Of a stretch of 64,000 nt of DNA, positions 1 through 64,000 are shown one piece after another. The notes below the pieces were generated by a model, which worked only from the letters and a program-made list of their open reading frames with translations, ran no database searches and was not told where the DNA came from. Source of the stretch: Eubacterium ventriosum (GTDB taxonomy: Bacteria; Bacillota; Clostridia; Lachnospirales; Lachnospiraceae). The position numbers and the translations under genes were made by a program. The stretch lies in contig NZ_CP102282.1 of NCBI RefSeq assembly GCF_025150745.1, forward strand, positions 248,001 to 312,000, written 5' to 3'. Numbering within the stretch: position 1 is the first letter of the stretch; each line of letters starts with the position of its first letter.

Positions 1-2
1 CC

Positions 3-704
3 ATTAATGATATGCTTGACCAGATTCACGCCTACCACGACAACGTGTTAGAACAGAACATTTCTCTTAAAACAGCTGAGATTAAAGCTTTACAGTCACA
101 GCTTAATCCACACTTTATTTTTAATGTTTTGAACACTTTGGCCTGGAAAGCAGAAATGTCTGACAACAGTGAACTTTCCCAGATGGCTATTGCTATCGGT
201 GAGATTTTCAAAGCTACAACTGCTTACAGAAATTCACAGTATATTTCAATTGCTGAAGAGCTTAAATTTGTTAAGTTTTATATTTATTTACAACAGATGC
301 GTTTCGAGGACAAGATTAGTGTAACTTTTGATATTGATAAGGATTTGGACGATATTAATATTCCTTGTTTTTGTGTTCAAACACTTGTAGAAAATGCTTA
401 TGTTCACGGCTTGGAACCTAAGGATACCAATGGACATCTGACTATTAGCATTAAGAAAGATAACGAAAATAAATTTTTATTAATAAATATTATTGACGAC
501 GGAGTTGGATTCGAAAAGATTCCAAAGTTTGATATTAACGTTGCTTCCAAAGGAACAACTTCCGAGGCTGTAGGTTCACGTCCTCACATTGGGCTTAAAA
601 ACCTTAACAGACGACTTTTCCTTATGTATGGAGAAGATGCTGTATTGCACATAGAAAGCATTCCTGAAGTTCGCACAGCTATATCTTTTAAAATACCATT
701 ATAA
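3..704 (+). CDS. YesM/LytS-type sensor histidine kinase, C-terminal part (5' end outside window)
   Basis: This is the cytoplasmic half of a two-component sensor kinase that would phosphorylate the response regulator encoded next. The frame is open back to the window edge, so the sensor and membrane segments lie outside. Counting from the Met at position 12, a LNPHFIFN motif puts the phospho-accepting His near residue 34, typical of the His_kinase (PF06580) family. An N-box (ENAYVHG) near residue 128 and a DDGVGF G-box near 165 mark the HATPase domain. In Firmicutes, YesM/YesN pairs commonly control sugar-uptake ABC transporters; that role is inferred here. It is followed by the response regulator after about 58 bases. 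Confidence 0.93.
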   Translation: MNDMLDQIHAYHDNVLEQNISLKTAEIKALQSQLNPHFIFNVLNTLAWKAEMSDNSELSQMAIAIGEIFKATTAYRNSQYISIAEELKFVKFYIYLQQMRFEDKISVTFDIDKDLDDINIPCFCVQTLVENAYVHGLEPKDTNGHLTISIKKDNENKFLLINIIDDGVGFEKIPKFDINVASKGTTSEAVGSRPHIGLKNLNRRLFLMYGEDAVLHIESIPEVRTAISFKIPL

Positions 705-762
705 ATTCTTTTTGCAAATTTAAGAATTTGACCAAAGAGTTACTTAAGAAAGGATGTTTTTT

Positions 763-2283
763 ATGATTTTTAATTTATTAATTGTTGATGATGAAGCTCC
801 TATCAGAAAGGGCTTATCTGAATATATTAAATGGGAAGATTATGATTGTAAGGTTGTTGCCACTGCCAACAACGGTGAGGATGCAATCACAAAAATAAAC
901 GAAAATGACATTAACATTGTTTTGACTGATGTTAAAATGCCACTTTTAGACGGAATTGGTCTTGCAAAATACATTCACGAGAATCGTCCTGATATTGCCG
1001 TAATTATTTTATCGGGATATTCTGAATTTGAGTATGCACGTTCTGCAATACAATATCATGTTTCACAGTATTTGTTAAAACCGGCATCTAAAGATCAGGT
1101 TATTGCTGCTGTTAAAGAAGTTTGCGAAAAAATTGTAACATCTAAGTCTAATACCCGAATTAAAGAAAGTGAGCTTGCTTTTCTTAAAGATCAGTTATTC
1201 CAACAATTAACTGATTCCAATGTTATAGATGAAGAAAAGCAAAAAAAGATTGACTCTTTTAATTTGGATTTTAGTCATTTTTATGTAGCTGCTTTCCAGT
1301 TGCCTAAAGATTTCAATGAATTTAGCAAACTTAAAGACATTATTAAAGACCAGCAGATTGAAAGCCATTGTTTTAGATATAACAACATGGTTCTTACTGC
1401 ATATTTTTGCGATCAAAATTCCTACATAGGACCTATTGTTGAGGATTGCAAGGAGATAGAATACTTATTTCAGGAACAGTACGGAAAACAGCTTGATATC
1501 GGCATAAGTGCCCATCACTCTACTGCAAAGCATTTTTCAAAGGCTGCTTCAGAAGCCATCACTGCTTTGTCACTTAATTTCTATTCAGCATCACATATAA
1601 TTGCTTTTTCAAGAGATTATATTGCTAATAGAAATATTTTTCCTGTGGATATTTCCGTGCGTCTTCACGAATACGAAACGGCTATTCTTCAATTGAACTT
1701 TAAAGCTGCAAAAGACGTTGTTTCTACTCTTTTCAGTAATTTGCAAAGTAATTTTACTGATGAGGCTTCTGTTAAGAATATTTGTACTCAGATTTATTTG
1801 ATTTCTTATAGACTGGTTATGAGTACTTATAACCTGCCAATGGATGAGAAATATGTGAAAATGTTAACTGAAAGTTCTGATATTTTCCAACTAAAATCCA
1901 TAGTTTCTGATATGATTAATGATTTGCAGATACAGTTAACACAATCAGTTAAGAAATATAGCTCTTTTATTGAAGAGTCTTTGAATTATATAAAAGAACA
2001 TTTAGAGGATGATTTGTCTCTGGAACAAATTGCCCAACATATTCATATTAATGAATCCTACTTTAGTAGAACTTTTAAGAAGGAATGTGGTAATTCTGTC
2101 ATTAGCTATATTAATAATCTTAGAATTAACAAAGCTAAAGAACTTCTTGCCACTTCTAATTTAAAAACTTTTGAGATTTCTGAAGCTGTTGGAATTCACG
2201 ACCCTGCTTATTTTTCCGTATTATTTAAGAAAAATACAGGCATGAGTCCTAAAGCATACAGAGATCAGTTTGTAAATGTTTAG
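763..2283 (+). CDS. YesN-like response regulator with AraC-type DNA-binding domain
   Basis: This 506-residue cytoplasmic transcription factor is the probable partner of the preceding kinase. The N-terminal receiver domain (about 1-120) shows the acidic pair in LLIVDDE, the phospho-acceptor Asp56 in VLTDVKMP, and the conserved Lys in the LLKPAS segment. A long poorly conserved middle region is followed by a C-terminal AraC helix-turn-helix pair over the last 100 residues (SLEQIAQHIHINESYFSR and the second helix before GMSPKAYR). The ATG at 763 is preferred to the one at 754, because AAGAAAGGA ends just before 754 and gives normal spacing only to 763. Its targets cannot be seen in the window. 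Confidence 0.93.
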   Translation: MIFNLLIVDDEAPIRKGLSEYIKWEDYDCKVVATANNGEDAITKINENDINIVLTDVKMPLLDGIGLAKYIHENRPDIAVIILSGYSEFEYARSAIQYHVSQYLLKPASKDQVIAAVKEVCEKIVTSKSNTRIKESELAFLKDQLFQQLTDSNVIDEEKQKKIDSFNLDFSHFYVAAFQLPKDFNEFSKLKDIIKDQQIESHCFRYNNMVLTAYFCDQNSYIGPIVEDCKEIEYLFQEQYGKQLDIGISAHHSTAKHFSKAASEAITALSLNFYSASHIIAFSRDYIANRNIFPVDISVRLHEYETAILQLNFKAAKDVVSTLFSNLQSNFTDEASVKNICTQIYLISYRLVMSTYNLPMDEKYVKMLTESSDIFQLKSIVSDMINDLQIQLTQSVKKYSSFIEESLNYIKEHLEDDLSLEQIAQHIHINESYFSRTFKKECGNSVISYINNLRINKAKELLATSNLKTFEISEAVGIHDPAYFSVLFKKNTGMSPKAYRDQFVNV

Positions 2284-2315
2284 CTTATATTTAAATTACA
2301 GAATGGAGTTTGCTT

Positions 2316-5300
2316 ATGAGTAATATTATGGAAGATAAAAAAAGCTCAATAAGTAATATTATTGATGCCTTAACTAAAATTGAAAATAATCATTTAAATG
2401 CAAACAGAAATAATGCCATCTATTCTATGCTTAAAGAGATTGGATTATACACCAAAGCCTTATATGTCAGCATCTATGAACTTGTTGACTCTAGTGCTTT
2501 TGAGCTTACACATCAATGGAGATTATTTAATAATACTGAAAGTCCTAATCACGACTTAATTCTTCCAACTGATGGAGTTCCATGCATATTTAATATTCTG
2601 TATCAGGGAGAATCCATTATTTTAGATGATATAGAATCTATTAAGGATTCTATGCCTACAGAATACAATTTTTTTTGGAAATAATAACATTACTGCTGTT
2701 ATTGTATTTCCAATTATTTTCAGAAAAAGATTAATGGGATTTGTAAGAATAGATAATCCTAACATTAAAGATTGTGGTGATTTCATTGATATTATCCCTG
2801 TTATCGGTCACCATATGGGAAGCATTCGTGAAAACAATAAAAAGGACACTCTTATTCAACAGCATAAGCTTTCCATGACTGCTAATCAAACTGAATTTGA
2901 AAAAGACAGACAGTTTCTTGAGGTTTTATATCGTGACTATACATCTATATATTATGTTGATTTGTCTAAAAATATTGCGGAGCCTCTTAAAATAGATCGT
3001 ATAGCAAATGCAGCCAAATTTATAGATAGTCCCTCTAAACATATTACACTTAACTATAATGACACTATAAAACAATATAGCGAAACTTATATAACCAAAG
3101 AGCATTCTAAGCGTTTTTGCGACTTGCTAAATGCTGATTATTTAAGACAGGAACTTTGCTACAAAGAACGTTTTTCTTTTAGATACAGAAGCCTTCCTAA
3201 TATTCTTGGACAGCAATATTTCGAGGCGCAGATTGTTCGTATTTCCGAAACTGATTTTGACAATCGTATTCTTATCGGCTTTAGACACATTGACGATATT
3301 GTTGCAAGCGAACAAAAACGTCAACACGAACTTGAAACAGCTCTAGCCGAAACAAAACTTAGTAACGAAATCGTATCTGCCCTTGGCAAAATTTATTATG
3401 CTATTTTTAGAATTGATCTTGTCAATGATTTCTATAAGGAAATTTCCAGTGAAAGTGAAATTCATCACCTTACAGGAAAAATAGGGCGTGCCTCAACCGA
3501 AATGATTGAATTGTGTGATACATTTGTTGCACCTGAATATCATGATAAGGTTCTTGAATTCTTTGATTTAAGCACTTTGGCTGATCGTTTACATGATGAG
3601 GAAACTCTTGCAACTGAATATCTTGCAAAAGATGGTAACTGGCACACAGCACGTTTTATTGTAAAAAAACGTGATAACAATGGAAATGTTACCCATATTC
3701 TTTATGCTACAAGACTTATAAGCGATGCTAAACGACGTGAAAAAAATTGGATTTCCATTGCTGAGGAAGCTAACAAGGCTAATCTGGCCAAAACAGAATT
3801 TATTTCTCAGATTGCCCACGACATCCGTACACCAATGAACGCTATTCTTGGTTTTGAAACGTTAGCTGAACAACATATAAATGAACCTAAAACTGTAGAA
3901 TATAATCTGAAAAAAATAAAATCTTCAGGTGATTTTCTTATGGAGTTGGTTAACGAAGTGCTGGATATTACACAGATTGAAAACGGACAGTTACGCATTA
4001 ATTCCCAACCTGTTAATATTCCTAAGCTTTTGGATGATTTTCCACCAATGCTTAAACAATTACAGGGTGACAAAAAACTTAACATTATATGCAATCAGCA
4101 TGACCTTTACCAGAAAACCTTGTTGGTTGACCCACTTAGACTAAAACAGATTTATACAAATATTTTATCCAATGCCATAAAATATACACCTGATGGTGGT
4201 TCTGTTACCTTTGAAATTTATGAAGAATTATTTTTGAATAATAAGTATATAAATCTTATAGCTGTTATAAGCGACACAGGAATTGGTATGTCTCAGGAAT
4301 ATATTAACCATATGTATTCTAAGTTTTCCCGTGCCACTGACTCTAGAATTAACAAAGTTGGTGGTTATGGCCTTGGGCTTTCGATTGTTAAAGAGCTTGT
4401 GGACTTAATGAACGGACGAATTAATGTTACAAGTAAAGAAGGTCATGGAACCACTTTTAAAATAATAATTCCTCTTGAATGTTGTGCAGAAAACTATAAA
4501 GCTCTACAAGATATTTCAGATACTTCCGCTCATGATACTTGTAAAGGTATGCACCTTCTTGTTGCTGAAGACAATACTCTTAATTATGAAGTTATTTCTG
4601 AACTTCTTGCTATGTATGGCATTACCTGCGACCATGCCGAAGATGGATCTGTTTGCGTAGAAATGTTTAGAGAATCAAGTATTCATACTTATGATGCCAT
4701 TCTTATGGATATGCAGATGCCTGTTATGGACGGACTTCAAGCTACAAGTGCCATTAGAAATCTTAACAAACCGGGAGCTCACAGCATTCCAATTATTGCC
4801 ATGACTGCTAATGCCTTCAAAGACGATATTCAACGTTGTCTTGATGCCGGCATGAATATGCATATGTCCAAACCTGTTAATATGGAAAAGCTTTTAAAAG
4901 CACTTGCCAAGTTTAAGGGGGAAGTTTCCACAACCGGAAATGGAGAAACAAGTGGTGAAGTAGTTACTACTCCTGTGAAGACTACTGACAATATAGAAAC
5001 TACTGGCGAAACTGTTACTCCTGTAGTTACTACGACTAACGGAGATTCTATTAACGGAGGAACTACTAGTAACAATGCAACTAATGGGGTTGTGCCAAAA
5101 CCTAGTACTACAAGTACAAGCTTACAAGCTTCAAATTCAAAGAAGCCTGCTACTACAAAGGTTAAGAAAGTCAAGGCTACGAAGAAATCTCTTACCATTA
5201 AATGGAGCAAAGTAAAAGGTGCAAGTGGCTATGAAATTCAGGTTGCCACAGACAAGTATTTTAAAAAGAACAAGAAATCAATTCTTGTTAAGAAGCAGAA

Positions 5301-5433
5301 AACTACTTCTGCTAAAATAAAGAAATTGAAATCTAAAAAGAAATACTATGTACGTGTCCGTACTTATAAAGTAGTTGGCAGAAAAAAAGTATATTCTAGC
5401 TGGATAAACGGAAAAGCTACAAAGACAAAATAA
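2316..5433 (+). pseudogene. Hybrid sensor histidine kinase with C-terminal FN3-like domain, frameshifted at an 8-T run
   Basis: This is one gene in two frames. Frame one (ATG 2316, GGAG 7 bases upstream) stops at 2684. Removing one T from the run at 2669-2676 joins it without a gap to the frame that continues to 5433, reading ...EYNFFGNNNITAVIVFPI.... In order the product has a GAF-like N-terminus, a PAS-like region, HisKA with HDIRTPMN (around 3820), an HATPase with DTGIGM and GGYGLGLSIV, a receiver domain with ILMDMQMPVMDG, a Thr-rich linker, and a Lys-rich fibronectin-III-like domain (about 5150-5430). No membrane segment is visible. It may be a true pseudogene, a phase-variable or slippage gene, or a sequencing error. 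A cytoplasmic kinase ending in an FN3-type module is unusual. It follows the YesN-like regulator by 32 bases. Confidence 0.85.
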
Positions 5434-5480
5434 AGATTTGTAGTGGAAGCGATAGATTGATTTGTAATGTTATGACAAGA

Positions 5481-5520
5481 CCGTATGTGAAATCAAATTC
5501 ACATACGGCCTTTTTTGTTT
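5481..5520 (+). terminator. Rho-independent terminator after the hybrid kinase
   Basis: An 11-bp perfect stem (CCGTATGTGAA with its complement) around a short A/T loop is followed by TTTTTTG. It ends the three-gene two-component operon. Confidence 0.9.
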
Positions 5521-5526
5521 TAATCC

Positions 5527-5564
5527 CAATTTTCATGTATTTTTTTCTTTTCTTCTTCACTTTA
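5527..5564. repeat. 38-bp segment nearly identical to the start of the LCP gene at 21571-21608
   Basis: The two 38-base segments differ at one position. At 21571-21608 the sequence encodes, on the minus strand, the GTG start and the Lys/Arg-rich N-terminus of the LytR-CpsA-Psr protein. Here it sits downstream of the CLC gene and encodes nothing of note. It is either a small duplication remnant or chance similarity of an A/G-rich tract. Confidence 0.55.
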
Positions 5565-5591
5565 TAAGATAATATTATCACATTTTATGCT

Positions 5592-6878
5592 TTATCTTGT
5601 TTTTCTATTTATATATTTGGCCTTGTATTTTGAGTATACAATTGTCTGGTCTTTGTACAGGCTGTAGTATCCTGACAGGGCATAGCTGATTGATATTGCT
5701 ATCAGGTAATATGAGACCCCGGCAAAGCCAAACAACTCGAATGAGATAAGCATTGATGTTATTGGGCAGTTAGTTACACCACAGAACAATGCTACCATTC
5801 CCGCTGCCGCTGCAACCACCGGTGGAAATCCCAACAATTGTCCCATAACACATCCGAAGGTTGCTCCCACGCAGAATGCAGGAACGATTTCGCCCCCTCT
5901 AAAACCTGCTCGCATTGTAATTGCCGTCAAAATTATTTTCCAAACAAAATCAAGGGGTCTTGCCCTTCCTGTTTCAATGGCTTTGGCTATTAGCTGATTG
6001 CCTGCGCCCATATAATCATCTGTCTGTAAAATAAAGGTAATTCCCATAACAATAAGTGCCGCAACAACCACTCTTACGTAAGGATTTTTCAAATATTTAG
6101 TATACAAAGTTGAAGCTAACTTTAGTGCTATGCAAAAAAGTATACTTACAGCACCACAACCTGCTGCAATAACTGCCATTTTTGCTCCGGTTACAGCAGT
6201 TAGTTCCGGTATAACTGTTACATGAAAAACTTCAGGATGGATGCCTATTCCTGCCGCAAATTTGGCTGCAATAATTGACGCAATAACGCAAGGCAAAAGC
6301 GCCGCATAATACATAACTCCAACGCTTACAACTTCCATGGCAAAAACTGCCGCCGCCATAGGAGTTCCGAAAACCGCAGCAAACGCCGCACTCATACCAC
6401 ACATAACCATAACGTGGTGGTCGAACTCATCCAAATGAAAAATTCTCCCAAGCTGATTGCCAATGCTTCCGCCAAACTGAATTGCCGCACCTTCACGTCC
6501 TGCGGAACCACCTGTCAAATGAGTAAGCACTGTTGACAGAAAAATAAGTGGTGCCGATTTTAAAGGCACATCATCCTTAGATCTAATGGTTGAAAGAACC
6601 TGATTGGTTCCTCCATCGTTTTTGTCCAATCTTTGGTACATAAAAACGATAATCAAACCTGCCACTGGAAGTAACAAAAACATCCACTTATTGTCTGCTC
6701 TAAACGTCGTTACCCACCTGATACATATGGCAAAAACACTACTGGCGCCACCAACAACCACACCTGTTAAAATTGCAAGAGCCATCCACTTAAAAAAGTT
6801 TGTCAAATCTCTTTTAATTCTACCCAAATAATATTTATTTTTAATCTCATTATGTCCGTTTTTTATGATTTCACTCAT
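5592..6878 (-). CDS. CLC-family anion transporter
   Basis: This 428-residue integral membrane protein resembles CLC channels and antiporters. The family motifs GSAGREGAAIQFGG (with the gating Glu) and FRGGEIVPAF are clear, and about ten or more hydrophobic segments follow the first helix starting at FFKWMALAILTGVVV. The segment at the canonical GSGIP anion-selectivity motif reads GGTNQVLS, so the chloride-coordinating Ser is missing; this recalls fluoride-type CLCs, but selectivity is inferred. I chose the ATG at 6878. The longer frame that begins at 6962 reads out of frame through a GGDEF-domain remnant. No strong ribosome site is seen (GTGGAAG about 15 bases upstream). There is no CBS domain. 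Confidence 0.88.
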   Translation of the reverse strand: MSEIIKNGHNEIKNKYYLGRIKRDLTNFFKWMALAILTGVVVGGASSVFAICIRWVTTFRADNKWMFLLLPVAGLIIVFMYQRLDKNDGGTNQVLSTIRSKDDVPLKSAPLIFLSTVLTHLTGGSAGREGAAIQFGGSIGNQLGRIFHLDEFDHHVMVMCGMSAAFAAVFGTPMAAAVFAMEVVSVGVMYYAALLPCVIASIIAAKFAAGIGIHPEVFHVTVIPELTAVTGAKMAVIAAGCGAVSILFCIALKLASTLYTKYLKNPYVRVVVAALIVMGITFILQTDDYMGAGNQLIAKAIETGRARPLDFVWKIILTAITMRAGFRGGEIVPAFCVGATFGCVMGQLLGFPPVVAAAAGMVALFCGVTNCPITSMLISFELFGFAGVSYYLIAISISYALSGYYSLYKDQTIVYSKYKAKYINRKTR

Positions 6879-6885
6879 ACTGATT

Positions 6886-7105
6886 CTACTTTTCTTCCAC
6901 CGGATAGAAACTGCATCCGCACTTTCCATGTCCCTTAGTATAATAAAGGGCTTTGTCTGCATCAGTGAACTGGCTCTTTCCTGGATTTTTTCTGTCAGTA
7001 AATGCCACGCCTACACTAAGAGATACCGCTGGAACTCCCTCTTCTTCAATTGATAATTTTCTGTTAATTTCGGTGATTTTTTCAATGCTTGTCAGACCAA
7101 CATAT
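6886..7105 (-). pseudogene. C-terminal remnant of a GGDEF (diguanylate cyclase) domain
   Basis: On the minus strand, between the HPr-kinase-like gene and the CLC gene, an open stretch without a start codon reads ...VGLTSIEKITEINRKL... PAVSLSVGVAF... DADKALYYTKGHGKCGCSFY and then stops. This is the recognisable end of a GGDEF domain (SxGVA strand, then the DxALYxxKxxGRN helix). The catalytic GGDEF loop and all N-terminal parts are absent. It overlaps the end of the upstream gene in another frame, and its own end overlaps the region just before the CLC start. It probably marks a deletion that fused two neighbourhoods. Confidence 0.75.
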
Positions 7106-7108
7106 TCT

Positions 7109-7918
7109 CTAACTCTCTCTATACTCTTCCCCTGTCATTGCCTCATAGCTTGTTCTCACCGCATGTTCTGATATATCGCAATTCAATATATAAACAGGCA
7201 CTTTTTTTATCAAAACATCTAGTAATTCCAATGTTTTTCCTGCCTGGGCTGAGCTGTCGCCGAAATGAATCTGCCCTAGAAGATATGGTATGGCTTCTTT
7301 GGAATCAAGCTTTCTAATTCCGCATTCCGTGCCACGCTCTATTATGCAAATTCCACCAAGCGGTGCATTCTTATTATTCTGCCAGCCCTCTTTGCCAGCC
7401 CACGGAGTTCCATATATTCTTACGCAATCGTCAACTATTCTAATAAAAGGTTTGTCCCCATTTATAATAGAAACACCCTGACCTAAATACTTCCTCCATA
7501 ACCTGATGTGGGTAGTTTTTCCGGTACCACTTGGTGCAGTAAACATATAGGCTTTGTCCTTCCACTGTATAACCGCTCCATGCATTAGGAAACCGTCTTT
7601 CTCAGGCAAAACTTCCGCAACTTTCCTTAAAAGTGCCAATGTTTCCAAATATTCAGGGGCAAATCCACTCTGTCCTTCATCTTCCAACATTGTTCCCTGT
7701 TCTCTTATTATGTCATCCTCTGATATAATAATTTCATAGACCGAATCATTATCAGAAAGCTTCAAATCTTCTTTCCCAGCTACACAATTATCGAAACACT
7801 TCTTATTATCTGAATTTTCTTCAGTATCCAAATAATCCCCACAATGCTTCTTCAATGATTCCTCATAAATTCCATTTACCTGAAATCCGATTCCGGCAAG
7901 TTTTATTTTGAATGCCAT
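7109..7918 (-). CDS. HPr kinase-like (HprK-related) P-loop protein
   Basis: This 269-residue soluble protein has the HPr-kinase/PEP-carboxykinase fold signature: HGAVIQWKDKAYMFTAPSG leads into the P-loop SGTGKTTH (about 130-137), followed by INGDKPFI and the YGTPWAGKEG segment. It lacks the N-terminal domain of true HprK. Related kinases sit beside PqqD-like proteins in peptide-modification (for example lasso-peptide) and polysaccharide loci, where one is known to phosphorylate a peptide. It is the last gene of a cassette with the S26 peptidase (16-base overlap) and PqqD. GGAAAGGTG precedes the ATG. The substrate is unknown. Confidence 0.85.
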   Translation of the reverse strand: MAFKIKLAGIGFQVNGIYEESLKKHCGDYLDTEENSDNKKCFDNCVAGKEDLKLSDNDSVYEIIISEDDIIREQGTMLEDEGQSGFAPEYLETLALLRKVAEVLPEKDGFLMHGAVIQWKDKAYMFTAPSGTGKTTHIRLWRKYLGQGVSIINGDKPFIRIVDDCVRIYGTPWAGKEGWQNNKNAPLGGICIIERGTECGIRKLDSKEAIPYLLGQIHFGDSSAQAGKTLELLDVLIKKVPVYILNCDISEHAVRTSYEAMTGEEYRES

Positions 7919-8346
7919 AATCTTTTCACCTTTCCAGCCTTCATTTTTATTTTCTTAAAAGCACAAATTAAAGGATGAAGAAAAACCCAAGCCCTGCTGT
8001 AAAGCTTGTATCCCACTCCCTCCATATTTACTTCATTTCCATCACGATAAAAGCCAACTAAAACTCCAATGATCTGGTTTTCAGTTATGCCATATTCCTT
8101 ATTAATGCAATTATCTCCGCAAATAATATACCCCCTATCATCTTTTCCAATAATTCTATGAAGCACATAATCGTCTCCACGTCTGTATAAAGGCACATCA
8201 TATTTCTTCAATGGTGCTGTAGGTGGCTTAACTATTATGGTATCCCTTCTGTTTCTTAGCATTGGATACATGCTGACACCAGAAGTTGTACTAACATACA
8301 CTCCCTTCTCATTTAATGCATCCTCAATATGTAACACTTCACCCAT
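7903..8346 (-). CDS. S24/S26-family signal-peptidase-like protein
   Basis: This 147-residue protein has the catalytic Ser25 in SGVSMYPML, a YVLHRIIG segment where His63 takes the place of the Lys of bacterial type I signal peptidases (as in Sec11-type enzymes), and GDN at 77-79. The usual N-terminal membrane anchor is absent; the only hydrophobic stretch is near the C-terminus (SRAWVFLHPLICAF). It starts 10 bases after pqqD and its end overlaps the kinase start by 16 bases, so the three are translated together. A role as processing protease for a peptide made elsewhere is inference; general protein secretion is unlikely to be its main task. Confidence 0.85.
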   Translation of the reverse strand: MGEVLHIEDALNEKGVYVSTTSGVSMYPMLRNRRDTIIVKPPTAPLKKYDVPLYRRGDDYVLHRIIGKDDRGYIICGDNCINKEYGITENQIIGVLVGFYRDGNEVNMEGVGYKLYSRAWVFLHPLICAFKKIKMKAGKVKRLWHSK

Positions 8347-8356
8347 AACACACTCT

Positions 8357-8623
8357 CTATTCTACAATAATTCCTGCATTTTTCATCTTATCTACCATTG
8401 CCTGAATGTCTTCTCTTGCTTTATCAGGTTCAACTTCATAAGTTTCAACCATCTTCTCTACCATCTGGTCAACATCCAATCCGGATTCAATTCCTTGCCA
8501 TATCTCCTTACCTGTTGCATTAAGGTTAATCATTCCGTGAAATGTCTTGCTTGCCTCACCTACTGCAATAACAACTGCCTGACCTCCAACATCTCTTAAA
8601 ACAAAACCATTTTTAATCTTCAT
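8357..8623 (-). CDS. PqqD-family (RRE-like) small protein
   Basis: This 88-residue protein begins MKIKNGFVLRDVGGQAVVIA and contains the LNATGKEIWQGIE segment and the winged-helix-like end typical of PqqD-like peptide chaperones (RiPP recognition elements). The start at 8623 is set by GGAGGAA 7 bases upstream; a longer frame to 8698 has no ribosome site. It is the first gene of the PqqD - S26 peptidase - HprK-like cassette. No radical-SAM enzyme, asparagine-synthetase-like cyclase or clear precursor peptide is found next to it. Confidence 0.88.
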   Translation of the reverse strand: MKIKNGFVLRDVGGQAVVIAVGEASKTFHGMINLNATGKEIWQGIESGLDVDQMVEKMVETYEVEPDKAREDIQAMVDKMKNAGIIVE

Positions 8624-8648
8624 TAATCTATTCCTCCGATATCTTTCG

Positions 8649-8676
8649 CTTATATAAGTGTACCATATTACCGCAA
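8649..8676 (-). promoter_or_regulatory. Candidate promoter of the pqqD cassette
   Basis: On the minus strand TTGCGG and TATAAG are separated by 16 bases, about 25 bases before the pqqD start. It matches sigma-A moderately. Confidence 0.5.
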
Positions 8677-8753
8677 TATTTGCATTGCGAAATTCCACTC
8701 CAACAATTTTTTAGAAAATTTGTTCTATAATAATTTTGTATTTTTTTAATGTA

Positions 8754-8812
8754 TTTAAAAAAGCGTCCCCTAAATTCATCGCATTTTTGCACGCTTGTTA
8801 AGGAACACTTTT
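8754..8812 (-). terminator. Terminator of the amidohydrolase/CoA-ligase operon
   Basis: A 12-bp stem with several G-U pairs (AGTGTTCCTTAA with TTTAGGGGACGCT) encloses a small inner hairpin and is followed by seven T on the minus strand. Confidence 0.75.
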
Positions 8813-8856
8813 TATTCTTTATTTTGTTTGATTTAAACCCAGCCCAAAAGTCTTAA

Positions 8857-10491
8857 TTAAGCCTTATTCTGTGCATCAACAAGATTTGAACTGTGATACA
8901 TTTCTCTAAGCTTAGGTTTTTCGATTTTTCCAGTAGCATTTCTTGGAACTTTAGTAAAGATAATCTTTTTAGGTCTCTTGTATCTTGGAAGTTCCTTACA
9001 GAAATCATTGATTTCCTGTTCAGTACATTCTGTGTCAGGATTCAATTCAATAATGGCAGCTGCAATTTCGCCCAATCTTTCATCTGCAAGACCAATAACT
9101 GCAACATCCTTAATCTTAGGGAATTTGCTTAAGAAGTTTTCAATCTGTACAGGATAAAGATTTTCGCCACCACTAATAATTACATCTTTCTTTCTATCAA
9201 CAAGGTAAATAAAACCGTCTTCATCCATTTCAGCCATATCCCCTGTGTAAAGCCAGCCATCCTTGATTGTTTCAGCTGTAGCCTTTTCGTCATTGTAGTA
9301 ACAAGTCATGACGCCTGGTCCCTTAACAATAAGTTCCCCAACACTACCTTGCTCTACAGGATTTCCCTCAGGATCAACAATCTTTGCTTCCCAGCCGTAA
9401 CCCGGAATACCAATTGCTCCTACTTTATTAATATTTTCGACACCTAAGTGAACGCAACCTGGTCCGATAGATTCGCTAAGGCCATAGTTAGTATCATATT
9501 GGTGATGTGGGAAGTATTCCTTCCATCTCTTAATAAGGCTCTGTGGTACAGGCTGTGCACCAATGTGCATAAGTCTCCACTGATCTAACTTGTAATCTTC
9601 AAGCTTAATCTCTCCTCTATCTAATGCAAGCAAAATATCCTGTGCCCAAGGAACAAGAAGCCAAACAATTGTACAGCCTTCATTTGATACTGTTTCAAGA
9701 ATTGTTTTAGGTGTAACCCCCTTTAATAATACTGCTTTTCCACCAGTCAAAAGGCTGCCAAACCAATGCATCTTGGCACCTGTATGATAAAGCGGTGGAA
9801 TGCACAAAAATACATCATCCTTAGTCTGTCCATGATGATTCTGTTCAGCTTTTGCCGCATGCATGAGACTTTCGTGATTATGTAAAATAGCCTTTGGGAA
9901 ACCTGTTGTTCCTGAAGAAAAATAAATTGCCGCATCATCTGAATCCTTAATTTCGATTTCAGGTGAAAGTGAAGAACAGTTAGATGCAAGCTTATCATAA
10001 TCTTCTGCAAAAGTAGGACAATCACCACCTACGTAGAACAAAATTCTTTTTTCATCAATTTCATCAACAATTTCTTCGATTCGGCCAACAAACTCAGGTC
10101 CAAAAATAAGCACATCTGTCTCTGAAAGTTCAAGACAATATTTAATTTCCTGCGCATCAAATCTAAAGTTCATAGGAACTGCCAAAGCTCCTGTTTTAAG
10201 AATTCCAAAATAAATAGGAAGCCATTCTAAGCAGTTCATCATAAGAATTGCAACTTTATCTCCTTTTCTAATACCTCTGCTAATAAGGAGATTAGCAACT
10301 CTGTTAGCTTTCTCGTTAAATACGTGCCATGTAATATCACGTCTGTAATGATGGCGGGCATCAGGCTGGATTAATTCATAATCTCGCCATGTTACCCTTC
10401 TTTTTTCCTGAATATCAGGATTTATTTCTACCAAAGCTATATCCTTTGGAAATTCTCTGGCGTTTCTCTCTAATAATTCTGTAATTGGCAT
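8857..10491 (-). CDS. AMP-dependent acyl-CoA synthetase/ligase
   Basis: This 544-residue cytoplasmic enzyme of the ANL superfamily activates a carboxylic acid with ATP and joins it to CoA. Visible motifs are the phosphate loop YFSSGTTGFPK (about 190-200), YGLSES near 340, YTGDMAEMDEDGFIYLVDRKKD near 425 and the catalytic Lys in TGKIEKPKLRE near the C-terminus. The substrate is not evident; medium-chain or aromatic acids are possible. It lies 36 bases after an amidohydrolase gene in one operon. The iorAB genes further upstream could supply aryl-acetyl groups, but they are separated by the GH5 block, so that link is speculative. Confidence 0.92.
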   Translation of the reverse strand: MPITELLERNAREFPKDIALVEINPDIQEKRRVTWRDYELIQPDARHHYRRDITWHVFNEKANRVANLLISRGIRKGDKVAILMMNCLEWLPIYFGILKTGALAVPMNFRFDAQEIKYCLELSETDVLIFGPEFVGRIEEIVDEIDEKRILFYVGGDCPTFAEDYDKLASNCSSLSPEIEIKDSDDAAIYFSSGTTGFPKAILHNHESLMHAAKAEQNHHGQTKDDVFLCIPPLYHTGAKMHWFGSLLTGGKAVLLKGVTPKTILETVSNEGCTIVWLLVPWAQDILLALDRGEIKLEDYKLDQWRLMHIGAQPVPQSLIKRWKEYFPHHQYDTNYGLSESIGPGCVHLGVENINKVGAIGIPGYGWEAKIVDPEGNPVEQGSVGELIVKGPGVMTCYYNDEKATAETIKDGWLYTGDMAEMDEDGFIYLVDRKKDVIISGGENLYPVQIENFLSKFPKIKDVAVIGLADERLGEIAAAIIELNPDTECTEQEINDFCKELPRYKRPKKIIFTKVPRNATGKIEKPKLREMYHSSNLVDAQNKA

Positions 10492-10527
10492 TTCTCTTTC
10501 CTTCTTTTTTATCTTATTTTTAATTTA

Positions 10528-11367
10528 TTATCCAAAGAAATTAAACAAATCATTGGCATTCTTCCCAAAGATCTTGTCTTTTTCTTCCTGTGTCAAATCT
10601 GTATTGTTAAAATCATTAACAGCTTTGGTCTGGTCATACCACGGAGAATCAGTTCCAAACAAAATTCTGTCCGCTCCATGTTTTCTAACCATTCTCACAA
10701 ACTGTTCATTTTCAAGCTTAACCGGAAAAATAGGATTAAGAACAATCGCCGTGTCCAAATAAAATGGCAGTCCTAAAAGCTTCTCTTCCACTTCATCCCA
10801 CATTTTCCAGCCACCCATATGGGCAAGAATCAACTTTTCCGGCTGAATATGTTTCCAAAGATTAAGAATTCTTTCAGGTGTGCAGTGAACCGTTTCCGGA
10901 AGTCCCACATCTTCCCCAGCGTGAACAATTATCCCCAAATCCTTCTCCGCTGCATAATCCATTAACCTGATATATTTTTCATCGTCAAAAAATGTATTTT
11001 GATAGTCAGGATGAATCTTTATAGCTTTCAAATCCATTGCAACTATTTCATCTATAATCTGCTTATAATTCTCACAATCCGGATGAATAGCCCCAAAATA
11101 AAATAATCTTGTTTCTTCTCTTTTCTCGTTAAGTTCCACAGATAATCTGTTAATTTTCTCCGGTTGCCTAATATTAGTTGCCACAGGGCAAACAACAGAC
11201 AAATCTATATCTGCTTTTTTAGTACTGTCCTCTAAACCTTTAACTGTTGGTATCCTTGCACTTTTTACATGAATACCCTGACCTCTTACAATATCTTCTT
11301 CCATACCTACTATAGTCTTGTGAGCTATGGCATCAGGAAATGTATGTGTGTGAATATCTATAATCAT
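10528..11367 (-). CDS. Amidohydrolase-family (TIM-barrel) metal-dependent hydrolase
   Basis: This 279-residue protein begins MIIDIHTHTFPD, giving the metal-binding HxH pair (His6, His8), followed by further metal-ligand candidates in IIVHAGED and ILAHMGG and by ILFGTDSPW. This matches the Amidohydro_2 family, whose members include decarboxylases and lactonases. It is the first gene of an operon with the acyl-CoA ligase, behind a near-consensus promoter with flanking ACTTTAAAGT-like boxes. The substrate is unknown; a carboxylic-acid pathway shared with the ligase is plausible. Confidence 0.9.
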   Translation of the reverse strand: MIIDIHTHTFPDAIAHKTIVGMEEDIVRGQGIHVKSARIPTVKGLEDSTKKADIDLSVVCPVATNIRQPEKINRLSVELNEKREETRLFYFGAIHPDCENYKQIIDEIVAMDLKAIKIHPDYQNTFFDDEKYIRLMDYAAEKDLGIIVHAGEDVGLPETVHCTPERILNLWKHIQPEKLILAHMGGWKMWDEVEEKLLGLPFYLDTAIVLNPIFPVKLENEQFVRMVRKHGADRILFGTDSPWYDQTKAVNDFNNTDLTQEEKDKIFGKNANDLFNFFG

Positions 11368-11407
11368 AACATTCTCCTATATGAATCTTATTCTTTATTA
11401 CTTTTTC

Positions 11408-11454
11408 ACTTTAAAGTCATAAACTATTATAAATAACTATTACCTTAAAGTCAA
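11408..11454 (-). promoter_or_regulatory. Promoter and paired operator-like boxes of the amidohydrolase/CoA-ligase operon
   Basis: On the minus strand TTGACT (11449-11454) and TATAAT (11426-11431) are 17 bases apart, close to the sigma-A consensus. Near-palindromes ACTTTAAGGT (11442-11451) and ACTTTAAAGT (11408-11417) overlap the -35 and lie just past the -10, starting 34 bases apart. The arrangement suggests a repressor or activator pair; the protein is unknown. Confidence 0.75.
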
Positions 11455-11517
11455 CCAAACCTTTTTGCCTGGATACTGATTACACGGATTGTTCCGCACT
11501 CCCACAATCCTCCAATC

Positions 11518-11832
11518 ATGGGAAAATTAACTTTATTATATTATTGCAAAAGACGATATCACTGCGATATCTGTAACAGACACTTTACTGAACCTTTTTC
11601 ACTTTTACCTAAAAATTGTAGGCTTACAACACTAACCCAATACCGGCTCGAAGATTATCTTATGAAATTTAAAAACCGAAAGGATGTAAGATATTTTGTC
11701 ATTGAGCTACTGAAGGAATGAACAATAAGATTAAAGTGATTAAACGAAATGGAGTCTCACGAAATGCTTATGGATATAGGAATTTTGATAATTTTAGAAA
11801 CAGAATAATGTTATCTTGTGATACTATTTAAA
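11518..11832 (+). pseudogene. ISL3-family transposase remnant (N-terminal zinc-finger piece plus C-terminal end)
   Basis: The first part (11518-11721) reads GKLTLLYYCKRRYHCDICNR..., the zinc-binding segment that begins ISL3-type transposases. A second frame (from about 11721) reads NNKIKVIKRNGVSRNAYGYR then NFDNFRNRI, the usual C-terminal end of the same family. About 300 residues between them, including the catalytic DDE core, are missing, and the two pieces are out of frame. Homology may extend slightly upstream (PPIMGK). It is followed by a hairpin and an ISL3-like end sequence, so this is a decayed, immobile copy. Confidence 0.8.
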
Positions 11833-11833
11833 A

Positions 11834-11862
11834 ATCGTGTGTGATTACAAATCACACACGAT
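11834..11862. repeat. Hairpin just inside the ISL3-like right end
   Basis: ATCGTGTGTGAT and its complement are separated by five bases. It lies between the transposase remnant and the end sequence, and a different hairpin occupies a comparable place before the second end at 15640. Confidence 0.7.
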
Positions 11863-11871
11863 ATATATAAG

Positions 11872-11899
11872 GGATTACCCCCATGCTTGACAAAGAGCC
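11872..11899 (-). mobile_element. ISL3-like terminal repeat, copy 1
   Basis: The minus strand reads GGCTCTTTGTCAAGCATGGG and then GGTAATCC. This starts like known ISL3 ends and lies at the end of the transposase remnant. The same sequence, slightly changed, recurs in the same orientation at 15640-15666. Confidence 0.75.
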
Positions 11900-11923
11900 T
11901 TATTTTTTTACTAACATATATAC

Positions 11924-11965
11924 CAAAATCAGGCTGTTTGCATATATAGTCCACGCAAACAGCCT
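11924..11965 (-). terminator. Terminator of the GH5 gene
   Basis: An 11-bp perfect stem (AGGCTGTTTGC) around a 13-base loop lies 31 bases after the stop codon. It is followed by GATTTT on the minus strand. Confidence 0.75.
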
Positions 11966-11996
11966 TTGAATTGTTTAATTATTATGAATTTTAACT

Positions 11997-14900
11997 TTAA
12001 TTTCTGTTAATGTCAAATACTTCCCATGCTCCGGCAACAGTTTCACTTGTAGCAAAAAGTTTACCACCATCGTTTAAGTTTGCCTGAACATATTTTCCAT
12101 TTGCCAATGAGTAAAGTGCATACTCTCCATCTGAAATCTTTTCAATAATGAATTTCTCCCATGTACCTACACTTTCACTTCTTGGCAATAACTGATTGTT
12201 TTCATCAATTACAGCACATACATATTTCCCATTTGCAATTGATTTCAATGAAACTGTTCCATCATTGTTATTTACAATCTGGAATGTTTCCCATGCACCT
12301 CCACATGATGAACGGTTTGCCACTATTGTTTCACTTCCACCATTTTCTGCACAAACTACCTGTCCGTTTGCTATGGATGTAATATATGCATTTGAATTAT
12401 TAAAATCTGCCTTTTCTACTTTTTCAATTACGATCGCTGAAGTTTTATCATTAAAATCTCCAAGGCCTGATGCATCTGTGAATAATGTTTTTTTACTTCC
12501 TGCAAATCTTTCATCGTTATACAATGTAACTTTGTAGCCATCTGCTACCTTAACTGAAGAAATCTGATCATTTTTAATTCCCTTAGAAATCATTGTGCCA
12601 TAATCATATCTTCCTTCACTTAATGCTACAGACCAACCACTGTAATTTGAATTTTCATAAAATGTTGCTTTTGCAGAAGATGTCTCATCTCCCAACTTTT
12701 CAATATTAAATGCTTCCCAAGCTCCTGCTATGGAATCACTTCCTGCTACTAATTTACCTCCATTATCCAAGTCGGCCTTTACATATTTTCCGTTTTCTGC
12801 ACTCTTAAGACCGTATTCTGTATCGCTTATTTTGTAGATTTGGAATTTCTCCCATGTTCCTACGCTTTCGCTTCTTGGAACAAGTTGATTTTCTTCATCT
12901 AATACTGCACATACATATTTGTTATTTGCATCTGCTTTTAAACTTACTGTTCCGTCATCATTATTTATCAGATAAAATGTTTCCCATGAACCGCCATAAC
13001 TGTCTCTGTTTGCTACTATTGGATCACTTCCACCATTTTCTGCTACAACATATTTTTCATTTGCAACAGATTTGATACTGTATTTTCCATTTGATAATTT
13101 AACAGTATTATATGTAACACTTGATGAACCATCCCACTTTTCAATTTTAATGGATGATGTTTTGTCATTTATCTCATTTCCTACATATGATGCATCACCT
13201 GTAAATTCCTTTGATGTTCCTTTAAATCCTGCATTATCATACAATGTAACCTTGTAACCAGAACTTACTTTCAGTGATGATATTGCATCATTTTTAATAC
13301 CTTTTGCAATGATATCACTATAATCATATGTGCCTTCCGGTAATGAAACTGACCATCCACTATAGTTTGAATTTTCATAGAATGTTGCTACATTATCATT
13401 TGTTGTTGTATCACCGACTTTTTCAATGTTAAAAGCTTCCCAAGCTCCAGCTATTGAATCACTTCCAACTATTAATTTGCCTCCGTTATCCAAGTCAGCT
13501 TTTACATATTTTCCGTTTTCTGCACTTCTAATGCCGTATTCACTGTCATTTATTTTGTAAATCTTAAATTTTTCCCATGTACTAATGCTGTCACTTCTAG
13601 GTGTCAGCTGATTTTCTTCGTCTAATACTGCACATATATATTTATTATTTGCATCTGCTTTTATACTTACTGTTCCATCATCATTATTAACAATATAGAA
13701 TGTCTCCCATGAACCGCTATAGTTGTCTCTGTTTGCTACTATCGGATCACTTCCACCATTTTCTGTTGCAACATATTTTTCATTTGCAACAGATTTGATG
13801 CTGTATTTTCCATTTGGCAATTTGACTGTGTTATATGATGTTGTAGTTGATGTCTGATTGTTAATCTTTTCAATTTTAATTGATGAAGTTTTGTCATTCA
13901 TTTCATCTCCAACATATGACGCATCACTGGTAAATTCTTTTGATTTTCCTTTAAATCCTTCGTCATCATATATTGTAACTTTGTATCCGTCACTTACTCT
14001 AAGTGATGAAATCTGATCATTAACAATTCCTTTTGCTAAAATATCTTTGTAGTCATATGAACCTTCTTCCAATGAAACTGCCCATCCACCATAATTTGAA
14101 TGTTCATAAAATGTTGCCACACCTGATGTACTGTTGTTATCACTATCATCTGTTGTGCTTCCACCTGTAGATGTTACTGTTCCCGAAAGATATGGCTTTA
14201 CCAAATTGTAAATCTTGTCATTTTTCCATCCGTTTGCTGTACCTACAGCTGACCATTTATTTTTAATTGTGTCAGCTGAGTCGTTATAAATATCAACTTT
14301 TTCAGGGTTGTGATTATAAATACCCCATGAGCTGTTTCCTGTAACTTTGTATGACCATGTTGTCCAATGCCATCCCTGACCGTTGAAAGTTGACATTGCT
14401 GCCTTCCAACCTTCTTCCTGTTCGAAGCATGTAAACTCGCCTACAAATGTTGGCACTCCATAATTGTGATTTGCAATGTCTGAAACTTTACTTGAAAAGT
14501 ATGACTTCTGTGCATCACTGCTATTTTGTGCACTCCATGGATAGTAATGGTATTCATATGCTACATTTGTCCAGCCATACTGTGAAGGTCTTGGCAAATT
14601 GTCTGCATCCCAACATGATTCCATTATAATAATATGATTGCTATCCTTTGAACGGATTGTATTGTAAATTTCATTATAAAAATCCCAATGTAAACTATAT
14701 GTTGCAGCTGCCTTAATTCCCGGTTCATTTAAGATATCGTAAGCTGCAACTGCCGGATTGCCTTTGAAATGTTCTGCAATCTTTTTCCATAAATTTAAAG
14801 TTTTATCTTTATTGCTCTGATTGTAATATAGCTGTTTTCCATCATTAATCTCTCCTGAATGGTCCATACCATTTTGAGAACCAAATGCTCCGTGCATGTC

Positions 14901-15410
14901 TAAAATTACATACATACCTCTCTGGCTACAGTTTTGTACAAACCAGTCTAATCTGTCAAAAGCATTAGATTTAAGATTTCCATTGTCATCACAAAGATTC
15001 ATATATGTAAATGGTAATCTTATAACACTCATTCCCATTTCTGCACAATTATCAAAATCCTGTGTTGTCCAATAATTATTTTCATATGTTGAAACCAACT
15101 CATCTCTCTTTGATGCTCCAAATCTATTTGCCAATGTGGTCATCATTGTTTTCTGGTCAGATGCATTGGTTGGATTCATCCAGTCTTCCTGAACAAGCCA
15201 TCCACCTGCATTTGTACCTCTTAGATATACAATATCTCCTGTTCCTTTTTGTTTTCTTATCTGTGTTCCGTTAACCTTCAAAAAATCATTGCTTCCAAGA
15301 GCCTCTCTGGCACTAACCTGGGTAATGCCTGTAATTTTTCCTGAAATAGCCACACTAAATGTCATTGCAAATACCAATAACATACTGACCAGTTTTTTAA
15401 TTTTTTTCAT
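11997..15410 (-). CDS. Secreted GH5-family glycoside hydrolase with three crystallin/fascin-like repeat pairs
   Basis: This 1137-residue exported enzyme probably cleaves beta-glucans. The start at 15410 follows AAGGAGG. A signal peptide (MKKIKKLVSMLLVFAM...) is followed by a GH5 catalytic domain (about 35-405) with the acid/base Glu in DILNEPG (about 229) and the nucleophile Glu in FVGEFTCF (about 325). Three tandem pairs follow: a beta/gamma-crystallin-like module (ATFYE.SNY.GW), then a fascin-like beta-trefoil module (KYSIKSVANEKYV...). These probably bind carbohydrate. No sortase motif or dockerin is seen. The gene stands alone, with its own promoter and terminator, between two same-facing ISL3-like ends, which suggests acquisition. 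The exact substrate cannot be told. Confidence 0.92.
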   Translation of the reverse strand: MKKIKKLVSMLLVFAMTFSVAISGKITGITQVSAREALGSNDFLKVNGTQIRKQKGTGDIVYLRGTNAGGWLVQEDWMNPTNASDQKTMMTTLANRFGASKRDELVSTYENNYWTTQDFDNCAEMGMSVIRLPFTYMNLCDDNGNLKSNAFDRLDWFVQNCSQRGMYVILDMHGAFGSQNGMDHSGEINDGKQLYYNQSNKDKTLNLWKKIAEHFKGNPAVAAYDILNEPGIKAAATYSLHWDFYNEIYNTIRSKDSNHIIIMESCWDADNLPRPSQYGWTNVAYEYHYYPWSAQNSSDAQKSYFSSKVSDIANHNYGVPTFVGEFTCFEQEEGWKAAMSTFNGQGWHWTTWSYKVTGNSSWGIYNHNPEKVDIYNDSADTIKNKWSAVGTANGWKNDKIYNLVKPYLSGTVTSTGGSTTDDSDNNSTSGVATFYEHSNYGGWAVSLEEGSYDYKDILAKGIVNDQISSLRVSDGYKVTIYDDEGFKGKSKEFTSDASYVGDEMNDKTSSIKIEKINNQTSTTTSYNTVKLPNGKYSIKSVANEKYVATENGGSDPIVANRDNYSGSWETFYIVNNDDGTVSIKADANNKYICAVLDEENQLTPRSDSISTWEKFKIYKINDSEYGIRSAENGKYVKADLDNGGKLIVGSDSIAGAWEAFNIEKVGDTTTNDNVATFYENSNYSGWSVSLPEGTYDYSDIIAKGIKNDAISSLKVSSGYKVTLYDNAGFKGTSKEFTGDASYVGNEINDKTSSIKIEKWDGSSSVTYNTVKLSNGKYSIKSVANEKYVVAENGGSDPIVANRDSYGGSWETFYLINNDDGTVSLKADANNKYVCAVLDEENQLVPRSESVGTWEKFQIYKISDTEYGLKSAENGKYVKADLDNGGKLVAGSDSIAGAWEAFNIEKLGDETSSAKATFYENSNYSGWSVALSEGRYDYGTMISKGIKNDQISSVKVADGYKVTLYNDERFAGSKKTLFTDASGLGDFNDKTSAIVIEKVEKADFNNSNAYITSIANGQVVCAENGGSETIVANRSSCGGAWETFQIVNNNDGTVSLKSIANGKYVCAVIDENNQLLPRSESVGTWEKFIIEKISDGEYALYSLANGKYVQANLNDGGKLFATSETVAGAWEVFDINRN

Positions 15411-15464
15411 AAATGCCTCCTTATTAATACTATAAAAAAAATTTTCGTCTATTATATTATCAAT

Positions 15465-15493
15465 ATAATACCACATAATGTTAACGGTATCAA
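15465..15493 (-). promoter_or_regulatory. Promoter of the GH5 gene
   Basis: TTGATA and TATTAT on the minus strand are 17 bases apart, about 55 bases before the start codon. Confidence 0.65.
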
Positions 15494-15506
15494 TTCTCCA
15501 AATTTT

Positions 15507-15598
15507 AGAAAAATCGTTTTATTTTTTTCTAAAAAAAAATAAAACGATTTTTATGATAATGGTATGTTGTTTATACATTTTCTAAAAAATGTATAAAT
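15507..15598. repeat. Two consecutive A/T-rich palindromes
   Basis: A hairpin of about 20 bp (15507-15553, AAAAATCGTTTTATTTT and its complement) is followed by a second (15571-15598, TTATACATTTT and its complement). They lie between the GH5 promoter and an ISL3-like end, as a hairpin also does at 11834. Confidence 0.7.
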
Positions 15599-15639
15599 AA
15601 AAAATATCCCTATACCTGACAAAGAACATTATAAACTTG

Positions 15640-15666
15640 GGTTACCCACATGCTTGACAAAGAGCC
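15640..15666 (-). mobile_element. ISL3-like terminal repeat, copy 2
   Basis: The minus strand reads GGCTCTTTGTCAAGCATGTG and then GGTAACC, nearly identical to the end at 11872-11899 and in the same orientation. A weaker third match (CCTGACAAAGAAC) lies at 15615-15627. No transposase is attached. Confidence 0.7.
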
Positions 15667-15668
15667 GT

Positions 15669-15726
15669 AAAAAATCCCGAAAAGCTTCAGAACTATTAAC
15701 ATTCTTTCCACTTTCCGGGATTTTTA
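15669..15726 (-). terminator. Terminator of iorAB
   Basis: AAAAATCCCG and CGGGATTTTTT form the stem around a long loop. It lies just after iorB and may act in both directions. Confidence 0.7.
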
Positions 15727-15752
15727 TTATCCTATATTTTAATTTTATTATC

Positions 15753-16328
15753 TTATGCTAATTCATAACCCTTTTCAAAGGCTGCCACGTTAATATCAAT
15801 AGTCTTTGGTGGAACTGTTTTCTTGATTACTTCAATCCACTGTTCCTTTGGAAAATCCATATTCTTTGCAGCAATTCCAAGAATAATAACGTTAAATACT
15901 CTTGAATTGCCCATCTTTATGGCTTCATCCATTGCATCAACTGATACAACACGGTATTTCTTTGAAAGTTTTTCAATAATTCCGTCAGGATATTTTGCCA
16001 CACCTGTAACTACAGGCATTGGGTCGATTCTCTGGTCATTTACAATAATTACTCCATCTTTCTTAAGAAAATGAGCATATCTTAACGCTTCTAATCTTTC
16101 AAAAGCGATAAGTACATCTGCCTGACCTTCTTCTACTATAGGTTCTGCTACTTTTTCGCCATAACGTACATAAGTAACAACGCTACCGCCACGCTGTGCC
16201 ATTCCATGAACTTCTGAGAGCTTAACATCATATCCGGCTTCAACTGTAATTCCACCTAAAATACGGCTTGTAAGAAGTGTTCCCTGTCCACCGACACCTA
16301 CTATCATAATATTCTTTGTTTCTGCCAT
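15753..16328 (-). CDS. iorB: Indolepyruvate ferredoxin oxidoreductase, beta subunit
   Basis: This 191-residue gamma/beta-type subunit of 2-oxoacid:ferredoxin oxidoreductases shows the opening IMIVGVGGQGTLLTSRILG and the HGMAQRGGSVVTYVRYG motif. With IorA it converts aryl pyruvates (from aromatic amino acids) to aryl-acetyl-CoA and reduces ferredoxin. It begins two bases after the iorA stop, so the pair is translationally coupled. Its length is normal for the family. Confidence 0.95.
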   Translation of the reverse strand: MAETKNIMIVGVGGQGTLLTSRILGGITVEAGYDVKLSEVHGMAQRGGSVVTYVRYGEKVAEPIVEEGQADVLIAFERLEALRYAHFLKKDGVIIVNDQRIDPMPVVTGVAKYPDGIIEKLSKKYRVVSVDAMDEAIKMGNSRVFNVIILGIAAKNMDFPKEQWIEVIKKTVPPKTIDINVAAFEKGYELA

Positions 16329-16330
16329 GA

Positions 16331-18076
16331 CTATTCTCCCTTCTTCTTTAATTCAATTGCATCGAAATGACAATTCTGCATACAAAGTCCACAACCATTA
16401 CATAATGTCTGGTCAATTGAAATAGTTCCATCTTCATTCTTTGTAATTGCAGGACATCCTGAAGCAAGACAAAGTCCGCATTTTTTACATTTTTCAGGAA
16501 TTGCAACGCATTTACCCTTTGGAACATATGACTTAAGCAATGCACAAGGAGACTGAGCTATAATAACTGATACTTCATCTCTTGCTACTTCTTCTTTAAT
16601 AACATTTTCTAACTTCTTTGTATCAAAAGCATCAACAATCTGTACATTCTTAACACCTAAAGCTCTACATAAATCATCAAGAAGAACTATATTGGCTTTT
16701 TCACCTGACAATGTTTTTCCTGTTGCAGGATGATCCTGATGTCCTGTCATACCTGTTGTTGAATTATCAAGAATAATAACTGTTCCTGTAGCCTTGTTAT
16801 AAACCATGTTCATAAGTGAATTAACACCTGTGTGAAGGAATGTTGAATCACCTATAACAGCTACCCAATTCTTAATGTAATCTTTTCCCTTAGCCTTTTC
16901 CATACCGTGAAGTGTAGAAATACTTGAACCCATACAAACTGTCGTATCTACAACACCTAGTGGATTAACTGCACCAAGTGTATAACATCCAATATCACCT
17001 GCTGCATGAATTTTTAACTTCTTAAGTACTGAATATGTAGCTCTGTGAGGACATCCCGGACAAAGAATAGGTGGTCTTGCAGGAGCCTGTAAAGGCTGTT
17101 CAATTTCAACCTTTTCACCTAAAACTACCTGTTTAAGCATATTAGCACTATATTCGCCCTGCACAGTAAAGATGTTCTTTCCATCGCATTCAATTCCCAT
17201 AGCTCTAACCTGTTCTTCAATTACAGGTTCAAGCTCTTCAACTATAATAAGTCTGTCTACCTTTGAAGCAAATTCCTTTATAAGTCCCTTTGCCAAAGGA
17301 TGAACCAAACCAAGTTTTAAAACTGATGCATTAGGAAGTGCTTCCTTAACATACTGATAAGGTATACCACTTGTAATAACACCAATCTTTGTATCATTAT
17401 ATTCAACTTTATTAATATCAAGGTCACATGCATCTTCTGCCATCTTTTTAAGACGCTGTTCAACAATAACATGACGTTTAATTGCATTTCCCGGCATCAT
17501 AACGTTTTTTGCAATATTTCTTTCATATGGCTTGTCATCTACCTCAACTCTATCTTCAAGATTAACAATCCCCTGTGAATGTGCAAGACGTGTAGTTGTT
17601 CTAAGAATAACCGGTGTATCATATTTTTCAGATAATTCATAAGCCCTCTTTGTAAAATATCTTGCTTCTTCACTATCAGAAGGTTCAACTACCGGAACCA
17701 TTGCAGCTCTTGCAATCATTCTAGTATCCTGTTCATTCTGTGAACTGTAAATTCCAGGGTCATCTGCAACAACCAAAACCATACCACCGTTTACACCAAT
17801 GTATCCTGCTGTAAAAAGTGGATCAGATGCTACGTTAAGACCTACCATTTTCATCATTGTCATAGAACGAACACCTGCCATGGATGCACCAATGGCAACT
17901 TCTGTGGCAACCTTTTCATTAGGTGCCCATTCAGCATAAATTTCTTTATATTTTACTACGTTTTCACTTACTTCAGTACTTGGAGTACCAGGGTATGCTG
18001 ATGTAACCTTAACTCCCGCTTCATAAGCTCCCCTTGCAATGGCTTCATTACCAAGCATAATCTTCTTATTACTCAA
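16331..18076 (-). CDS. iorA: Indolepyruvate ferredoxin oxidoreductase, alpha subunit
   Basis: This 581-residue cytoplasmic subunit carries an N-terminal pyrimidine-binding part (SAYPGTPSTEV), a thiamine-diphosphate domain (GDSTFLHTG, then ILDNSTTGMTGHQDHP) and two C-terminal 4Fe-4S clusters (CKKCGLCLASGCP and CNGCGLCMQNC). It ferments aromatic amino acids by oxidative decarboxylation of their 2-oxo acids. Translation starts at a TTG preceded by AGGAAG. A strong promoter lies about 55 bases upstream. Confidence 0.96.
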   Translation of the reverse strand: MSNKKIMLGNEAIARGAYEAGVKVTSAYPGTPSTEVSENVVKYKEIYAEWAPNEKVATEVAIGASMAGVRSMTMMKMVGLNVASDPLFTAGYIGVNGGMVLVVADDPGIYSSQNEQDTRMIARAAMVPVVEPSDSEEARYFTKRAYELSEKYDTPVILRTTTRLAHSQGIVNLEDRVEVDDKPYERNIAKNVMMPGNAIKRHVIVEQRLKKMAEDACDLDINKVEYNDTKIGVITSGIPYQYVKEALPNASVLKLGLVHPLAKGLIKEFASKVDRLIIVEELEPVIEEQVRAMGIECDGKNIFTVQGEYSANMLKQVVLGEKVEIEQPLQAPARPPILCPGCPHRATYSVLKKLKIHAAGDIGCYTLGAVNPLGVVDTTVCMGSSISTLHGMEKAKGKDYIKNWVAVIGDSTFLHTGVNSLMNMVYNKATGTVIILDNSTTGMTGHQDHPATGKTLSGEKANIVLLDDLCRALGVKNVQIVDAFDTKKLENVIKEEVARDEVSVIIAQSPCALLKSYVPKGKCVAIPEKCKKCGLCLASGCPAITKNEDGTISIDQTLCNGCGLCMQNCHFDAIELKKKGE

Positions 18077-18129
18077 AACTTCTTCCTGCCTCTCTTATAT
18101 ATTTCACAGTAAAAAACAGTAGTATCACC

Positions 18130-18159
18130 ATTATATTTAACTTTTTGTGATACGGGCAA
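18130..18159 (-). promoter_or_regulatory. Promoter of iorAB
   Basis: TTGCCC and a perfect TATAAT on the minus strand are 18 bases apart. Confidence 0.7.
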
Positions 18160-18224
18160 TGTTTAATTTACTGAATTAAAGTCCTAAAATTAATTATAGT
18201 TTATTGAAGCTTTTTAGTCAACAA

Positions 18225-18266
18225 AAGAGAGCCACCATACAATATTAATTGTACGATGACTCTCAA
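18225..18266 (-). terminator. Terminator of the Lys-rich secreted protein gene
   Basis: A long stem with G-U pairs (GAGAGTCATCGTACAAT against ATTGTATGGTGGCTCTC) is followed by TTTTG on the minus strand. Confidence 0.75.
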
Positions 18267-18307
18267 CGTTTTTTCTAAAAATACATATAAAAAAGTGCTA
18301 GTAAAAA

Positions 18308-18856
18308 TTATTTCTTAATTTTACCCTTGAATCCTGCCTTCTTTAAGTTCTTCTTTAATTTCTTAAATTCTTTAGCTTTCATCTTCTTGTTAACCTTAAC
18401 TGTAATCTTCTTTGAGTTAACCTTCTTGAATGCACCCTTCTTTACTGTAAAGCTCTTTGTTCCTTTAACAATAATTGTCTTTAATTTCTTAGTACCTGTA
18501 AAACCTTTTTTGTTTACTCTCTTAATTGTTGCTGGAATTACAATCTTTTTAGCCTTTTTAGCCTTCTTAGCAAATGCTTTAGCCTTGATAACTGTTACTG
18601 TGTATGTTACACCCTTAGCTGTTACCTTGCTAGGTACTGTAGCTGTGCTCTTCTTAGCTGATACTACTCCAACTTCAGCTGTTCCGTTAGCCTTTGTATC
18701 AACTGTATTTCCGTTTGATACAGCAACATTCTTAGCGTTAATCGGTACTAATGATGATGTTGGGCTCTTAACTGCTGCGCTTACACCTGTTACAGATCCT
18801 ACTGCTACTGCTGCTGCTAATGCTAAAACAGCAACGTTCTTCATTAATTTTTTCAT
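18308..18856 (-). CDS. Secreted, very basic LRR_5/BspA-like protein
   Basis: This 182-residue protein has a clear signal peptide (MKKLMKNVAVLALAAAVAV...SAA). The rest is dominated by Lys, with IPATIKRVNKKGFTG and LKTIIVKGTKSF segments that resemble BspA-type leucine-rich repeats. The last 70 residues are almost all Lys, Val, Phe, Ala and Gly. Such proteins are common on the surface of Lachnospiraceae, but the function is unknown; binding to anionic wall polymers is a guess. It has its own ribosome site (AGGAGG) and terminator and stands alone. Confidence 0.85.
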   Translation of the reverse strand: MKKLMKNVAVLALAAAVAVGSVTGVSAAVKSPTSSLVPINAKNVAVSNGNTVDTKANGTAEVGVVSAKKSTATVPSKVTAKGVTYTVTVIKAKAFAKKAKKAKKIVIPATIKRVNKKGFTGTKKLKTIIVKGTKSFTVKKGAFKKVNSKKITVKVNKKMKAKEFKKLKKNLKKAGFKGKIKK

Positions 18857-18936
18857 TATAAGTTCCTCCTATTATTATGTTTTTGAGTTTTAATTATTTC
18901 TGCTTATCCCCACAAGTATTGAAAATAAAAATGTCC

Positions 18937-18972
18937 TCATAGCAAACTTATAATTTATAAAACTCGCTATGT
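18937..18972. repeat. Inverted repeat upstream of the Lys-rich secreted protein gene
   Basis: CATAGC and GCTATG flank an A/T-rich 24-base centre, within the leader or promoter region of the gene starting at 18856. Its role is unknown. Confidence 0.4.
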
Positions 18973-19075
18973 TGTTTATTTTACTACTTTACGGAATAAA
19001 TTTAAATACTTTTTTTGTTATATTTTGCTTTTTTGACTATATTTGACAAAATATGTCACTGATAATTATATACTA

Positions 19076-19759
19076 TTACTTGCCATTGTAGTATTTCTTC
19101 TCATTTTTCTTGCCTTTTGCGTCTGTTGCACGGTTTAGAACCACACCTAATATCTTACATCCTGATCTTTCAAGCTGCTTAATTGAACTTTTCACTTCAG
19201 ATTTTGATGTTTCTCCACTTCTAATTACAAGAATTGCTCCATCACACATACTACCAATCTTTTCAGCATCTGATACAAGACCAAGAGGTGGTGCATCAAC
19301 AAATACATATCGGTAATCTTCCGCAAGTTGATTGAGCATATTGCCAAACTTGTCACTTTCAAGCAACATTGATGGATTAATTATATTTTCCACATTTGGT
19401 ATAATATCTCCATCTTCAAGTGGTGTATTATATACAACATTTTCAAGTGGAAATTCTTCTGCCAAATAATGTGCAAGCCCTTCCATTTCTGAGCCATCTT
19501 CTTTTTCTATGCCATATTTGTTTACTATGACAGAGTTTCTCATATCTCCATCTACAAATACTGATTTGATTCCGGCACTTGCCATCTGTTTCCACATCTG
19601 TAAAGTAACAAAACTCTTTCCTTCATTAGGCATTGTACTTACAACCATGATTTTTTTAATTTCATTTCCAAGGAAACTAACATTTATACGAAGTCGGTTT
19701 ATAGATTCCTCAACAGCATAAGGAAGTTCTTTGGTTAAATCCATTTTAATTTTATTCAT
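19076..19759 (-). CDS. CpsD/CapB-type bacterial tyrosine kinase (cytoplasmic ATPase half)
   Basis: This 227-residue protein has the Walker A motif STMPNEGKSF, the A' motif VFVDGDMR and the Walker B YVFVDAPPLG of BY-kinases. These kinases autophosphorylate and regulate exopolysaccharide assembly with a membrane activator, here the next gene upstream. The C-terminal tail has only one Tyr pair (KKYYNGK), whereas most family members carry a longer Tyr cluster there. It is the last gene of the CpsB-LCP-CpsC-CpsD operon; GGAG precedes the start. Confidence 0.9.
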   Translation of the reverse strand: MNKIKMDLTKELPYAVEESINRLRINVSFLGNEIKKIMVVSTMPNEGKSFVTLQMWKQMASAGIKSVFVDGDMRNSVIVNKYGIEKEDGSEMEGLAHYLAEEFPLENVVYNTPLEDGDIIPNVENIINPSMLLESDKFGNMLNQLAEDYRYVFVDAPPLGLVSDAEKIGSMCDGAILVIRSGETSKSEVKSSIKQLERSGCKILGVVLNRATDAKGKKNEKKYYNGK

Positions 19760-19780
19760 TTCTATTTCTCCTCAAGCTTA

Positions 19781-20551
19781 TTATTTTGGTGTGTAATATT
19801 TCTTTCCCTTATAATAATTGTATTTAGAATATGCTCCGTATTTAACGTTTCCATCAGGAATAACTGTTAAAGGAATAATGCCTAAATACTTTTCAACATC
19901 TTCTTCTGTCTTAATTGTATCATCAGTGATAAATAAGAATGTGAAGATAGCTAATACCACAACCATTCCTCCAAATGCACCCATCATTACATTTTTCTTC
20001 AGACTAGGTGAACTTTTACCTTTAGGAGTTATAGCTCTTTCAGCAATATTAGGTGACGATGTTCCCATTAATTTAGGAATTTCAGTAACTGCCTTTTCAG
20101 CTAAAGCATTTGCTATTGTTTTTGCTTCCTCCGGCTTTATGCTTGTTGCTGAAATTTTTAGGATACGTGTATCTTCAACTGTTGAAATGTCAATCATTCC
20201 GTTAAGTTGCTCATATGTATATCCTAAATCGTTTTCCTCATTTATGGCCTCAATGATAGGTCTAACATGCAACAACTCTGCATAATCTTCTGATAATGAT
20301 GTACCTATACTTAAATCAGCAAGATCGACCACTGAGTTTTTTGATGCTGAAACCATATAAACTTTCGCTGTTGCAGTATATTTAGGTGTAATGCCAACTT
20401 TAGTCCATACACCTGCAATTATTGCTCCAATCAAAAAACCTGCAATAATAAATAAAATCTTCTTACGATAATAGTTAAACAAATCCAAAAGGTTGATTTC
20501 TACTTCATCTTCTTTTTCGTTAATTTTTATCTTTTCTACCTGTTGTTTCAT
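19781..20551 (-). CDS. Wzz/CpsC-type chain-length and kinase-activator membrane protein with Tyr-rich tail
   Basis: This 256-residue protein has two membrane segments, IILFIIAGFLIGAIIAGVW near the N-terminus and MMGAFGGMVVVLAIFTFLFI near the C-terminus, around an outside Wzz domain. The cytoplasmic end contains KYGAYSKYNYYKGKKYYTPK, with eight tyrosines in 20 residues; the autophosphorylated Tyr cluster usually sits on the kinase. It probably activates CpsD (22 bases downstream) and sets polymer length. Confidence 0.9.
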   Translation of the reverse strand: MKQQVEKIKINEKEDEVEINLLDLFNYYRKKILFIIAGFLIGAIIAGVWTKVGITPKYTATAKVYMVSASKNSVVDLADLSIGTSLSEDYAELLHVRPIIEAINEENDLGYTYEQLNGMIDISTVEDTRILKISATSIKPEEAKTIANALAEKAVTEIPKLMGTSSPNIAERAITPKGKSSPSLKKNVMMGAFGGMVVVLAIFTFLFITDDTIKTEEDVEKYLGIIPLTVIPDGNVKYGAYSKYNYYKGKKYYTPK

Positions 20552-20563
20552 CTTTCAATTCCT

Positions 20564-21604
20564 TTACTCTTTGTTCTTCTGTTCCACTATGCCAAACAGT
20601 TCTGACATTGTGCTAACCATTGCTTTCTTGTTAACATAAAATTCCATATGATCAATTTCATCTCCAAGAGCCTGACCAATCTTAGACTTTCCTGCCAATT
20701 CAAAAATCCCCTTGTCTGTTCCACTAGCAAAAATATTACTAATATTAGAAATCTTTCCTATAGTAATATCTGTTGTGGAAACATCCTGCAAACTTTCAAA
20801 AACTTCATTGGCATAGTTTGGATTAGCCTTAACCTTCTCCTGAAGTTTTTTAAAAAACCCTGTCATGTACTGTTGTTGTCTTTTCATTCGTGATGTATTC
20901 TCTTCATTCCCAACTCCATAACGGTCATGAACGTATGCATAAGCCTGCTCATCATCAAGGTTTATTGTAGCTCCCTTCTTCATTTTTGGATATTTCTTTG
21001 AGAAATCATCCTCCAATGTTACGGTAACTCCATCTACCATGTTGTTAAGTTTAGGTATTTCACTCATGTTAAGTTCATAATAACCATCAATCTGAATACC
21101 TCCTAACAATTTCTTTACGGATTTAACTGTATTTTCGCAACTTTGCTCTCTGTTGCCTCCATACCAATGAGCTGTACACAACTGAATATTAGCTGTTGCC
21201 TCACCTTCGCCATTATGATCAATCAATGCAACCTCTGTCATGGTGTCTCTGTTAAGCTGAAGAAAACTATATGTATTCTCTGTCTTGTCTACAATTACAA
21301 GCATAAGGAAATCAGCCATACTTCCCTGGTAATCTGCTCCGTTCTTGTCATTTCCCGTAGCATCTGTTCCTATTAACAGATAATTTTCAAAATCATGGTA
21401 ATATTCGTATTTATTTCCATTAAGTTTAATCTTTCCTCTTGGAACCTGAATCTTCCAATCATTTATTGAACTTTCATCAGATACATTAGCCTTCTCTGTC
21501 TTATTATCAACATACTGTAATCCGTAGCCTAAAACTGCTATAAACAGTATAAAAGCTACTACTCCCACGACAATTTTTATGTATTTTTTTCTTTTCTTCT
21601 TCAC
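20564..21604 (-). CDS. LytR-CpsA-Psr family cell-wall ligase
   Basis: This 346-residue protein has a Lys/Arg-rich start, one membrane helix (about 10-30) and an extracytoplasmic LCP domain with LLIGTDATG, LQLNRDTM and AYVHDRYGVGNEENTSRMKR. LCP enzymes attach lipid-linked glycopolymers to peptidoglycan. Translation begins at a GTG after GGGGATAAG. It sits between the CpsB-like phosphatase and CpsC genes, the usual context of capsule attachment. Its first 38 bases recur at 5527. Confidence 0.9.
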   Translation of the reverse strand: MKKKRKKYIKIVVGVVAFILFIAVLGYGLQYVDNKTEKANVSDESSINDWKIQVPRGKIKLNGNKYEYYHDFENYLLIGTDATGNDKNGADYQGSMADFLMLVIVDKTENTYSFLQLNRDTMTEVALIDHNGEGEATANIQLCTAHWYGGNREQSCENTVKSVKKLLGGIQIDGYYELNMSEIPKLNNMVDGVTVTLEDDFSKKYPKMKKGATINLDDEQAYAYVHDRYGVGNEENTSRMKRQQQYMTGFFKKLQEKVKANPNYANEVFESLQDVSTTDITIGKISNISNIFASGTDKGIFELAGKSKIGQALGDEIDHMEFYVNKKAMVSTMSELFGIVEQKNKE

Positions 21605-21623
21605 TTTACTTATCCCCTAATCA

Positions 21624-22322
21624 TTATTTTTCAAGTATCTCCACGGACACTTTCTCTATTTCATCTACAGCATTCTGTCCGATTTTCTCTCTGATAAAGG
21701 AATAACCCATATCAAGGTTAGGCTTTCTTCTGTCAGTATTATGACAGTCACTTCCAAGTACAATCGGTCTGTTTTCTTCAACCAGCTTCTTTATAAGTTT
21801 TCTTTTCTTCCTACCATCAAAAAATTCTGCATTAACCTGAAATATAACCGGCAAATCAAGAACTTCTTTCCAAATCTTCTTTCTTTTCTGGCAAGCATAA
21901 AATCTTTCTATATGTGCGAGCATAACTGAAACATTCTGTTTCTCCATTAGCTCTTCAACATCCCGTAAAACCTCTTCATCCCACTGTCTAAAGGGTAATT
22001 CCACCATAATAACCCTGGTTCCCTCTATACATAATTTTTCAATCTCTCTAGCCCTCCCGATTCCTCTGAAATAGCATACTTCAGCTCCCAATCTTATGTC
22101 AGGGCAGTCAGAATCATCCATACACCGTTTCAATGTGTCATAGGCTTTCTTCCTCTTTTCGAGAAAATGATCCACTGAAACATCTTGAGCATAAAAATGT
22201 GGCGTAGCCAACATCGTACTAACTCCTTGATTTTTTGCTGTATGAAGCATCTCTAAAGATTCCTCTACGCAATCGCTTCCATCATCTATTCCGGGCAATA
22301 CATGTGAATGAAAATCAATCAT
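21624..22322 (-). CDS. CpsB/YwqE-type PHP-fold tyrosine phosphatase
   Basis: This 232-residue metal-dependent phosphatase begins MIDFHSHVLPGIDDGS, the PHP metal-binding start, with further His residues in ATPHFYA, LAHIERF and GSDCHN. It dephosphorylates the BY-kinase system encoded in the same operon. The start at 22322 follows AGGAGG; a longer frame upstream has no ribosome site. It is the first gene of the four-gene operon, behind a consensus-like promoter. Confidence 0.92.
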   Translation of the reverse strand: MIDFHSHVLPGIDDGSDCVEESLEMLHTAKNQGVSTMLATPHFYAQDVSVDHFLEKRKKAYDTLKRCMDDSDCPDIRLGAEVCYFRGIGRAREIEKLCIEGTRVIMVELPFRQWDEEVLRDVEELMEKQNVSVMLAHIERFYACQKRKKIWKEVLDLPVIFQVNAEFFDGRKKRKLIKKLVEENRPIVLGSDCHNTDRRKPNLDMGYSFIREKIGQNAVDEIEKVSVEILEK

Positions 22323-22405
22323 TCTGCCTCCTTTTATATCAAAAACCAAGTAATCCATACACTTTCGTAAAATCAATACCCAAAGTACTGACCATACATT
22401 TATCT

Positions 22406-22434
22406 ATGATATAAAAAAAAAGGATAACTGTCAA
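22406..22434 (-). promoter_or_regulatory. Promoter of the CpsB-LCP-CpsC-CpsD operon
   Basis: A perfect TTGACA and TATCAT on the minus strand are 17 bases apart, about 85 bases before the first start codon. The rest of the 22323-22651 gap holds only this and the symporter terminator. Confidence 0.8.
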
Positions 22435-22554
22435 TCTTATAACCCCTTTTGTTCGTCTTTTTATTCCATTTTTTCCTTTAAAAACGGCACTCTGACAGGT
22501 TATGTCATTGGTGTCACTGACATTTTTGTCACAAAACGTATTTATTAGTTTTTG

Positions 22555-22590
22555 CAAAAAAGCTGTCGGATTACTCCAACAGCTTTTTAA
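22555..22590 (-). terminator. Terminator of the sodium:solute symporter gene
   Basis: The stem AAGCTGTTGGA with its complement around four bases is followed by TTTTTTG on the minus strand. Confidence 0.85.
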
Positions 22591-22651
22591 AATCAAAAAA
22601 CTCATACTAATAATATTTTTTCATACTATTCTGTTACTAACAGTTTTATGC

Positions 22652-24235
22652 CTAATCTTCCAACGATTCTTTCACCGGCACTTCTACCATTGCCTCGTAG
22701 CACTGGAACATATTGTCAATTTCTTCTTTACTTTGTTTCTTTGTAATCAAACTTATTACAGGAACTATAATAAGTCCGCCTACCATTGCAACTACACCTG
22801 AATTAATTGATGATTTGAATATGTAACCAAGAACTGTTCCCAAGCCTGTAACATCTATTCCGCAAAGTGAAACAATAAGTTGCAACACGGCAACTGCACA
22901 TCCCCAGACAAAACAGACAACCGTAGCCACCTTTGTTACGCCTTTCCAGTATAATCCATACAAGAATGGTGCAAGGAATGCCCCTGCCAAAGCTCCCCAT
23001 GAAACACCCATCATCTGAGCTATAAATGTAACTTCAGGATGAGAATCCTTAAATATTGCAATAACTGCTGAAACAACTATAAAGAATACTATAAAAATTC
23101 TCATAATAACAACCTGTTTCATTTCATTCATTTTCTTTTTTGAGGCCGGCACAATTACGTCTAATGTAAAAGTTGAGCTTGATGTAAGTACCAATGATGA
23201 AAGTGTTGACATTGATGCTGACAAAACCAAAACAATAACAATTGCAACAATTATTGCCGGTAAAGTAGACAACATTGTTGGAATAATTGTGTCAAACAAT
23301 GGCTTGCCTGTTGCTTCATTAATGGCAATTTTATCACTGTATAATCTGCCAAATCCACCAAGGAAGTAGCATCCACCGGCTACGATTATTGCAAAAACTG
23401 TTGAAATAACAGTTCCTTTATGAATGTCTTTTTCACTCTTAATTGCGTAAAATTTTCCAACCATCTGTGGAAGTCCCCATGTTCCAAGAGATGTTAATAT
23501 TACTACAAATAATAATGCCAATGGATCAGGACCAAGAAATGATGTAAACGCTCCACCGGTCCAGCCTTCACTTGGTACTGCTGACAATTTCTGAGTGGCT
23601 TTAAGCAAACCACCATTATCCATTAAAACTGCACCAATAACTGCGCAAATTCCAAAAAGCATTATAATTCCCTGAATAAAGTCGTTTATTGCAGTAGCCA
23701 TATAACCACCGAAAATTACGTAAAATCCTGTCAAAATCGCCATTACTAAAATAACAACCCAATATGGGATATCAAAAACAAGTCCAAATAAACTTGAAAG
23801 TCCGTTATATAATGATGCTGTGTATGGTATCAAAAATATAAATACAATAACTGATGCAGCAACCTTTAATGGTACTGAATTAAATCTTTTTCCAAAAAAA
23901 TCCGGCATAGTCTTAGCATCAAGATACTGCGTCATAATTCTTGTTCTTCTTCCAAGAACGTTCCATGCAAGCAATGAACCAATAAATGCATTACCAAGTC
24001 CTGCCCATGTTGATGCCAACCCAAAATTCCATCCAAACTGTCCTGCGTATCCTACAAAGATAACTGCTGAAAAGTAAGATGTTCCAAAGGCAAAAGCTGT
24101 AAGCCACGGACCTGCTGAACGTCCACCCAAAACAAATCCACTAACATTGGTTGCGTGCTTTCTTGAATAAAAACCTACTCCAATCATTACCACAAAAAAG
24201 GCAACCAACATAATTCCGCAAAGTATTTCTGTCAT
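22652..24235 (-). CDS. Sodium:solute symporter (SSS family)
   Basis: This 527-residue membrane protein has about 13 hydrophobic helices and the SSS signatures GGRSAGPWLTAFAFGTSYFS in the first helices and GFYVIFGGYMATAINDFIQG in the middle. Family members take up proline, pantothenate, sugars or carboxylates with Na+; the substrate here cannot be decided, though the PutP-like helix-2 motif favours an amino acid or organic acid. The start at 24235 follows GGAGGAG. It stands alone with its own terminator. Confidence 0.9.
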   Translation of the reverse strand: MTEILCGIMLVAFFVVMIGVGFYSRKHATNVSGFVLGGRSAGPWLTAFAFGTSYFSAVIFVGYAGQFGWNFGLASTWAGLGNAFIGSLLAWNVLGRRTRIMTQYLDAKTMPDFFGKRFNSVPLKVAASVIVFIFLIPYTASLYNGLSSLFGLVFDIPYWVVILVMAILTGFYVIFGGYMATAINDFIQGIIMLFGICAVIGAVLMDNGGLLKATQKLSAVPSEGWTGGAFTSFLGPDPLALLFVVILTSLGTWGLPQMVGKFYAIKSEKDIHKGTVISTVFAIIVAGGCYFLGGFGRLYSDKIAINEATGKPLFDTIIPTMLSTLPAIIVAIVIVLVLSASMSTLSSLVLTSSSTFTLDVIVPASKKKMNEMKQVVIMRIFIVFFIVVSAVIAIFKDSHPEVTFIAQMMGVSWGALAGAFLAPFLYGLYWKGVTKVATVVCFVWGCAVAVLQLIVSLCGIDVTGLGTVLGYIFKSSINSGVVAMVGGLIIVPVISLITKKQSKEEIDNMFQCYEAMVEVPVKESLED

Positions 24236-24423
24236 AATCTCCTCCTTATTAACCTTGCATATGTGTATTTTATCTCCACTGTTCAACCTTATCTCTTCTT
24301 TAAGATTTAATGCAAAATTAATTCTTATTATTCGTCGCTTTAAACCGTTACGCTTTAAAGTATTAAAGCAATTATATAAAATAAAAAAGAGTCTGTCAAT
24401 AACTCTTTTCTATTTTTACAAAC

Positions 24424-24533
24424 CTTATTTACTATAGTTTATTCTAATTCTGTGAATCTTATTTGCTATAGTTTATTCTAATTCTGTGAATCTTATTTGC
24501 TATAGTTTATTCTAATTCTGTAAATCTTATTTG
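24424..24533. repeat. 34-bp tandem repeat, three copies plus a partial, running into the end of rpiB
   Basis: Units start at 24424, 24458, 24492 and 24526 (CTTATTTGCTATAGTTTATT and 14 more bases), nearly identical. The last partial unit contains the end of rpiB (codons for DYSK and stop), so the repeat appears to have grown from the gene's 3' end. The remaining gap up to 24235 shows no other structure. Confidence 0.9.
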
Positions 24534-24991
24534 CTATAATCTGCTTCAATTCCATGAATCATGTCAACTCTTGCCTGGTGTCTTCCACCTTCAAACTCTG
24601 CTCCAAAAAATTCATCAAGAATCATTTTTGCAAGTTCTACTCCAACAACTCTTGCGCCAAAAGCAATAACATTAGCATTGTTATGCTGCTTTGTAAGTTT
24701 TGCCGAATAAGGTTCGCTGCAAACTGCTGCAATTACACCTGGAACCTTGTTTGCTGCAACAGAAATACCGATTCCGGTTCCACACATAAGTACACCGTAA
24801 TCTACATCTTTTCTTACAACTGCTTCACCAACTTCACGACCCTTGTTTGGATAATCGCACTTAATAATTTCTCCGTTTTCATCATAGCCTGTGCCATAAT
24901 CAACACATTCGTAGCCCTTTTCTGTCATATATTCAATAAGTTCATTCTTTAAGTCAATTGCTGCATGGTCGCATCCAAATCCAATCTTCAT
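24527..24991 (-). CDS. rpiB: Ribose-5-phosphate isomerase B
   Basis: This 154-residue enzyme interconverts ribose-5-phosphate and ribulose-5-phosphate in the pentose phosphate pathway. It shows GFGCDHAAIDLK at the N-terminus and the active-site Cys in MCGTGIGIS, with N-N-ANVIAFGARV following. A LacAB/allose isomerase is the main alternative within the family, but the context gives no sugar operon. The ribosome site is GAGAGGG. Both flanks carry different tandem repeats. Confidence 0.92.
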   Translation of the reverse strand: MKIGFGCDHAAIDLKNELIEYMTEKGYECVDYGTGYDENGEIIKCDYPNKGREVGEAVVRKDVDYGVLMCGTGIGISVAANKVPGVIAAVCSEPYSAKLTKQHNNANVIAFGARVVGVELAKMILDEFFGAEFEGGRHQARVDMIHGIEADYSK

Positions 24992-25016
24992 TATAAATCC
25001 CTCTCATTTCTTAAAA

Positions 25017-25127
25017 CTATTTACTATATATTCCGTCATCTATCTGACTTTTACTATTTGCTGTACATTCCGCCATCTATCTAACTTTTACTATTTGCTG
25101 TACATTCCGTCATCTATCTGACTTTTA
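25017..25127. repeat. 37-bp tandem repeat, three copies, upstream of rpiB
   Basis: Units begin at 25017, 25054 and 25091 (CTATTTGCTGTACATTCCG and 18 more bases). The core TATTTGCTRTA is shared with the 34-bp repeat on the other side of rpiB. In both sets the copy at the low-coordinate end reads TTTACTATA instead. It lies in the leader or promoter region of rpiB. Confidence 0.9.
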
Positions 25128-25253
25128 CATTCTACTCAATATGTATAAGACTGTCAAATGTACAAGGGATTTGGCTATTTTTCATTTCATTGTGGCATTT
25201 TGTTCGTCTATATACAGTATGCTGTGTGGCCTGTTTTATGATTTGATGGAATG

Positions 25254-25500
25254 TACCCCAAAAATCGAGGTTTTTAATTTTTTGTGGTACGTTTTTAAGT
25301 TATGTAAACTAATCATGTCACATATTCTTGTTTTAATCATATATTTGTTGCATATTGTTTTACATTTTTATAGTTATGTCAACCAATATATCACTTAAAC
25401 TGCTTTCAATCCATTTTGCGTACCCCAAAAATTCAATATATCTTAAATTTTGGGGTACATGATTTTGTTATTAATTTTTTATCTGTTTTATGTAAACCAA
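25254..25500. repeat. GTACC-hairpin element, copy A
   Basis: A 37-bp hairpin (25254-25290, TACCCCAAAAA...TTTTTTGTGGTAC) is followed by GTTATGTAAACTAATCA. After exactly 130 bases comes a second hairpin (25421-25458, TACCCCAAAAATT...AATTTTGGGGTAC), then GTTTTATGTAAACCA. Copy B at 45660 has the same hairpin lengths and the same 130-base interval. The rest of 24992-25701 holds the 37-bp repeats and otherwise shows no gene; the 85-codon open frame over it has no family match I can see. Confidence 0.8.
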
Positions 25501-25701
25501 AATTCCCGAAAATAACTTTATAAACCAGCTAATAATATGCAAATCTGAAATTTCAACATCTTAAATCTCAGAACATCAAAAATTCTCCATTTTATAACTC
25601 TCAGTAAATAACGATTTCAAAAATCAATGTTTTTTCAAACTAGCTTTCACTTATGAAAATACAAGAAATGTATATATACATTCACTTCTCTCTCCTATAT
25701 G

Positions 25702-25735
25702 AAAAAAAGCTACGACGCTTTCGCATCATAGCTTC
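25702..25735 (-). terminator. Terminator of the tRNA pair
   Basis: A stem of about 11 bp (AAGCTATGATGCG against CGTCGTAGCTT, loop AAA) is followed by seven T on the minus strand. Confidence 0.85.
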
Positions 25736-25751
25736 TCACTTTAATATGTAA

Positions 25752-25835
25752 TGCCGGCGACCGGAATCGAACCGGTACTGTGTTGCCACAACAGGATTTT
25801 AAGTCCTGCGCGTCTGCCAGTTCCGCCACGCCGGC
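25752..25835 (-). tRNA. tRNA-Leu (UAA)
   Basis: The 84-base gene has acceptor GCCGGCG paired with CGCCGGC, a GGTTCGATTCC T-loop, a long variable arm as in class II tRNAs and the anticodon TAA in GGACTTAAAATCC. CCA is not encoded. It is transcribed with tRNA-Tyr. Confidence 0.95.
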
Positions 25836-25848
25836 ATGTTAATAATAA

Positions 25849-25930
25849 TGGGCAGAGAAGGATTCGAACCTTCGAAGGCAGTGCCAGCAGATTTACAGTC
25901 TGTCCCCTTTGGCCACTCGGGAATCTGCCC
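25849..25930 (-). tRNA. tRNA-Tyr (GUA)
   Basis: The 82-base gene has acceptor GGGCAGA paired with TCTGCCC, a long variable arm, a GGTTCGAATCC T-arm and the anticodon GTA in GACTGTAAATC. It is the first gene of the tRNA pair. Confidence 0.95.
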
Positions 25931-25949
25931 ATTGCTTTAACAATATATA

Positions 25950-25978
25950 CTTATACCATATAAATGCTTAAAGTGCAA
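25950..25978 (-). promoter_or_regulatory. Promoter of the tRNA-Tyr/tRNA-Leu unit
   Basis: TTGCAC and TATAAG on the minus strand are 17 bases apart, about 20 bases before tRNA-Tyr. Confidence 0.75.
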
Positions 25979-26065
25979 ACATTTTTGTAATTTTTATAAG
26001 ATTTTTTGCAATATTTTTTATTTTCATCTATTTATTTAGATAACAAATTTTTATTTTTTAGAAAA

Positions 26066-26095
26066 TTGACACCTATTACAGCTACATAATATAAT
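26066..26095 (+). promoter_or_regulatory. Consensus promoter for the sortase-like fragment
   Basis: A perfect TTGACA and a perfect TATAAT are 18 bases apart. The leader contains a small AGGTG...CACCT hairpin near 26125-26140. Confidence 0.8.
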
Positions 26096-26199
26096 TGTGG
26101 TATTATTTAGTTAATATGATTAAGGTGACAACGCACCTAAAGTTTGATTACATATGAATTAATTTAATTATAACACTCAAAACATAACGGAGAGATTCT

Positions 26200-26385
26200 A
26201 TGAAAAACGGCACAATGTTTAACACTTTACATAAGTTTGAGGACAAAGATTTCTTTAAGAAACATTCAAAAGTTTACATTTACACTCCAAAGAGGATTTT
26301 GGAATACACTATTCTTTCCCAAATAACTGATGCAATAATGTTTTATTATATATCAAAAAACTTCCTACCGGCAATTTCCCGGTAG
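26200..26385 (+). CDS. Small protein resembling a middle fragment of a class B sortase
   Basis: The 61 codons read MKNGTMFNTLHKFEDKDFFK, then KHSKVYIYTPKRILEYTILS, which matches the segment of class B sortases after the YGHN motif. The catalytic His lies just before this segment in full-length enzymes, and the catalytic Cys and Arg of the missing C-terminus are also absent, so it cannot be a transpeptidase. The end (QITDAIMFYYISKNFLPAIS) is unrelated. It nevertheless has a consensus promoter, GGAGAG before the ATG and a strong terminator, making it a complete transcription unit of about 290 bases. It may be a decayed gene or an expressed small protein or RNA. Confidence 0.6.
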   Translation: MKNGTMFNTLHKFEDKDFFKKHSKVYIYTPKRILEYTILSQITDAIMFYYISKNFLPAISR

Positions 26386-26396
26386 GAAGTTTTTTA
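26355..26396. terminator. Bidirectional terminator
   Basis: The stem ACTTCCTACCGG with its complement is flanked by A-run and T-run. It serves both the small sortase-like unit (+) and the GH13 gene (-). Confidence 0.9.
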
Positions 26397-26420
26397 TGTT
26401 TGCATTAAAATATTTTAAAC

Positions 26421-28442
26421 TTACTTATGATATATTACTGAACTATTAGCTTTTACGGTTACTGTTACAATATTGTTTTCCTGAACCACTTTTACTCTGC
26501 CACAGTTATAGAACTCTCTTGATGTTTCAATTAATCGTTCAAAGCTTTCACCATCTTCCACACCCAATGTCCAAGTTGGAATTGAAACTGTTTTGTCTGT
26601 ATCTGATGTATTAATTAACACAAAAGCTGCATTGTCCATATCAAAACGTCCATAGCACAGCAAATCTCTCTGCTCAACTAATGGCTTGTAAGAACCTGTT
26701 TTAAAAACTTTGTGCTGTCTGTGAATTGCAATTGTCTCACGGTAAAATTCCAAAATTTCAAAGTTTTCGTGTCCCCAAGGATAAGTTCGTCTATTGTCCG
26801 GGTCCGTCCAACCACAAACACCTGCCTCGTCACCATAGTAAAGTGTTGGTGCTCCCGGCAATGTCATCTGCATTACAACACCCTGTTTAAAAATAGCTTC
26901 ATCAATATCCTGACTTGCTGCCGCTGTTCCTGCTGTCCCCACACGACCAACCATACGGTTAGTTCTTGTAAGAAATCTTGAATGGTCGTGATTTGACAAC
27001 TCATTCATTGCCACCAACAATGACTGATTCTGCATTCTTGACATCTGATACTGCATTGTAAGCTTAAAAGTTCCCGCATCGCCACGCATTCCCGGATTAG
27101 AATTGTCGGAATGCTTATCAACACCTGTTAAAAACCATGTTACCGGATCCATAAAGCCATCATAGTTCATAATAGTATCCCACTGGTCGCCCTGAAGCCA
27201 TGAATTAGCATCTCCATAATGCTCTGCCAAAATAATAGCTTCCGGATTGGCTTCCTTAACTGCCTTACGAAATTTCTTCCAAAACTCATGGTTAAACTCC
27301 TGACTGTGACCTAAATCTGCCGCCACATCAATTCTCCAACCATCTACATTGTAAGGTGGACTAACCCACTTCTTACCAACTTCAATAATATAATCGCAAA
27401 GCTCTTTACTACCTTCATAATTTAGTTTTGGCAAAGTATCAAAGCCCCACCAGCCTTCAAAAGAGTTATTGTCAGGCCATCTGTCTTCAAGAAACTTAAA
27501 ATATAAATTGTACGGACTATCCTTTGAAATATAAGCACCGGATTTATAATTTTTATTCTTTGTATAAAACTTCTCTTTGTCCATCCACTTATTAAAAGAG
27601 CCACAATGATTAAAAACACCATCAATAATTATTTTAATTCCATGGGCGTGAGCCTTTTCAACCAATTCAACAAACAACTTATTACTTGCTTCAAGATTTG
27701 CAAGGTCAGTTGTTCTAACCTTATAGCGCTGAGCGTGCTCATTATTATTGTCACCGTCCTCTAATAACTTACCGTTATCATTAACAATCTTTCCAAAATG
27801 AGGATCAATATAATCATAATCCTGTGTATCATATTTATGGTTAGATGGAGAAACAAAAATAGGGTTAAAATAAATAACTTCAACACCTAATTTTTCAAGA
27901 TATTCAAGCTTATCAATAACCCCCTGCAAATCTCCGCCATAAAACTGTCTTGTTCCATCAACAGCAGGAGGCTCCATCCAATTCTCAACCTTTGAAACTC
28001 CACGACCAATATAGGCATATTCATTAGTCATTACATCATTAGACTTATCGCCATTATTAAATCTGTCCACCATAATCTGATACATTACAGCGCCCTTAGC
28101 CCAATCAGGTGTTTTAAATCCCGGTGTAAACTCAAACTCCCATTCTTCAGAAAAATGTTCACTTGCACCGAAAACATTATAGTATAACTGGTATTGACCA
28201 ACCGTTCTAAAATGGTACTTTATCATTTTAGTTCCAAGAGCCAGATTAATTGCATAATAATCGAATCTGCCCTTTGTATCCATGTGTGACATCCTCATCT
28301 CATAACCATCTATTGCCATAAAAGCCTGATTTACTACCCCTATTGTAGTTCTGAGAATAAATGTATATGTATCTGATTTTTCATTATATTTGCAAAACTG
28401 ACTAGAGCCATCGTGAAAAAGTGCTTCCTTTTGCTGTTCCAT
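26421..28442 (-). CDS. GH13 alpha-glucan hydrolase (neopullulanase/cyclomaltodextrinase type)
   Basis: This 673-residue enzyme has no signal peptide. An N-terminal beta domain (about 1-120) precedes the GH13 barrel: IIDGVFNHCG, the nucleophile Asp in GWRIDVA, the acid Glu in IILAEHYGDA and the third Asp in LSNHDHSRF. A C-terminal beta domain closes it. It probably degrades maltodextrins or cyclodextrins that reach the cytoplasm, in keeping with the glycogen genes glgCD in this window. The gene stands alone. The exact subfamily is uncertain. Confidence 0.92.
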   Translation of the reverse strand: MEQQKEALFHDGSSQFCKYNEKSDTYTFILRTTIGVVNQAFMAIDGYEMRMSHMDTKGRFDYYAINLALGTKMIKYHFRTVGQYQLYYNVFGASEHFSEEWEFEFTPGFKTPDWAKGAVMYQIMVDRFNNGDKSNDVMTNEYAYIGRGVSKVENWMEPPAVDGTRQFYGGDLQGVIDKLEYLEKLGVEVIYFNPIFVSPSNHKYDTQDYDYIDPHFGKIVNDNGKLLEDGDNNNEHAQRYKVRTTDLANLEASNKLFVELVEKAHAHGIKIIIDGVFNHCGSFNKWMDKEKFYTKNKNYKSGAYISKDSPYNLYFKFLEDRWPDNNSFEGWWGFDTLPKLNYEGSKELCDYIIEVGKKWVSPPYNVDGWRIDVAADLGHSQEFNHEFWKKFRKAVKEANPEAIILAEHYGDANSWLQGDQWDTIMNYDGFMDPVTWFLTGVDKHSDNSNPGMRGDAGTFKLTMQYQMSRMQNQSLLVAMNELSNHDHSRFLTRTNRMVGRVGTAGTAAASQDIDEAIFKQGVVMQMTLPGAPTLYYGDEAGVCGWTDPDNRRTYPWGHENFEILEFYRETIAIHRQHKVFKTGSYKPLVEQRDLLCYGRFDMDNAAFVLINTSDTDKTVSIPTWTLGVEDGESFERLIETSREFYNCGRVKVVQENNIVTVTVKANSSVIYHK

Positions 28443-28497
28443 TTTTATAATCCCTTCTTCTAAAATTTCCGGTTTTCATACAACAGATTTCCCATTG

Positions 28498-28548
28498 TAC
28501 AAAATAGTTGCAACAAAATAATAATAAAGTTCTGTTGCAACTATTTAA
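28498..28548 (-). terminator. Terminator of the tilS-hpt-ftsH genes
   Basis: A 14-bp stem (AAATAGTTGCAACA and its complement) around an A/T loop is followed by TTTTG on the minus strand. Confidence 0.75.
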
Positions 28549-28558
28549 CATTAAAATT

Positions 28559-30427
28559 TTATACTGTTTCCTCGTTTGTTAAAGAGTCGGCCTGATTATT
28601 ATCAGCGTCAAATAGACTTTCAAATTCTTCACGGCCAATCTTTTCTTTTTCCATTAACAATGCTGCACTTGCATGCAACTGTTCCATATGGTCTTCAATA
28701 ATCTTCTTAGCCTTTTTATAACATGTATCAACAATTTCCCTAACTTCCTCGTCAATAACTGAAGCTGTATTCTCGCCATACCCCTTTGAATGAGCCAAAT
28801 CCCTACCGATAAATACATCATCAGATTCATCATCATAATTAATAAGACCAAGCTTATCTGAAAATCCATATTTTGTAACCATTGACTTAGCTGTAGCTGT
28901 TGCCTGCTTAATATCCTGTGACGCACCTGTTGTAATGTCGTCAAGAATAAGTTCTTCGGCTATACGTCCACCAAGGTCAACCATAATCTCCTGTAACATT
29001 TTGCCTTTTGTAAGGAACATTTCATCCTTACCAGGCAAAGGCATAGTATAACCTGCTGCACCTGCTCCTGTTGGAATAACCGAAACAGTGTGAACCGGTC
29101 CAACATCAGGAAGAACATGGAATAAAATCGCATGACCTGATTCGTGATATGCTGTAATACGCTTTTCTTTTTCCGAAATAATTCTGCTCTTCTTCTCTTT
29201 ACCGATGCCAACCTTAATCATTGCCTGATTAATTTCGGCCTGTGTAAGAAAATGCTTTCCTGCTTTTGCTGCAAGAATAGAAGCCTCATTAAGTAAGTTT
29301 TCAAGGTCTGCACCTGTGAAACCTGACGTAATTCTTGCAATCTGTTCAAGATCAACATCATCACCGATAGGCTTATTCTTAGCATGCACTTCAAGAATCT
29401 CTTTTCTGCCCTTAACATCAGGTCTTCCAACAAGAACCTTTCTATCAAAACGTCCCGGTCTTAAAATAGCCGGATCCAAAATATCTACACGGTTGGTTGC
29501 TGCCATAACGATAATACCCTCGTTAACACCAAAACCATCCATTTCTACAAGCATCTGGTTAAGAGTCTGCTCACGTTCATCGTGACCACCTCCCATACCT
29601 GTTCCTCTTCGTCTTGCAACTGCATCAATTTCGTCAATGAAAATAATACATGGTGCGTTCTTCTTTGCTTCCGCAAAAAGGTCTCTAACTCTTGATGCAC
29701 CTACACCAACAAACATTTCAACGAAATCTGAACCTGAAATAGTAAAAAACGGAACTCCTGCTTCGCCTGCTGTAGCCTTGGCAAGAAGAGTTTTACCTGT
29801 TCCCGGAGGTCCCTCTAAAAGTATTCCCTTTGGGATTCTTGCCCCAAGCATAATATACTTATTAGGATTCTTTAAGAAATCAACAATTTCCTCAAGTTCT
29901 TCTTTTTCTTCCTTAAGACCTGCAACCTTGCTAAAGTCCATATTCTTAACTTCTACAACCATTTTGGCTCTGCTTTTTCCAAAATTAGCCATCTTGGAAT
30001 TTCCGCCTGCCGCATTGGCATTCATCATCATAATAACAACTACTATAACCACACCCATAAGAAGCATAGGCAAAATATTTGTAAGGAAAACACTGTCTCT
30101 TCTTACATCTGCAATGCCTGGCTGTATATTCTGATTAGTCTTGTCATTAATATCTTTAATATCACTAATTACCTGATTAACATCTGTAATGTATACATAC
30201 TTAGTTGAGCCATCCTGAAGTTTTACAGTAACCTTTCCTGTAGGCACTTCCTTATTCTGGCTAATATTAAGCTGTGTAACTTTTCCATTCTGCAAATCGT
30301 TTAACAAATCATTATATTTATAGTTATTTGATTTAAGTCCTGAACCTGCATAATAAAGCATAACTATAATAATAATTGCCATCCCTATAAAATAAATTCT
30401 TGTAAAATTACTTCTTTTATTGTTCAA
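28559..30427 (-). CDS. ftsH: ATP-dependent zinc metalloprotease FtsH
   Basis: This 622-residue membrane-anchored AAA+ protease degrades membrane and regulatory proteins. Helix 1 ([18 protein letters not shown]) and helix 2 ([19 protein letters not shown]) flank an outside domain. The AAA domain shows [18 protein letters not shown] and RPGRFDRK, and the protease has the zinc motif HESGH. Translation starts at a TTG with AGGAGGA 6 bases upstream; an ATG five bases earlier is out of frame and stops at once. Its place after hpt matches the Bacillus order. Confidence 0.98.
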
Positions 30428-30525
30428 TTCATTCCTCCTATCTGGAATTTTTCAAGTCTGTGTAACTTATCTTTAATGTTCAATTGTATCCGATCCTATT
30501 TTTAAACCGATAATTTTATTAAGTT

Positions 30526-31050
30526 TTATTGCTCAATAACTCCAATATATGGTAAATCTCTGTAACTCTGGTCGTAATCCAAACCATAGCCCACTACGAA
30601 TTTGTCTTCAATTTCAAATCCAACATAGTCAACTGTAACATCGTCAACCTCTCTTCTGTCCGGCTTGTCAAGAAGTGTTGTAATCTTAAGGCTTGCCGGT
30701 TTTCTTTCCTTAAGCATTGGAATAAGACGGCTTAAAGTATTTCCTGAGTCAATAATATCCTCAACAACAATAACATCAAGTCCTTCAATGTCATCATCCA
30801 AATCTTTCTTAATCTTTATTGTTCCTGAACTAACTGTTCCGCTTCCATAGCTTGAAACACTCATAAAATCAAGTGTTACAGGAATAGTAATTCTCTTTGC
30901 CAATTCACATGTATAAAAAACACTGCCTTTAAGAATACAAATCAAACGTACTTCTTTTCCTGCATAATCCTTACTAATCTGTTCTGCAATTTCACATACT
31001 CTTTTATTAATTTCTTCTTCGCTAATCATAACACTAATCTTTGTATTCAT
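30526..31050 (-). CDS. hpt: Hypoxanthine phosphoribosyltransferase
   Basis: This 174-residue purine-salvage enzyme transfers phosphoribose from PRPP to hypoxanthine or guanine. It shows the PRPP loop VIVVEDIIDSGNTL and the flexible-loop part SVSSYGSGT. It begins 40 bases after tilS and precedes ftsH, the order conserved in Firmicutes. AAGGAG sets the start. Confidence 0.97.
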   Translation of the reverse strand: MNTKISVMISEEEINKRVCEIAEQISKDYAGKEVRLICILKGSVFYTCELAKRITIPVTLDFMSVSSYGSGTVSSGTIKIKKDLDDDIEGLDVIVVEDIIDSGNTLSRLIPMLKERKPASLKITTLLDKPDRREVDDVTVDYVGFEIEDKFVVGYGLDYDQSYRDLPYIGVIEQ

Positions 31051-31090
31051 AATAAACTCCTTATCATATGTTATTTTAGGTTTTTAATTC

Positions 31091-32599
31091 CTAATCTTCT
31101 TCAATATAATCTGCTCTTAAAATATTCTTTGTAGTTTCAGTAACCTTGTAATAAGCACTTATTCTATATCCGATTACCCAAACCACATGACTTCCATCAG
31201 CCAGCAAAAGAATCTCATCCCTTTGCGCCTTTGGAATTTTCTCATTAATAAAATAATCCTTCAGCTTCTTTCTGCCTCCGTTTTCATCAACTGTTATAAA
31301 ATCACCTGGTCTGCGAGTTCTAACAGTCAATTGTTTTATTTTATCATAATCAAACCATTTCGTATACAATAATTCCTGAATATTTTCAGAAGAAAAACTA
31401 TTATTTTCAATGGTTATTGTTACATTTTCAGTATTATGAATCTTACCATTCTTTAACAAACACTGTTCCATTGTTTTTTCCTGATTCGATTCATCACTTT
31501 TCTTTTTTATTGATATTCCGTGATAAAGTCTTGTTGCCACAAGATTGTATGGCAAATCAACTGTTTTGGACACATTCATATCTTTCAACCCCACAACCAA
31601 AAGCACGTGTTTCCTTGTAATATCCTTTAGCTTTCCTGCTCCATTCTCAATCATCTTTCTTACAACCTGATTCAAAACTGCCGGGTGAAGGTTAAATGCC
31701 TTCTCATCCAAAACTTCATCCTTAACATATCTGTTATATTCCTCAGCTGCCTGCCTATTTAAATAATCCCAAATTTCATTTAAATTTTCTGCAGCGTTTA
31801 CAATATTATACTCAGCTTTTTTATTTATATTATTTTTTATATAAGGCAAAAGCTCCAAACGTATCTTATTACGGCTGTATTCTGTTTCTTTGTTGGTTGC
31901 ATCACTGCAATATGAAATATTTTTAGATTTCAAATAATGCTCAATCTCCTGTCTTGTACAACACAAGAGAGGACGCACAATCATATCTCTTCTAACCGGG
32001 ATTCCCGTAAGTCCCTTTATGCCTGTTCCCCTAAAAAGATTAAACAGCACGGTTTCGCTGTTATCATTTAAGTTGTGGGCAACGGCAATTTTGATATTGT
32101 TGTAACTGTTTTTTCTTTCTTTTGGGTCATTTTTCTTAATGCCATCTTCTTTTGCTGAGTTTTCCTTATTCTCTTTTAAGCTTAGTTTTCGGCTTTCATC
32201 TGGTTTTTTAGTCTGATTCTTAGCTTGTTTTTTTTCTTTAATTTTTACTTCTATGGCTCGTTCAAAAAAAGCCTTATATCTTGCCTGACGGCCTGCCTCT
32301 TCCTCCGTCATACCTGTCTGCTTAACCATAAGTGGAACATCTGCATCAATCTGCTTAAAATCCACATTCAGCTTTCTACACACATCTTTTACGTAATCAG
32401 CATCGTGCTGAGCCTGTTTTCCTCTAATGTGATGATTAATATGCACCACATAAAGAGTCAGATTCATTTCACTGCTAATGTCTTTTAGAAGATAAAGCAT
32501 ACAAATGGAATCAGCGCCTCCGGAAACCCCCAGTATGACGCTGTCTCCATATTGTAATATTTTATTTTTATTTATAAAATTCAATACCTTATTTTTCAT
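31091..32599 (-). CDS. tilS: tRNA(Ile)-lysidine synthetase with Lys-rich insertion
   Basis: This 502-residue essential enzyme converts C34 of tRNA-Ile(CAU) to lysidine. The N-terminal PP-loop SGGADS (26-31) and VVHINHHIRG are clear, and the C-terminal substrate-binding domain (TRRPGD, KLKDYFINEKIP) is present. Between GRQARYKAFFE and AVAHNLNDN, residues 118-167 form an unusual Lys/Glu/Asn-rich insertion not needed in other TilS proteins. It lies between spoIIE and hpt as in Bacillus. Confidence 0.96.
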   Translation of the reverse strand: MKNKVLNFINKNKILQYGDSVILGVSGGADSICMLYLLKDISSEMNLTLYVVHINHHIRGKQAQHDADYVKDVCRKLNVDFKQIDADVPLMVKQTGMTEEEAGRQARYKAFFERAIEVKIKEKKQAKNQTKKPDESRKLSLKENKENSAKEDGIKKNDPKERKNSYNNIKIAVAHNLNDNSETVLFNLFRGTGIKGLTGIPVRRDMIVRPLLCCTRQEIEHYLKSKNISYCSDATNKETEYSRNKIRLELLPYIKNNINKKAEYNIVNAAENLNEIWDYLNRQAAEEYNRYVKDEVLDEKAFNLHPAVLNQVVRKMIENGAGKLKDITRKHVLLVVGLKDMNVSKTVDLPYNLVATRLYHGISIKKKSDESNQEKTMEQCLLKNGKIHNTENVTITIENNSFSSENIQELLYTKWFDYDKIKQLTVRTRRPGDFITVDENGGRKKLKDYFINEKIPKAQRDEILLLADGSHVVWVIGYRISAYYKVTETTKNILRADYIEED

Positions 32600-32656
32600 A
32601 TTTTTGTTACACCTTTAACGACCATACGTGTTTTTTGTTATTTTATCATATTTGTA

Positions 32657-34360
32657 CTAATTTTCCCATATCCCGGTGCACAAAACTGTCATATCATCTT
32701 TTGGAATTCCTTTTGACATTTGCAAAGCTCTGTTCATAATCTCCAGTGCCATTTCCCTTGGACTGGCAGTTTTAATATCCATAATTATCCTTCCCATTGC
32801 CTCCTCTCTGTCGGTACACTCAAGGGAATCTACTATTCCGTCGGAAATCATTATAATAAAATCCCCGGCATAAAGTTTTTTCGTAATGGTTTCCATATCA
32901 ACCTGTTCAAAAATCCCCATTGGCAGGGATGTTGACTTAATGCATTCCACCCAGCCACCTCTTTTTATATATGTGCATGCAGCTCCCATTTTCAGGAACT
33001 GGCACGTGCCGGAATATCTGTCAAACAATGCCATATCGACTGCCGCCGGCTCCTGCCACTGATTTCCCGTAAGCAAAACTGAGTTAATTAGCTTTAATGC
33101 TGTCTGCTCCGTAAAACCACTTTCCAAAAGTTGCTCCAGCAAATCAATTACAACTTCGCTGTAGGCCTCCGCCCTTGGGCCTGAGCCCATTCCATCGCAT
33201 ATGCTCATAAAAGTTGCACCGCTGTCCAGCTCCATATACGTATAATTGTCACCTGACATTTCCTGATTCTGCTTCACCTTCTTTACACTTCCACTTGCCG
33301 TAGAGAAATTAACTTGTTCCAAAAAAAGATATTCATTAAAATAATTCATTAGCTGACTATTTTCCTTTACGGAAAATCTCATTGGCTGGCCTATTACATT
33401 AGAAATTATTTTACACATTGCATCTGTTGTAACTTTTGCCCTTTTCTTTTTTCTTGCCACAATGTGAATTTCCAATTTTCCCTTACTGTTCTCCGAAATA
33501 GAAACTCTTCTTGCAATAATTTTTTCGTCCCTTAACCTCCTTTTTAAATAATTTTCCATACCAAACAGATTTCTTTTTTCCTGTGAAACAGGCTTGGTAT
33601 AGTATTCAATAATGTCTGCCATTTCATTAAGCTGAATTGCCATTGCCTCCCTTGTTTCCAGCATTTTATTGTACCAAAGATAGTTAAGCTTCGCCCTTTC
33701 CAAATATTGAATCTGCCCATTTGCACAGCCCTTGCACATATTTTCATTGATATCAAACTCCACCGCTGCATCCATAAGTCCCTGGTCGTCCTCCTCAATG
33801 CCTGACATATTTTGGATTTTTATTGCCAAATCCTTAAAAGCTTTAGATGTTTGCATCATTTTTTCATTCCTTATAATTTGCTGATGCCTAAGTCTTGAAT
33901 AGTAATTTTTTCTGCCCTGTATATGCCACATAAAGTTTTTGATTAGTACTGAAAAAATTACTGTGGTAGACCATGTTAGCAGAACAATGGGAATCAGGGC
34001 ATACAGCTCTTCTTTTATCATTCCATTCATAAACCAGTCCATGGCTTCCATTATTCCTCCAATTAGTGTTGTTATAAAGGCTACCGTAAACGGATTGTAT
34101 TTTTCGCTAACTCTTTTATATTGCACAAGAAAAAGTCCTGTGGCACCAAGCATCCAGCCGTATTTTACTGCACACAATACCCCCTCGTTTTGTAAAATCA
34201 CATAAATCATTACCGGCCATCCTAACACCGCAAGCCCTTTTACGTTACACATTGCGCCATACCAACTTTGAACTAACGGATAGTATCCAAGCATTGGAAT
34301 CATACAGACTCCAACCGCAATCATTAGTAGCACTATCGGTTTTGCTACTTTTTGTTTCAT
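32657..34360 (-). CDS. spoIIE: Stage II sporulation protein E (PP2C-type phosphatase), short form
   Basis: This 567-residue membrane phosphatase dephosphorylates SpoIIAA and so activates sigma-F in the forespore. About five N-terminal helices (residues 8-150) replace the ten of B. subtilis SpoIIE, and the protein is much shorter than its 827-residue homologue. A central regulatory region leads to the PP2C domain with SICDGMGSGPRA, AACTYIKRGG and MISDGIVDSL. The start at 34360 follows AGGAGG. The location between divIC and tilS is conserved. Confidence 0.93.
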   Translation of the reverse strand: MKQKVAKPIVLLMIAVGVCMIPMLGYYPLVQSWYGAMCNVKGLAVLGWPVMIYVILQNEGVLCAVKYGWMLGATGLFLVQYKRVSEKYNPFTVAFITTLIGGIMEAMDWFMNGMIKEELYALIPIVLLTWSTTVIFSVLIKNFMWHIQGRKNYYSRLRHQQIIRNEKMMQTSKAFKDLAIKIQNMSGIEEDDQGLMDAAVEFDINENMCKGCANGQIQYLERAKLNYLWYNKMLETREAMAIQLNEMADIIEYYTKPVSQEKRNLFGMENYLKRRLRDEKIIARRVSISENSKGKLEIHIVARKKKRAKVTTDAMCKIISNVIGQPMRFSVKENSQLMNYFNEYLFLEQVNFSTASGSVKKVKQNQEMSGDNYTYMELDSGATFMSICDGMGSGPRAEAYSEVVIDLLEQLLESGFTEQTALKLINSVLLTGNQWQEPAAVDMALFDRYSGTCQFLKMGAACTYIKRGGWVECIKSTSLPMGIFEQVDMETITKKLYAGDFIIMISDGIVDSLECTDREEAMGRIIMDIKTASPREMALEIMNRALQMSKGIPKDDMTVLCTGIWEN

Positions 34361-34457
34361 AATCCCTCCTTGCAAAAATTTAGTTTCCCGACTAGTATAA
34401 ACACCCTTTCCTAATTTTTTTGTCAAAACAATGTATGAAAAGCCTTAGAAATTTCGA

Positions 34458-34493
34458 CAAAAAAGCACCTATACTATTTCTAGTATGGTGCCA
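34458..34493 (-). terminator. Terminator after divIC
   Basis: GGCACCATACTA and TAGTATAGGTGC form a stem around a GAAA loop, followed by TTTTTTG on the minus strand. spoIIE is therefore transcribed separately. Confidence 0.85.
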
Positions 34494-34616
34494 TTAATTT
34501 TAGAGGAATTTAACTTTTAAGTTTAATCTCTTGTCCTGTTTTAATTTTTTTCTTCTAACATTTTTTAATTTTCAGATTAGATTTTCGAATTTAATTTTTA
34601 ATTTGAATTGGATTTT

Positions 34617-34943
34617 TTAGTCTTCCGGCTTAAAGATTACTTCATCAGGATATAACAATCCTAGCTTTCTTGCCATTTCTTCCAAATATTCGTCTGTATG
34701 TACGTACTGTTCCTTATCCTTAAGGTTCTCAGATATTTGCAATTCCTGCTGATACTGTTGTGCAAGCTTACTTTCCTGCTCTTTAAGCTTCTTTAAGTTA
34801 CTATTTTTTTGTACCATCTGTATTCCCATAACAATACAAAAGGCAAAAACAACAAAAGATATTCCAACTATCATTCGTCTGTTTCTTATTCTTCGCTGAC
34901 GAATCTCATTTAACCTTCCTGCCGCTCTTTTGTTTTCTTCCAT
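34617..34943 (-). CDS. divIC: DivIC/FtsB-like septum formation initiator
   Basis: This 108-residue bitopic protein has a basic cytoplasmic start, one membrane helix (MIVGISFVVFAFCIVMGIQM), a coiled coil (NSNLKKLKEQESKLAQQYQQ) and the end YLEEMARKLGLLYPDEVIF typical of the DivIC/FtsB domain. It bridges FtsL and other divisome proteins. It is the last gene of the rqcP-yabP-yabQ-divIC group. Confidence 0.92.
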   Translation of the reverse strand: MEENKRAAGRLNEIRQRRIRNRRMIVGISFVVFAFCIVMGIQMVQKNSNLKKLKEQESKLAQQYQQELQISENLKDKEQYVHTDEYLEEMARKLGLLYPDEVIFKPED

Positions 34944-34974
34944 TACTTCACCCTATTTCTATCTATTTTTTTGC

Positions 34975-35490
34975 TTAAACTTTCAGTCTTTGTCCTGTTT
35001 TCTTCTGACTTTTGCTCTTTTTATATGTTAATTCTTTCTGACGTTTATCCGTCTTTTTATTTTTTGTATTTTTATTTGTATGACTGTTTTTTCTGCTTTT
35101 ATGTTTTGTCAGAATACTCTTACTTTTTATAGTAATCACTTTTTTTAGTTTTTTCAACGGTTTTAACAATGTCTTCATAATTTTTGTCAAAATCACTGCA
35201 CATTTTTCAACAACTCTCTTTCCCACAAGCCACTCAAACAATGCCATTGTTCCAAGAACGGCTATCACTCCATAATATCTTGGTCTTCCGTAGTTGTACT
35301 TAAAAAATATTTGAAATATAAAAAGTGCCGCCACTGTCCAAAAGATAACATCTTCTACAATAACCCTAATTATGGAGGCTCTAAAAACTCTCCTAAATAT
35401 TCTTATGGCATCATAGCAAACCATAAGAACAAGTCCGCCATATGCACACATCGCAAGAACAAGAAGTTCCTCATTTATTGCAGGACTCAT
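34975..35490 (-). CDS. yabQ: Spore cortex protein YabQ
   Basis: This 171-residue membrane protein has about four helices in its first 95 residues and a strongly basic tail rich in Lys, Ser and Thr. YabQ is required for spore cortex formation. The identification rests on the position after yabP and the opening MSPAINEELLVLAMCAYGGL. Its ATG overlaps the yabP stop by one base. Confidence 0.85.
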   Translation of the reverse strand: MSPAINEELLVLAMCAYGGLVLMVCYDAIRIFRRVFRASIIRVIVEDVIFWTVAALFIFQIFFKYNYGRPRYYGVIAVLGTMALFEWLVGKRVVEKCAVILTKIMKTLLKPLKKLKKVITIKSKSILTKHKSRKNSHTNKNTKNKKTDKRQKELTYKKSKSQKKTGQRLKV

Positions 35491-35810
35491 TAACTAAACA
35501 TCCTCTTCAAAACCGACTTACCTTTTTCACCATAGTTCTTTATCTGAGAATAAATAACGCTATTCACACTACCATCAATATCAGCCTCTCCTTTTTCGAT
35601 GCTAAGTCTGGTAATTTTCAAGTCCGCTCCTTTAATAACCAACATTCCCATAGATGATTCCAGCACTATCTGTGTGGTATCAAATTCAACAACGTCCTCT
35701 ATTCCTGTTAAGTTTGTTCTCTTTCTGTTGTCCAAAACCAGCTTATGTGGTTTAGTTATTTGATTTTGCTTTGAACCTAAATTCTGTTTTGAACCTAAAC
35801 TTTGTTCCAT
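35490..35810 (-). CDS. yabP: Sporulation protein YabP
   Basis: This 106-residue protein contains the YabP/YqfC fold segments KLVLDNRKRTNLTGIEDVVEF and GADLKITRLSIEKGE. It acts in spore coat/cortex morphogenesis with YabQ. The N-terminus holds a small in-frame duplication (LGSKQN twice). Confidence 0.93.
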   Translation of the reverse strand: MEQSLGSKQNLGSKQNQITKPHKLVLDNRKRTNLTGIEDVVEFDTTQIVLESSMGMLVIKGADLKITRLSIEKGEADIDGSVNSVIYSQIKNYGEKGKSVLKRMFS

Positions 35811-35881
35811 ACAATCCTACCTTATCCTTTTATAGGACAGTATATTCTTAAAGTTGCTGAATTATGTAAAAATATTCTATA

Positions 35882-36124
35882 TCAGCTTAAATCTTTGTAC
35901 ATTTCTGTGGCATTTTCTTTCTTAACTGTTTCATTAAGGTTTAGAACCTGAACCTTAACTGTTCTCTGACCAAACTGAATCTGTATAATGTCGTTAACTT
36001 TTACATCATAAGATGCCTTTACAACCCTGTCGTTTACAAGAACCCTGCCTGCATCACATGCTTCGTTGGCAACAGTTCTTCTTTTTATAATTCTTGAAAC
36101 CTTTAAAAATTTGTCAATTCTCAT
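35882..36124 (-). CDS. rqcP: S4-domain RNA-binding protein RqcP (YabO)
   Basis: This 80-residue protein is an S4 domain (MRIDKFLKVSRIIKRRTVAN then AGRVLVNDRVVK). RqcP binds stalled 50S subunits during ribosome quality control with RqcH. GGAGG lies 5 bases before the ATG at 36124, so this start is preferred to the ATG at 36136. It heads the yabP-yabQ-divIC group. Any promoter must lie within or beyond the 96-bp repeat array, because hup ends in its own terminator. Confidence 0.93.
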   Translation of the reverse strand: MRIDKFLKVSRIIKRRTVANEACDAGRVLVNDRVVKASYDVKVNDIIQIQFGQRTVKVQVLNLNETVKKENATEMYKDLS

Positions 36125-36148
36125 TTTTTCCTCCATTACTTTGTGTGC

Positions 36149-36518
36149 TTTATTTTGTTATACACGGCGAAGCTTCGCTTCACGTATAACACTTCGAATC
36201 CGCTACGCTTCTTCTCAGTGATTATACGGTTGGTTACTACTACTTTTATTTTGTTATACACGACGAAGCTCCGCTTCCCGTATAACACTTCGAATCCGCT
36301 CCGCTTCTTCTCAGTGATTATACGGTTGGTTACTACTACTTTTATTTTGTTATACACGACGAAGCTTCGCTTCCCGCATAACACTTCGAATCCGCTCCGC
36401 TTCTTCTCAGTGATTATACGGTTGGTTACTACTACTTTTATTTTGTTATACACGACGAAGCTTCGCTTCCCGCATAACACTTCGAATCCGCTCCGCTTCT
36501 TCTCAGTGATTATACGGT
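36149..36518. repeat. 96-bp tandem repeat array, nearly four units
   Basis: Units start at 36149, 36245, 36341 and 36437 and differ at few positions. Each contains GTTATACACGACGAAGC, a small GAAGC-TTC-GCTTC hairpin, GTATAACAC and, on the minus strand, CCGTATAATCACTG. The period is a multiple of three, which leaves long frames open on both strands, but these have no start context or family and are judged non-coding. The array fills the space between hup and rqcP. Confidence 0.92.
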
Positions 36519-36519
36519 C

Positions 36520-36581
36520 GCCAAATATACGCATACAGCTTTTCTTATGCAAGCATAAAAAGCTGTATGCGTATATTTGGC
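36520..36581. repeat. Long hairpin closing the 96-bp array
   Basis: Arms of about 29 bases (GCCAAATATACGCATACAGC and its complement) end in a tip reading TATGCAAGCATA. Two extra bases lie in the left arm below the tip. It is followed by CGTCGTGTATAACAAAA, the inverted form of the array's unit start. The hairpin at 46147 has the same tip and bulge on an unrelated stem. Confidence 0.9.
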
Positions 36582-36595
36582 TCGTCGTGTATAAC

Positions 36596-36626
36596 AAAAA
36601 GGACCGTTACTTTGTAACAGTCCTTA
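36596..36626 (-). terminator. Terminator of hup
   Basis: GGACTGTTAC and GTAACGGTCC (loop AAA) are followed by TTTTTG on the minus strand. Confidence 0.85.
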
Positions 36627-36650
36627 TATCTTCTAATGAACTTTTATTTA

Positions 36651-36923
36651 TTAATTAAGTGCATTCTTTAAACCTGCACCAGCTTTGAACTTAGGTACGT
36701 TAGCTGCTGCGATAGTGATTTTTTCCTTTGTTGCAGGATTGATTCCCTGACGTTCAGGTCTCTTTGAAACTTCGAATGTTCCGAATCCTACTAACTGAAT
36801 CTTTTCACCTTTCTTCATTTCTTCTACTACTACATCTGTAAAAGCCTTAACAGCCTTTGCAGCATCTGTCTTTGAAAGTCCAGCTTCTTCAGCAATAGCT
36901 GCGATAAATTCTGTCTTGTTCAT
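36651..36923 (-). CDS. hup: HU-type DNA-binding protein
   Basis: This 90-residue histone-like protein bends and compacts DNA as a dimer. It begins MNKTEFIAAIAEEAGLSKTD and shows GFGTFEVSKRPERQGINPAT, the family signature. The start at 36923 follows AGGAGG; a longer frame lacks a ribosome site. It has its own terminator. In related genomes it lies next to rqcP/yabP, as here. Confidence 0.97.
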   Translation of the reverse strand: MNKTEFIAAIAEEAGLSKTDAAKAVKAFTDVVVEEMKKGEKIQLVGFGTFEVSKRPERQGINPATKEKITIAAANVPKFKAGAGLKNALN

Positions 36924-37119
36924 TTTAATTCCTCCTTGAAAATATATCCGATACTGATTCCGTATCATACTATACAGTTTATACTCCATTTAATAGGCTT
37001 TGTCAAGATAATTACTCCATTTAAAGAGCTTTCTGCAGGGAATTTTTTGGTTAAAAAGTATCTTTTTTCAACTTTTTAGCTTTTTCTTTGAGCTATTTTC
37101 ACAAATCTATTGCCTACTA

Positions 37120-37662
37120 CTATGACTCCATCTGTCTTCCTAGGAAAGCTGCGGCTACTCCTGCCAGTTTTTGATCTGTTACGCTTACCTTATTATTTTC
37201 ATCTTTAGCCAAAACAATAACGCTTCCAATAACATCACCTTCACATATGATTGGATAAATAATCTGACCACATTGTTCAGGCTCTTCTCCCTTTATTATC
37301 TCAAAAAGTTTCTGTTGTTCATCTCCGTTTTTCACGTCTCTGTTCGACATTAACTCTTCTAACTGGGAACTTACAGCCATTCCTATTTTGTCTTTTTTTA
37401 CTCCCCCTGCAACAGCAATAATCTGATCTCTGTCACTTATGAGAACTCTCTGTCCTGAAACCTGTGCCATAACATCTGCATATTGTTTTGCAAACATTTC
37501 AATCTCTCCAATAGGTGAATATTTCTTAAGTATAATTTCCCCATCGTGATTAGTAAAAATCTCCATTGGATCTCCTTCTCGGATTCTTAAAGTTCTTCTA
37601 ATCTCTTTAGGTACAACCACGCGACCTAAGTCATCTATTCTGCGCACAATACCTGTTGCCTT
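37120..37662 (-). CDS. spoVT: Stage V sporulation regulator SpoVT
   Basis: This 180-residue transcription factor has an N-terminal AbrB swapped-hairpin DNA-binding domain (MKATGIVRRIDDLGRVVVPK, then EIRRTLRIREGDPMEI) and a C-terminal GAF-like domain. It adjusts forespore gene expression under sigma-G. The start at 37662 follows GAGGAAA; the upstream extension is unsupported. Confidence 0.95.
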   Translation of the reverse strand, partial: KATGIVRRIDDLGRVVVPKEIRRTLRIREGDPMEIFTNHDGEIILKKYSPIGEIEMFAKQYADVMAQVSGQRVLISDRDQIIAVAGGVKKDKIGMAVSSQLEELMSNRDVKNGDEQQKLFEIIKGEEPEQCGQIIYPIICEGDVIGSVIVLAKDENNKVSVTDQKLAGVAAAFLGRQMES

Positions 37663-37736
37663 CATACTAATTTCCTCCATTGCAAATTTTAGCTTTGGAG
37701 TTAGTATGTGGAAATTTAAAGAAAATATTCTTGTCA

Positions 37737-40541
37737 CTAAATCTCCACTGCAACTTTGCTGCCTTTAACCTTGTTTTTGGAAACGATTATTTTTCTATCG
37801 ATTCTTGTTTTTAATTCTTGAACATGAGAGATAATTCCTACTAATCTGTCTCCTTCTGTTAAAGTATTAAGGGCTTCGATTGCACTGTTTAGTGAATCTT
37901 CATCTAATGTTCCAAAGCCTTCATCAACAAAAAGTGTGTCTATTTTTATTCCACCTGCTGCGCAATGAATTTCATCGGATAATCCTAATGCTAAAGACAA
38001 TGACGCTTTAAAAGATTCACCACCTGATAATGTTCTAACATCACGTTCTGTACCATTATAGTGATCTATAACATTAAGCTCTAAACCTGTCTTACTTCTT
38101 TGATCATCAGATTCGGTGCTTCTTTTTAGTTCATACTGGCCGTTAGTCATTTTCATAAATCTTAAATTAGCTCTGTTAATTATTCTTTCAAAATAACTAA
38201 TCTGAACATAAGTTTCTAATGCTATTTTGCTCTTTCCGTTTATATTACCATTGGCTGTTTGAGCTAGGGCATTAACCCACTTATATTTTTCTTCAGTAGT
38301 AACTAATTTATTCAAGTTTGTCTTAATATTTTCAAGTGCTCCTGTGTTAATTTCTATTCTTATGGATACATCATTTCTCTGATTGTTTACAGCTTTCTTT
38401 TCTTCCTGCAACTTGTTGCTTTCAGAAATAAGCTGTTCCAAATCATAGTTTTTTGAATCCTTTAACTGCTCTTCAATAGTCTTTATTGTTGCATTAGCAT
38501 CATCAATAGACTTCTTACATTTATCATAACTATTCAAAGCTTGTGTAGCTTTATTCTCTAATTCAGATAAGTTAATCTTTAGCTGATTTAAATTGCTTTC
38601 CGCATCTTTCCTACTTTGAAATTCAAGTTTTTCCCTAAGCTGTTCCAATAATATTGCATTTTCGCGATTTTTAATTTTCAAATTAGAAATATCACTATTT
38701 AAAATATCTTTTTTATTATTGTTGTTGTTTATTTGTTCTTCTGTTTCCGAAATCTGTTTTTCAATCTGTTCCTTAACCTGAACATTATTTTTAGCAATTT
38801 CATAATATCCATTGTTTTTAGAAATAGCCTCCTCTACTTTAACCAATTTTTCATCTGACCAGGCTTTTATATCTGAAACAGTATTAATTGCTCTTTCTTC
38901 TAAAACTTCTTTAAATATCTCTTTTAGATTTCTGAAATTCTCTACTATACTCTCGTATAATGTATCAACAATACCCTTCTGCATTCCTGCTTTGTTACTG
39001 TAATTCGTTGCAATAGCTTTAAGTTCATTAACCTTATTCTTTGCATCTTCAACCATCTTTTCTGTTATCTGCTTATCCATTAGCTTAAACGGATTAGGGT
39101 GAACAGTTGAGCCACAAACTATACACGGTTCTCCATCTCTAAGGTTACCTGCAAGGATTCCTGCCTGCTGATTTAAGAATGTCTTCTCTACAGCTGCACA
39201 TTCATTGCTCTTAGTTTCCCAACTATCATTGGCTTTTATGGCTCTCTGTTGAAGTAGCTCTAGCTCATGATTCTTTCCTTCATAATCATTACACTGATTT
39301 ATAATGTTTGATAAGTTCTTTTTTACATTATCATAACCTGTTTTTGCATTTTCGATTTTTACCAATACGGCATCTGCATCTTTTAACTTCTGAAGATTCT
39401 CTTTGTTAGTAGCCAACACCTTATTTAAATTCTCAATATCTTTACATAAAGACTCAAATTCACTTCCTTTAGTCTTAATTAACTTAAGTTCATTGACATA
39501 CTCTTTTTCAGTGTCAAAAAGCTTGTCATACCTTGGCATAAGCTGTTCCTGTTCTTTAATTTTGTACTCTAATTCCTTACGAACAGGCTCTTCTTCTTTG
39601 CATAATTCTACTCTCTTCTCCAGTACTTCCAAGTTAGGCTTATTCGACTCAATAAATTGTTCCGCGTTCAACTTCTGTTTTTTTGCAGAATTGTCCCTAT
39701 TAACCTCAACTAACTTTTTATCAACATCTGAAAGAGCTTTTTCGGTTTTTATTATCCTTTCGTTAATAACTTTTAACAAATCCTGATCATTGTTAATAAG
39801 TTCCTCAATGAAATCAATTGTATTCTCAATACCATTCTCTGTCTTGTTATTCTTTATAGCTTCAAGCTGTTGCCTTGCTACAAAACTATCGCCACATCTA
39901 ATCCCATCTATATACTGACCTATACTCTTATTCTGATCATCTACCAATCTTCTAAGTCTTTTTGCCTCATCTCCCAGCTTAAGCTGAAGTTTCTCATATG
40001 GATATGTATTAAAAATTTTGCTAAAAATCTTTCTTCTCTCATCAGTATCTGCCAATAACAACTTAAGAAAATCATTCTGTGCTATCATGGCTATCTGAGT
40101 AAACTGTTCATAATCTAATCCTATTAACTCATTAATGGCAACAGTAACATTACTACTTCCGGTAACAGGAGTATCTTTGTCTGGATAAATTAACGTAGCA
40201 TTAGCACCCTGAGTTGTGGTTCCCTCTCCATGAATCTTAGGTCGCTCATATTCAGGATTACGCTCAATAACATACTTTTTGTTCCTATACTCAAATTCCA
40301 TCTTTACAAAAGTTGGAACATCAGGCTTTGCATACTTGCTTCTAAGCATAGACGAAGACCTGGTCTTTCCACTGGACTTTCCATATAAAACATATGTAAT
40401 TGCGTCAAAAATAGTAGTCTTTCCTGCTCCGGTATCTCCCGTAATCAAATAAAGACCTTTATTTCCTAATTTTTCAAAATCTATAGTTTCGCATTCTGCA
40501 TAAGGTCCGAATGCCGATATTATTAACTTAATTGGTCTCAT
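37737..40541 (-). CDS. sbcC: Nuclease SbcCD, ATPase subunit C
   Basis: This SMC-like ATPase of about 934 residues has Walker A GDTGAGKTT, two long coiled coils, the zinc hook CIVCG in the middle, the signature LSGGESF and Walker B TLFVDEGFGTLD. With SbcD it cuts hairpins and DNA ends with bound protein. The ATG overlaps the last base of the sbcD stop, with GGGAGGA before it, so the two are coupled. The strongly inverted-repeat-rich chromosome here makes such a hairpin nuclease relevant, but that is an inference. Confidence 0.96.
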   Translation of the reverse strand: MRPIKLIISAFGPYAECETIDFEKLGNKGLYLITGDTGAGKTTIFDAITYVLYGKSSGKTRSSSMLRSKYAKPDVPTFVKMEFEYRNKKYVIERNPEYERPKIHGEGTTTQGANATLIYPDKDTPVTGSSNVTVAINELIGLDYEQFTQIAMIAQNDFLKLLLADTDERRKIFSKIFNTYPYEKLQLKLGDEAKRLRRLVDDQNKSIGQYIDGIRCGDSFVARQQLEAIKNNKTENGIENTIDFIEELINNDQDLLKVINERIIKTEKALSDVDKKLVEVNRDNSAKKQKLNAEQFIESNKPNLEVLEKRVELCKEEEPVRKELEYKIKEQEQLMPRYDKLFDTEKEYVNELKLIKTKGSEFESLCKDIENLNKVLATNKENLQKLKDADAVLVKIENAKTGYDNVKKNLSNIINQCNDYEGKNHELELLQQRAIKANDSWETKSNECAAVEKTFLNQQAGILAGNLRDGEPCIVCGSTVHPNPFKLMDKQITEKMVEDAKNKVNELKAIATNYSNKAGMQKGIVDTLYESIVENFRNLKEIFKEVLEERAINTVSDIKAWSDEKLVKVEEAISKNNGYYEIAKNNVQVKEQIEKQISETEEQINNNNNKKDILNSDISNLKIKNRENAILLEQLREKLEFQSRKDAESNLNQLKINLSELENKATQALNSYDKCKKSIDDANATIKTIEEQLKDSKNYDLEQLISESNKLQEEKKAVNNQRNDVSIRIEINTGALENIKTNLNKLVTTEEKYKWVNALAQTANGNINGKSKIALETYVQISYFERIINRANLRFMKMTNGQYELKRSTESDDQRSKTGLELNVIDHYNGTERDVRTLSGGESFKASLSLALGLSDEIHCAAGGIKIDTLFVDEGFGTLDEDSLNSAIEALNTLTEGDRLVGIISHVQELKTRIDRKIIVSKNKVKGSKVAVEI

Positions 40542-41674
40542 TATGCATCCTCCCATATCTTCTCAATAAGGTCCATTGCCAACTTCTCCTGTTCCGGTGA
40601 CATGTCCTGATTGTTTCTGATTACATAAAACTCCTTAAACAACTCTAGTGGTGATTTTAACTCAATATTCTCTATCTCTGTTACAGCATTATTAGTTCTG
40701 GTTCTTGTATTATCATAATCAAGTCGCATAATATTAGGATAAATAGTTCTAAGCTTGCCTATTGCCTCCGGGACATCTTCTTCATCAGTTAATGTTATAT
40801 GATAATAATCCTGAGTATTCATATCCTTATAGAAATCTCTTGCCGAAATCTGGTCGTAAGTTCCCTTAATCTCCTTCATATCTCTAATAGGTTTAAAAGG
40901 AATCTTAGTTATTTCAATGTTGCCCTTCTCCTTAAGATCAAAAATAAGTGCTGATTTCTTATGATTAACCTCAGAAAAAGAATACTTAAGAGGGGTTCCT
41001 GCATATCGTACAGTTTCCCTGCCAATCGTCTGTGGACCGTGCAAATGTCCTAATCCAACATAATCAAAGTTCTCAAAATAATCCGCTGACACCTGATCAA
41101 CGCCTCCTATTGACACTTCTTCTGACTCACAAATACTTCCACCTTTAACAAACTGATGTGCCAAAAGAACATTCCTCTCATCCTTATTAATTGAAATACT
41201 ATTAATAACAATCTCCATAGCCCTATCATAGCTTGAAACATCCTCTTCCTGGAAAAAAGGGCGTACTACGGCCGGCTTAATAAAAGGAAGCATATAAATA
41301 TTAATTGGTCCACATTCATCCTCCAAAGTAACCTTTTCAACATTACCATTAAAAGGATGACTCATATACACTCCACTGGTACTCATAATCTCAGCACCAA
41401 AGCCTATTCTCTCAGGACTGTCATGGTTTCCGCTAATTGCCACAACTTTAACATTCATCTCTGCAAGCCTGCTAATAAACTGATCTAACAGTAACACCGC
41501 TTCCGCTGACGGAACTGCCTTATCATAAATATCTCCTGCTATAAGAACACATTGAACTTCCTGTTCCTTAACAATATCAAGTATCTGATTCAATATATAC
41601 CTTTGATCTTCAATCATAGAAAACTCATTAACTCTCTTTCCTATATGAAGGTCTGCTAAATGTAAAAATCTCAA
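40541..41674 (-). CDS. sbcD: Nuclease SbcCD, exonuclease subunit D
   Basis: This 377-residue Mre11-type metallophosphoesterase shows DLHIGK, AGDIYD, SGNHDS and GLGHLHGPQ, the four metal-binding motifs. It is the nuclease partner of SbcC. Translation starts at a TTG with GGGAGGG about 8 bases upstream. A LexA-like box lies 27 bases before the start, suggesting SOS control. Confidence 0.96.
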   Translation of the reverse strand: MRFLHLADLHIGKRVNEFSMIEDQRYILNQILDIVKEQEVQCVLIAGDIYDKAVPSAEAVLLLDQFISRLAEMNVKVVAISGNHDSPERIGFGAEIMSTSGVYMSHPFNGNVEKVTLEDECGPINIYMLPFIKPAVVRPFFQEEDVSSYDRAMEIVINSISINKDERNVLLAHQFVKGGSICESEEVSIGGVDQVSADYFENFDYVGLGHLHGPQTIGRETVRYAGTPLKYSFSEVNHKKSALIFDLKEKGNIEITKIPFKPIRDMKEIKGTYDQISARDFYKDMNTQDYYHITLTDEEDVPEAIGKLRTIYPNIMRLDYDNTRTRTNNAVTEIENIELKSPLELFKEFYVIRNNQDMSPEQEKLAMDLIEKIWEDA

Positions 41675-41700
41675 AACTTAATCCCTCCCTTTCATTTATT

Positions 41701-41714
41701 CGAACGTTTGTTTG
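41701..41714 (-). promoter_or_regulatory. Candidate LexA (SOS) box upstream of sbcDC
   Basis: CGAACGTTTGTTTG matches the Firmicute SOS box core (CGAAC, four bases, GTTYG) and lies 27 bases before the sbcD start codon. No other structure is seen in the 41675-41984 gap. Confidence 0.65.
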
Positions 41715-41984
41715 TATAAATATTAGCATATCACTTTTCACAAAGCAAGTATAATTTTCAAAAAATCCTGCAAAACATCCATAACTTATTTTTTGTTTTT
41801 TATTGCACTATTTTCTTTTTTTTATTAGTAATTTATGCCTAAAATACTTATTTAATTTATTTATGGAAAATAATACATAACCTATTAAAATTTCAGATTA
41901 TTTTTATTATAATATAAATTACTAAATATCATAAATAATCAAATGCAAATTCAATAGAAAGGACGGCAAAAGCCTTATAAAAAT

Positions 41985-43253
41985 ATGAATATTAGATTTT
42001 TTAACGGAACAATTTTAACACTTGAAAATGGAACTGAACTTTCAAGTGGTGAGGTTTGGGTTTTTGACCATTTAATCGGATACGTTGGAAAGCCTCAGGA
42101 CAATAATATTAAATGGGACAGGGAAATTAACCTTAACGGGAATCTAATTATGCCCGGTTTTAAAGATGCCCACACACATTCAGCAATGACTTTTTTACGT
42201 TCTTTTGCTGATGATCTGCCACTTGACAGATGGCTTAACGAGAAGGTTTTTCCAATGGAAGCCAAGCTAAATGACGATCTTATATATGCTTTTTCAAAAA
42301 TCGCCATAATGGAATACCTTACTTCAGGAATCACCTCAAACTTTGATATGTACATTAGCCCTAATCCGGTTATTCAGGCATCTATTGATTGTGGATTTAG
42401 AACTGTAATGACAGGTGGGCTAAATAATTTTACCCAGACAGTTGAAGAAATTGATGAATGCTACAAGAAATACAATGGTTACAATCCACTTATAAGCTAC
42501 GAACTTGGCTTTCACGCTGAATACACGTGCTCCCGGGAACTTTTAGAAGGTATGGCAAGCATTGCCAAGAAACATCAGGCACCTGTTTTTTGTCATAATT
42601 CAGAAACAAAAAAAGAAGTCAAAGAATGTTTGGACCGTTATGGAACAACTCCGACAGTTTTTCTTGACAGACTTGGAATGTTTAACTACGGTGGTGGTGG
42701 CTATCACTGCGTCCATATGACTAAGGATGATATTTCTGTTTTTGAAAAACACGGTTTGTCCGTTGTAACTAATCCCGGCTCTAATGCCAAGTTAGCAAGC
42801 GGCGTGGCTCCTATTTCAAAATTTATGAAAAAAGGAATTAACATTGCAATTGGCACCGACGGACCTGCCAGCAATAATTGCCTTGATATGTTTAAGGAAA
42901 TGTTCCTTACAACTTCCCTTGCCAAGCTTAAAGAAAAAGACGCATCAGCAGTTGATGCCAATGAAGTGCTTAAAATGGCTACACTTGGCGGTGCCAGAGC
43001 TATGGGACTTAGAAATTGTGACACTTTATCCCGTGGAAAACTTGCCGATTTAATAGTCATTGACTTAAACCAGCCTAATATGCAGCCAATTAACAATATT
43101 ACAAAAAACCTTGTTTACAGCGGTTCAAAGCAAAACGTTGTTCTCACAATGGTTAATGGAAATATTCTATACGAAAAAGGTGAATTTAATATAGGTGAAG
43201 AACCTGAGAAAATATATGAAACTGCAAATAAAATGTTAGCGAAAATAAAATAA
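41985..43253 (+). CDS. mtaD: 5-methylthioadenosine/S-adenosylhomocysteine deaminase family amidohydrolase
   Basis: This 422-residue cytoplasmic metal-dependent deaminase shows the metal-binding PGFKDAHTHS, then GFHAEYTC, VFCHNSE and the Asp in IAIGTDGPASNN. These features fit the MtaD/TrzN/SsnA branch of the amidohydrolases, which convert methylthioadenosine or S-adenosylhomocysteine to inosine forms. Chlorohydrolase-type guanine or atrazine enzymes are alternatives. It stands alone; a purine-rich AAAGGACGG lies rather far (about 18 bases) before the ATG. Confidence 0.85.
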   Translation: MNIRFFNGTILTLENGTELSSGEVWVFDHLIGYVGKPQDNNIKWDREINLNGNLIMPGFKDAHTHSAMTFLRSFADDLPLDRWLNEKVFPMEAKLNDDLIYAFSKIAIMEYLTSGITSNFDMYISPNPVIQASIDCGFRTVMTGGLNNFTQTVEEIDECYKKYNGYNPLISYELGFHAEYTCSRELLEGMASIAKKHQAPVFCHNSETKKEVKECLDRYGTTPTVFLDRLGMFNYGGGGYHCVHMTKDDISVFEKHGLSVVTNPGSNAKLASGVAPISKFMKKGINIAIGTDGPASNNCLDMFKEMFLTTSLAKLKEKDASAVDANEVLKMATLGGARAMGLRNCDTLSRGKLADLIVIDLNQPNMQPINNITKNLVYSGSKQNVVLTMVNGNILYEKGEFNIGEEPEKIYETANKMLAKIK

Positions 43254-43280
43254 AAATTACTATATTTTGATTTTAATACA

Positions 43281-43318
43281 TAAAAAAGATGCTGTGCAAA
43301 CTACACAACATCTTTTTT
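43281..43318. terminator. Bidirectional terminator between mtaD and argF
   Basis: AAAAAAGATGCTGTG and its near-complement form a symmetric stem flanked by A-run and T-run, serving both converging genes. Confidence 0.85.
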
Positions 43319-43367
43319 ATTTTAAAATTTGGATATCAAAATACCCAACTTTTGATTAATTATCTCA

Positions 43368-44363
43368 TTAAAACTTTGCACCAAGTGTTGCTGCCATAAC
43401 TGCCTTAATTGTGTGCATTCTGTTTTCTGCTTCATCAAAAACTACTGAATTCTTTGATTCAAATACTTCGTCTGTAACTTCCATTTCTGTAAGTCCAAAC
43501 TTCTCGTGAATCTGTTTTCCAATCTTAGTATTAAGGTCATGGAATGCAGGAAGACAATGCATAAATACAACATTTTCTGCTGAATTCTTAATTAAATCCA
43601 TTGTTACTCTATATGGAAGAAGGTCATTAATACGCTCTTCCCAAACTTCATCAGGTTCGCCCATTGAAACCCAAACATCAGTGTAAATAGCATTTGCATT
43701 CTTTGTTGCAACCATAGGATCTTCTTCGAATTCGATTTTTGCTCCTGTTTCATTAGCTACTTCTCTACATTCTTCAATAAGTTTCTCGTCAGGCCAATAC
43801 TTCTTTGGTGCACAGGCTACGAAATGCATACCCATTTTTGCACAACCAACCATAAGTGAATTTCCCATATTGTAACGGGCATCGCCCATATATACAAACT
43901 TAAGTCCCTTAAGACGTCCGAACTTCTCTCTTAAAGTTAAGAAATCTGCAAGAATCTGTGTTGGATGAAATTCATTTGTAAGTCCATTCCAAACAGGAAC
44001 TCCTGCGTATTCTGCCAACTGTTCTACAATAGTCTGTTCAAATCCCCTATATTCAATACCGTCAAACATACGGCCCAAAACTCTTGCTGTGTCAGGAATA
44101 CTTTCCTTCTTTCCAATCTGTGAACCTGTTGGATCCAAATAAGTAACTCCCATTCCAAGATCGTGAGCTGCTACTTCAAAAGAACATCTTGTACGAGTAC
44201 TTGTCTTTTCAAAAATAATAGCAATATTCTTTCCTTTAAGAACATCTACAAGTTCTCCTGCTTTCTTCTTTGCCTTAAGATTGGCTGCCAAATCAATAAG
44301 GGCACTAATCTCTTCCGGTGTAAAATCCAATAATTTCAAAAATGATTTTCCTTCAAAATTCAT
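43368..44363 (-). CDS. argF: Ornithine carbamoyltransferase
   Basis: This 331-residue enzyme makes citrulline from ornithine and carbamoyl phosphate. It has the carbamoyl-phosphate loop [19 protein letters not shown] and the ornithine-binding HCLPAFHD. It could work in arginine synthesis or in the deiminase pathway (arcB); no other arg or arc gene is present to decide. The start at 44363 opens [18 protein letters not shown]. It begins 16 bases after the CmpB-family gene and shares its transcript. Confidence 0.95.
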
Positions 44364-44379
44364 AACTGTACCTACCTTC

Positions 44380-45537
44380 TTATTCGTCCTTTTTATTTTT
44401 AAGCATTTCAATGTACTCTTTTATATTAATACTCTTTCCGGATTTATTCAACTTTGGAAGAGAATTAAGTGAATGCTTGTTGTAAATATTTATCTTAGCA
44501 ATGTAAGAATCCATCTTGGCTTCCAATTCAGCTCTCTGGATAGCCCATTTCTCTTTCATTGCAGAATTCTGATTTTTACTCTTTGAAGCTGCACCGGCAG
44601 TAAGCTTATCCTTAGCTGCATTACCGGCACTGGAAATCATATCTTTTGTGGCACTTCCGGCATTTGTGATAATTTCTTTTGTAGCTCCACCTGCGTTGGA
44701 AATTAACTCTTTAGTTGCATTACCTGCACCTGCAAGTTTCTCCCTAGTAGCTTCTCCCGCACCTGCAAGTTTTTCTTTAGCCGGCTCAACTGCCTCTGCA
44801 AATTTTTCTCTTGCCGGTTCAACTGCTTCTGCAATTTTTTCTTTTGCAGCTTCGCTGACATTGGCCCACTTTTCTCTGCTTTCTTCAGTTCTCTCGTCAA
44901 GCTTTTCAAGACTTTCCTCAGCTCTGTCTGCCACATTAATTGCAGAATTTCCAACAACATCCTTAATCTGATTTCCAAGATTATTAAGGTCCTCAGCCAC
45001 CTTGTCAAGCTGTCCCAAACTCTTACGGATACCAATAAGATTCTTAAGAGTAACAACCATATCTATTGCAAAAATAGTAACAAGAATACTTATTATAATA
45101 ATTCCTGCAATCTTTGGAAGCCTTCTAACCAAAGCAAAAATCGGTGGATGAACAAGCTTCATCACTGCCACAACACCAAGACCCCACATAATACTGAACC
45201 TTAAGCAAACATAGCCGCCAATATTAAACTTGTTCTTTGTGTAATCCCACCATCTCATATGGAAAATTTTGTCCAAAACCCAGCCGCCAAAAAGTTCAAC
45301 AGCTGTACAAATAATAAACCCACCAATGAAAAGCAAAATGAAATTGTCCCTGTATGGAGTAATCGCTGCAATAACTCCCAACATTCCACATCCATAAATA
45401 GGACAAACCGGCCCATTCAAGAATCCTCTGTTCTCAACTCTTCTTGCTGTAATGGCAACGAACGCCACCTCAACGCACCAGCCCAGGAAACTATAAATAA
45501 AAAATAAAAGTGCTACATAATAAAAATCAAAACTCAT
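44380..45537 (-). CDS. CmpB-family (PF06541-like) membrane protein with LEA-like repeat tail
   Basis: This 385-residue protein has about five N-terminal helices (residues 1-175) with [23 protein letters not shown] and WWDYT, typical of the family annotated as putative ABC-transporter permease. A soluble tail follows with at least eight repeats of about 11-12 residues, such as [20 protein letters not shown]. These resemble LEA or apolipoprotein amphipathic helices that lie on membranes. A basic region ends the chain. The family's function is unknown. The start at 45537 follows GTGAGGG. Confidence 0.8.
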
Positions 45538-45659
45538 AACAACCCTCACATTTAATTTGTCTGTTAGCAAAGTATTATAGCATAAAAACAAAAATGTGTC
45601 ACTTAAGTAGAAGGGTTGATGGCAGAACTCAACATAACTTATCGTAATTTTTGCAAGCG

Positions 45660-45906
45660 TACCACAAAAAACGCATTTTCCCAAATTTTGTGGTACGTTT
45701 TCAAGTTATGTAAACTAATCACATCACATATTCTTGCTTCAGTCTTCAATTCATCACATATTGACTTTCATTTTAATTATTATGTAAACCACTATGTTAC
45801 TTATACTTGCTTAATGGCAATAAACGTACCTCAAAAATTCACTATTTTTAAAAATTTGGGGTACGCTATCCGATAATAATATTGTTTTCTTGTTTTATGT
45901 AAACCA
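45660..45906. repeat. GTACC-hairpin element, copy B
   Basis: A hairpin at 45660-45696 (37 bp, TACCACAAAAA...TTTTGTGGTAC) is followed by GTTATGTAAACTAATCA. After exactly 130 bases comes a second hairpin at 45827-45864 (38 bp), then GTTTTATGTAAACCA. The spacing is identical to copy A at 25254 although the bases between have diverged. Stem changes are partly compensatory (CCAC/GTGG here, CCCC/GTGG there). No gene is seen in 45538-46208. Confidence 0.8.
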
Positions 45907-45928
45907 GTTTGCCCATTATTGTCAAATT

Positions 45929-46083
45929 TCACTCCCGCAATCCTTTCTCAAGTCTTTTCCCACTACATTTTTTGCTTACCGGATTGCTACGTGCTTCGCA
46001 CTCCCGCAATCCTTTCTCAAGTCTTTTCCCACTACATTTTTTGCTTACCGGATTGCTACGTGCTTCGCACTCCCGCAATCCTT
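45929..46083. repeat. 69-bp tandem repeat, two units plus a partial
   Basis: Units start at 45929, 45998 and 46067 (CACTCCCGCAATCCTTTCTC and 49 more bases) and are practically identical. Each contains the short hairpin GTGCTTCGCAC. The period is a multiple of three, which opens several frames on both strands; none looks like a gene. Confidence 0.9.
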
Positions 46084-46099
46084 CCCAAGCATTCGCATA

Positions 46100-46194
46100 T
46101 CGTGAAGCTTTCGCTTCACTTTTATGCTCATTCTTGGGGCGTGTCCTAAGTCCAGTCATCCACCTTTGTGCAAGCACAGGTGGATGACTGGACT
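46100..46194. repeat. Small and long hairpins closing the 69-bp array
   Basis: GTGAAGC-TTTC-GCTTCAC (46100-46118) is followed by a long hairpin (46147-46194) with 18-bp arms (AAGTCCAGTCATCCACCT) and the tip TGTGCAAGCACA, with two extra T in the left arm below the tip. The same design closes the 96-bp array at 36520 with a different stem. Confidence 0.88.
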
Positions 46195-46208
46195 TGTACA
46201 CTGTAAGC

Positions 46209-46259
46209 GAAAAAAAGAGAAGCCACCACTTTATGTTTTCTCTCATAAAGTGACGGCTT
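46209..46259 (-). terminator. Terminator of hppA
   Basis: GAAGCCGTCACTTTATG and CATAAAGTGGTGGCTTC form a 17-bp stem followed by TCTTTTTTT on the minus strand. Confidence 0.9.
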
Positions 46260-46341
46260 CCAATATACAGTTTTAAGATAGACGTACTATTTATAATAAA
46301 TTTCTTCATTACCAATACGTAGCAATCAATTTCGTTTTAAT

Positions 46342-48372
46342 CTAGAATAAGATTCCACCATACTGTGCAATTACTGTTGCAAAAACAAGTGAAACAATTG
46401 TCATTAACTTAATAAGAATGTTGATTGATGGTCCTGATGTATCCTTGAATGGATCACCTACTGTATCACCAACTACGGCTGCCTTGTGTGCTTCGCTTCC
46501 TTTACCTCCGGCAAAACCACCTTCGATAAACTTCTTAGCATTATCCCAAGCACCACCGGCATTTGCCATAAATACTGCCATCATAACACCACTTACAAGT
46601 GAACCTGCAAGCATACCACCTAAAGCTTCTGCTCCAAGTAAAAATCCAATAACAAGTGGCACAAGAACTGCCATGATACCAGGAACAATCATTTCATGTA
46701 ATGCTGCTTGTGTTGAAATACCTACACATGATGTATAGTCAGGCTTTTCTGTTCCCTTAAGTATACCTGGTTTTTCTTTGAACTGGCGACGAACTTCTTC
46801 AATCATCTTGTTTGCAGCCTTACCAACTGAAGACATTGTCAAAGCTGAGAACATAAATGGAAGCATACCACCAATGAAAAGACCAACTACAACGCTTGCA
46901 TCTAAAATATTGATACCGTTCTTTGTGATTCCTGCTGTTTCCGCAAAAGAAACAAAAAGTGATAAAGCTGTAAGAGCTGCTGAACCAATAGCAAATCCCT
47001 TACCAATAGCTGCTGTAGTATTTCCTACTGCATCTAATTTGTCTGTAATATCTCTAACACTTTCGTCAAGTTCTGACATTTCAGCAATACCGCCGGCATT
47101 ATCAGCGATTGGGCCGTAAGCATCAACTGCTACTGTCATACCTGTTGTTGAAAGCATACCAACTGCTGCAAGAGCAATACCATACATTCCGCAGAAGTGG
47201 AATGCAACTAAGATTCCGATTGCAATAACAACAATAGGGATACATGTTGATTTCATACCAACTGAAAGACCACTAATAATGTTAGTTGCTGAACCTGTCT
47301 GTGAGCTTTCAGCGATTTCCTGAACGCTCTTATATTTTTCTGATGTATACATTTCTGTAACTTTACCAATAATAGTACCAACTACAAGACCAGCAATAAT
47401 TGCGATAAATGCATTAAAGTTACCAAAGAATGTATTACTCAAAATAGCTGAAGCAATAATAACTAATGCTGTTGCTGTATATTCACCTGCATTAAGTGCT
47501 TTCTGTGGATCAGAACCGTCTTTTCCTCTAACAAAGAAAGTAGCGATAACTGATGCAACAATACCAACACCTGCAATTACAAGTGGGAATAAAGCTGCCA
47601 TAAAATGAGATGCACTACCAATATTTGTTGCTACAAGACCAAGTGTAATAGCTGAAACTAAAGCTCCAACATAACTTTCAAATAAGTCAGCACCCATGCC
47701 TGCAACATCACCTACATTGTCACCTACATTATCTGCGATAACAGCAGGATTTCTTGGATCATCTTCAGGAATACCTGCTTCTACTTTACCTACAAGGTCA
47801 GCTCCAACGTCTGCTGCCTTAGTATAGATACCACCTCCAACTCTTGCAAAAAGAGCGATTGATGAAGCACCAAGGCTAAATCCTGTAAGAATACTTACTG
47901 CGTCTGTTGTAACTTCGCCTGTGGCATTAAGAATAATGAAGATAACACTTATTCCAATAATACCAAGACCTACAACGCTAAGACCCATAACAGCACCGCC
48001 TGAAAAAGCGATTGATAAAGCTTTGTTCATTCCGCTTTCTTTAGCTGCATTAGCTGTGCGAACGTTAGCCTTTGTAGCTACTGTCATGCCAAAATAACCT
48101 GCCAAAGTTGAGAATAATGCTCCAACTAAGAAGCAAACTGCTGTAAGCCAGCTAATTCCAAATCCTAAAACTACAAATAATACTGCTACAAAAATAACCA
48201 AAACTTTATATTCTGCAAATAAGAAAGCTCTGGCACCTTCAGCGATAGCTGAAGCGATTTCTTTCATTCTGTCATTTCCGGCTTCGCTCTTGTTAATAGT
48301 CATTGCCTTATAAAAAGCAAAAATCAATGCTATAACACCTGCAACCGGAGCTAAATAAATAAAACTGTTCAT
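46342..48372 (-). CDS. hppA: Membrane-bound ion-translocating pyrophosphatase
   Basis: This 676-residue protein of about 16 helices pumps H+ or Na+ using pyrophosphate. It shows the substrate motif [20 protein letters not shown] and DNVGDNVGD, and a second acidic set near the end ([17 protein letters not shown]). The segment [10 protein letters not shown] has Ala where K+-independent enzymes have Lys, so it is of the K+-dependent class. H+ or Na+ specificity is not decided. GAAAGGG precedes the start. Confidence 0.97.
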
Positions 48373-48732
48373 ATTTATTCATTCCCTTTCTTTCTCGATT
48401 CTCAATTGTTGATTATTATCAAACTTGAGTACTTCCAAACAATTAAGATAGTATCAATACTTGAATACATTCTAAACAACCAAATCTTTTCATTTAATTG
48501 ACTTCCCCTTAAGCGTTCAAATTATTTTATAGCAAATGCTTTCAATAATTAATCATCTTCTTAATTGTTAAATAAATAACAAGCAGTTACGTATTCAATA
48601 CCTTACCACGTTTGAGAAAACTTTTCAACAAATTTTATTTCTATTCCTACAACATTTTTTCACTCAATATAGTGAAATGTTCAAAAACATGCGATAAATA
48701 AAGGTTGTGTAGATCATTTACCAGGATTGTAC

Positions 48733-48758
48733 CCGGTAGACAATCACATATTCTTGCT
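48733..48758. repeat. Partial copy of the GTACC-hairpin element
   Basis: A short stretch with TACCCGGTA and CAATCACATATTCTTGCTTC matches the segment after the first hairpin of copy B (45715-45740). The 48373-48792 gap is otherwise A/T-rich with no gene seen. Confidence 0.5.
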
Positions 48759-48792
48759 TCTATATACTTATAATCGCTTCGTAATGGCACAC

Positions 48793-48850
48793 TAAAAAAG
48801 AGCTGTTGTTCTAACGATTGCTAAAATCATTAGCACACAGCTCCTTTTTT
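48793..48850 (-). terminator. Terminator of the Lrp-family gene
   Basis: A stem based on GGAGCTGTG and its near-complement, with an inner stem TAATGATTTTAGCAATCGTTA, is flanked by A-run and T-run. It may act in both directions. Confidence 0.8.
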
Positions 48851-48898
48851 ACAACTTCTATTATAAAAACAAATTAATTTATAAAAATATACTAAATT

Positions 48899-49357
48899 CT
48901 ATTCTTCTTCTGTAGAAAGTGGAATTCCTCTATGTTCTACAGATGTTGAGAATACTATCTGAGTCTTCGTACTTCCGAATGTCTGAAGCTCTCCAATGAA
49001 GTGATCAAGCTCCTCAGTACTCTTAAACATTACCTCAACAAGCATTGCATAGTCTCCTGTAACACAGTTACATTCAATAACATTGTTACAACTTTTAATA
49101 TAAGGATAGAAATCCTTCTTCTGTCCCGGATTAACCTCAAGGTTTATAAATGCCTTAATATGATAACCCAATTCTGCCGGGTTAACCTTTGCAGTATAAC
49201 CTGTAATAATTCCTGCCTGTTCTAATCTTTCAATTCTGGCAGATACTGCCGGTGATGATAAAAAGACCTGGCTCGCAATAGTTTTAAGGGGAATACGAGC
49301 GTTCTCATGAAGCAACTTAATAATCTGTTCATCTATATGGTCTAATTCATGTCTCAT
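48899..49357 (-). CDS. Lrp/AsnC-family transcription regulator
   Basis: This 152-residue protein has an N-terminal winged HTH (DHIDEQIIKLLHENARIPLK then SSPAVSARIERLEQAGIITGY) and a C-terminal RAM domain (VTGDYAMLVEVMF). Lrp-type regulators sense amino acids. The start at 49357 follows AAGGAG; an upstream extension is unlikely. No adjacent amino-acid gene reveals the target; iorAB is one possibility in the window, without evidence. Confidence 0.93.
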   Translation of the reverse strand: MRHELDHIDEQIIKLLHENARIPLKTIASQVFLSSPAVSARIERLEQAGIITGYTAKVNPAELGYHIKAFINLEVNPGQKKDFYPYIKSCNNVIECNCVTGDYAMLVEVMFKSTEELDHFIGELQTFGSTKTQIVFSTSVEHRGIPLSTEEE

Positions 49358-49499
49358 AAGTAGTACTCCTTTCAATATAATATTTTTCAGCATATTTTAA
49401 TTTTATAAAGTTTTCACCTTATAAACATAAAGATATTATAGCACAGAGTTAAAAAAATTTACAATAATAAATTATTTATACATTATTTTTGTTTTTTCC

Positions 49500-49545
49500 A
49501 ACAAAAAACATCTTCAAACCCACAACGTCAGTTCAAAGATGCTTT
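49500..49545 (-). terminator. Terminator of glf
   Basis: GCATCTTTGAA and TTGAAGATGT pair around a 15-base loop, followed by TTTTTTG on the minus strand. Confidence 0.75.
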
Positions 49546-49627
49546 AATTCAAAGATATTTTCATTCCAAAATATTGTAATTCAAAAAATATTACAATTCA
49601 AAAAATTTTAACCTCTTTAGGAATTTC

Positions 49628-50743
49628 CTAAACTAATTCCTTCTCACTCATTTCAAGTGCGGACGCAATAACTGCATCCATATCATAATACTTATATTCA
49701 CCAAGTCGGCCACCAAAAATAATATTATCTTCCTTCTGTGCTAACTCTTTATACTGCTCATACAGAGCGCCATTCTTTTCGTCGTTCACAGGATAGTAAG
49801 GTTCATCTCCCGGCTTCCATTCAGCACTGTACTCTCTTGAAATAACAGTCTTAGGCAAGTCATTACCTTCTTCATCCTTTCCGAACTCGAACCACTTATG
49901 TTCAATAATACGAGTCCAAGGTGTTTCAGAATCAGTATAATTAACTGCTGCATTTCCCTGAAAATTAGGAATATCAAGGATTTCATTTTCAAATCTTACT
50001 GAACGGTACTCTAAAGTTCCAAGCTTGTAGTCAAAATATGCATCAATAGCCCCTGTGTAAACTACCTTGGAAGCCATTGCATCATATTCACTCTTGTTAT
50101 CAAAATAATCAACTCCAAGTTTTACATCAATGCCCTCAAGCATATTTTCAACCATCTTGGTATATCCACCTACCGGAATCCCCTGATAAAGTGCATTAAA
50201 ATAATTATTATCAAAAGTAAGTCGAACCGGCAATCTCTTAATAATGAAAGAAGGAAGTTTATCGCAAGGTCTTCCCCACTGCTTCATTGTGTAACCCTTA
50301 ATCAACTTTTCATAAATATCGGTTCCTACCAAAGAAATAGCCTGTTCTTCCAAATTCTTAGGTTCAGTAATTCCAGCCTGTTTCTTCTGCTCCTCAATCT
50401 TTGCCTGCGCTTCACTTGGTGTAACAACTCCCCACATCTTGTTGAAAGTATACATATTAAAAGGCAAGCTAAAAAGTTCCCCCTTATAATTTGCTACCGG
50501 TGAATTAGTAAATCTGTTAAATTCAGCAAACCGATTAACAAAATTCCAAACTTTCTTATTATTAGTATGGAAAATATGTGCCCCATACTTATGTACATTG
50601 ATGCCTTCAATCTTCTCCGTGAAAACATTTCCTGCAATATTAGGTCTTTTATCAATAACCAAAACAGACTTTCCCTGAGCCTTGGCCTGATTAGCAAAAA
50701 CTGCTCCATACAAACCTGCTCCAACTACTAAATAATCGTACAT
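49628..50743 (-). CDS. glf: UDP-galactopyranose mutase
   Basis: This 371-residue flavoenzyme interconverts UDP-galactopyranose and UDP-galactofuranose for surface glycans. It shows the FAD loop MYDYLVVGAGLYGAVFANQA, YGAHIFHTNN, MKQWGR and the C-terminal GGRLGEYKYYDM. The ATG at 50743 has no good ribosome site of its own; a five-codon leader frame with a good site stops four bases before it. Confidence 0.95.
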   Translation of the reverse strand: MYDYLVVGAGLYGAVFANQAKAQGKSVLVIDKRPNIAGNVFTEKIEGINVHKYGAHIFHTNNKKVWNFVNRFAEFNRFTNSPVANYKGELFSLPFNMYTFNKMWGVVTPSEAQAKIEEQKKQAGITEPKNLEEQAISLVGTDIYEKLIKGYTMKQWGRPCDKLPSFIIKRLPVRLTFDNNYFNALYQGIPVGGYTKMVENMLEGIDVKLGVDYFDNKSEYDAMASKVVYTGAIDAYFDYKLGTLEYRSVRFENEILDIPNFQGNAAVNYTDSETPWTRIIEHKWFEFGKDEEGNDLPKTVISREYSAEWKPGDEPYYPVNDEKNGALYEQYKELAQKEDNIIFGGRLGEYKYYDMDAVIASALEMSEKELV

Positions 50744-50747
50744 ACTA

Positions 50748-50765
50748 CTATTTTGCAATATCCAT
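50748..50765 (-). CDS. Five-codon leader ORF (MDIAK) upstream of glf
   Basis: ATG GAT ATT GCA AAA TAG follows GGGAG at 7 bases and stops four bases before the glf ATG, which itself lacks a ribosome site. Translational coupling by re-initiation is the likely purpose. The alternative is a longer glf starting at a TTG at 50779. Confidence 0.5.
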   Translation of the reverse strand: MDIAK

Positions 50766-50900
50766 AATGCCACTCCCAATAATACCTATGAATACCGCCT
50801 GCTCCTTTCCCTGCCTAGCCCCAAATGAATCGCATCGTAAGCCAGTCCTTTTCATATTTACTGTAGTTTACTATATAATTCATTTGAAATAGTGTCAAGC

Positions 50901-52043
50901 CTACTTTCTCAATACAGCCTTAAGTTCTGCCATGGCTCTTTTCCAACCTGTGAAAGGAAGCTTAATAATTCTAAATAAATATCCAAAAGGAACAAGAACC
51001 TTATACCTACATATCAATGGATGATACTTCTTAAAACTTTTATAGTCTGGGAAAACTCGTCTAAAAACATATTTAAACTTAGATTTTTTTACATCATCGT
51101 CATCTCCAAGCTTATTTGCTACCAAATTATCCACATTTCCATATGTGCCTGCTCCCATAATATAATCAAGCATATTCTTTTCATCTGTTGGAAGACCTTC
51201 ATACCAATCCGCTTTAGCATCAGATTCATTAACACTAAATACATCAAAACATAGCTTTCTAAACTGCTTTTCAAAATCTGCTATATTTAATTTTCCCAAT
51301 TCTTTTTCAACATAAGAAAAATCTAACTCTTTATTCTTTCTCAAATACAAATACACATCAAGAATTGTTCTAAGTCCCATTCCGCCGCCTGCATAATGCT
51401 TATATGTATGTACCATAAAATAAATATAAAAATCTTCCTCTTTGAATACATATTCCAGGCTATTCTCAGACTTCTTTGTTAACTTATCAAATACATTGTC
51501 AAAATAATTATTCCAACTTTCGTAATCATCTTTGTCAAAAAGAGCTCTGTGCATTTCAAAATTATATGCCGGTTTCTTTAAATACTCATCATGATTGCTG
51601 GTTCCATATCCTTTAATACTGTACCCTCTATCAACCATGAAGTCATAAATGTCCTTCATATATTTTCTGTCAACCAAAATATCATTATCTGACATCTCTC
51701 TTAAGGCAGGATTTGGATAGTATTCCCTAATAATCAAACCTTTCAGTAACAAATACCAAATATTCTTTTCTTCAAAGAATGCAATAATCTCCTCGCGCTC
51801 AACATCCATCAAAACATTCTTGTAAACAGCCTGATTCTTTTCCATCTGCCATCTTTGATATATCGGGCTCCTCTTGTCAACATCCGTTCTATCCAAAACT
51901 TCTGCCATAAGCGCAGTTAAATTATGTTTCTTGCAAATCTGATATGCTCCCGCCAAATTAGAACAAAATGCCTGGTCCATTTCCTCTCCATTAACATAAC
52001 TTCTAATAGCATTTATAACATTTATATACTCTTCCAATAGCAT
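50901..52043 (-). CDS. Nucleotidyltransferase-fold protein (NTP_transf_5 type)
   Basis: This 380-residue cytoplasmic protein has the segment LLLKGLIIREYYPNPALREM followed by SDNDILVD, in which the two Asp residues are the likely metal ligands of a minimal nucleotidyltransferase. This uncharacterised family often accompanies PqqD-like and HprK-like genes; here those lie 42 kb away. It is near glf, so a surface-polymer link is possible. The target is unknown. Confidence 0.8.
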   Translation of the reverse strand: MLLEEYINVINAIRSYVNGEEMDQAFCSNLAGAYQICKKHNLTALMAEVLDRTDVDKRSPIYQRWQMEKNQAVYKNVLMDVEREEIIAFFEEKNIWYLLLKGLIIREYYPNPALREMSDNDILVDRKYMKDIYDFMVDRGYSIKGYGTSNHDEYLKKPAYNFEMHRALFDKDDYESWNNYFDNVFDKLTKKSENSLEYVFKEEDFYIYFMVHTYKHYAGGGMGLRTILDVYLYLRKNKELDFSYVEKELGKLNIADFEKQFRKLCFDVFSVNESDAKADWYEGLPTDEKNMLDYIMGAGTYGNVDNLVANKLGDDDDVKKSKFKYVFRRVFPDYKSFKKYHPLICRYKVLVPFGYLFRIIKLPFTGWKRAMAELKAVLRK

Positions 52044-52093
52044 TTTCTTCTCCTAATAAAATATTTTTTCAAGCATACATTCTTCCTAAATAT

Positions 52094-52384
52094 CTATTCC
52101 GCCAATGCTTTCTGCTCACTCATCACCTTGTCATAATAAGCCTTATATCTATAGATAGTTCTTTCGCTCAATTTTTTTTCTTTTGCAATTTCAGCAATTG
52201 ACATTCCCGATTCATATAAAACAACAAAATCATTATAAATAGACTGCCACTTATCGTTATGTTTCTGACGTCCGCTTACTTTTCTGGTTCTGTAATATTC
52301 CAATTCTTCATTCAGCTTCTGGTTCTCCGCCTCTAATTCCTTAATTCTTTCCAATGCCATTTCTAATGTTTCAATCTTTCTCAT
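52094..52384 (-). CDS. Small coiled-coil plus helix-turn-helix protein
   Basis: This 96-residue protein begins with a leucine-rich coiled coil (LEMALERIKELEAENQKLNE) and ends in a Hin/resolvase-type HTH (LYESGMSIAEIAKEKKLSER then TIYRYKAYYD). It is a probable DNA-binding dimer. It sits 50 bases upstream of the nucleotidyltransferase gene and may be co-transcribed. It is not an obvious transposase piece, since no catalytic residues or IS ends are near. Confidence 0.7.
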   Translation of the reverse strand: MRKIETLEMALERIKELEAENQKLNEELEYYRTRKVSGRQKHNDKWQSIYNDFVVLYESGMSIAEIAKEKKLSERTIYRYKAYYDKVMSEQKALAE

Positions 52385-52501
52385 AGTAATTTTTCCTTTA
52401 TCCTTAATACTATGATTTTATTATTTATCATCTTTTTTGTCAATATGATTCTGTCATTTAGGCTATTTTATTCAACAAATTCTCCTAAGAATTTTCAATC
52501 G

Positions 52502-52538
52502 AAAAAACTACAGCCCACGTTTCCGCAAGCTGTAGCCT
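52502..52538 (-). terminator. Terminator of spoVG
   Basis: GGCTACAGC and GCTGTAG pair around about 14 bases, followed by TTTTTTC on the minus strand. Confidence 0.8.
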
Positions 52539-52573
52539 TTTTAGTTAGATATTATTTTATTGTTTATAATTTT

Positions 52574-52846
52574 CTATTCAGCTTCCGGTTCAAGTAAGGC
52601 CTTCTCGTAAGCTTCAAGAACTATCTTCTGGATATTGTTACGGGTACCTGAGTTGATTGGATGAGCAATGTCTCTGTATTCACCATCTGCTGCTTTTCTG
52701 CTAGGCATTGCAATGAATAATCCCTTATCTCCTTCAACTACTTTAATGTCATGTACTACAAATTCATCATCAATAGTAATTGACACAACTGCTTTCATCT
52801 TTCCTTCTTTTGTCATTTTTCTAACTCTTACATCTGTAATATTCAT
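52574..52846 (-). CDS. spoVG: Septation/sporulation regulator SpoVG
   Basis: This 90-residue protein begins [20 protein letters not shown] and contains [10 protein letters not shown] and [10 protein letters not shown], the family signature. SpoVG is a site-specific DNA/RNA-binding regulator affecting division and sporulation. The start at 52846 follows GAGGAAGGA. It is a single-gene unit. Confidence 0.97.
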
Positions 52847-52961
52847 AATTATGTCCTTCCTCAATTTCCTGCTTTGAGGTACAGGTGTACCTGTAATACA
52901 CCTGCGCTTCCTTTCTATTATATTTGCCTAAGTATTTTTATGTACAACCCTTAGATTACTT

Positions 52962-54083
52962 CTACAAACTATATCTGAAGTTTCTCTCATTAATAATCTG
53001 TACTTCGCTATCTTCGCTTCCTAATTTCTCGTTAGGATTAATAGTGCTGTGGCTTTCAACTATACAATTCTCTATTACTGTGTTGTCTCCAATATAAACA
53101 TCATTAAGAATAATTGAGTTCTTGATTACACAATTGTTTCCAATGTATGCCTGATGGAATACCACGGATCCGTCCACTTCACCGTTAATGATACAACCAC
53201 TTGAAATTAAGCTGTTTCTTACTTTTGAACCAGGATTATATTTTGCCGGTGGCAAATCAGCCACTTTTGAATATACGTCCGGATACTGTTTAAAGAAGAA
53301 ATCCCTTACATCCGGTTTAAGAAAATCCATATTACAACTATAATAGTTGTCTATGTTAGAAATATTCTGCCAATAAGAATCAAGATTATAAGCATATATT
53401 CTCTTTGTATCTTTGTTTCTGATAATTATGTCGTTTACAAAATCATAATTATCTTCTGCCATACACTGCTCAATTAACTGGATAAGTAATCTTCTTCTGA
53501 TTACATAAATTCCTGTTGAAATCTTTGAGCTTGTTGTTTCGCCCGGCTTCTCTACAAAATCAACGATTCTGCCGTTAGAATCTGTTGTTACAACACCGTA
53601 TGCTAAAGCCTTCTCTGTTGAACCGATATCCTTGCAGACAATTGTAATGTCTGCGCCTGTTTCAACATGTCTTTCTAATACTTTGTTGTAATCAAGCTTG
53701 TATACTGCATCTGCTGATGCAATAATTGCATATGGTTCATGGCTCTTCTTTAAAAATGCCATATTCTGTGCAATGGCATCTGCAGTTCCCCTATACCAGA
53801 ATCCATTGTCTGATGTGATAGATGGTGTAAATACAAACAATCCTCCCTGTTTTCTACCAAAATCCCACCATTTAGATGAACTTAAATGTTCATTTAATGA
53901 CCACGCATTGTACTGTGTTAAAACTGCTACCTTCTGAATATGTGAATTAGACATATTACTTAATGAAAAATCTATAGCTCTATAGCTTCCTGCTATAGGC
54001 ATTGCTCCAATTGCTCTCTTCTTTGAGAGTTCGCGCATCTTACTGTTATTTCCACCTGCTAAAATTATTCCTATTGCTCTCAT
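52962..54083 (-). CDS. glgD: Glucose-1-phosphate adenylyltransferase regulatory subunit
   Basis: This 373-residue GlgC paralogue keeps the nucleotidyltransferase fold and the left-handed beta-helix tail but has degenerate catalytic segments (GGNNSKMRELSKKRAIGAMP instead of GGxGxRLxxLT). It is known to modulate GlgC in Firmicutes. Its ATG overlaps the glgC stop (TAATG), so the pair is coupled. Confidence 0.95.
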   Translation of the reverse strand: MRAIGIILAGGNNSKMRELSKKRAIGAMPIAGSYRAIDFSLSNMSNSHIQKVAVLTQYNAWSLNEHLSSSKWWDFGRKQGGLFVFTPSITSDNGFWYRGTADAIAQNMAFLKKSHEPYAIIASADAVYKLDYNKVLERHVETGADITIVCKDIGSTEKALAYGVVTTDSNGRIVDFVEKPGETTSSKISTGIYVIRRRLLIQLIEQCMAEDNYDFVNDIIIRNKDTKRIYAYNLDSYWQNISNIDNYYSCNMDFLKPDVRDFFFKQYPDVYSKVADLPPAKYNPGSKVRNSLISSGCIINGEVDGSVVFHQAYIGNNCVIKNSIILNDVYIGDNTVIENCIVESHSTINPNEKLGSEDSEVQIINERNFRYSL

Positions 54084-55354
54084 TAAATCTCACCTGCCTT
54101 AATAATATAGCCACCTGATGGGAGCTTTCCGTCCGGATAATCTGTAATTTCCGTCTTTCCTGATATTGCTACATTCTTTCCAATCTTTACACCATCCGGT
54201 ATACTTGAACCTTCTCCAATAACAGCAAGTTCACAATTATAAATCTTCTGACTTAACAAGCTGTCTGCATATTCTCCAATGCCGATTTCGCAATCCTGTC
54301 CAACTTCAACATTCTCTGCAATAATGGCATTGTAAACCTTAGTTCCTTTTCTAATTATGGTGCCATGCATAATAATGGAATCGTGAACCTCCGCTCCTTC
54401 TTCTATCACTACATCCGCACTTATTACCGAGTTATAAACACCGCCGTATATATCACAGCCCTCGCCTACAATACTCTTCTCCACCTCTGCACTGTCTGAC
54501 AGATACTGTGGTGGTAAAGCATCATTCTTAGTATAAATCTTCCAAAATTCTTCATATAAATTAAATTCAGGCACAATATCAATTAATTCCATATTGGCTT
54601 CCCAATATGACTTTAATGTTCCTACATCTTTCCAATATCCTGTATATTCATATGCAAAAATTCTTTTTCCTTCTCTGTGAACATATGGAATAATATGCAT
54701 GCCAAAGTCACAATTAGGCTGGTCTTTAAGCTTAATCAATGCTTCTCTAAGAACCGGCCAGCTAAATATGTAGATACCCATTGATGCAAGATTACTCTTT
54801 GGATGTTCCGGCTTCTCCTGGAACTCTGTAATCTTGTGATCCTCATCTGTAACTACTACACCAAATCTGCTTGCCTCCTCAATTGGAACAGGCATTGCTG
54901 CAATTGTAACATCTGCCTTATTAGCCTTATGATAATCAAGCATAACCTCGTAGTCCATCTTATAAATATGGTCACCTGACAAAATAAGTATATAATCAGG
55001 ATTATATGAATCCATATAGTCTAAGTTCTGGAAAATGGCATTGGCTGTACCTGTATACCATTCAGTGTTCTTACTTTTTTCGTATGGCGGAAGAACCGTA
55101 ACGCCTCCAATATTACGATCTAAGTCCCATGAAATACCAATTCCAATATGGGAGTTAAGTCTAAGTGGCTGATACTGTGTTAAAACACCTACTGTATCAA
55201 TGCCTGAGTTAATGCAGTTACTAAGTGGAAAATCAATAATCTTATACTTTCCTCCAAATGCCACTGCAGGTTTTGCAACTTTTGCTGTTAAAACACCGAG
55301 ACGGCTTCCCTGTCCTCCTGCTAACAGCATTGCAATCATTTCTTTTTTAATCAT
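54083..55354 (-). CDS. glgC: Glucose-1-phosphate adenylyltransferase catalytic subunit
   Basis: This 423-residue enzyme makes ADP-glucose for glycogen synthesis. It shows [14 protein letters not shown], the [15 protein letters not shown] loop, [10 protein letters not shown] with the metal Asp and GTANAIFQN. The ATG at 55354 follows GAGGTGAGG; a GTG nine bases earlier is possible. It pairs with glgD. No glgA or glgB is in the window, while a GH13 hydrolase lies at 26.4 kb. Confidence 0.97.
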
Positions 55355-55388
55355 GTCCCTCACCTCGCTGCGAATAATTGATAAGTTA

Positions 55389-55416
55389 ATTATAGCACTA
55401 ACCCCCTTTCAATAAA
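55389..55416 (-). promoter_or_regulatory. Weak candidate promoter of glgCD
   Basis: A perfect TATAAT on the minus strand with a poor -35 (TTTATT) at 16 bases, about 35 bases before the glgC start. Confidence 0.45.
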
Positions 55417-55593
55417 AGAGTTTCAATGAATTTTATTGTGTATTTTTTCTCTAAATTTCTTGTTTTTTCTACATGTGTTATGCAAAATTACCAATTTCTT
55501 TATTACTTTTTCGTGTTTTTTATTATTTCATTAATTTTTTTATTATTTTTTCAAAAGAGTTTTTATTTTCCTGTTTTTTTTCTTTTTTCAGTC

Positions 55594-55622
55594 TTTAAAA
55601 ATAAATCATTTAAGAGTATACT
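55594..55622 (+). promoter_or_regulatory. Candidate promoter of murC
   Basis: TTTAAA and TATACT are 17 bases apart, about 70 bases before the murC start. The rest of the 55417-55593 gap is a T-rich tract without features. Confidence 0.5.
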
Positions 55623-55690
55623 TAATTAATAAGTAGAAAGGCGTTTTCGTCTTTTAATTTTTTTCTTAAGAAAGGATGAAATAAACAACT

Positions 55691-57073
55691 ATGTACGAAC
55701 TAGATTTTAATACTCCGGCAAAGATCCATTTTACAGGAATTGGCGGAATTAGTATGAGCGGACTTGCAGAGATTATGCTTTCTAAAGGCTTCACTGTTAC
55801 AGGCTCTGATTCAAGAGAATCTGAAATAACTAAACACCTTGAATCTCTTGGAGCAACTATTTACTATGGCCAGAAGGCTTCTAATGTGGCTGCCGATACA
55901 GAAGTTTTGATATATACTGCTGCAGTTAAGGCTGACAACCCTGAACTTGTAGCTGCTACAGAGATGAATATTCCTCTTTTGACAAGAGCTGAGTTTTTAG
56001 GTCAGATTATGAAGAATTACCATACTGCCATCGGTGTTTCAGGAACTCATGGCAAGACTACAACAACTTCAATGCTTTCACAGATTATGCTTGAAGCAAA
56101 TACCGACCCTACTATTTTGGTTGGTGGAATTATGCCGGCAATTAACGGCAACACACGTATTGGTCATTCAGACAATATGATTACTGAAGCTTGTGAATAT
56201 ACTAACAGCTTCTTATCTTTTGCACCTACTATTGGAATTATTCTTAATGTGGCTGCAGACCACCTTGATTTCTTCAAGGACCTTGATGACATTAGACATA
56301 GTTTTAGAAGATATGCAGAACTTATTCCTGAAGGCGGTGCACTTGTTATTAATAGCGATATTGATAACCTTGACTATTTTACTGAAGGGCTTAAGTGCAA
56401 CGTTATTACTGTAGGCTCTGATCCTGAAAAGAGTATGTATAGCGCCGCTAACATTACTTATGATGAGTTTGCAAGAGGTTCTTATGACCTTGTTGTAAAC
56501 GGCGAAACTAAGACTCATATCGTTTTGAAGGTTACAGGGGAACACAATATTTACAATTCACTTGCATCTATTGCTGCTGCTCATTTTATGGGTATTGACG
56601 ATAACAGCATTATTGCTGGTTTACAGCAGTACGGTGGAACTGACAGACGTTTCCAGTACAAAGGCAAATTAGGTGATATTACTGTTATTGATGACTACGC
56701 TCATCACCCTGATGAAATTAGAGCAACAATTAAGACGGCTAAACATTATCCACACAAGAAGATGTGGGTTGTTTTCCAGCCACATACATATACAAGAACT
56801 AAGGCTTTATTACCAGAGTTCTGCAAAGCTTTATCAGAAGCAGACGCTGTTGTTCTTGCAGATATTTACGCAGCAAGAGAGAAAGATACTCTCGGAATCA
56901 GCTCAAAAGATGTTATGAAAGGTATCAAAAAACTTGGTACTGAAGCATATTATTTCCCATCTTTTAGCGAAATCGAAAATTTTTTATTAGAAAATTGTTC
57001 AACAGGTGATTTGTTGATAACAATGGGTGCCGGAGATGTAGTAAAAATCGGGGAACATTTGCTAGGTAATTAA
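55691..57073 (+). CDS. murC: UDP-N-acetylmuramate--L-alanine ligase
   Basis: This 460-residue cytoplasmic enzyme adds L-Ala to UDP-MurNAc, the first peptide step of peptidoglycan synthesis. It has the N-terminal FTGIGGISMSGLAEI, the ATP loop GVSGTHGKTTTTSM, ACEYTNSFLSF, the DYAHHPDEI motif and PHTYTRTK near the C-terminal domain. AAGAAAGGATGA lies somewhat far (about 14 bases) from the ATG. It has its own terminator. Confidence 0.98.
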   Translation: MYELDFNTPAKIHFTGIGGISMSGLAEIMLSKGFTVTGSDSRESEITKHLESLGATIYYGQKASNVAADTEVLIYTAAVKADNPELVAATEMNIPLLTRAEFLGQIMKNYHTAIGVSGTHGKTTTTSMLSQIMLEANTDPTILVGGIMPAINGNTRIGHSDNMITEACEYTNSFLSFAPTIGIILNVAADHLDFFKDLDDIRHSFRRYAELIPEGGALVINSDIDNLDYFTEGLKCNVITVGSDPEKSMYSAANITYDEFARGSYDLVVNGETKTHIVLKVTGEHNIYNSLASIAAAHFMGIDDNSIIAGLQQYGGTDRRFQYKGKLGDITVIDDYAHHPDEIRATIKTAKHYPHKKMWVVFQPHTYTRTKALLPEFCKALSEADAVVLADIYAAREKDTLGISSKDVMKGIKKLGTEAYYFPSFSEIENFLLENCSTGDLLITMGAGDVVKIGEHLLGN

Positions 57074-57084
57074 CTTATTAACAT

Positions 57085-57136
57085 GTCCACAAAATTTCGT
57101 TGATAACTCTCAATGATTTTTTGTGGATTTTTTGTT
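57085..57136 (+). terminator. Terminator of murC
   Basis: TCCACAAAAT pairs with ATTTTTTGTGGA around a 19-base loop, followed by TTTTTTG. Confidence 0.7.
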
Positions 57137-57293
57137 TACATAACTTTGTTATTTTGCAACCTGCCAATTCTCTTATTTTATAAGGGTTTCACTAGTTTTC
57201 GACTTTTTATGCCGACTTTTTATTCACATTATCAACATTATTAACATTGCCCGCAAACCCTTTAAAAATGGGCATTTCACCCAATTTGTGATG

Positions 57294-57321
57294 TTGATTT
57301 TTTAATTCTTTATGCTATACT
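57294..57321 (+). promoter_or_regulatory. Candidate promoter of the DnaD/DnaI genes
   Basis: TTGATT and TATACT are 16 bases apart, about 105 bases before the DnaD-protein start. A five-codon frame (MRQNV, 57419-57436) with AAAAGGA before it overlaps the DnaD ATG. Nothing else is seen in 57137-57428. Confidence 0.5.
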
Positions 57322-57428
57322 TCTCCTTGCACCACTTCTTTGGGAGTCTTCAAGTCTCACAGAAGTTTTCGGGGATTTGTGTGCATTTTTGTGAGATAAT
57401 AATTTTACGAAAAGGATTATGAGACAAA

Positions 57429-58577
57429 ATGTGTAAATTGGTTTTAGATAGAGGGAGCATTGCAGAATTTACTTCTGTATCAAATATTTTTATGGATGAA
57501 TATATGCCTAGGGCCAACGGAGAGTTTATTAAGATTTATCTTCATTTGTTGCGCCTTGTTAACAGCAATAACGACATTGCTGATGAGCTTACAACTGAAA
57601 GAATCGCGGACAAGTTTAATATGTTAGAGTCTGACGTTATTCGTGCTCTTAACTATTGGGCTGAACAGAATCTCATTACTTTGTCTTATAACAGCCAGAA
57701 TGAGATTTCAGGCATTACTTTAGAGTCTATCCTTCGCAACCGTTATATTGTAAAGGGTATTACAAGCACTGAAACTAACCTTTTGGCATCAGCTTCCGGT
57801 CAGAGTGAGTCTATTCCTGTTCCGGAAAGCACAGGACATGTTATTCCTGCCAAGCGCAAATATACACCAAGAGAGATTCTTGATTTTGCAGATAATGATA
57901 CTTTTAATGACGTTCAGCTTTTGGCACAGACTTATCTTGGAAGACCACTTAGCTCTAATGACATTAACAGTATTTTGTATATGATTGACGGACTTTGTTT
58001 TGATGCAGATTTTATTGAATATATTATGGATGCCTGCATCAAGGACGGTTTTAACTCTTTATCTTCTATCGAGAAGAGAGCCGTTGAATACGCAAAAAAA
58101 GATATAAATTCAATAGAAGAAGCTAAGGCTGACAAAAAGTTCAGGGAAGGCATTTCTAAAAGCATTTATAAGATTTTCGGACAGGCTCCTACCGTTCCTG
58201 TAAGAAAAGAGATTGCTTACATTGCAAAATGGACTGATACATACGGTTTTACCGACGAAATTATTATTGAAGCATGCAACCGCACTATGGCTCACATGCA
58301 CAGCGGAAATCTTTTCAATTATACTGATGGTATTCTTACAAGGTGGTATACTAACAATGTTAAGGATATGAGTGATATTGAAAAGTTAGACAAACTTCAT
58401 TCTGAGGAAATGTCAAAAACTTTCCAGAAGAATATTCCTTTTGCAAACGCTAAGTTTTCTAAGACTCCTAAGTCTGCACCTAAGAAGCAGACTTTTGACC
58501 AGCGTACATATGACTATAAGGATCTTGAAAGAAAGCTTATTGCCAACAGAGACAGCAAGCTTAAGTCTAACAAGTAA
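57429..58577 (+). CDS. DnaD-domain replication-initiation protein
   Basis: This 382-residue protein has an N-terminal winged-helix part (VSNIFMDEYMPRANGEFIKI and the following helices) and two DnaD-type C-terminal regions (TYLGRPLSSNDINSILYMID; AYIAKWTDTYGFTDEIIIEA with YIDG-like NYTDGILTRWY). Such proteins remodel origin DNA and help load the helicase. The helicase-loader ATPase follows, as is usual in Clostridia. Confidence 0.93.
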   Translation: MCKLVLDRGSIAEFTSVSNIFMDEYMPRANGEFIKIYLHLLRLVNSNNDIADELTTERIADKFNMLESDVIRALNYWAEQNLITLSYNSQNEISGITLESILRNRYIVKGITSTETNLLASASGQSESIPVPESTGHVIPAKRKYTPREILDFADNDTFNDVQLLAQTYLGRPLSSNDINSILYMIDGLCFDADFIEYIMDACIKDGFNSLSSIEKRAVEYAKKDINSIEEAKADKKFREGISKSIYKIFGQAPTVPVRKEIAYIAKWTDTYGFTDEIIIEACNRTMAHMHSGNLFNYTDGILTRWYTNNVKDMSDIEKLDKLHSEEMSKTFQKNIPFANAKFSKTPKSAPKKQTFDQRTYDYKDLERKLIANRDSKLKSNK

Positions 58578-58780
58578 TAGATATTGTATATTATTGCAGA
58601 AATATTTATTAGGGGTTTTTATTAATGCGAACATTTAATTACAAAAAAGGATTGTTTACCTTTAAAATATAAGGTATCTTTATAGTAAGATTGTTGAAAG
58701 CAATTCCTATAATTAAATTTGGGGTTTTGAACACTCTAATTATTGTAGATATTTATTTTAAAAATTTTTAAGGATTTAAT

Positions 58781-59773
58781 ATGGCTTTAACCAGAGATCA
58801 ATTTGACGTTATTGCAAACAGTTACAATGACCGTCAATTAAATAATAAAATTAAATTAAACAGACGTATTGAAGAAGTCTACGAAAAAATTCCTCTTATT
58901 AAGGATTTAGACGGGCAGATTGGTGTTCTTGCAGGACGTGCCCTTAGACTTTCTCTTTCAGGCAATTCTTCTGCTAAGGACACACTTCGTGAGGACATTG
59001 CCCTTATAAGTGAACAAAAGAAAGCAGCTCTTTTAGCCGGAGGTTATTCCGCCGATTACCTGGATGAGATTTTTACATGCCCTAAATGTAAAGATACAGG
59101 TTTTATTGACGGAAAACCTTGTGAATGCCTTAAGGCAGAGGTTGTCAGACTGCTTTATTCCCGTTCTGAGCTTAAGGAGATTCTTGAACGCGAAAACTTT
59201 GATACTTTTGAATATGATTTGTATTCTGATGACTACATTGATCCCGATACAGGGATTTCCGCAGCAGAAAATATTGACGCTGTTGTGGACCATTGTCATT
59301 ATTTTATAAATAACTTTGACAAAACCTTTGATAATCTGTTATTCTATGGCAGGGCAGGTACAGGGAAAACTTTTCTCATTAACTGCATTGCAAAGGAATT
59401 AATCGAAAAATCCTACTCTGTTATTTATCTTTCAGCAGTACAACTTTTCGATTTGTTGGCAGATTATTCCTTTAAACGTAGCAACACCACTATTTACCGT
59501 CAGATTAGTTTTGACGAGTTGCTTCGTTGTGATTTACTTATTATTGATGATTTGGGCACGGAGATGTCTAACTCCTTTACTGAATCATCCCTATTTGATT
59601 GTCTTAATGAGAGACTTATACATCAGAAATCTACTATTATTTCTACTAATTTTTCTTTACAGGAATTACAGCAGAAATATGAAGAGCGTATTTTTTCCCG
59701 TACAGCGGGTAATTACACTCCTTTAAAGATTTTTGGTGATGATATAAGAATAAAAAAGAAATTTACTATTTAA
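58781..59773 (+). CDS. DnaI/DnaC-like helicase-loader ATPase
   Basis: This 330-residue AAA+ protein has an N-terminal helical part, a zinc-binding CPKCKDTGFIDGKPCEC motif (around residues 103-117), Walker A GRAGTGKTF, Walker B LLIIDDLGTE and sensor STNFS. It loads DnaB on DNA together with the DnaD protein encoded 203 bases upstream. AAGGA precedes the ATG. Confidence 0.95.
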   Translation: MALTRDQFDVIANSYNDRQLNNKIKLNRRIEEVYEKIPLIKDLDGQIGVLAGRALRLSLSGNSSAKDTLREDIALISEQKKAALLAGGYSADYLDEIFTCPKCKDTGFIDGKPCECLKAEVVRLLYSRSELKEILERENFDTFEYDLYSDDYIDPDTGISAAENIDAVVDHCHYFINNFDKTFDNLLFYGRAGTGKTFLINCIAKELIEKSYSVIYLSAVQLFDLLADYSFKRSNTTIYRQISFDELLRCDLLIIDDLGTEMSNSFTESSLFDCLNERLIHQKSTIISTNFSLQELQQKYEERIFSRTAGNYTPLKIFGDDIRIKKKFTI

Positions 59774-59793
59774 CACACGGAGGAAATTTTGAA

Positions 59794-60963
59794 ATGTCTA
59801 TCAAAAAATATGTTGAATCTATTCCTGTAGGACCACTTGCAATTGTTGCATTATCAGGAAGTAAGCAGTTAGGCGAAGCAGTTGACGCTTATATTGCTGA
59901 TTGGAGAAGCCAGAGAATTGAAGCTAAAGAATCACCTATTACTTTCAAGGGTTATACTAAAGATTCTTACCTTCTTGATGTAAAAACACCAAGATTTGGT
60001 ACAGGTGAAGCTAAATGTACTTTAGGCGAATCTGTTCGTGGTACAGACCTTTACATTATCGATGATGTTACTAACTACAGCATTGAATATACTGTTTGCG
60101 GTTGCAAGAATCATATGTCTCCTGATGATCACTTTGCTGACATTAAGAGAGTTATCGCTGCTGCTGCAGGTAAAGCTAGAAAAATTACAGTTATTATGCC
60201 TTTCCTTTATGAAGGAAGACAGCACAGACGTACATCCAGAGAATCTATGGACTGTGCAGTAATGCTTCAGGAATTAGTAAACATGGGCGTAGACAATATT
60301 CTTACTTTTGACGCTCACGATCCTCGTGTAAACAATGCTATTCCTATTAGTGGTTTTGAATCAATTATGCCAACATACCAGTTTATAAAAAATCTTCTTA
60401 GAAATGTTGATGACATTAAGCTTGATGCTGATCATCTTATGGTTATCAGCCCTGACGAAGGTGCTATGGGTAGAGTTGTCTACTACGCTAACGTTCTTGG
60501 AATTAATGTAGGTATGTTCTACAAACGTCGTGATTTTACTACTATCGTAGACGGACGTAATCCTATTGTGGCTCATGAATACCTTGGTGATTCAGTTGAA
60601 GGTAAGGACGTTCTTATTATTGATGATATGATTTCTTCAGGTGATAGCATGCTTGATGTTGCTAAGCAGCTTAAGAAGAGAAAAGCTAACAGAGTATTTG
60701 TTGCTTCTACATTTGGTCTCTTTACTAACGGTCTTGAAAGATTTGATGAAGCTTACGAACAGGGACTTATCTACAGAATCATGACAACTAACTCAATTTA
60801 CCAGTCTCCAGAGCTTCTCAAGAGAGAATGGTACATCAATGTAGACATTACAAAGTTCACTGCAACATTCATTGACAGACTAAATCATGACGCTTCTATA
60901 AGCGATTTATTAAATCCTATAGAAAAAATTAATAAAAAGGTTGCAGAATACAACAAAAGGTAA
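59794..60963 (+). CDS. prs: Ribose-phosphate pyrophosphokinase
   Basis: This 389-residue enzyme makes PRPP for nucleotide, His and Trp synthesis. It shows TFDAHDPRVNNAIPI, the PRPP loop VLIIDDMISSGDSML and the catalytic GRQHRRTSRES segment. It belongs to the long clostridial type, about 70 residues more than the usual 315-residue enzyme. It lies 20 bases after the helicase-loader gene with CGGAGG before its ATG, and ends the unit. Confidence 0.95.
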   Translation: MSIKKYVESIPVGPLAIVALSGSKQLGEAVDAYIADWRSQRIEAKESPITFKGYTKDSYLLDVKTPRFGTGEAKCTLGESVRGTDLYIIDDVTNYSIEYTVCGCKNHMSPDDHFADIKRVIAAAAGKARKITVIMPFLYEGRQHRRTSRESMDCAVMLQELVNMGVDNILTFDAHDPRVNNAIPISGFESIMPTYQFIKNLLRNVDDIKLDADHLMVISPDEGAMGRVVYYANVLGINVGMFYKRRDFTTIVDGRNPIVAHEYLGDSVEGKDVLIIDDMISSGDSMLDVAKQLKKRKANRVFVASTFGLFTNGLERFDEAYEQGLIYRIMTTNSIYQSPELLKREWYINVDITKFTATFIDRLNHDASISDLLNPIEKINKKVAEYNKR

Positions 60964-61031
60964 TATAATGTGACATAGAGGGCTTCGACTTATCCCCCCA
61001 TTTTTTTGTAGAAGCCCCATATACCAAAGGT

Positions 61032-61066
61032 GCTCGCTAGGTTTCCTAGCGAGCGTTTTTCTTTTG
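61032..61066 (+). terminator. Terminator of prs
   Basis: GCTCGCTAGG and CCTAGCGAGC pair around three bases, followed by GTTTTTC. Confidence 0.92.
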
Positions 61067-61169
61067 TGGCAAATTTCTACTTATTAGTGGAATTTGGAAT
61101 CACGCATAGTTTGTGTTGGCAAGAATTTTTTCTGCAATTTCTAGATTTTTGAATTTATTTTGGCGATGT

Positions 61170-61582
61170 ACCCCGCTATAGAATTTTTGTTATTTTTCGG
61201 GGTACGAAATCAATAATTCCCCCTCTCATGGTGCAACGTATTGTATATGATTATGGTCTAAATACCCCGGCATATGAATTTTTTTGATTTTCGGGGTACG
61301 AAATCAATAATTTCCCTTCTCGCGGTGCAACGTATTGTATATGATTATGGTTTAAATACCCCAATATATGAATTTCTTTGATTTTCGGGGTACGTTTTCT
61401 CGATTTTCTCTTTTTATCGCGTAACATACTGTATATGAAAAGTATGAATGTACCCTGATATTTTAAATATTGCTTATTTTGGGGTACACACGTCCAAATC
61501 ATCGCCCTTTTTATACAACATATAGTTTGTGTTTATGAGAAACGTACCCCGACATTTCAATTCTTCCTCTTTTTGAGGTACG
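61170..61582. repeat. Array of five GTACC hairpins with an exact 94-bp period
   Basis: Hairpins of exactly 37 bp (TACCCC...GGGGTAC type) start at 61170, 61264, 61358, 61452 and 61546, separated by exactly 57 bases each. Stem ends and the motif GCAACGTATTGTATATGATT in the intervals are conserved in units 1-2 and diverged in 3-5, yet no length change has occurred. The hairpins resemble those of the elements at 25254 and 45660. The array lies between the converging prs and dacF genes. The open frames crossing it are not convincing genes. Confidence 0.92.
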
Positions 61583-61661
61583 GACACCTTTTTGCTCTGT
61601 TTATTCATAAGCTTCTCTGGGAACTTGTAACAGACCTGACACTTTTTTCCTTCCACCACTA

Positions 61662-61706
61662 CAAAAATCCCCGTAGGAATTGGCTCCTGCCAATTTCCTA
61701 CGGGGG
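61662..61706 (-). terminator. Terminator of the lipoprotein-dacF unit
   Basis: A perfect long stem (CCCCGTAGGAA...TTCCTACGGGG with inner TTGGC/GCCAA) is followed by ATTTTTG on the minus strand. Confidence 0.92.
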
Positions 61707-61735
61707 TGAATCAATCTATTTTTCTATATTAAGCT

Positions 61736-62773
61736 TTACTCCACGCCAAACTTCAACAATTTCTTTGCGTCTGTCCAACGCTGTTCATCTGTGCTGTCAT
61801 TTAAGACTACGCTTATGCATTCCGTATCGCCATTCTTTGCCACTGACACAAGGCACTTGCCTGCAAGGCCTGTACTTCCTGTTTTCATGCCGACACAGTA
61901 CTGGTAGTAGAACTGTCCTGACTTGTCCAATAGGGCATTTGTTGATACCCAAGTCTTGTTTAATGTGCCGGACTTTTCAGACTGTGTTCCGCAAATCTTA
62001 CGAATTGTTTCGTTGTTGTATGCTTCAATTGCAATCTTAGACAAGTCGCTAGCTGATGTGTACTGGTCTGCCGCATCATAGCCATCCGGTGACATAAAAT
62101 GTGTATTTTCAAGTTCCATGTCACGGACATTCTTATTCATCTCATAAACAAAACGCTCAACACACTGTGCTGCTGTAAAAGTTTTTCCTTCGTTAGCAAT
62201 ATTGTCTTTAAGAATTGCTTCGCCTGCTGCTTTTGCCAAAACATAGGCTGCGTCATTTCCTGATGAAATAAGCAAGCCTTCAAGCAACTCCTGAACTGTT
62301 ACAACCTGTCCCTGACTAAAACCTGCCTTACTTGAATCTGCTGCAATCATATTAATTTCACTGCCGATTGTTACTATATCAGTAGTTTTCATATTCTGCA
62401 AAACAGTCAAAGCTGTCATAAGCTTAGTTGTGCTTGCCGGATACATCTTGGCATCGCTGTTTTTTTCATAATAAATCTCTTTTGAATTAACATTCACAAG
62501 AATAGCTGCCTTGGCACTTATAGCCTGGTCAAAACCGCTCTTTCCTGCTGATTCCGTGTATTCGATTGGATGAAGTCCATAATCAGTCCACGGATTTCTT
62601 TCGCTAATCTCATAGTTATCGTGGATAAAATCTTTAACAATAACTTCACTCTGGCTTGTCTTTAAATCGCCTACCGGCTTTGCCTTTCCTATTACAAATG
62701 CATAATCAATTGCTCCAATCATAAGAAGCACTGCAATAACTGCGCTTAATATGCATCTTCCTGTCTTTCTCAT
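61736..62773 (-). CDS. dacF: D-alanyl-D-alanine carboxypeptidase (class A low-molecular-weight PBP)
   Basis: This 345-residue exported enzyme trims the last D-Ala from peptidoglycan. An N-terminal signal/anchor helix (CILSAVIAVLLMIGAIDYAF) is followed by the active-site PASTTKLMTAL (SxxK), the SSGND (SxN) and the GMKTGSTG (KTG) motifs. The chain is shorter at the C-terminus than DacA. The assignment to DacF rather than other carboxypeptidases is by general resemblance. Its start overlaps the lipoprotein stop (ATGA). Confidence 0.9.
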   Translation of the reverse strand: MRKTGRCILSAVIAVLLMIGAIDYAFVIGKAKPVGDLKTSQSEVIVKDFIHDNYEISERNPWTDYGLHPIEYTESAGKSGFDQAISAKAAILVNVNSKEIYYEKNSDAKMYPASTTKLMTALTVLQNMKTTDIVTIGSEINMIAADSSKAGFSQGQVVTVQELLEGLLISSGNDAAYVLAKAAGEAILKDNIANEGKTFTAAQCVERFVYEMNKNVRDMELENTHFMSPDGYDAADQYTSASDLSKIAIEAYNNETIRKICGTQSEKSGTLNKTWVSTNALLDKSGQFYYQYCVGMKTGSTGLAGKCLVSVAKNGDTECISVVLNDSTDEQRWTDAKKLLKFGVE

Positions 62774-63477
62774 TTAACATCCTCCAATGTAAATATCGCT
62801 TCCTTGAAATTAATGTTATTCCATTGTGATTCTGCCGTAACATTATTTCCCTTTTTCCATTTTATATACATTTCCTTCGTGGAACTTCCATCTTTTTCCA
62901 TCTTTTTCTCAGTTTTATTAGCAATTTCTGCCTTTTCAAAAACCTTAATCAAACGGCCTTCACTAATATTTATTTTCTTTGCAAGCTTAACATTGGTGTT
63001 CTTAAAATACTCTAAAGCCTTTGTTTTAACAGATGACTTTTCTTTCTTTGTAAGCTTAATATCATATTGTGATGAAATTTCATTAAGCCATTCCCTCTTG
63101 CAAATATCGTCAAGCACAAGGCTTTTGACACCCTGTTCCCAAGTCACATCGCCATCCATTTTTGAGTCCCAGTCTATTTCCTTGCCCTTTGTAAGATAAT
63201 AAGTTTCGTAAGTCGCCTGGGCTGTATACACATAATACCTTACCTCGTCAAGCATAACCTGACTACCGCCTGCAGTAATAGTAAGAGTAGTGTCTGCCCC
63301 GTCAGAACCAGTTGAGTTTTTCGAAGCTGTTCCCTTTAAAACTGTTGAACTCTCGGAACCTGTTTCACTTGTAGCCACCGTGGTTTCCTCCACTGCTTTT
63401 TTCTGACCACAACCTACAAGTCCCACCGCAACTGTAAGTCCTGCCAAAATACATATTAACTTTTTTCTCAAAGACAA
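62770..63477 (-). CDS. SurA-N-like lipoprotein
   Basis: This protein of up to 235 residues has a signal peptide with a lipobox (AVGLVGCGQ, Cys about 23), a Ser/Thr/Gly-rich linker and a helical domain resembling the chaperone part of SurA/PrsA (LDEVRYYVYTAQATYETYYL). The prolyl-isomerase domain is absent. Members of this family lie beside mfd in many Clostridia. The start is TTG at 63477 or, better spaced from GGGGAGG, TTG at 63471. It is coupled to dacF. Confidence 0.8.
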   Translation of the reverse strand: MSLRKKLICILAGLTVAVGLVGCGQKKAVEETTVATSETGSESSTVLKGTASKNSTGSDGADTTLTITAGGSQVMLDEVRYYVYTAQATYETYYLTKGKEIDWDSKMDGDVTWEQGVKSLVLDDICKREWLNEISSQYDIKLTKKEKSSVKTKALEYFKNTNVKLAKKINISEGRLIKVFEKAEIANKTEKKMEKDGSSTKEMYIKWKKGNNVTAESQWNNINFKEAIFTLEDVK

Positions 63478-63626
63478 TCACCTCCCCTGACTTGCCACTA
63501 TATACAATGTATTCCCATTACCTTATCTTTTCAACTATTTTAATCACAGCATATGTGACTGACTCTACAGTTATATATTTTCACAATATATTTCAACTGC
63601 TTTAGTCGTAGCTCACATACCTTATT

Positions 63627-64000
63627 CTATTCTTCATCCTTCAATGTAGACAGTGATTCTACCAGTTTTCTTGCATTTTCTATTACTGTGCCTGTGCCCG
63701 GTTTTGGCTCAAAAATAAAATACGGTTCGTCTTTAGGCATAAACTTAAGTCTGCCTTTGTACTCGCGGACAAGAATTGGTATTCTTTCCACATCCACCTC
63801 AGCGTCTTTCCACATTGTAAGCTTGATTCTGTTTTTATGACCTGAAATTTCAGTAACATATGCCTGATGTGCTGCATTTTTAAGCAAAACAATCTGGAGA
63901 AGGTTTTCAACCTGATTCGGTATGTCTCCGAAACGGTCAAGAAGTTCATCCTGCATATCCTCGTATTCTTCCATTGTCTCTATTCCTGCAATTCGCTTGT
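63627..64000 (-). CDS. mfd: Transcription-repair coupling factor, C-terminal end (5' part outside window)
   Basis: The frame stays open to the window edge and reads KRIAGIETMEEYEDMQDELL, then DRFGDIPNQVENLL, the start of the C-terminal TRCF domain of Mfd. Mfd removes stalled RNA polymerase and recruits UvrA. Helicase and UvrB-like domains lie outside. The SurA-like lipoprotein follows after about 150 bases. Confidence 0.93.
   Translation of the reverse strand, partial: KRIAGIETMEEYEDMQDELLDRFGDIPNQVENLLQIVLLKNAAHQAYVTEISGHKNRIKLTMWKDAEVDVERIPILVREYKGRLKFMPKDEPYFIFEPKPGTGTVIENARKLVESLSTLKDEE

Follow-up and report, generated by a model that had tools for sequence, protein, structure and literature searches.

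A 94-bp-period palindrome array in Eubacterium ventriosum as one of a genome-wide, genus-restricted family of possible protein-site arrays

The window analysed here is a stretch of 64,000 nucleotides, and window coordinates are positions within that stretch; the host chromosome (G000) is a single contig of 2.856 Mb (C1). Two converging genes, both named by recognition of their sequences, enclose the locus: prs (ribose-phosphate pyrophosphokinase, 59794..60963, + strand), for which tblastn found relatives that place the genome in a genus of the Lachnospiraceae, and a gene for a dacA-like D-Ala-D-Ala carboxypeptidase (61736..62773, - strand). The intrinsic terminator of prs (61026..61060, + strand) is followed by an array of five palindromes of the form TACCCC-N24-GGGGTA (61169-61580), and past the array an inverted repeat (61668..61706, - strand) reads by eye as the terminator of the carboxypeptidase gene. 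Sigma-70 promoters were not enriched in the region of the array (3 versus 3.1 expected).

The palindromes, to which no strand is assigned, occupy positions 61169..61204, 61263..61298, 61357..61392, 61451..61486 and 61545..61580, and all four intervals are exactly 94 bp. This confirms the five hairpins with an exact 94-bp period reported in the first-pass annotation of this DNA, with the true starts lying one base earlier. Each palindrome is 36 bp long and extends in most units to 38 bp as GTAC...GTAC (in palindrome 1 by a flanking G and C); palindrome 4 has TACCCT as its left arm and palindrome 5 has GAGGTA as its right arm. All four linkers contain, in the same register and on the + strand, a core resembling CAACRTAYWGTWTRTGA, namely CAACGTATTGTATATGA at 61234..61250, the second core at 61328..61344, TAACATACTGTATATGA at 61422..61438 and CAACATATAGTTTGTGT at 61516..61532. 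Because no core follows palindrome 5, the array both begins and finishes with a palindrome. Units 1 and 2 are 86% similar, units 3-5 show 41-68% similarity to the others, and the similarity of the linkers falls as low as 25-39%.

The pattern TACCCY-N20..30-GGGGTA has 51 forward-strand matches in the whole of G000 and none in a reversed control, and a chain detector run on five shuffled windows gave no chain of three; the array is therefore far beyond chance. A DNA search, a pattern search and a sequence model of the palindrome together yielded 16 arrays of this 94-type in G000, comprising 65 palindromes with the consensus YGTACCCCR-N22-YGGGGTACR. The spacing is 94 bp in 48 of 49 cases and 95 bp in the remaining one. 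Within the palindrome the arms (GTACCCC plus G or A) and the A/T runs inside the arms are conserved, while the centre, like the linkers, is free. A second form consists of two GTACCCC palindromes at a distance of 167-168 bp that enclose a conserved interior, in which TTATGTAAAC boxes stand at fixed places together with TCACATATTCTTG. Five such sites are present in G000 (C1:14677, 273254, 293660, 1043411 and 2767130), and two of these lie in the window, at 25254..25457 (C1:273254) and 45660..45863 (C1:293660), again without an assigned strand.

If the palindromes worked as RNA, the arrays would be transcribed and their hairpins would act in stability, termination or protein binding. Most units do have arms that can pair, weak hairpins do fold, and the arrays lie downstream of genes. 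However, an altered arm base is found in 30 of the 65 palindromes of the 94-type, and in 28 of these 30 altered units the change is one-sided. Only three palindromes have both positions of a pair altered, and two of those are misaligned or badly decayed. Covariation in the 94-type alignment (0.052) was below that in shuffled alignments (0.065), and at the seventh arm base (TACCCC plus G or A) the compensated A-T combination was rarer than expected. The same was seen in 88 distinct TTACATG palindromes from sister species (described below), in which the inner positions pair no better than in shuffles, with the exception of the eighth base (80 paired versus 74.9 expected). Since arm changes are uncompensated in two dialects, the palindrome is not an RNA or cruciform stem, and from its sequence it reads as two DNA half-sites. 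Folded singly as RNA, the hairpins of the window array are weak and unequal (-12.1 to -4.9 kcal/mol), and unit 5 has no end stem. An Rfam search gave nothing near the gathering score, with only two weak sub-threshold matches, both outside the array. A role as structured RNA, which the first-pass annotation had proposed, thus found no support in the one-sided changes, the covariation or Rfam; an RNA linker would also not need an exact length, and we regard this explanation as highly improbable.

The same annotation had suggested a termination zone between the converging genes. Terminators were observed ahead of arrays, and the true terminators lie outside them; the stems of the arrays enclose long open centres and are followed by no T-run. 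Standing past ordinary intrinsic terminators and having no T-runs, the arrays do not themselves serve as terminators; they may act as transcription roadblocks. The arrays share with CRISPR arrays short, palindrome-ended repeats at regular intervals, but here the repeats vary, and so do the linkers, which have a common core and are related to one another both inside an array and across arrays.

A second suggestion drawn from the first reading, that length is held while bases drift, could be put in numbers. Neighbouring linkers within 94-type arrays differ by 0-70%, and for 14 adjacent pairs of diverged linkers (22-61% difference) about 597 substitutions were estimated. With an indel:substitution ratio of 0.03-0.085, whose upper value comes from a measurement in the intergenic flanks of sister species, the expectation for these 14 pairs is 18-51 indels, whereas a single 1-bp deviation was observed among all 49 spacings (P about 3e-6 for two or fewer indels at a ratio of 0.03). 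These counts support the suggestion. In addition, at 10.5 bp per helical turn none of the eight array periods departs by more than 0.2 turn from an integral number of turns (Rayleigh p about 0.01, in a small sample in which some periods are shared), which fits the protein-binding array on regularly phased DNA that had also been put forward.

Other arms and periods, which we call dialects, occur both in G000 and in related genomes. In G000 at least one further large family, TTACGTGTC...GACACGTAA (TTACGTG), has a period of 71/72 bp, with 41 exact palindromes at about 13 places in a list made from exact matches. A single array of GTACCATA...TATGGTAC has a period of 72 bp, and an array resembling TACCCCATAG, with units about 74 bp apart, runs into it at L118 7314-7900 (C1:2362314 onward), so that two dialects adjoin there. 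Within the window, positions 36149-36518 hold a near-perfect 96-bp tandem repeat in 3.9 copies (palindrome at 36156), with TGTTATAC...GTATAACA around a CGAAGCTTCG hairpin, which is possibly another dialect. In genomes G004, G007 and G010 the arms are GTACCC(C/T), and a palindrome of 38/39 bp plus a linker of 26 bp gives a period of 64/65 bp. G060 and G061 have TTACATG arms (88 and 63 exact palindromes, respectively) with a period of 74/75 bp, and G002, G006, G012, G013, G014 and G022 have 28 to 234 palindromes with TTACATR arms; the period of sister-species arrays with TTACATG or TTACATA arms is 74/75 bp. The TTACATR type was not found in G000, G004 or G010. Variable unit lengths in relatives had been named in advance as a sign of a neutral satellite: the length does differ between lineages (64/65 and 74/75 bp), yet within each it is nearly as fixed as in G000.

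Outside the genus, 37 genomes from the same family and order showed no GTACCCC arrays, and no chain was found at the prs loci of more distant Lachnospiraceae. Blastn against plasmid and phage collections gave no match; the pattern matches on viral contigs were four chance ones in unrelated sequence. No description of arrays of this kind in Lachnospiraceae turned up in searches of the literature. The array in the window is best explained as one of a genome-wide, genus-restricted family.

The positions of arrays are more stable than their units. Of the six arrays in G004, five are matched by an array at the same gene in G010. At one such site G004, G007 and G010 have near-identical flanks that extend to the first GTACCC and are followed by 3, 5 and 7 units, respectively; the units in G004 bear no relation to the ones in G007 and G010, while the arms and the 64/65-bp period are retained. 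At the rbfA/truB locus, the G007 counterpart could not be aligned with an array. Positions are also shared across dialects: an array follows prs in both G000 (94 bp) and G060/G061 (74 bp), arrays lie near the same dapL-like aminotransferase gene in L107 and in L169/L179, and an array follows ribF in L117 and L171.

Arrays of the 94-type lie between converging genes in 9 of 16 cases, compared with 5 of 65 background gaps (p=5e-5). For all dialects taken together, 14 of 45 arrays are convergent and 1 of 45 is divergent, against 5/65 and 9/65 in the background (p=0.002 and 0.045, respectively). The background consists of G000 gaps of at least 300 bp from a simple ORF caller, and its counts are approximate. 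Along the chromosome, dnaA is located at 516.9 kb, and the GC skew flips sign close to this gene and again between 1.92 and 2.0 Mb. Ten arrays lie less than 550 kb from dnaA, all of them of the 94-type, and the closest arrays of the 71-type are at -554 and +564 kb. The two types segregate along the circle (runs test, p=0.001; p=0.024 after merging arrays less than 20 kb apart). A mirror symmetry of these territories about the origin (p about 0.06-0.07 versus other axes, about 0.11 by rotation) is only suggestive, and it is not significant once clustering is kept.

Three junctions in G000 contain arrays: prs-array-dacA (309 kb), histidine kinase-array-ATPase (428 kb) and YitT-array-dnaJ-like (652 kb). 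In many members of the genus prs converges on the same ATPase gene, and in G014 the convergent partner of the dacA-like gene is a dnaJ-like gene (L237). Judged by gene order, two inversions, each spanning dnaA with both ends in arrays, would yield exactly the three G000 junctions. Such inversions would fit an explanation in which the palindromes are paired half-sites of a site-specific recombinase and the arrays are used for inversion or for their own turnover. The fast turnover of units is consistent with this, as is the 167-bp type, whose TTATGTAAAC box resembles the XerD half of dif. However, the half-sites are about 30 bp apart, whereas tyrosine recombinase sites have a core of 6-8 bp, and homologous recombination between similar arrays accounts equally well for the inversions; we therefore consider a recombination system very unlikely.

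The main rival explanation is that the arrays are selfish or neutral mosaic repeats (BIME-like or MITE-like), which would be non-autonomous and copied by a putative enzyme that recognises the arms and fixes the length. Any host function would then be absent or incidental, and the location behind genes would reflect tolerance only. Dispersed intergenic repeats of species-specific types and 3' location recall REP/BIMEs, in which short palindromes are scattered over the genome in intergenic groups with regular spacing, 3' of genes and between tandem or converging ones (PMC2817692, PMC3733652). The arrays described here are likewise regularly spaced, intergenic and mainly 3' of genes, and like the REP/BIMEs of Proteobacteria, of which BIME-1 binds IHF and BIME-2 gyrase, they could be a protein platform (PMC2817692, PMC3733652). 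REP palindromes, however, are maintained by complementary mutations (PMC2817692), and no compensatory stem changes are found here. The symmetric consensus YGTACCCCR...YGGGGTACR has no GTAG or CGTC tag, the symmetric half-sites enclose an open centre of 22-27 bp, each dialect has one near-exact period, and the genus is Gram-positive; neither Firmicutes nor Clostridium is named in PMC3733652. A search for RAYT (Y1 transposase, PF01797) gave no match in G000 and G010, with control genomes positive. Since G000 has no RAYT gene, the arrays are not classical REP/BIMEs.

In G014 a non-coding repeat of about 1.1 kb is present at about ten loci (L231-L240), with the closest copies 90-97% identical. It has terminal inverted repeats, its ends are AAATTYCGGTTTGT, its edges abut the stop codons of the flanking genes, and it contains a TTACATAT array. 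This evidently mobile, dispersed element counts against a protein platform and, together with the differing size of arrays at orthologous sites, favours the selfish explanation. On the other hand, no flanks beyond the arrays are shared between copies in G000 or in G060/G061, as a larger mobile unit would require, and the MITE-like features of defined ends, target duplication and many near-identical copies were not seen for those arrays. Positions are stable between species rather than hopping, and units from different 94-type arrays, though old and diverged, have kept their length. We consider the selfish explanation possible, though on balance improbable.

Fixed spacing, conserved but uncompensated arms, periods near whole turns and placement past terminators together favour phased arrays of paired DNA half-sites for putative sequence-specific proteins, which may form nucleoprotein barriers or chromosome-organising sites, an explanation that we hold to be just about probable. 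Each palindrome would comprise two inward-facing half-sites of about 15 bp, with the specific arm GTACCCC(G/A) outermost, followed by an A/T run, and would be bound by a putative dimeric protein. Repetition at nearly whole turns would align the dimers along a single face of the DNA, giving a continuous nucleoprotein complex. Located past terminators and in many cases where genes converge, these complexes could be a barrier or insulator for transcription and supercoiling, and/or chromosome-organising sites. Several arm types in one genome would need several proteins, or one with changing specificity, which counts against this explanation. Some arrays of other dialects lie 15-50 bp from the next start codon, a poor fit with a pure barrier role. 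The genes beside three arrays at 643-654 kb were inspected for a candidate binding protein, and none was convincing.

Two further systems, one of a plasmid and one of phages, are also among the closest known. The sopC site of plasmid F is a tandem array of fixed period with a palindromic site for a sequence-specific protein in each unit. The present arrays share the tandem layout and the fixed period, with a putative protein site in each palindrome, but about 30 of them, in at least two dialects, are distributed along one chromosome. Stoperators of cluster A mycobacteriophages are likewise intergenic, dispersed and numerous, and serve one protein that is believed to block transcription; they are single short asymmetric sites in phage genomes, whereas here long palindromes form phased arrays in a host chromosome.

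A more far-reaching version of the protein-site explanation, which we offer as speculation and think unlikely, is a genus-specific organising system. Several proteins, each with its own arm and period, would coat arrays, with GTACCCC marking the region within about +/-550 kb of the origin and TTACGTG the part of the chromosome farther out. The arrays would also insulate converging genes and provide inversion breakpoints, and arm and period would have been swapped genome-wide between sister species with some positions kept. If the arrays are protein platforms, they would represent an undescribed chromosome-wide nucleoprotein system in a group of gut bacteria, in which recognition sequence and spacing change between sister species, and how DNA-binding specificity and chromosome domains evolve would become directly testable. 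Even if selfish, they would be a Gram-positive family of palindromic arrays without RAYT, the enzyme held responsible for REP/BIMEs, located at inferred inversion breakpoints.

Further repeats lie close to the two 167-bp-type pairs of the window. Just ahead of the pair at 25254, positions 24424-25128 contain 34- and 37-bp tandem repeats. A perfect 69-bp tandem repeat with GATTGCTACGTGCTTCG is present at 45930-46083, and the same phrase recurs beside the array at 2377 kb, which makes it another dispersed repeat. Elsewhere in G000, a short hairpin, GTACCCCGATACGGCAAAAATGCTTTTCGGGGTAC, stands by a gene end at C1:1064680 and combines arm-like sequence with terminator-like placement.
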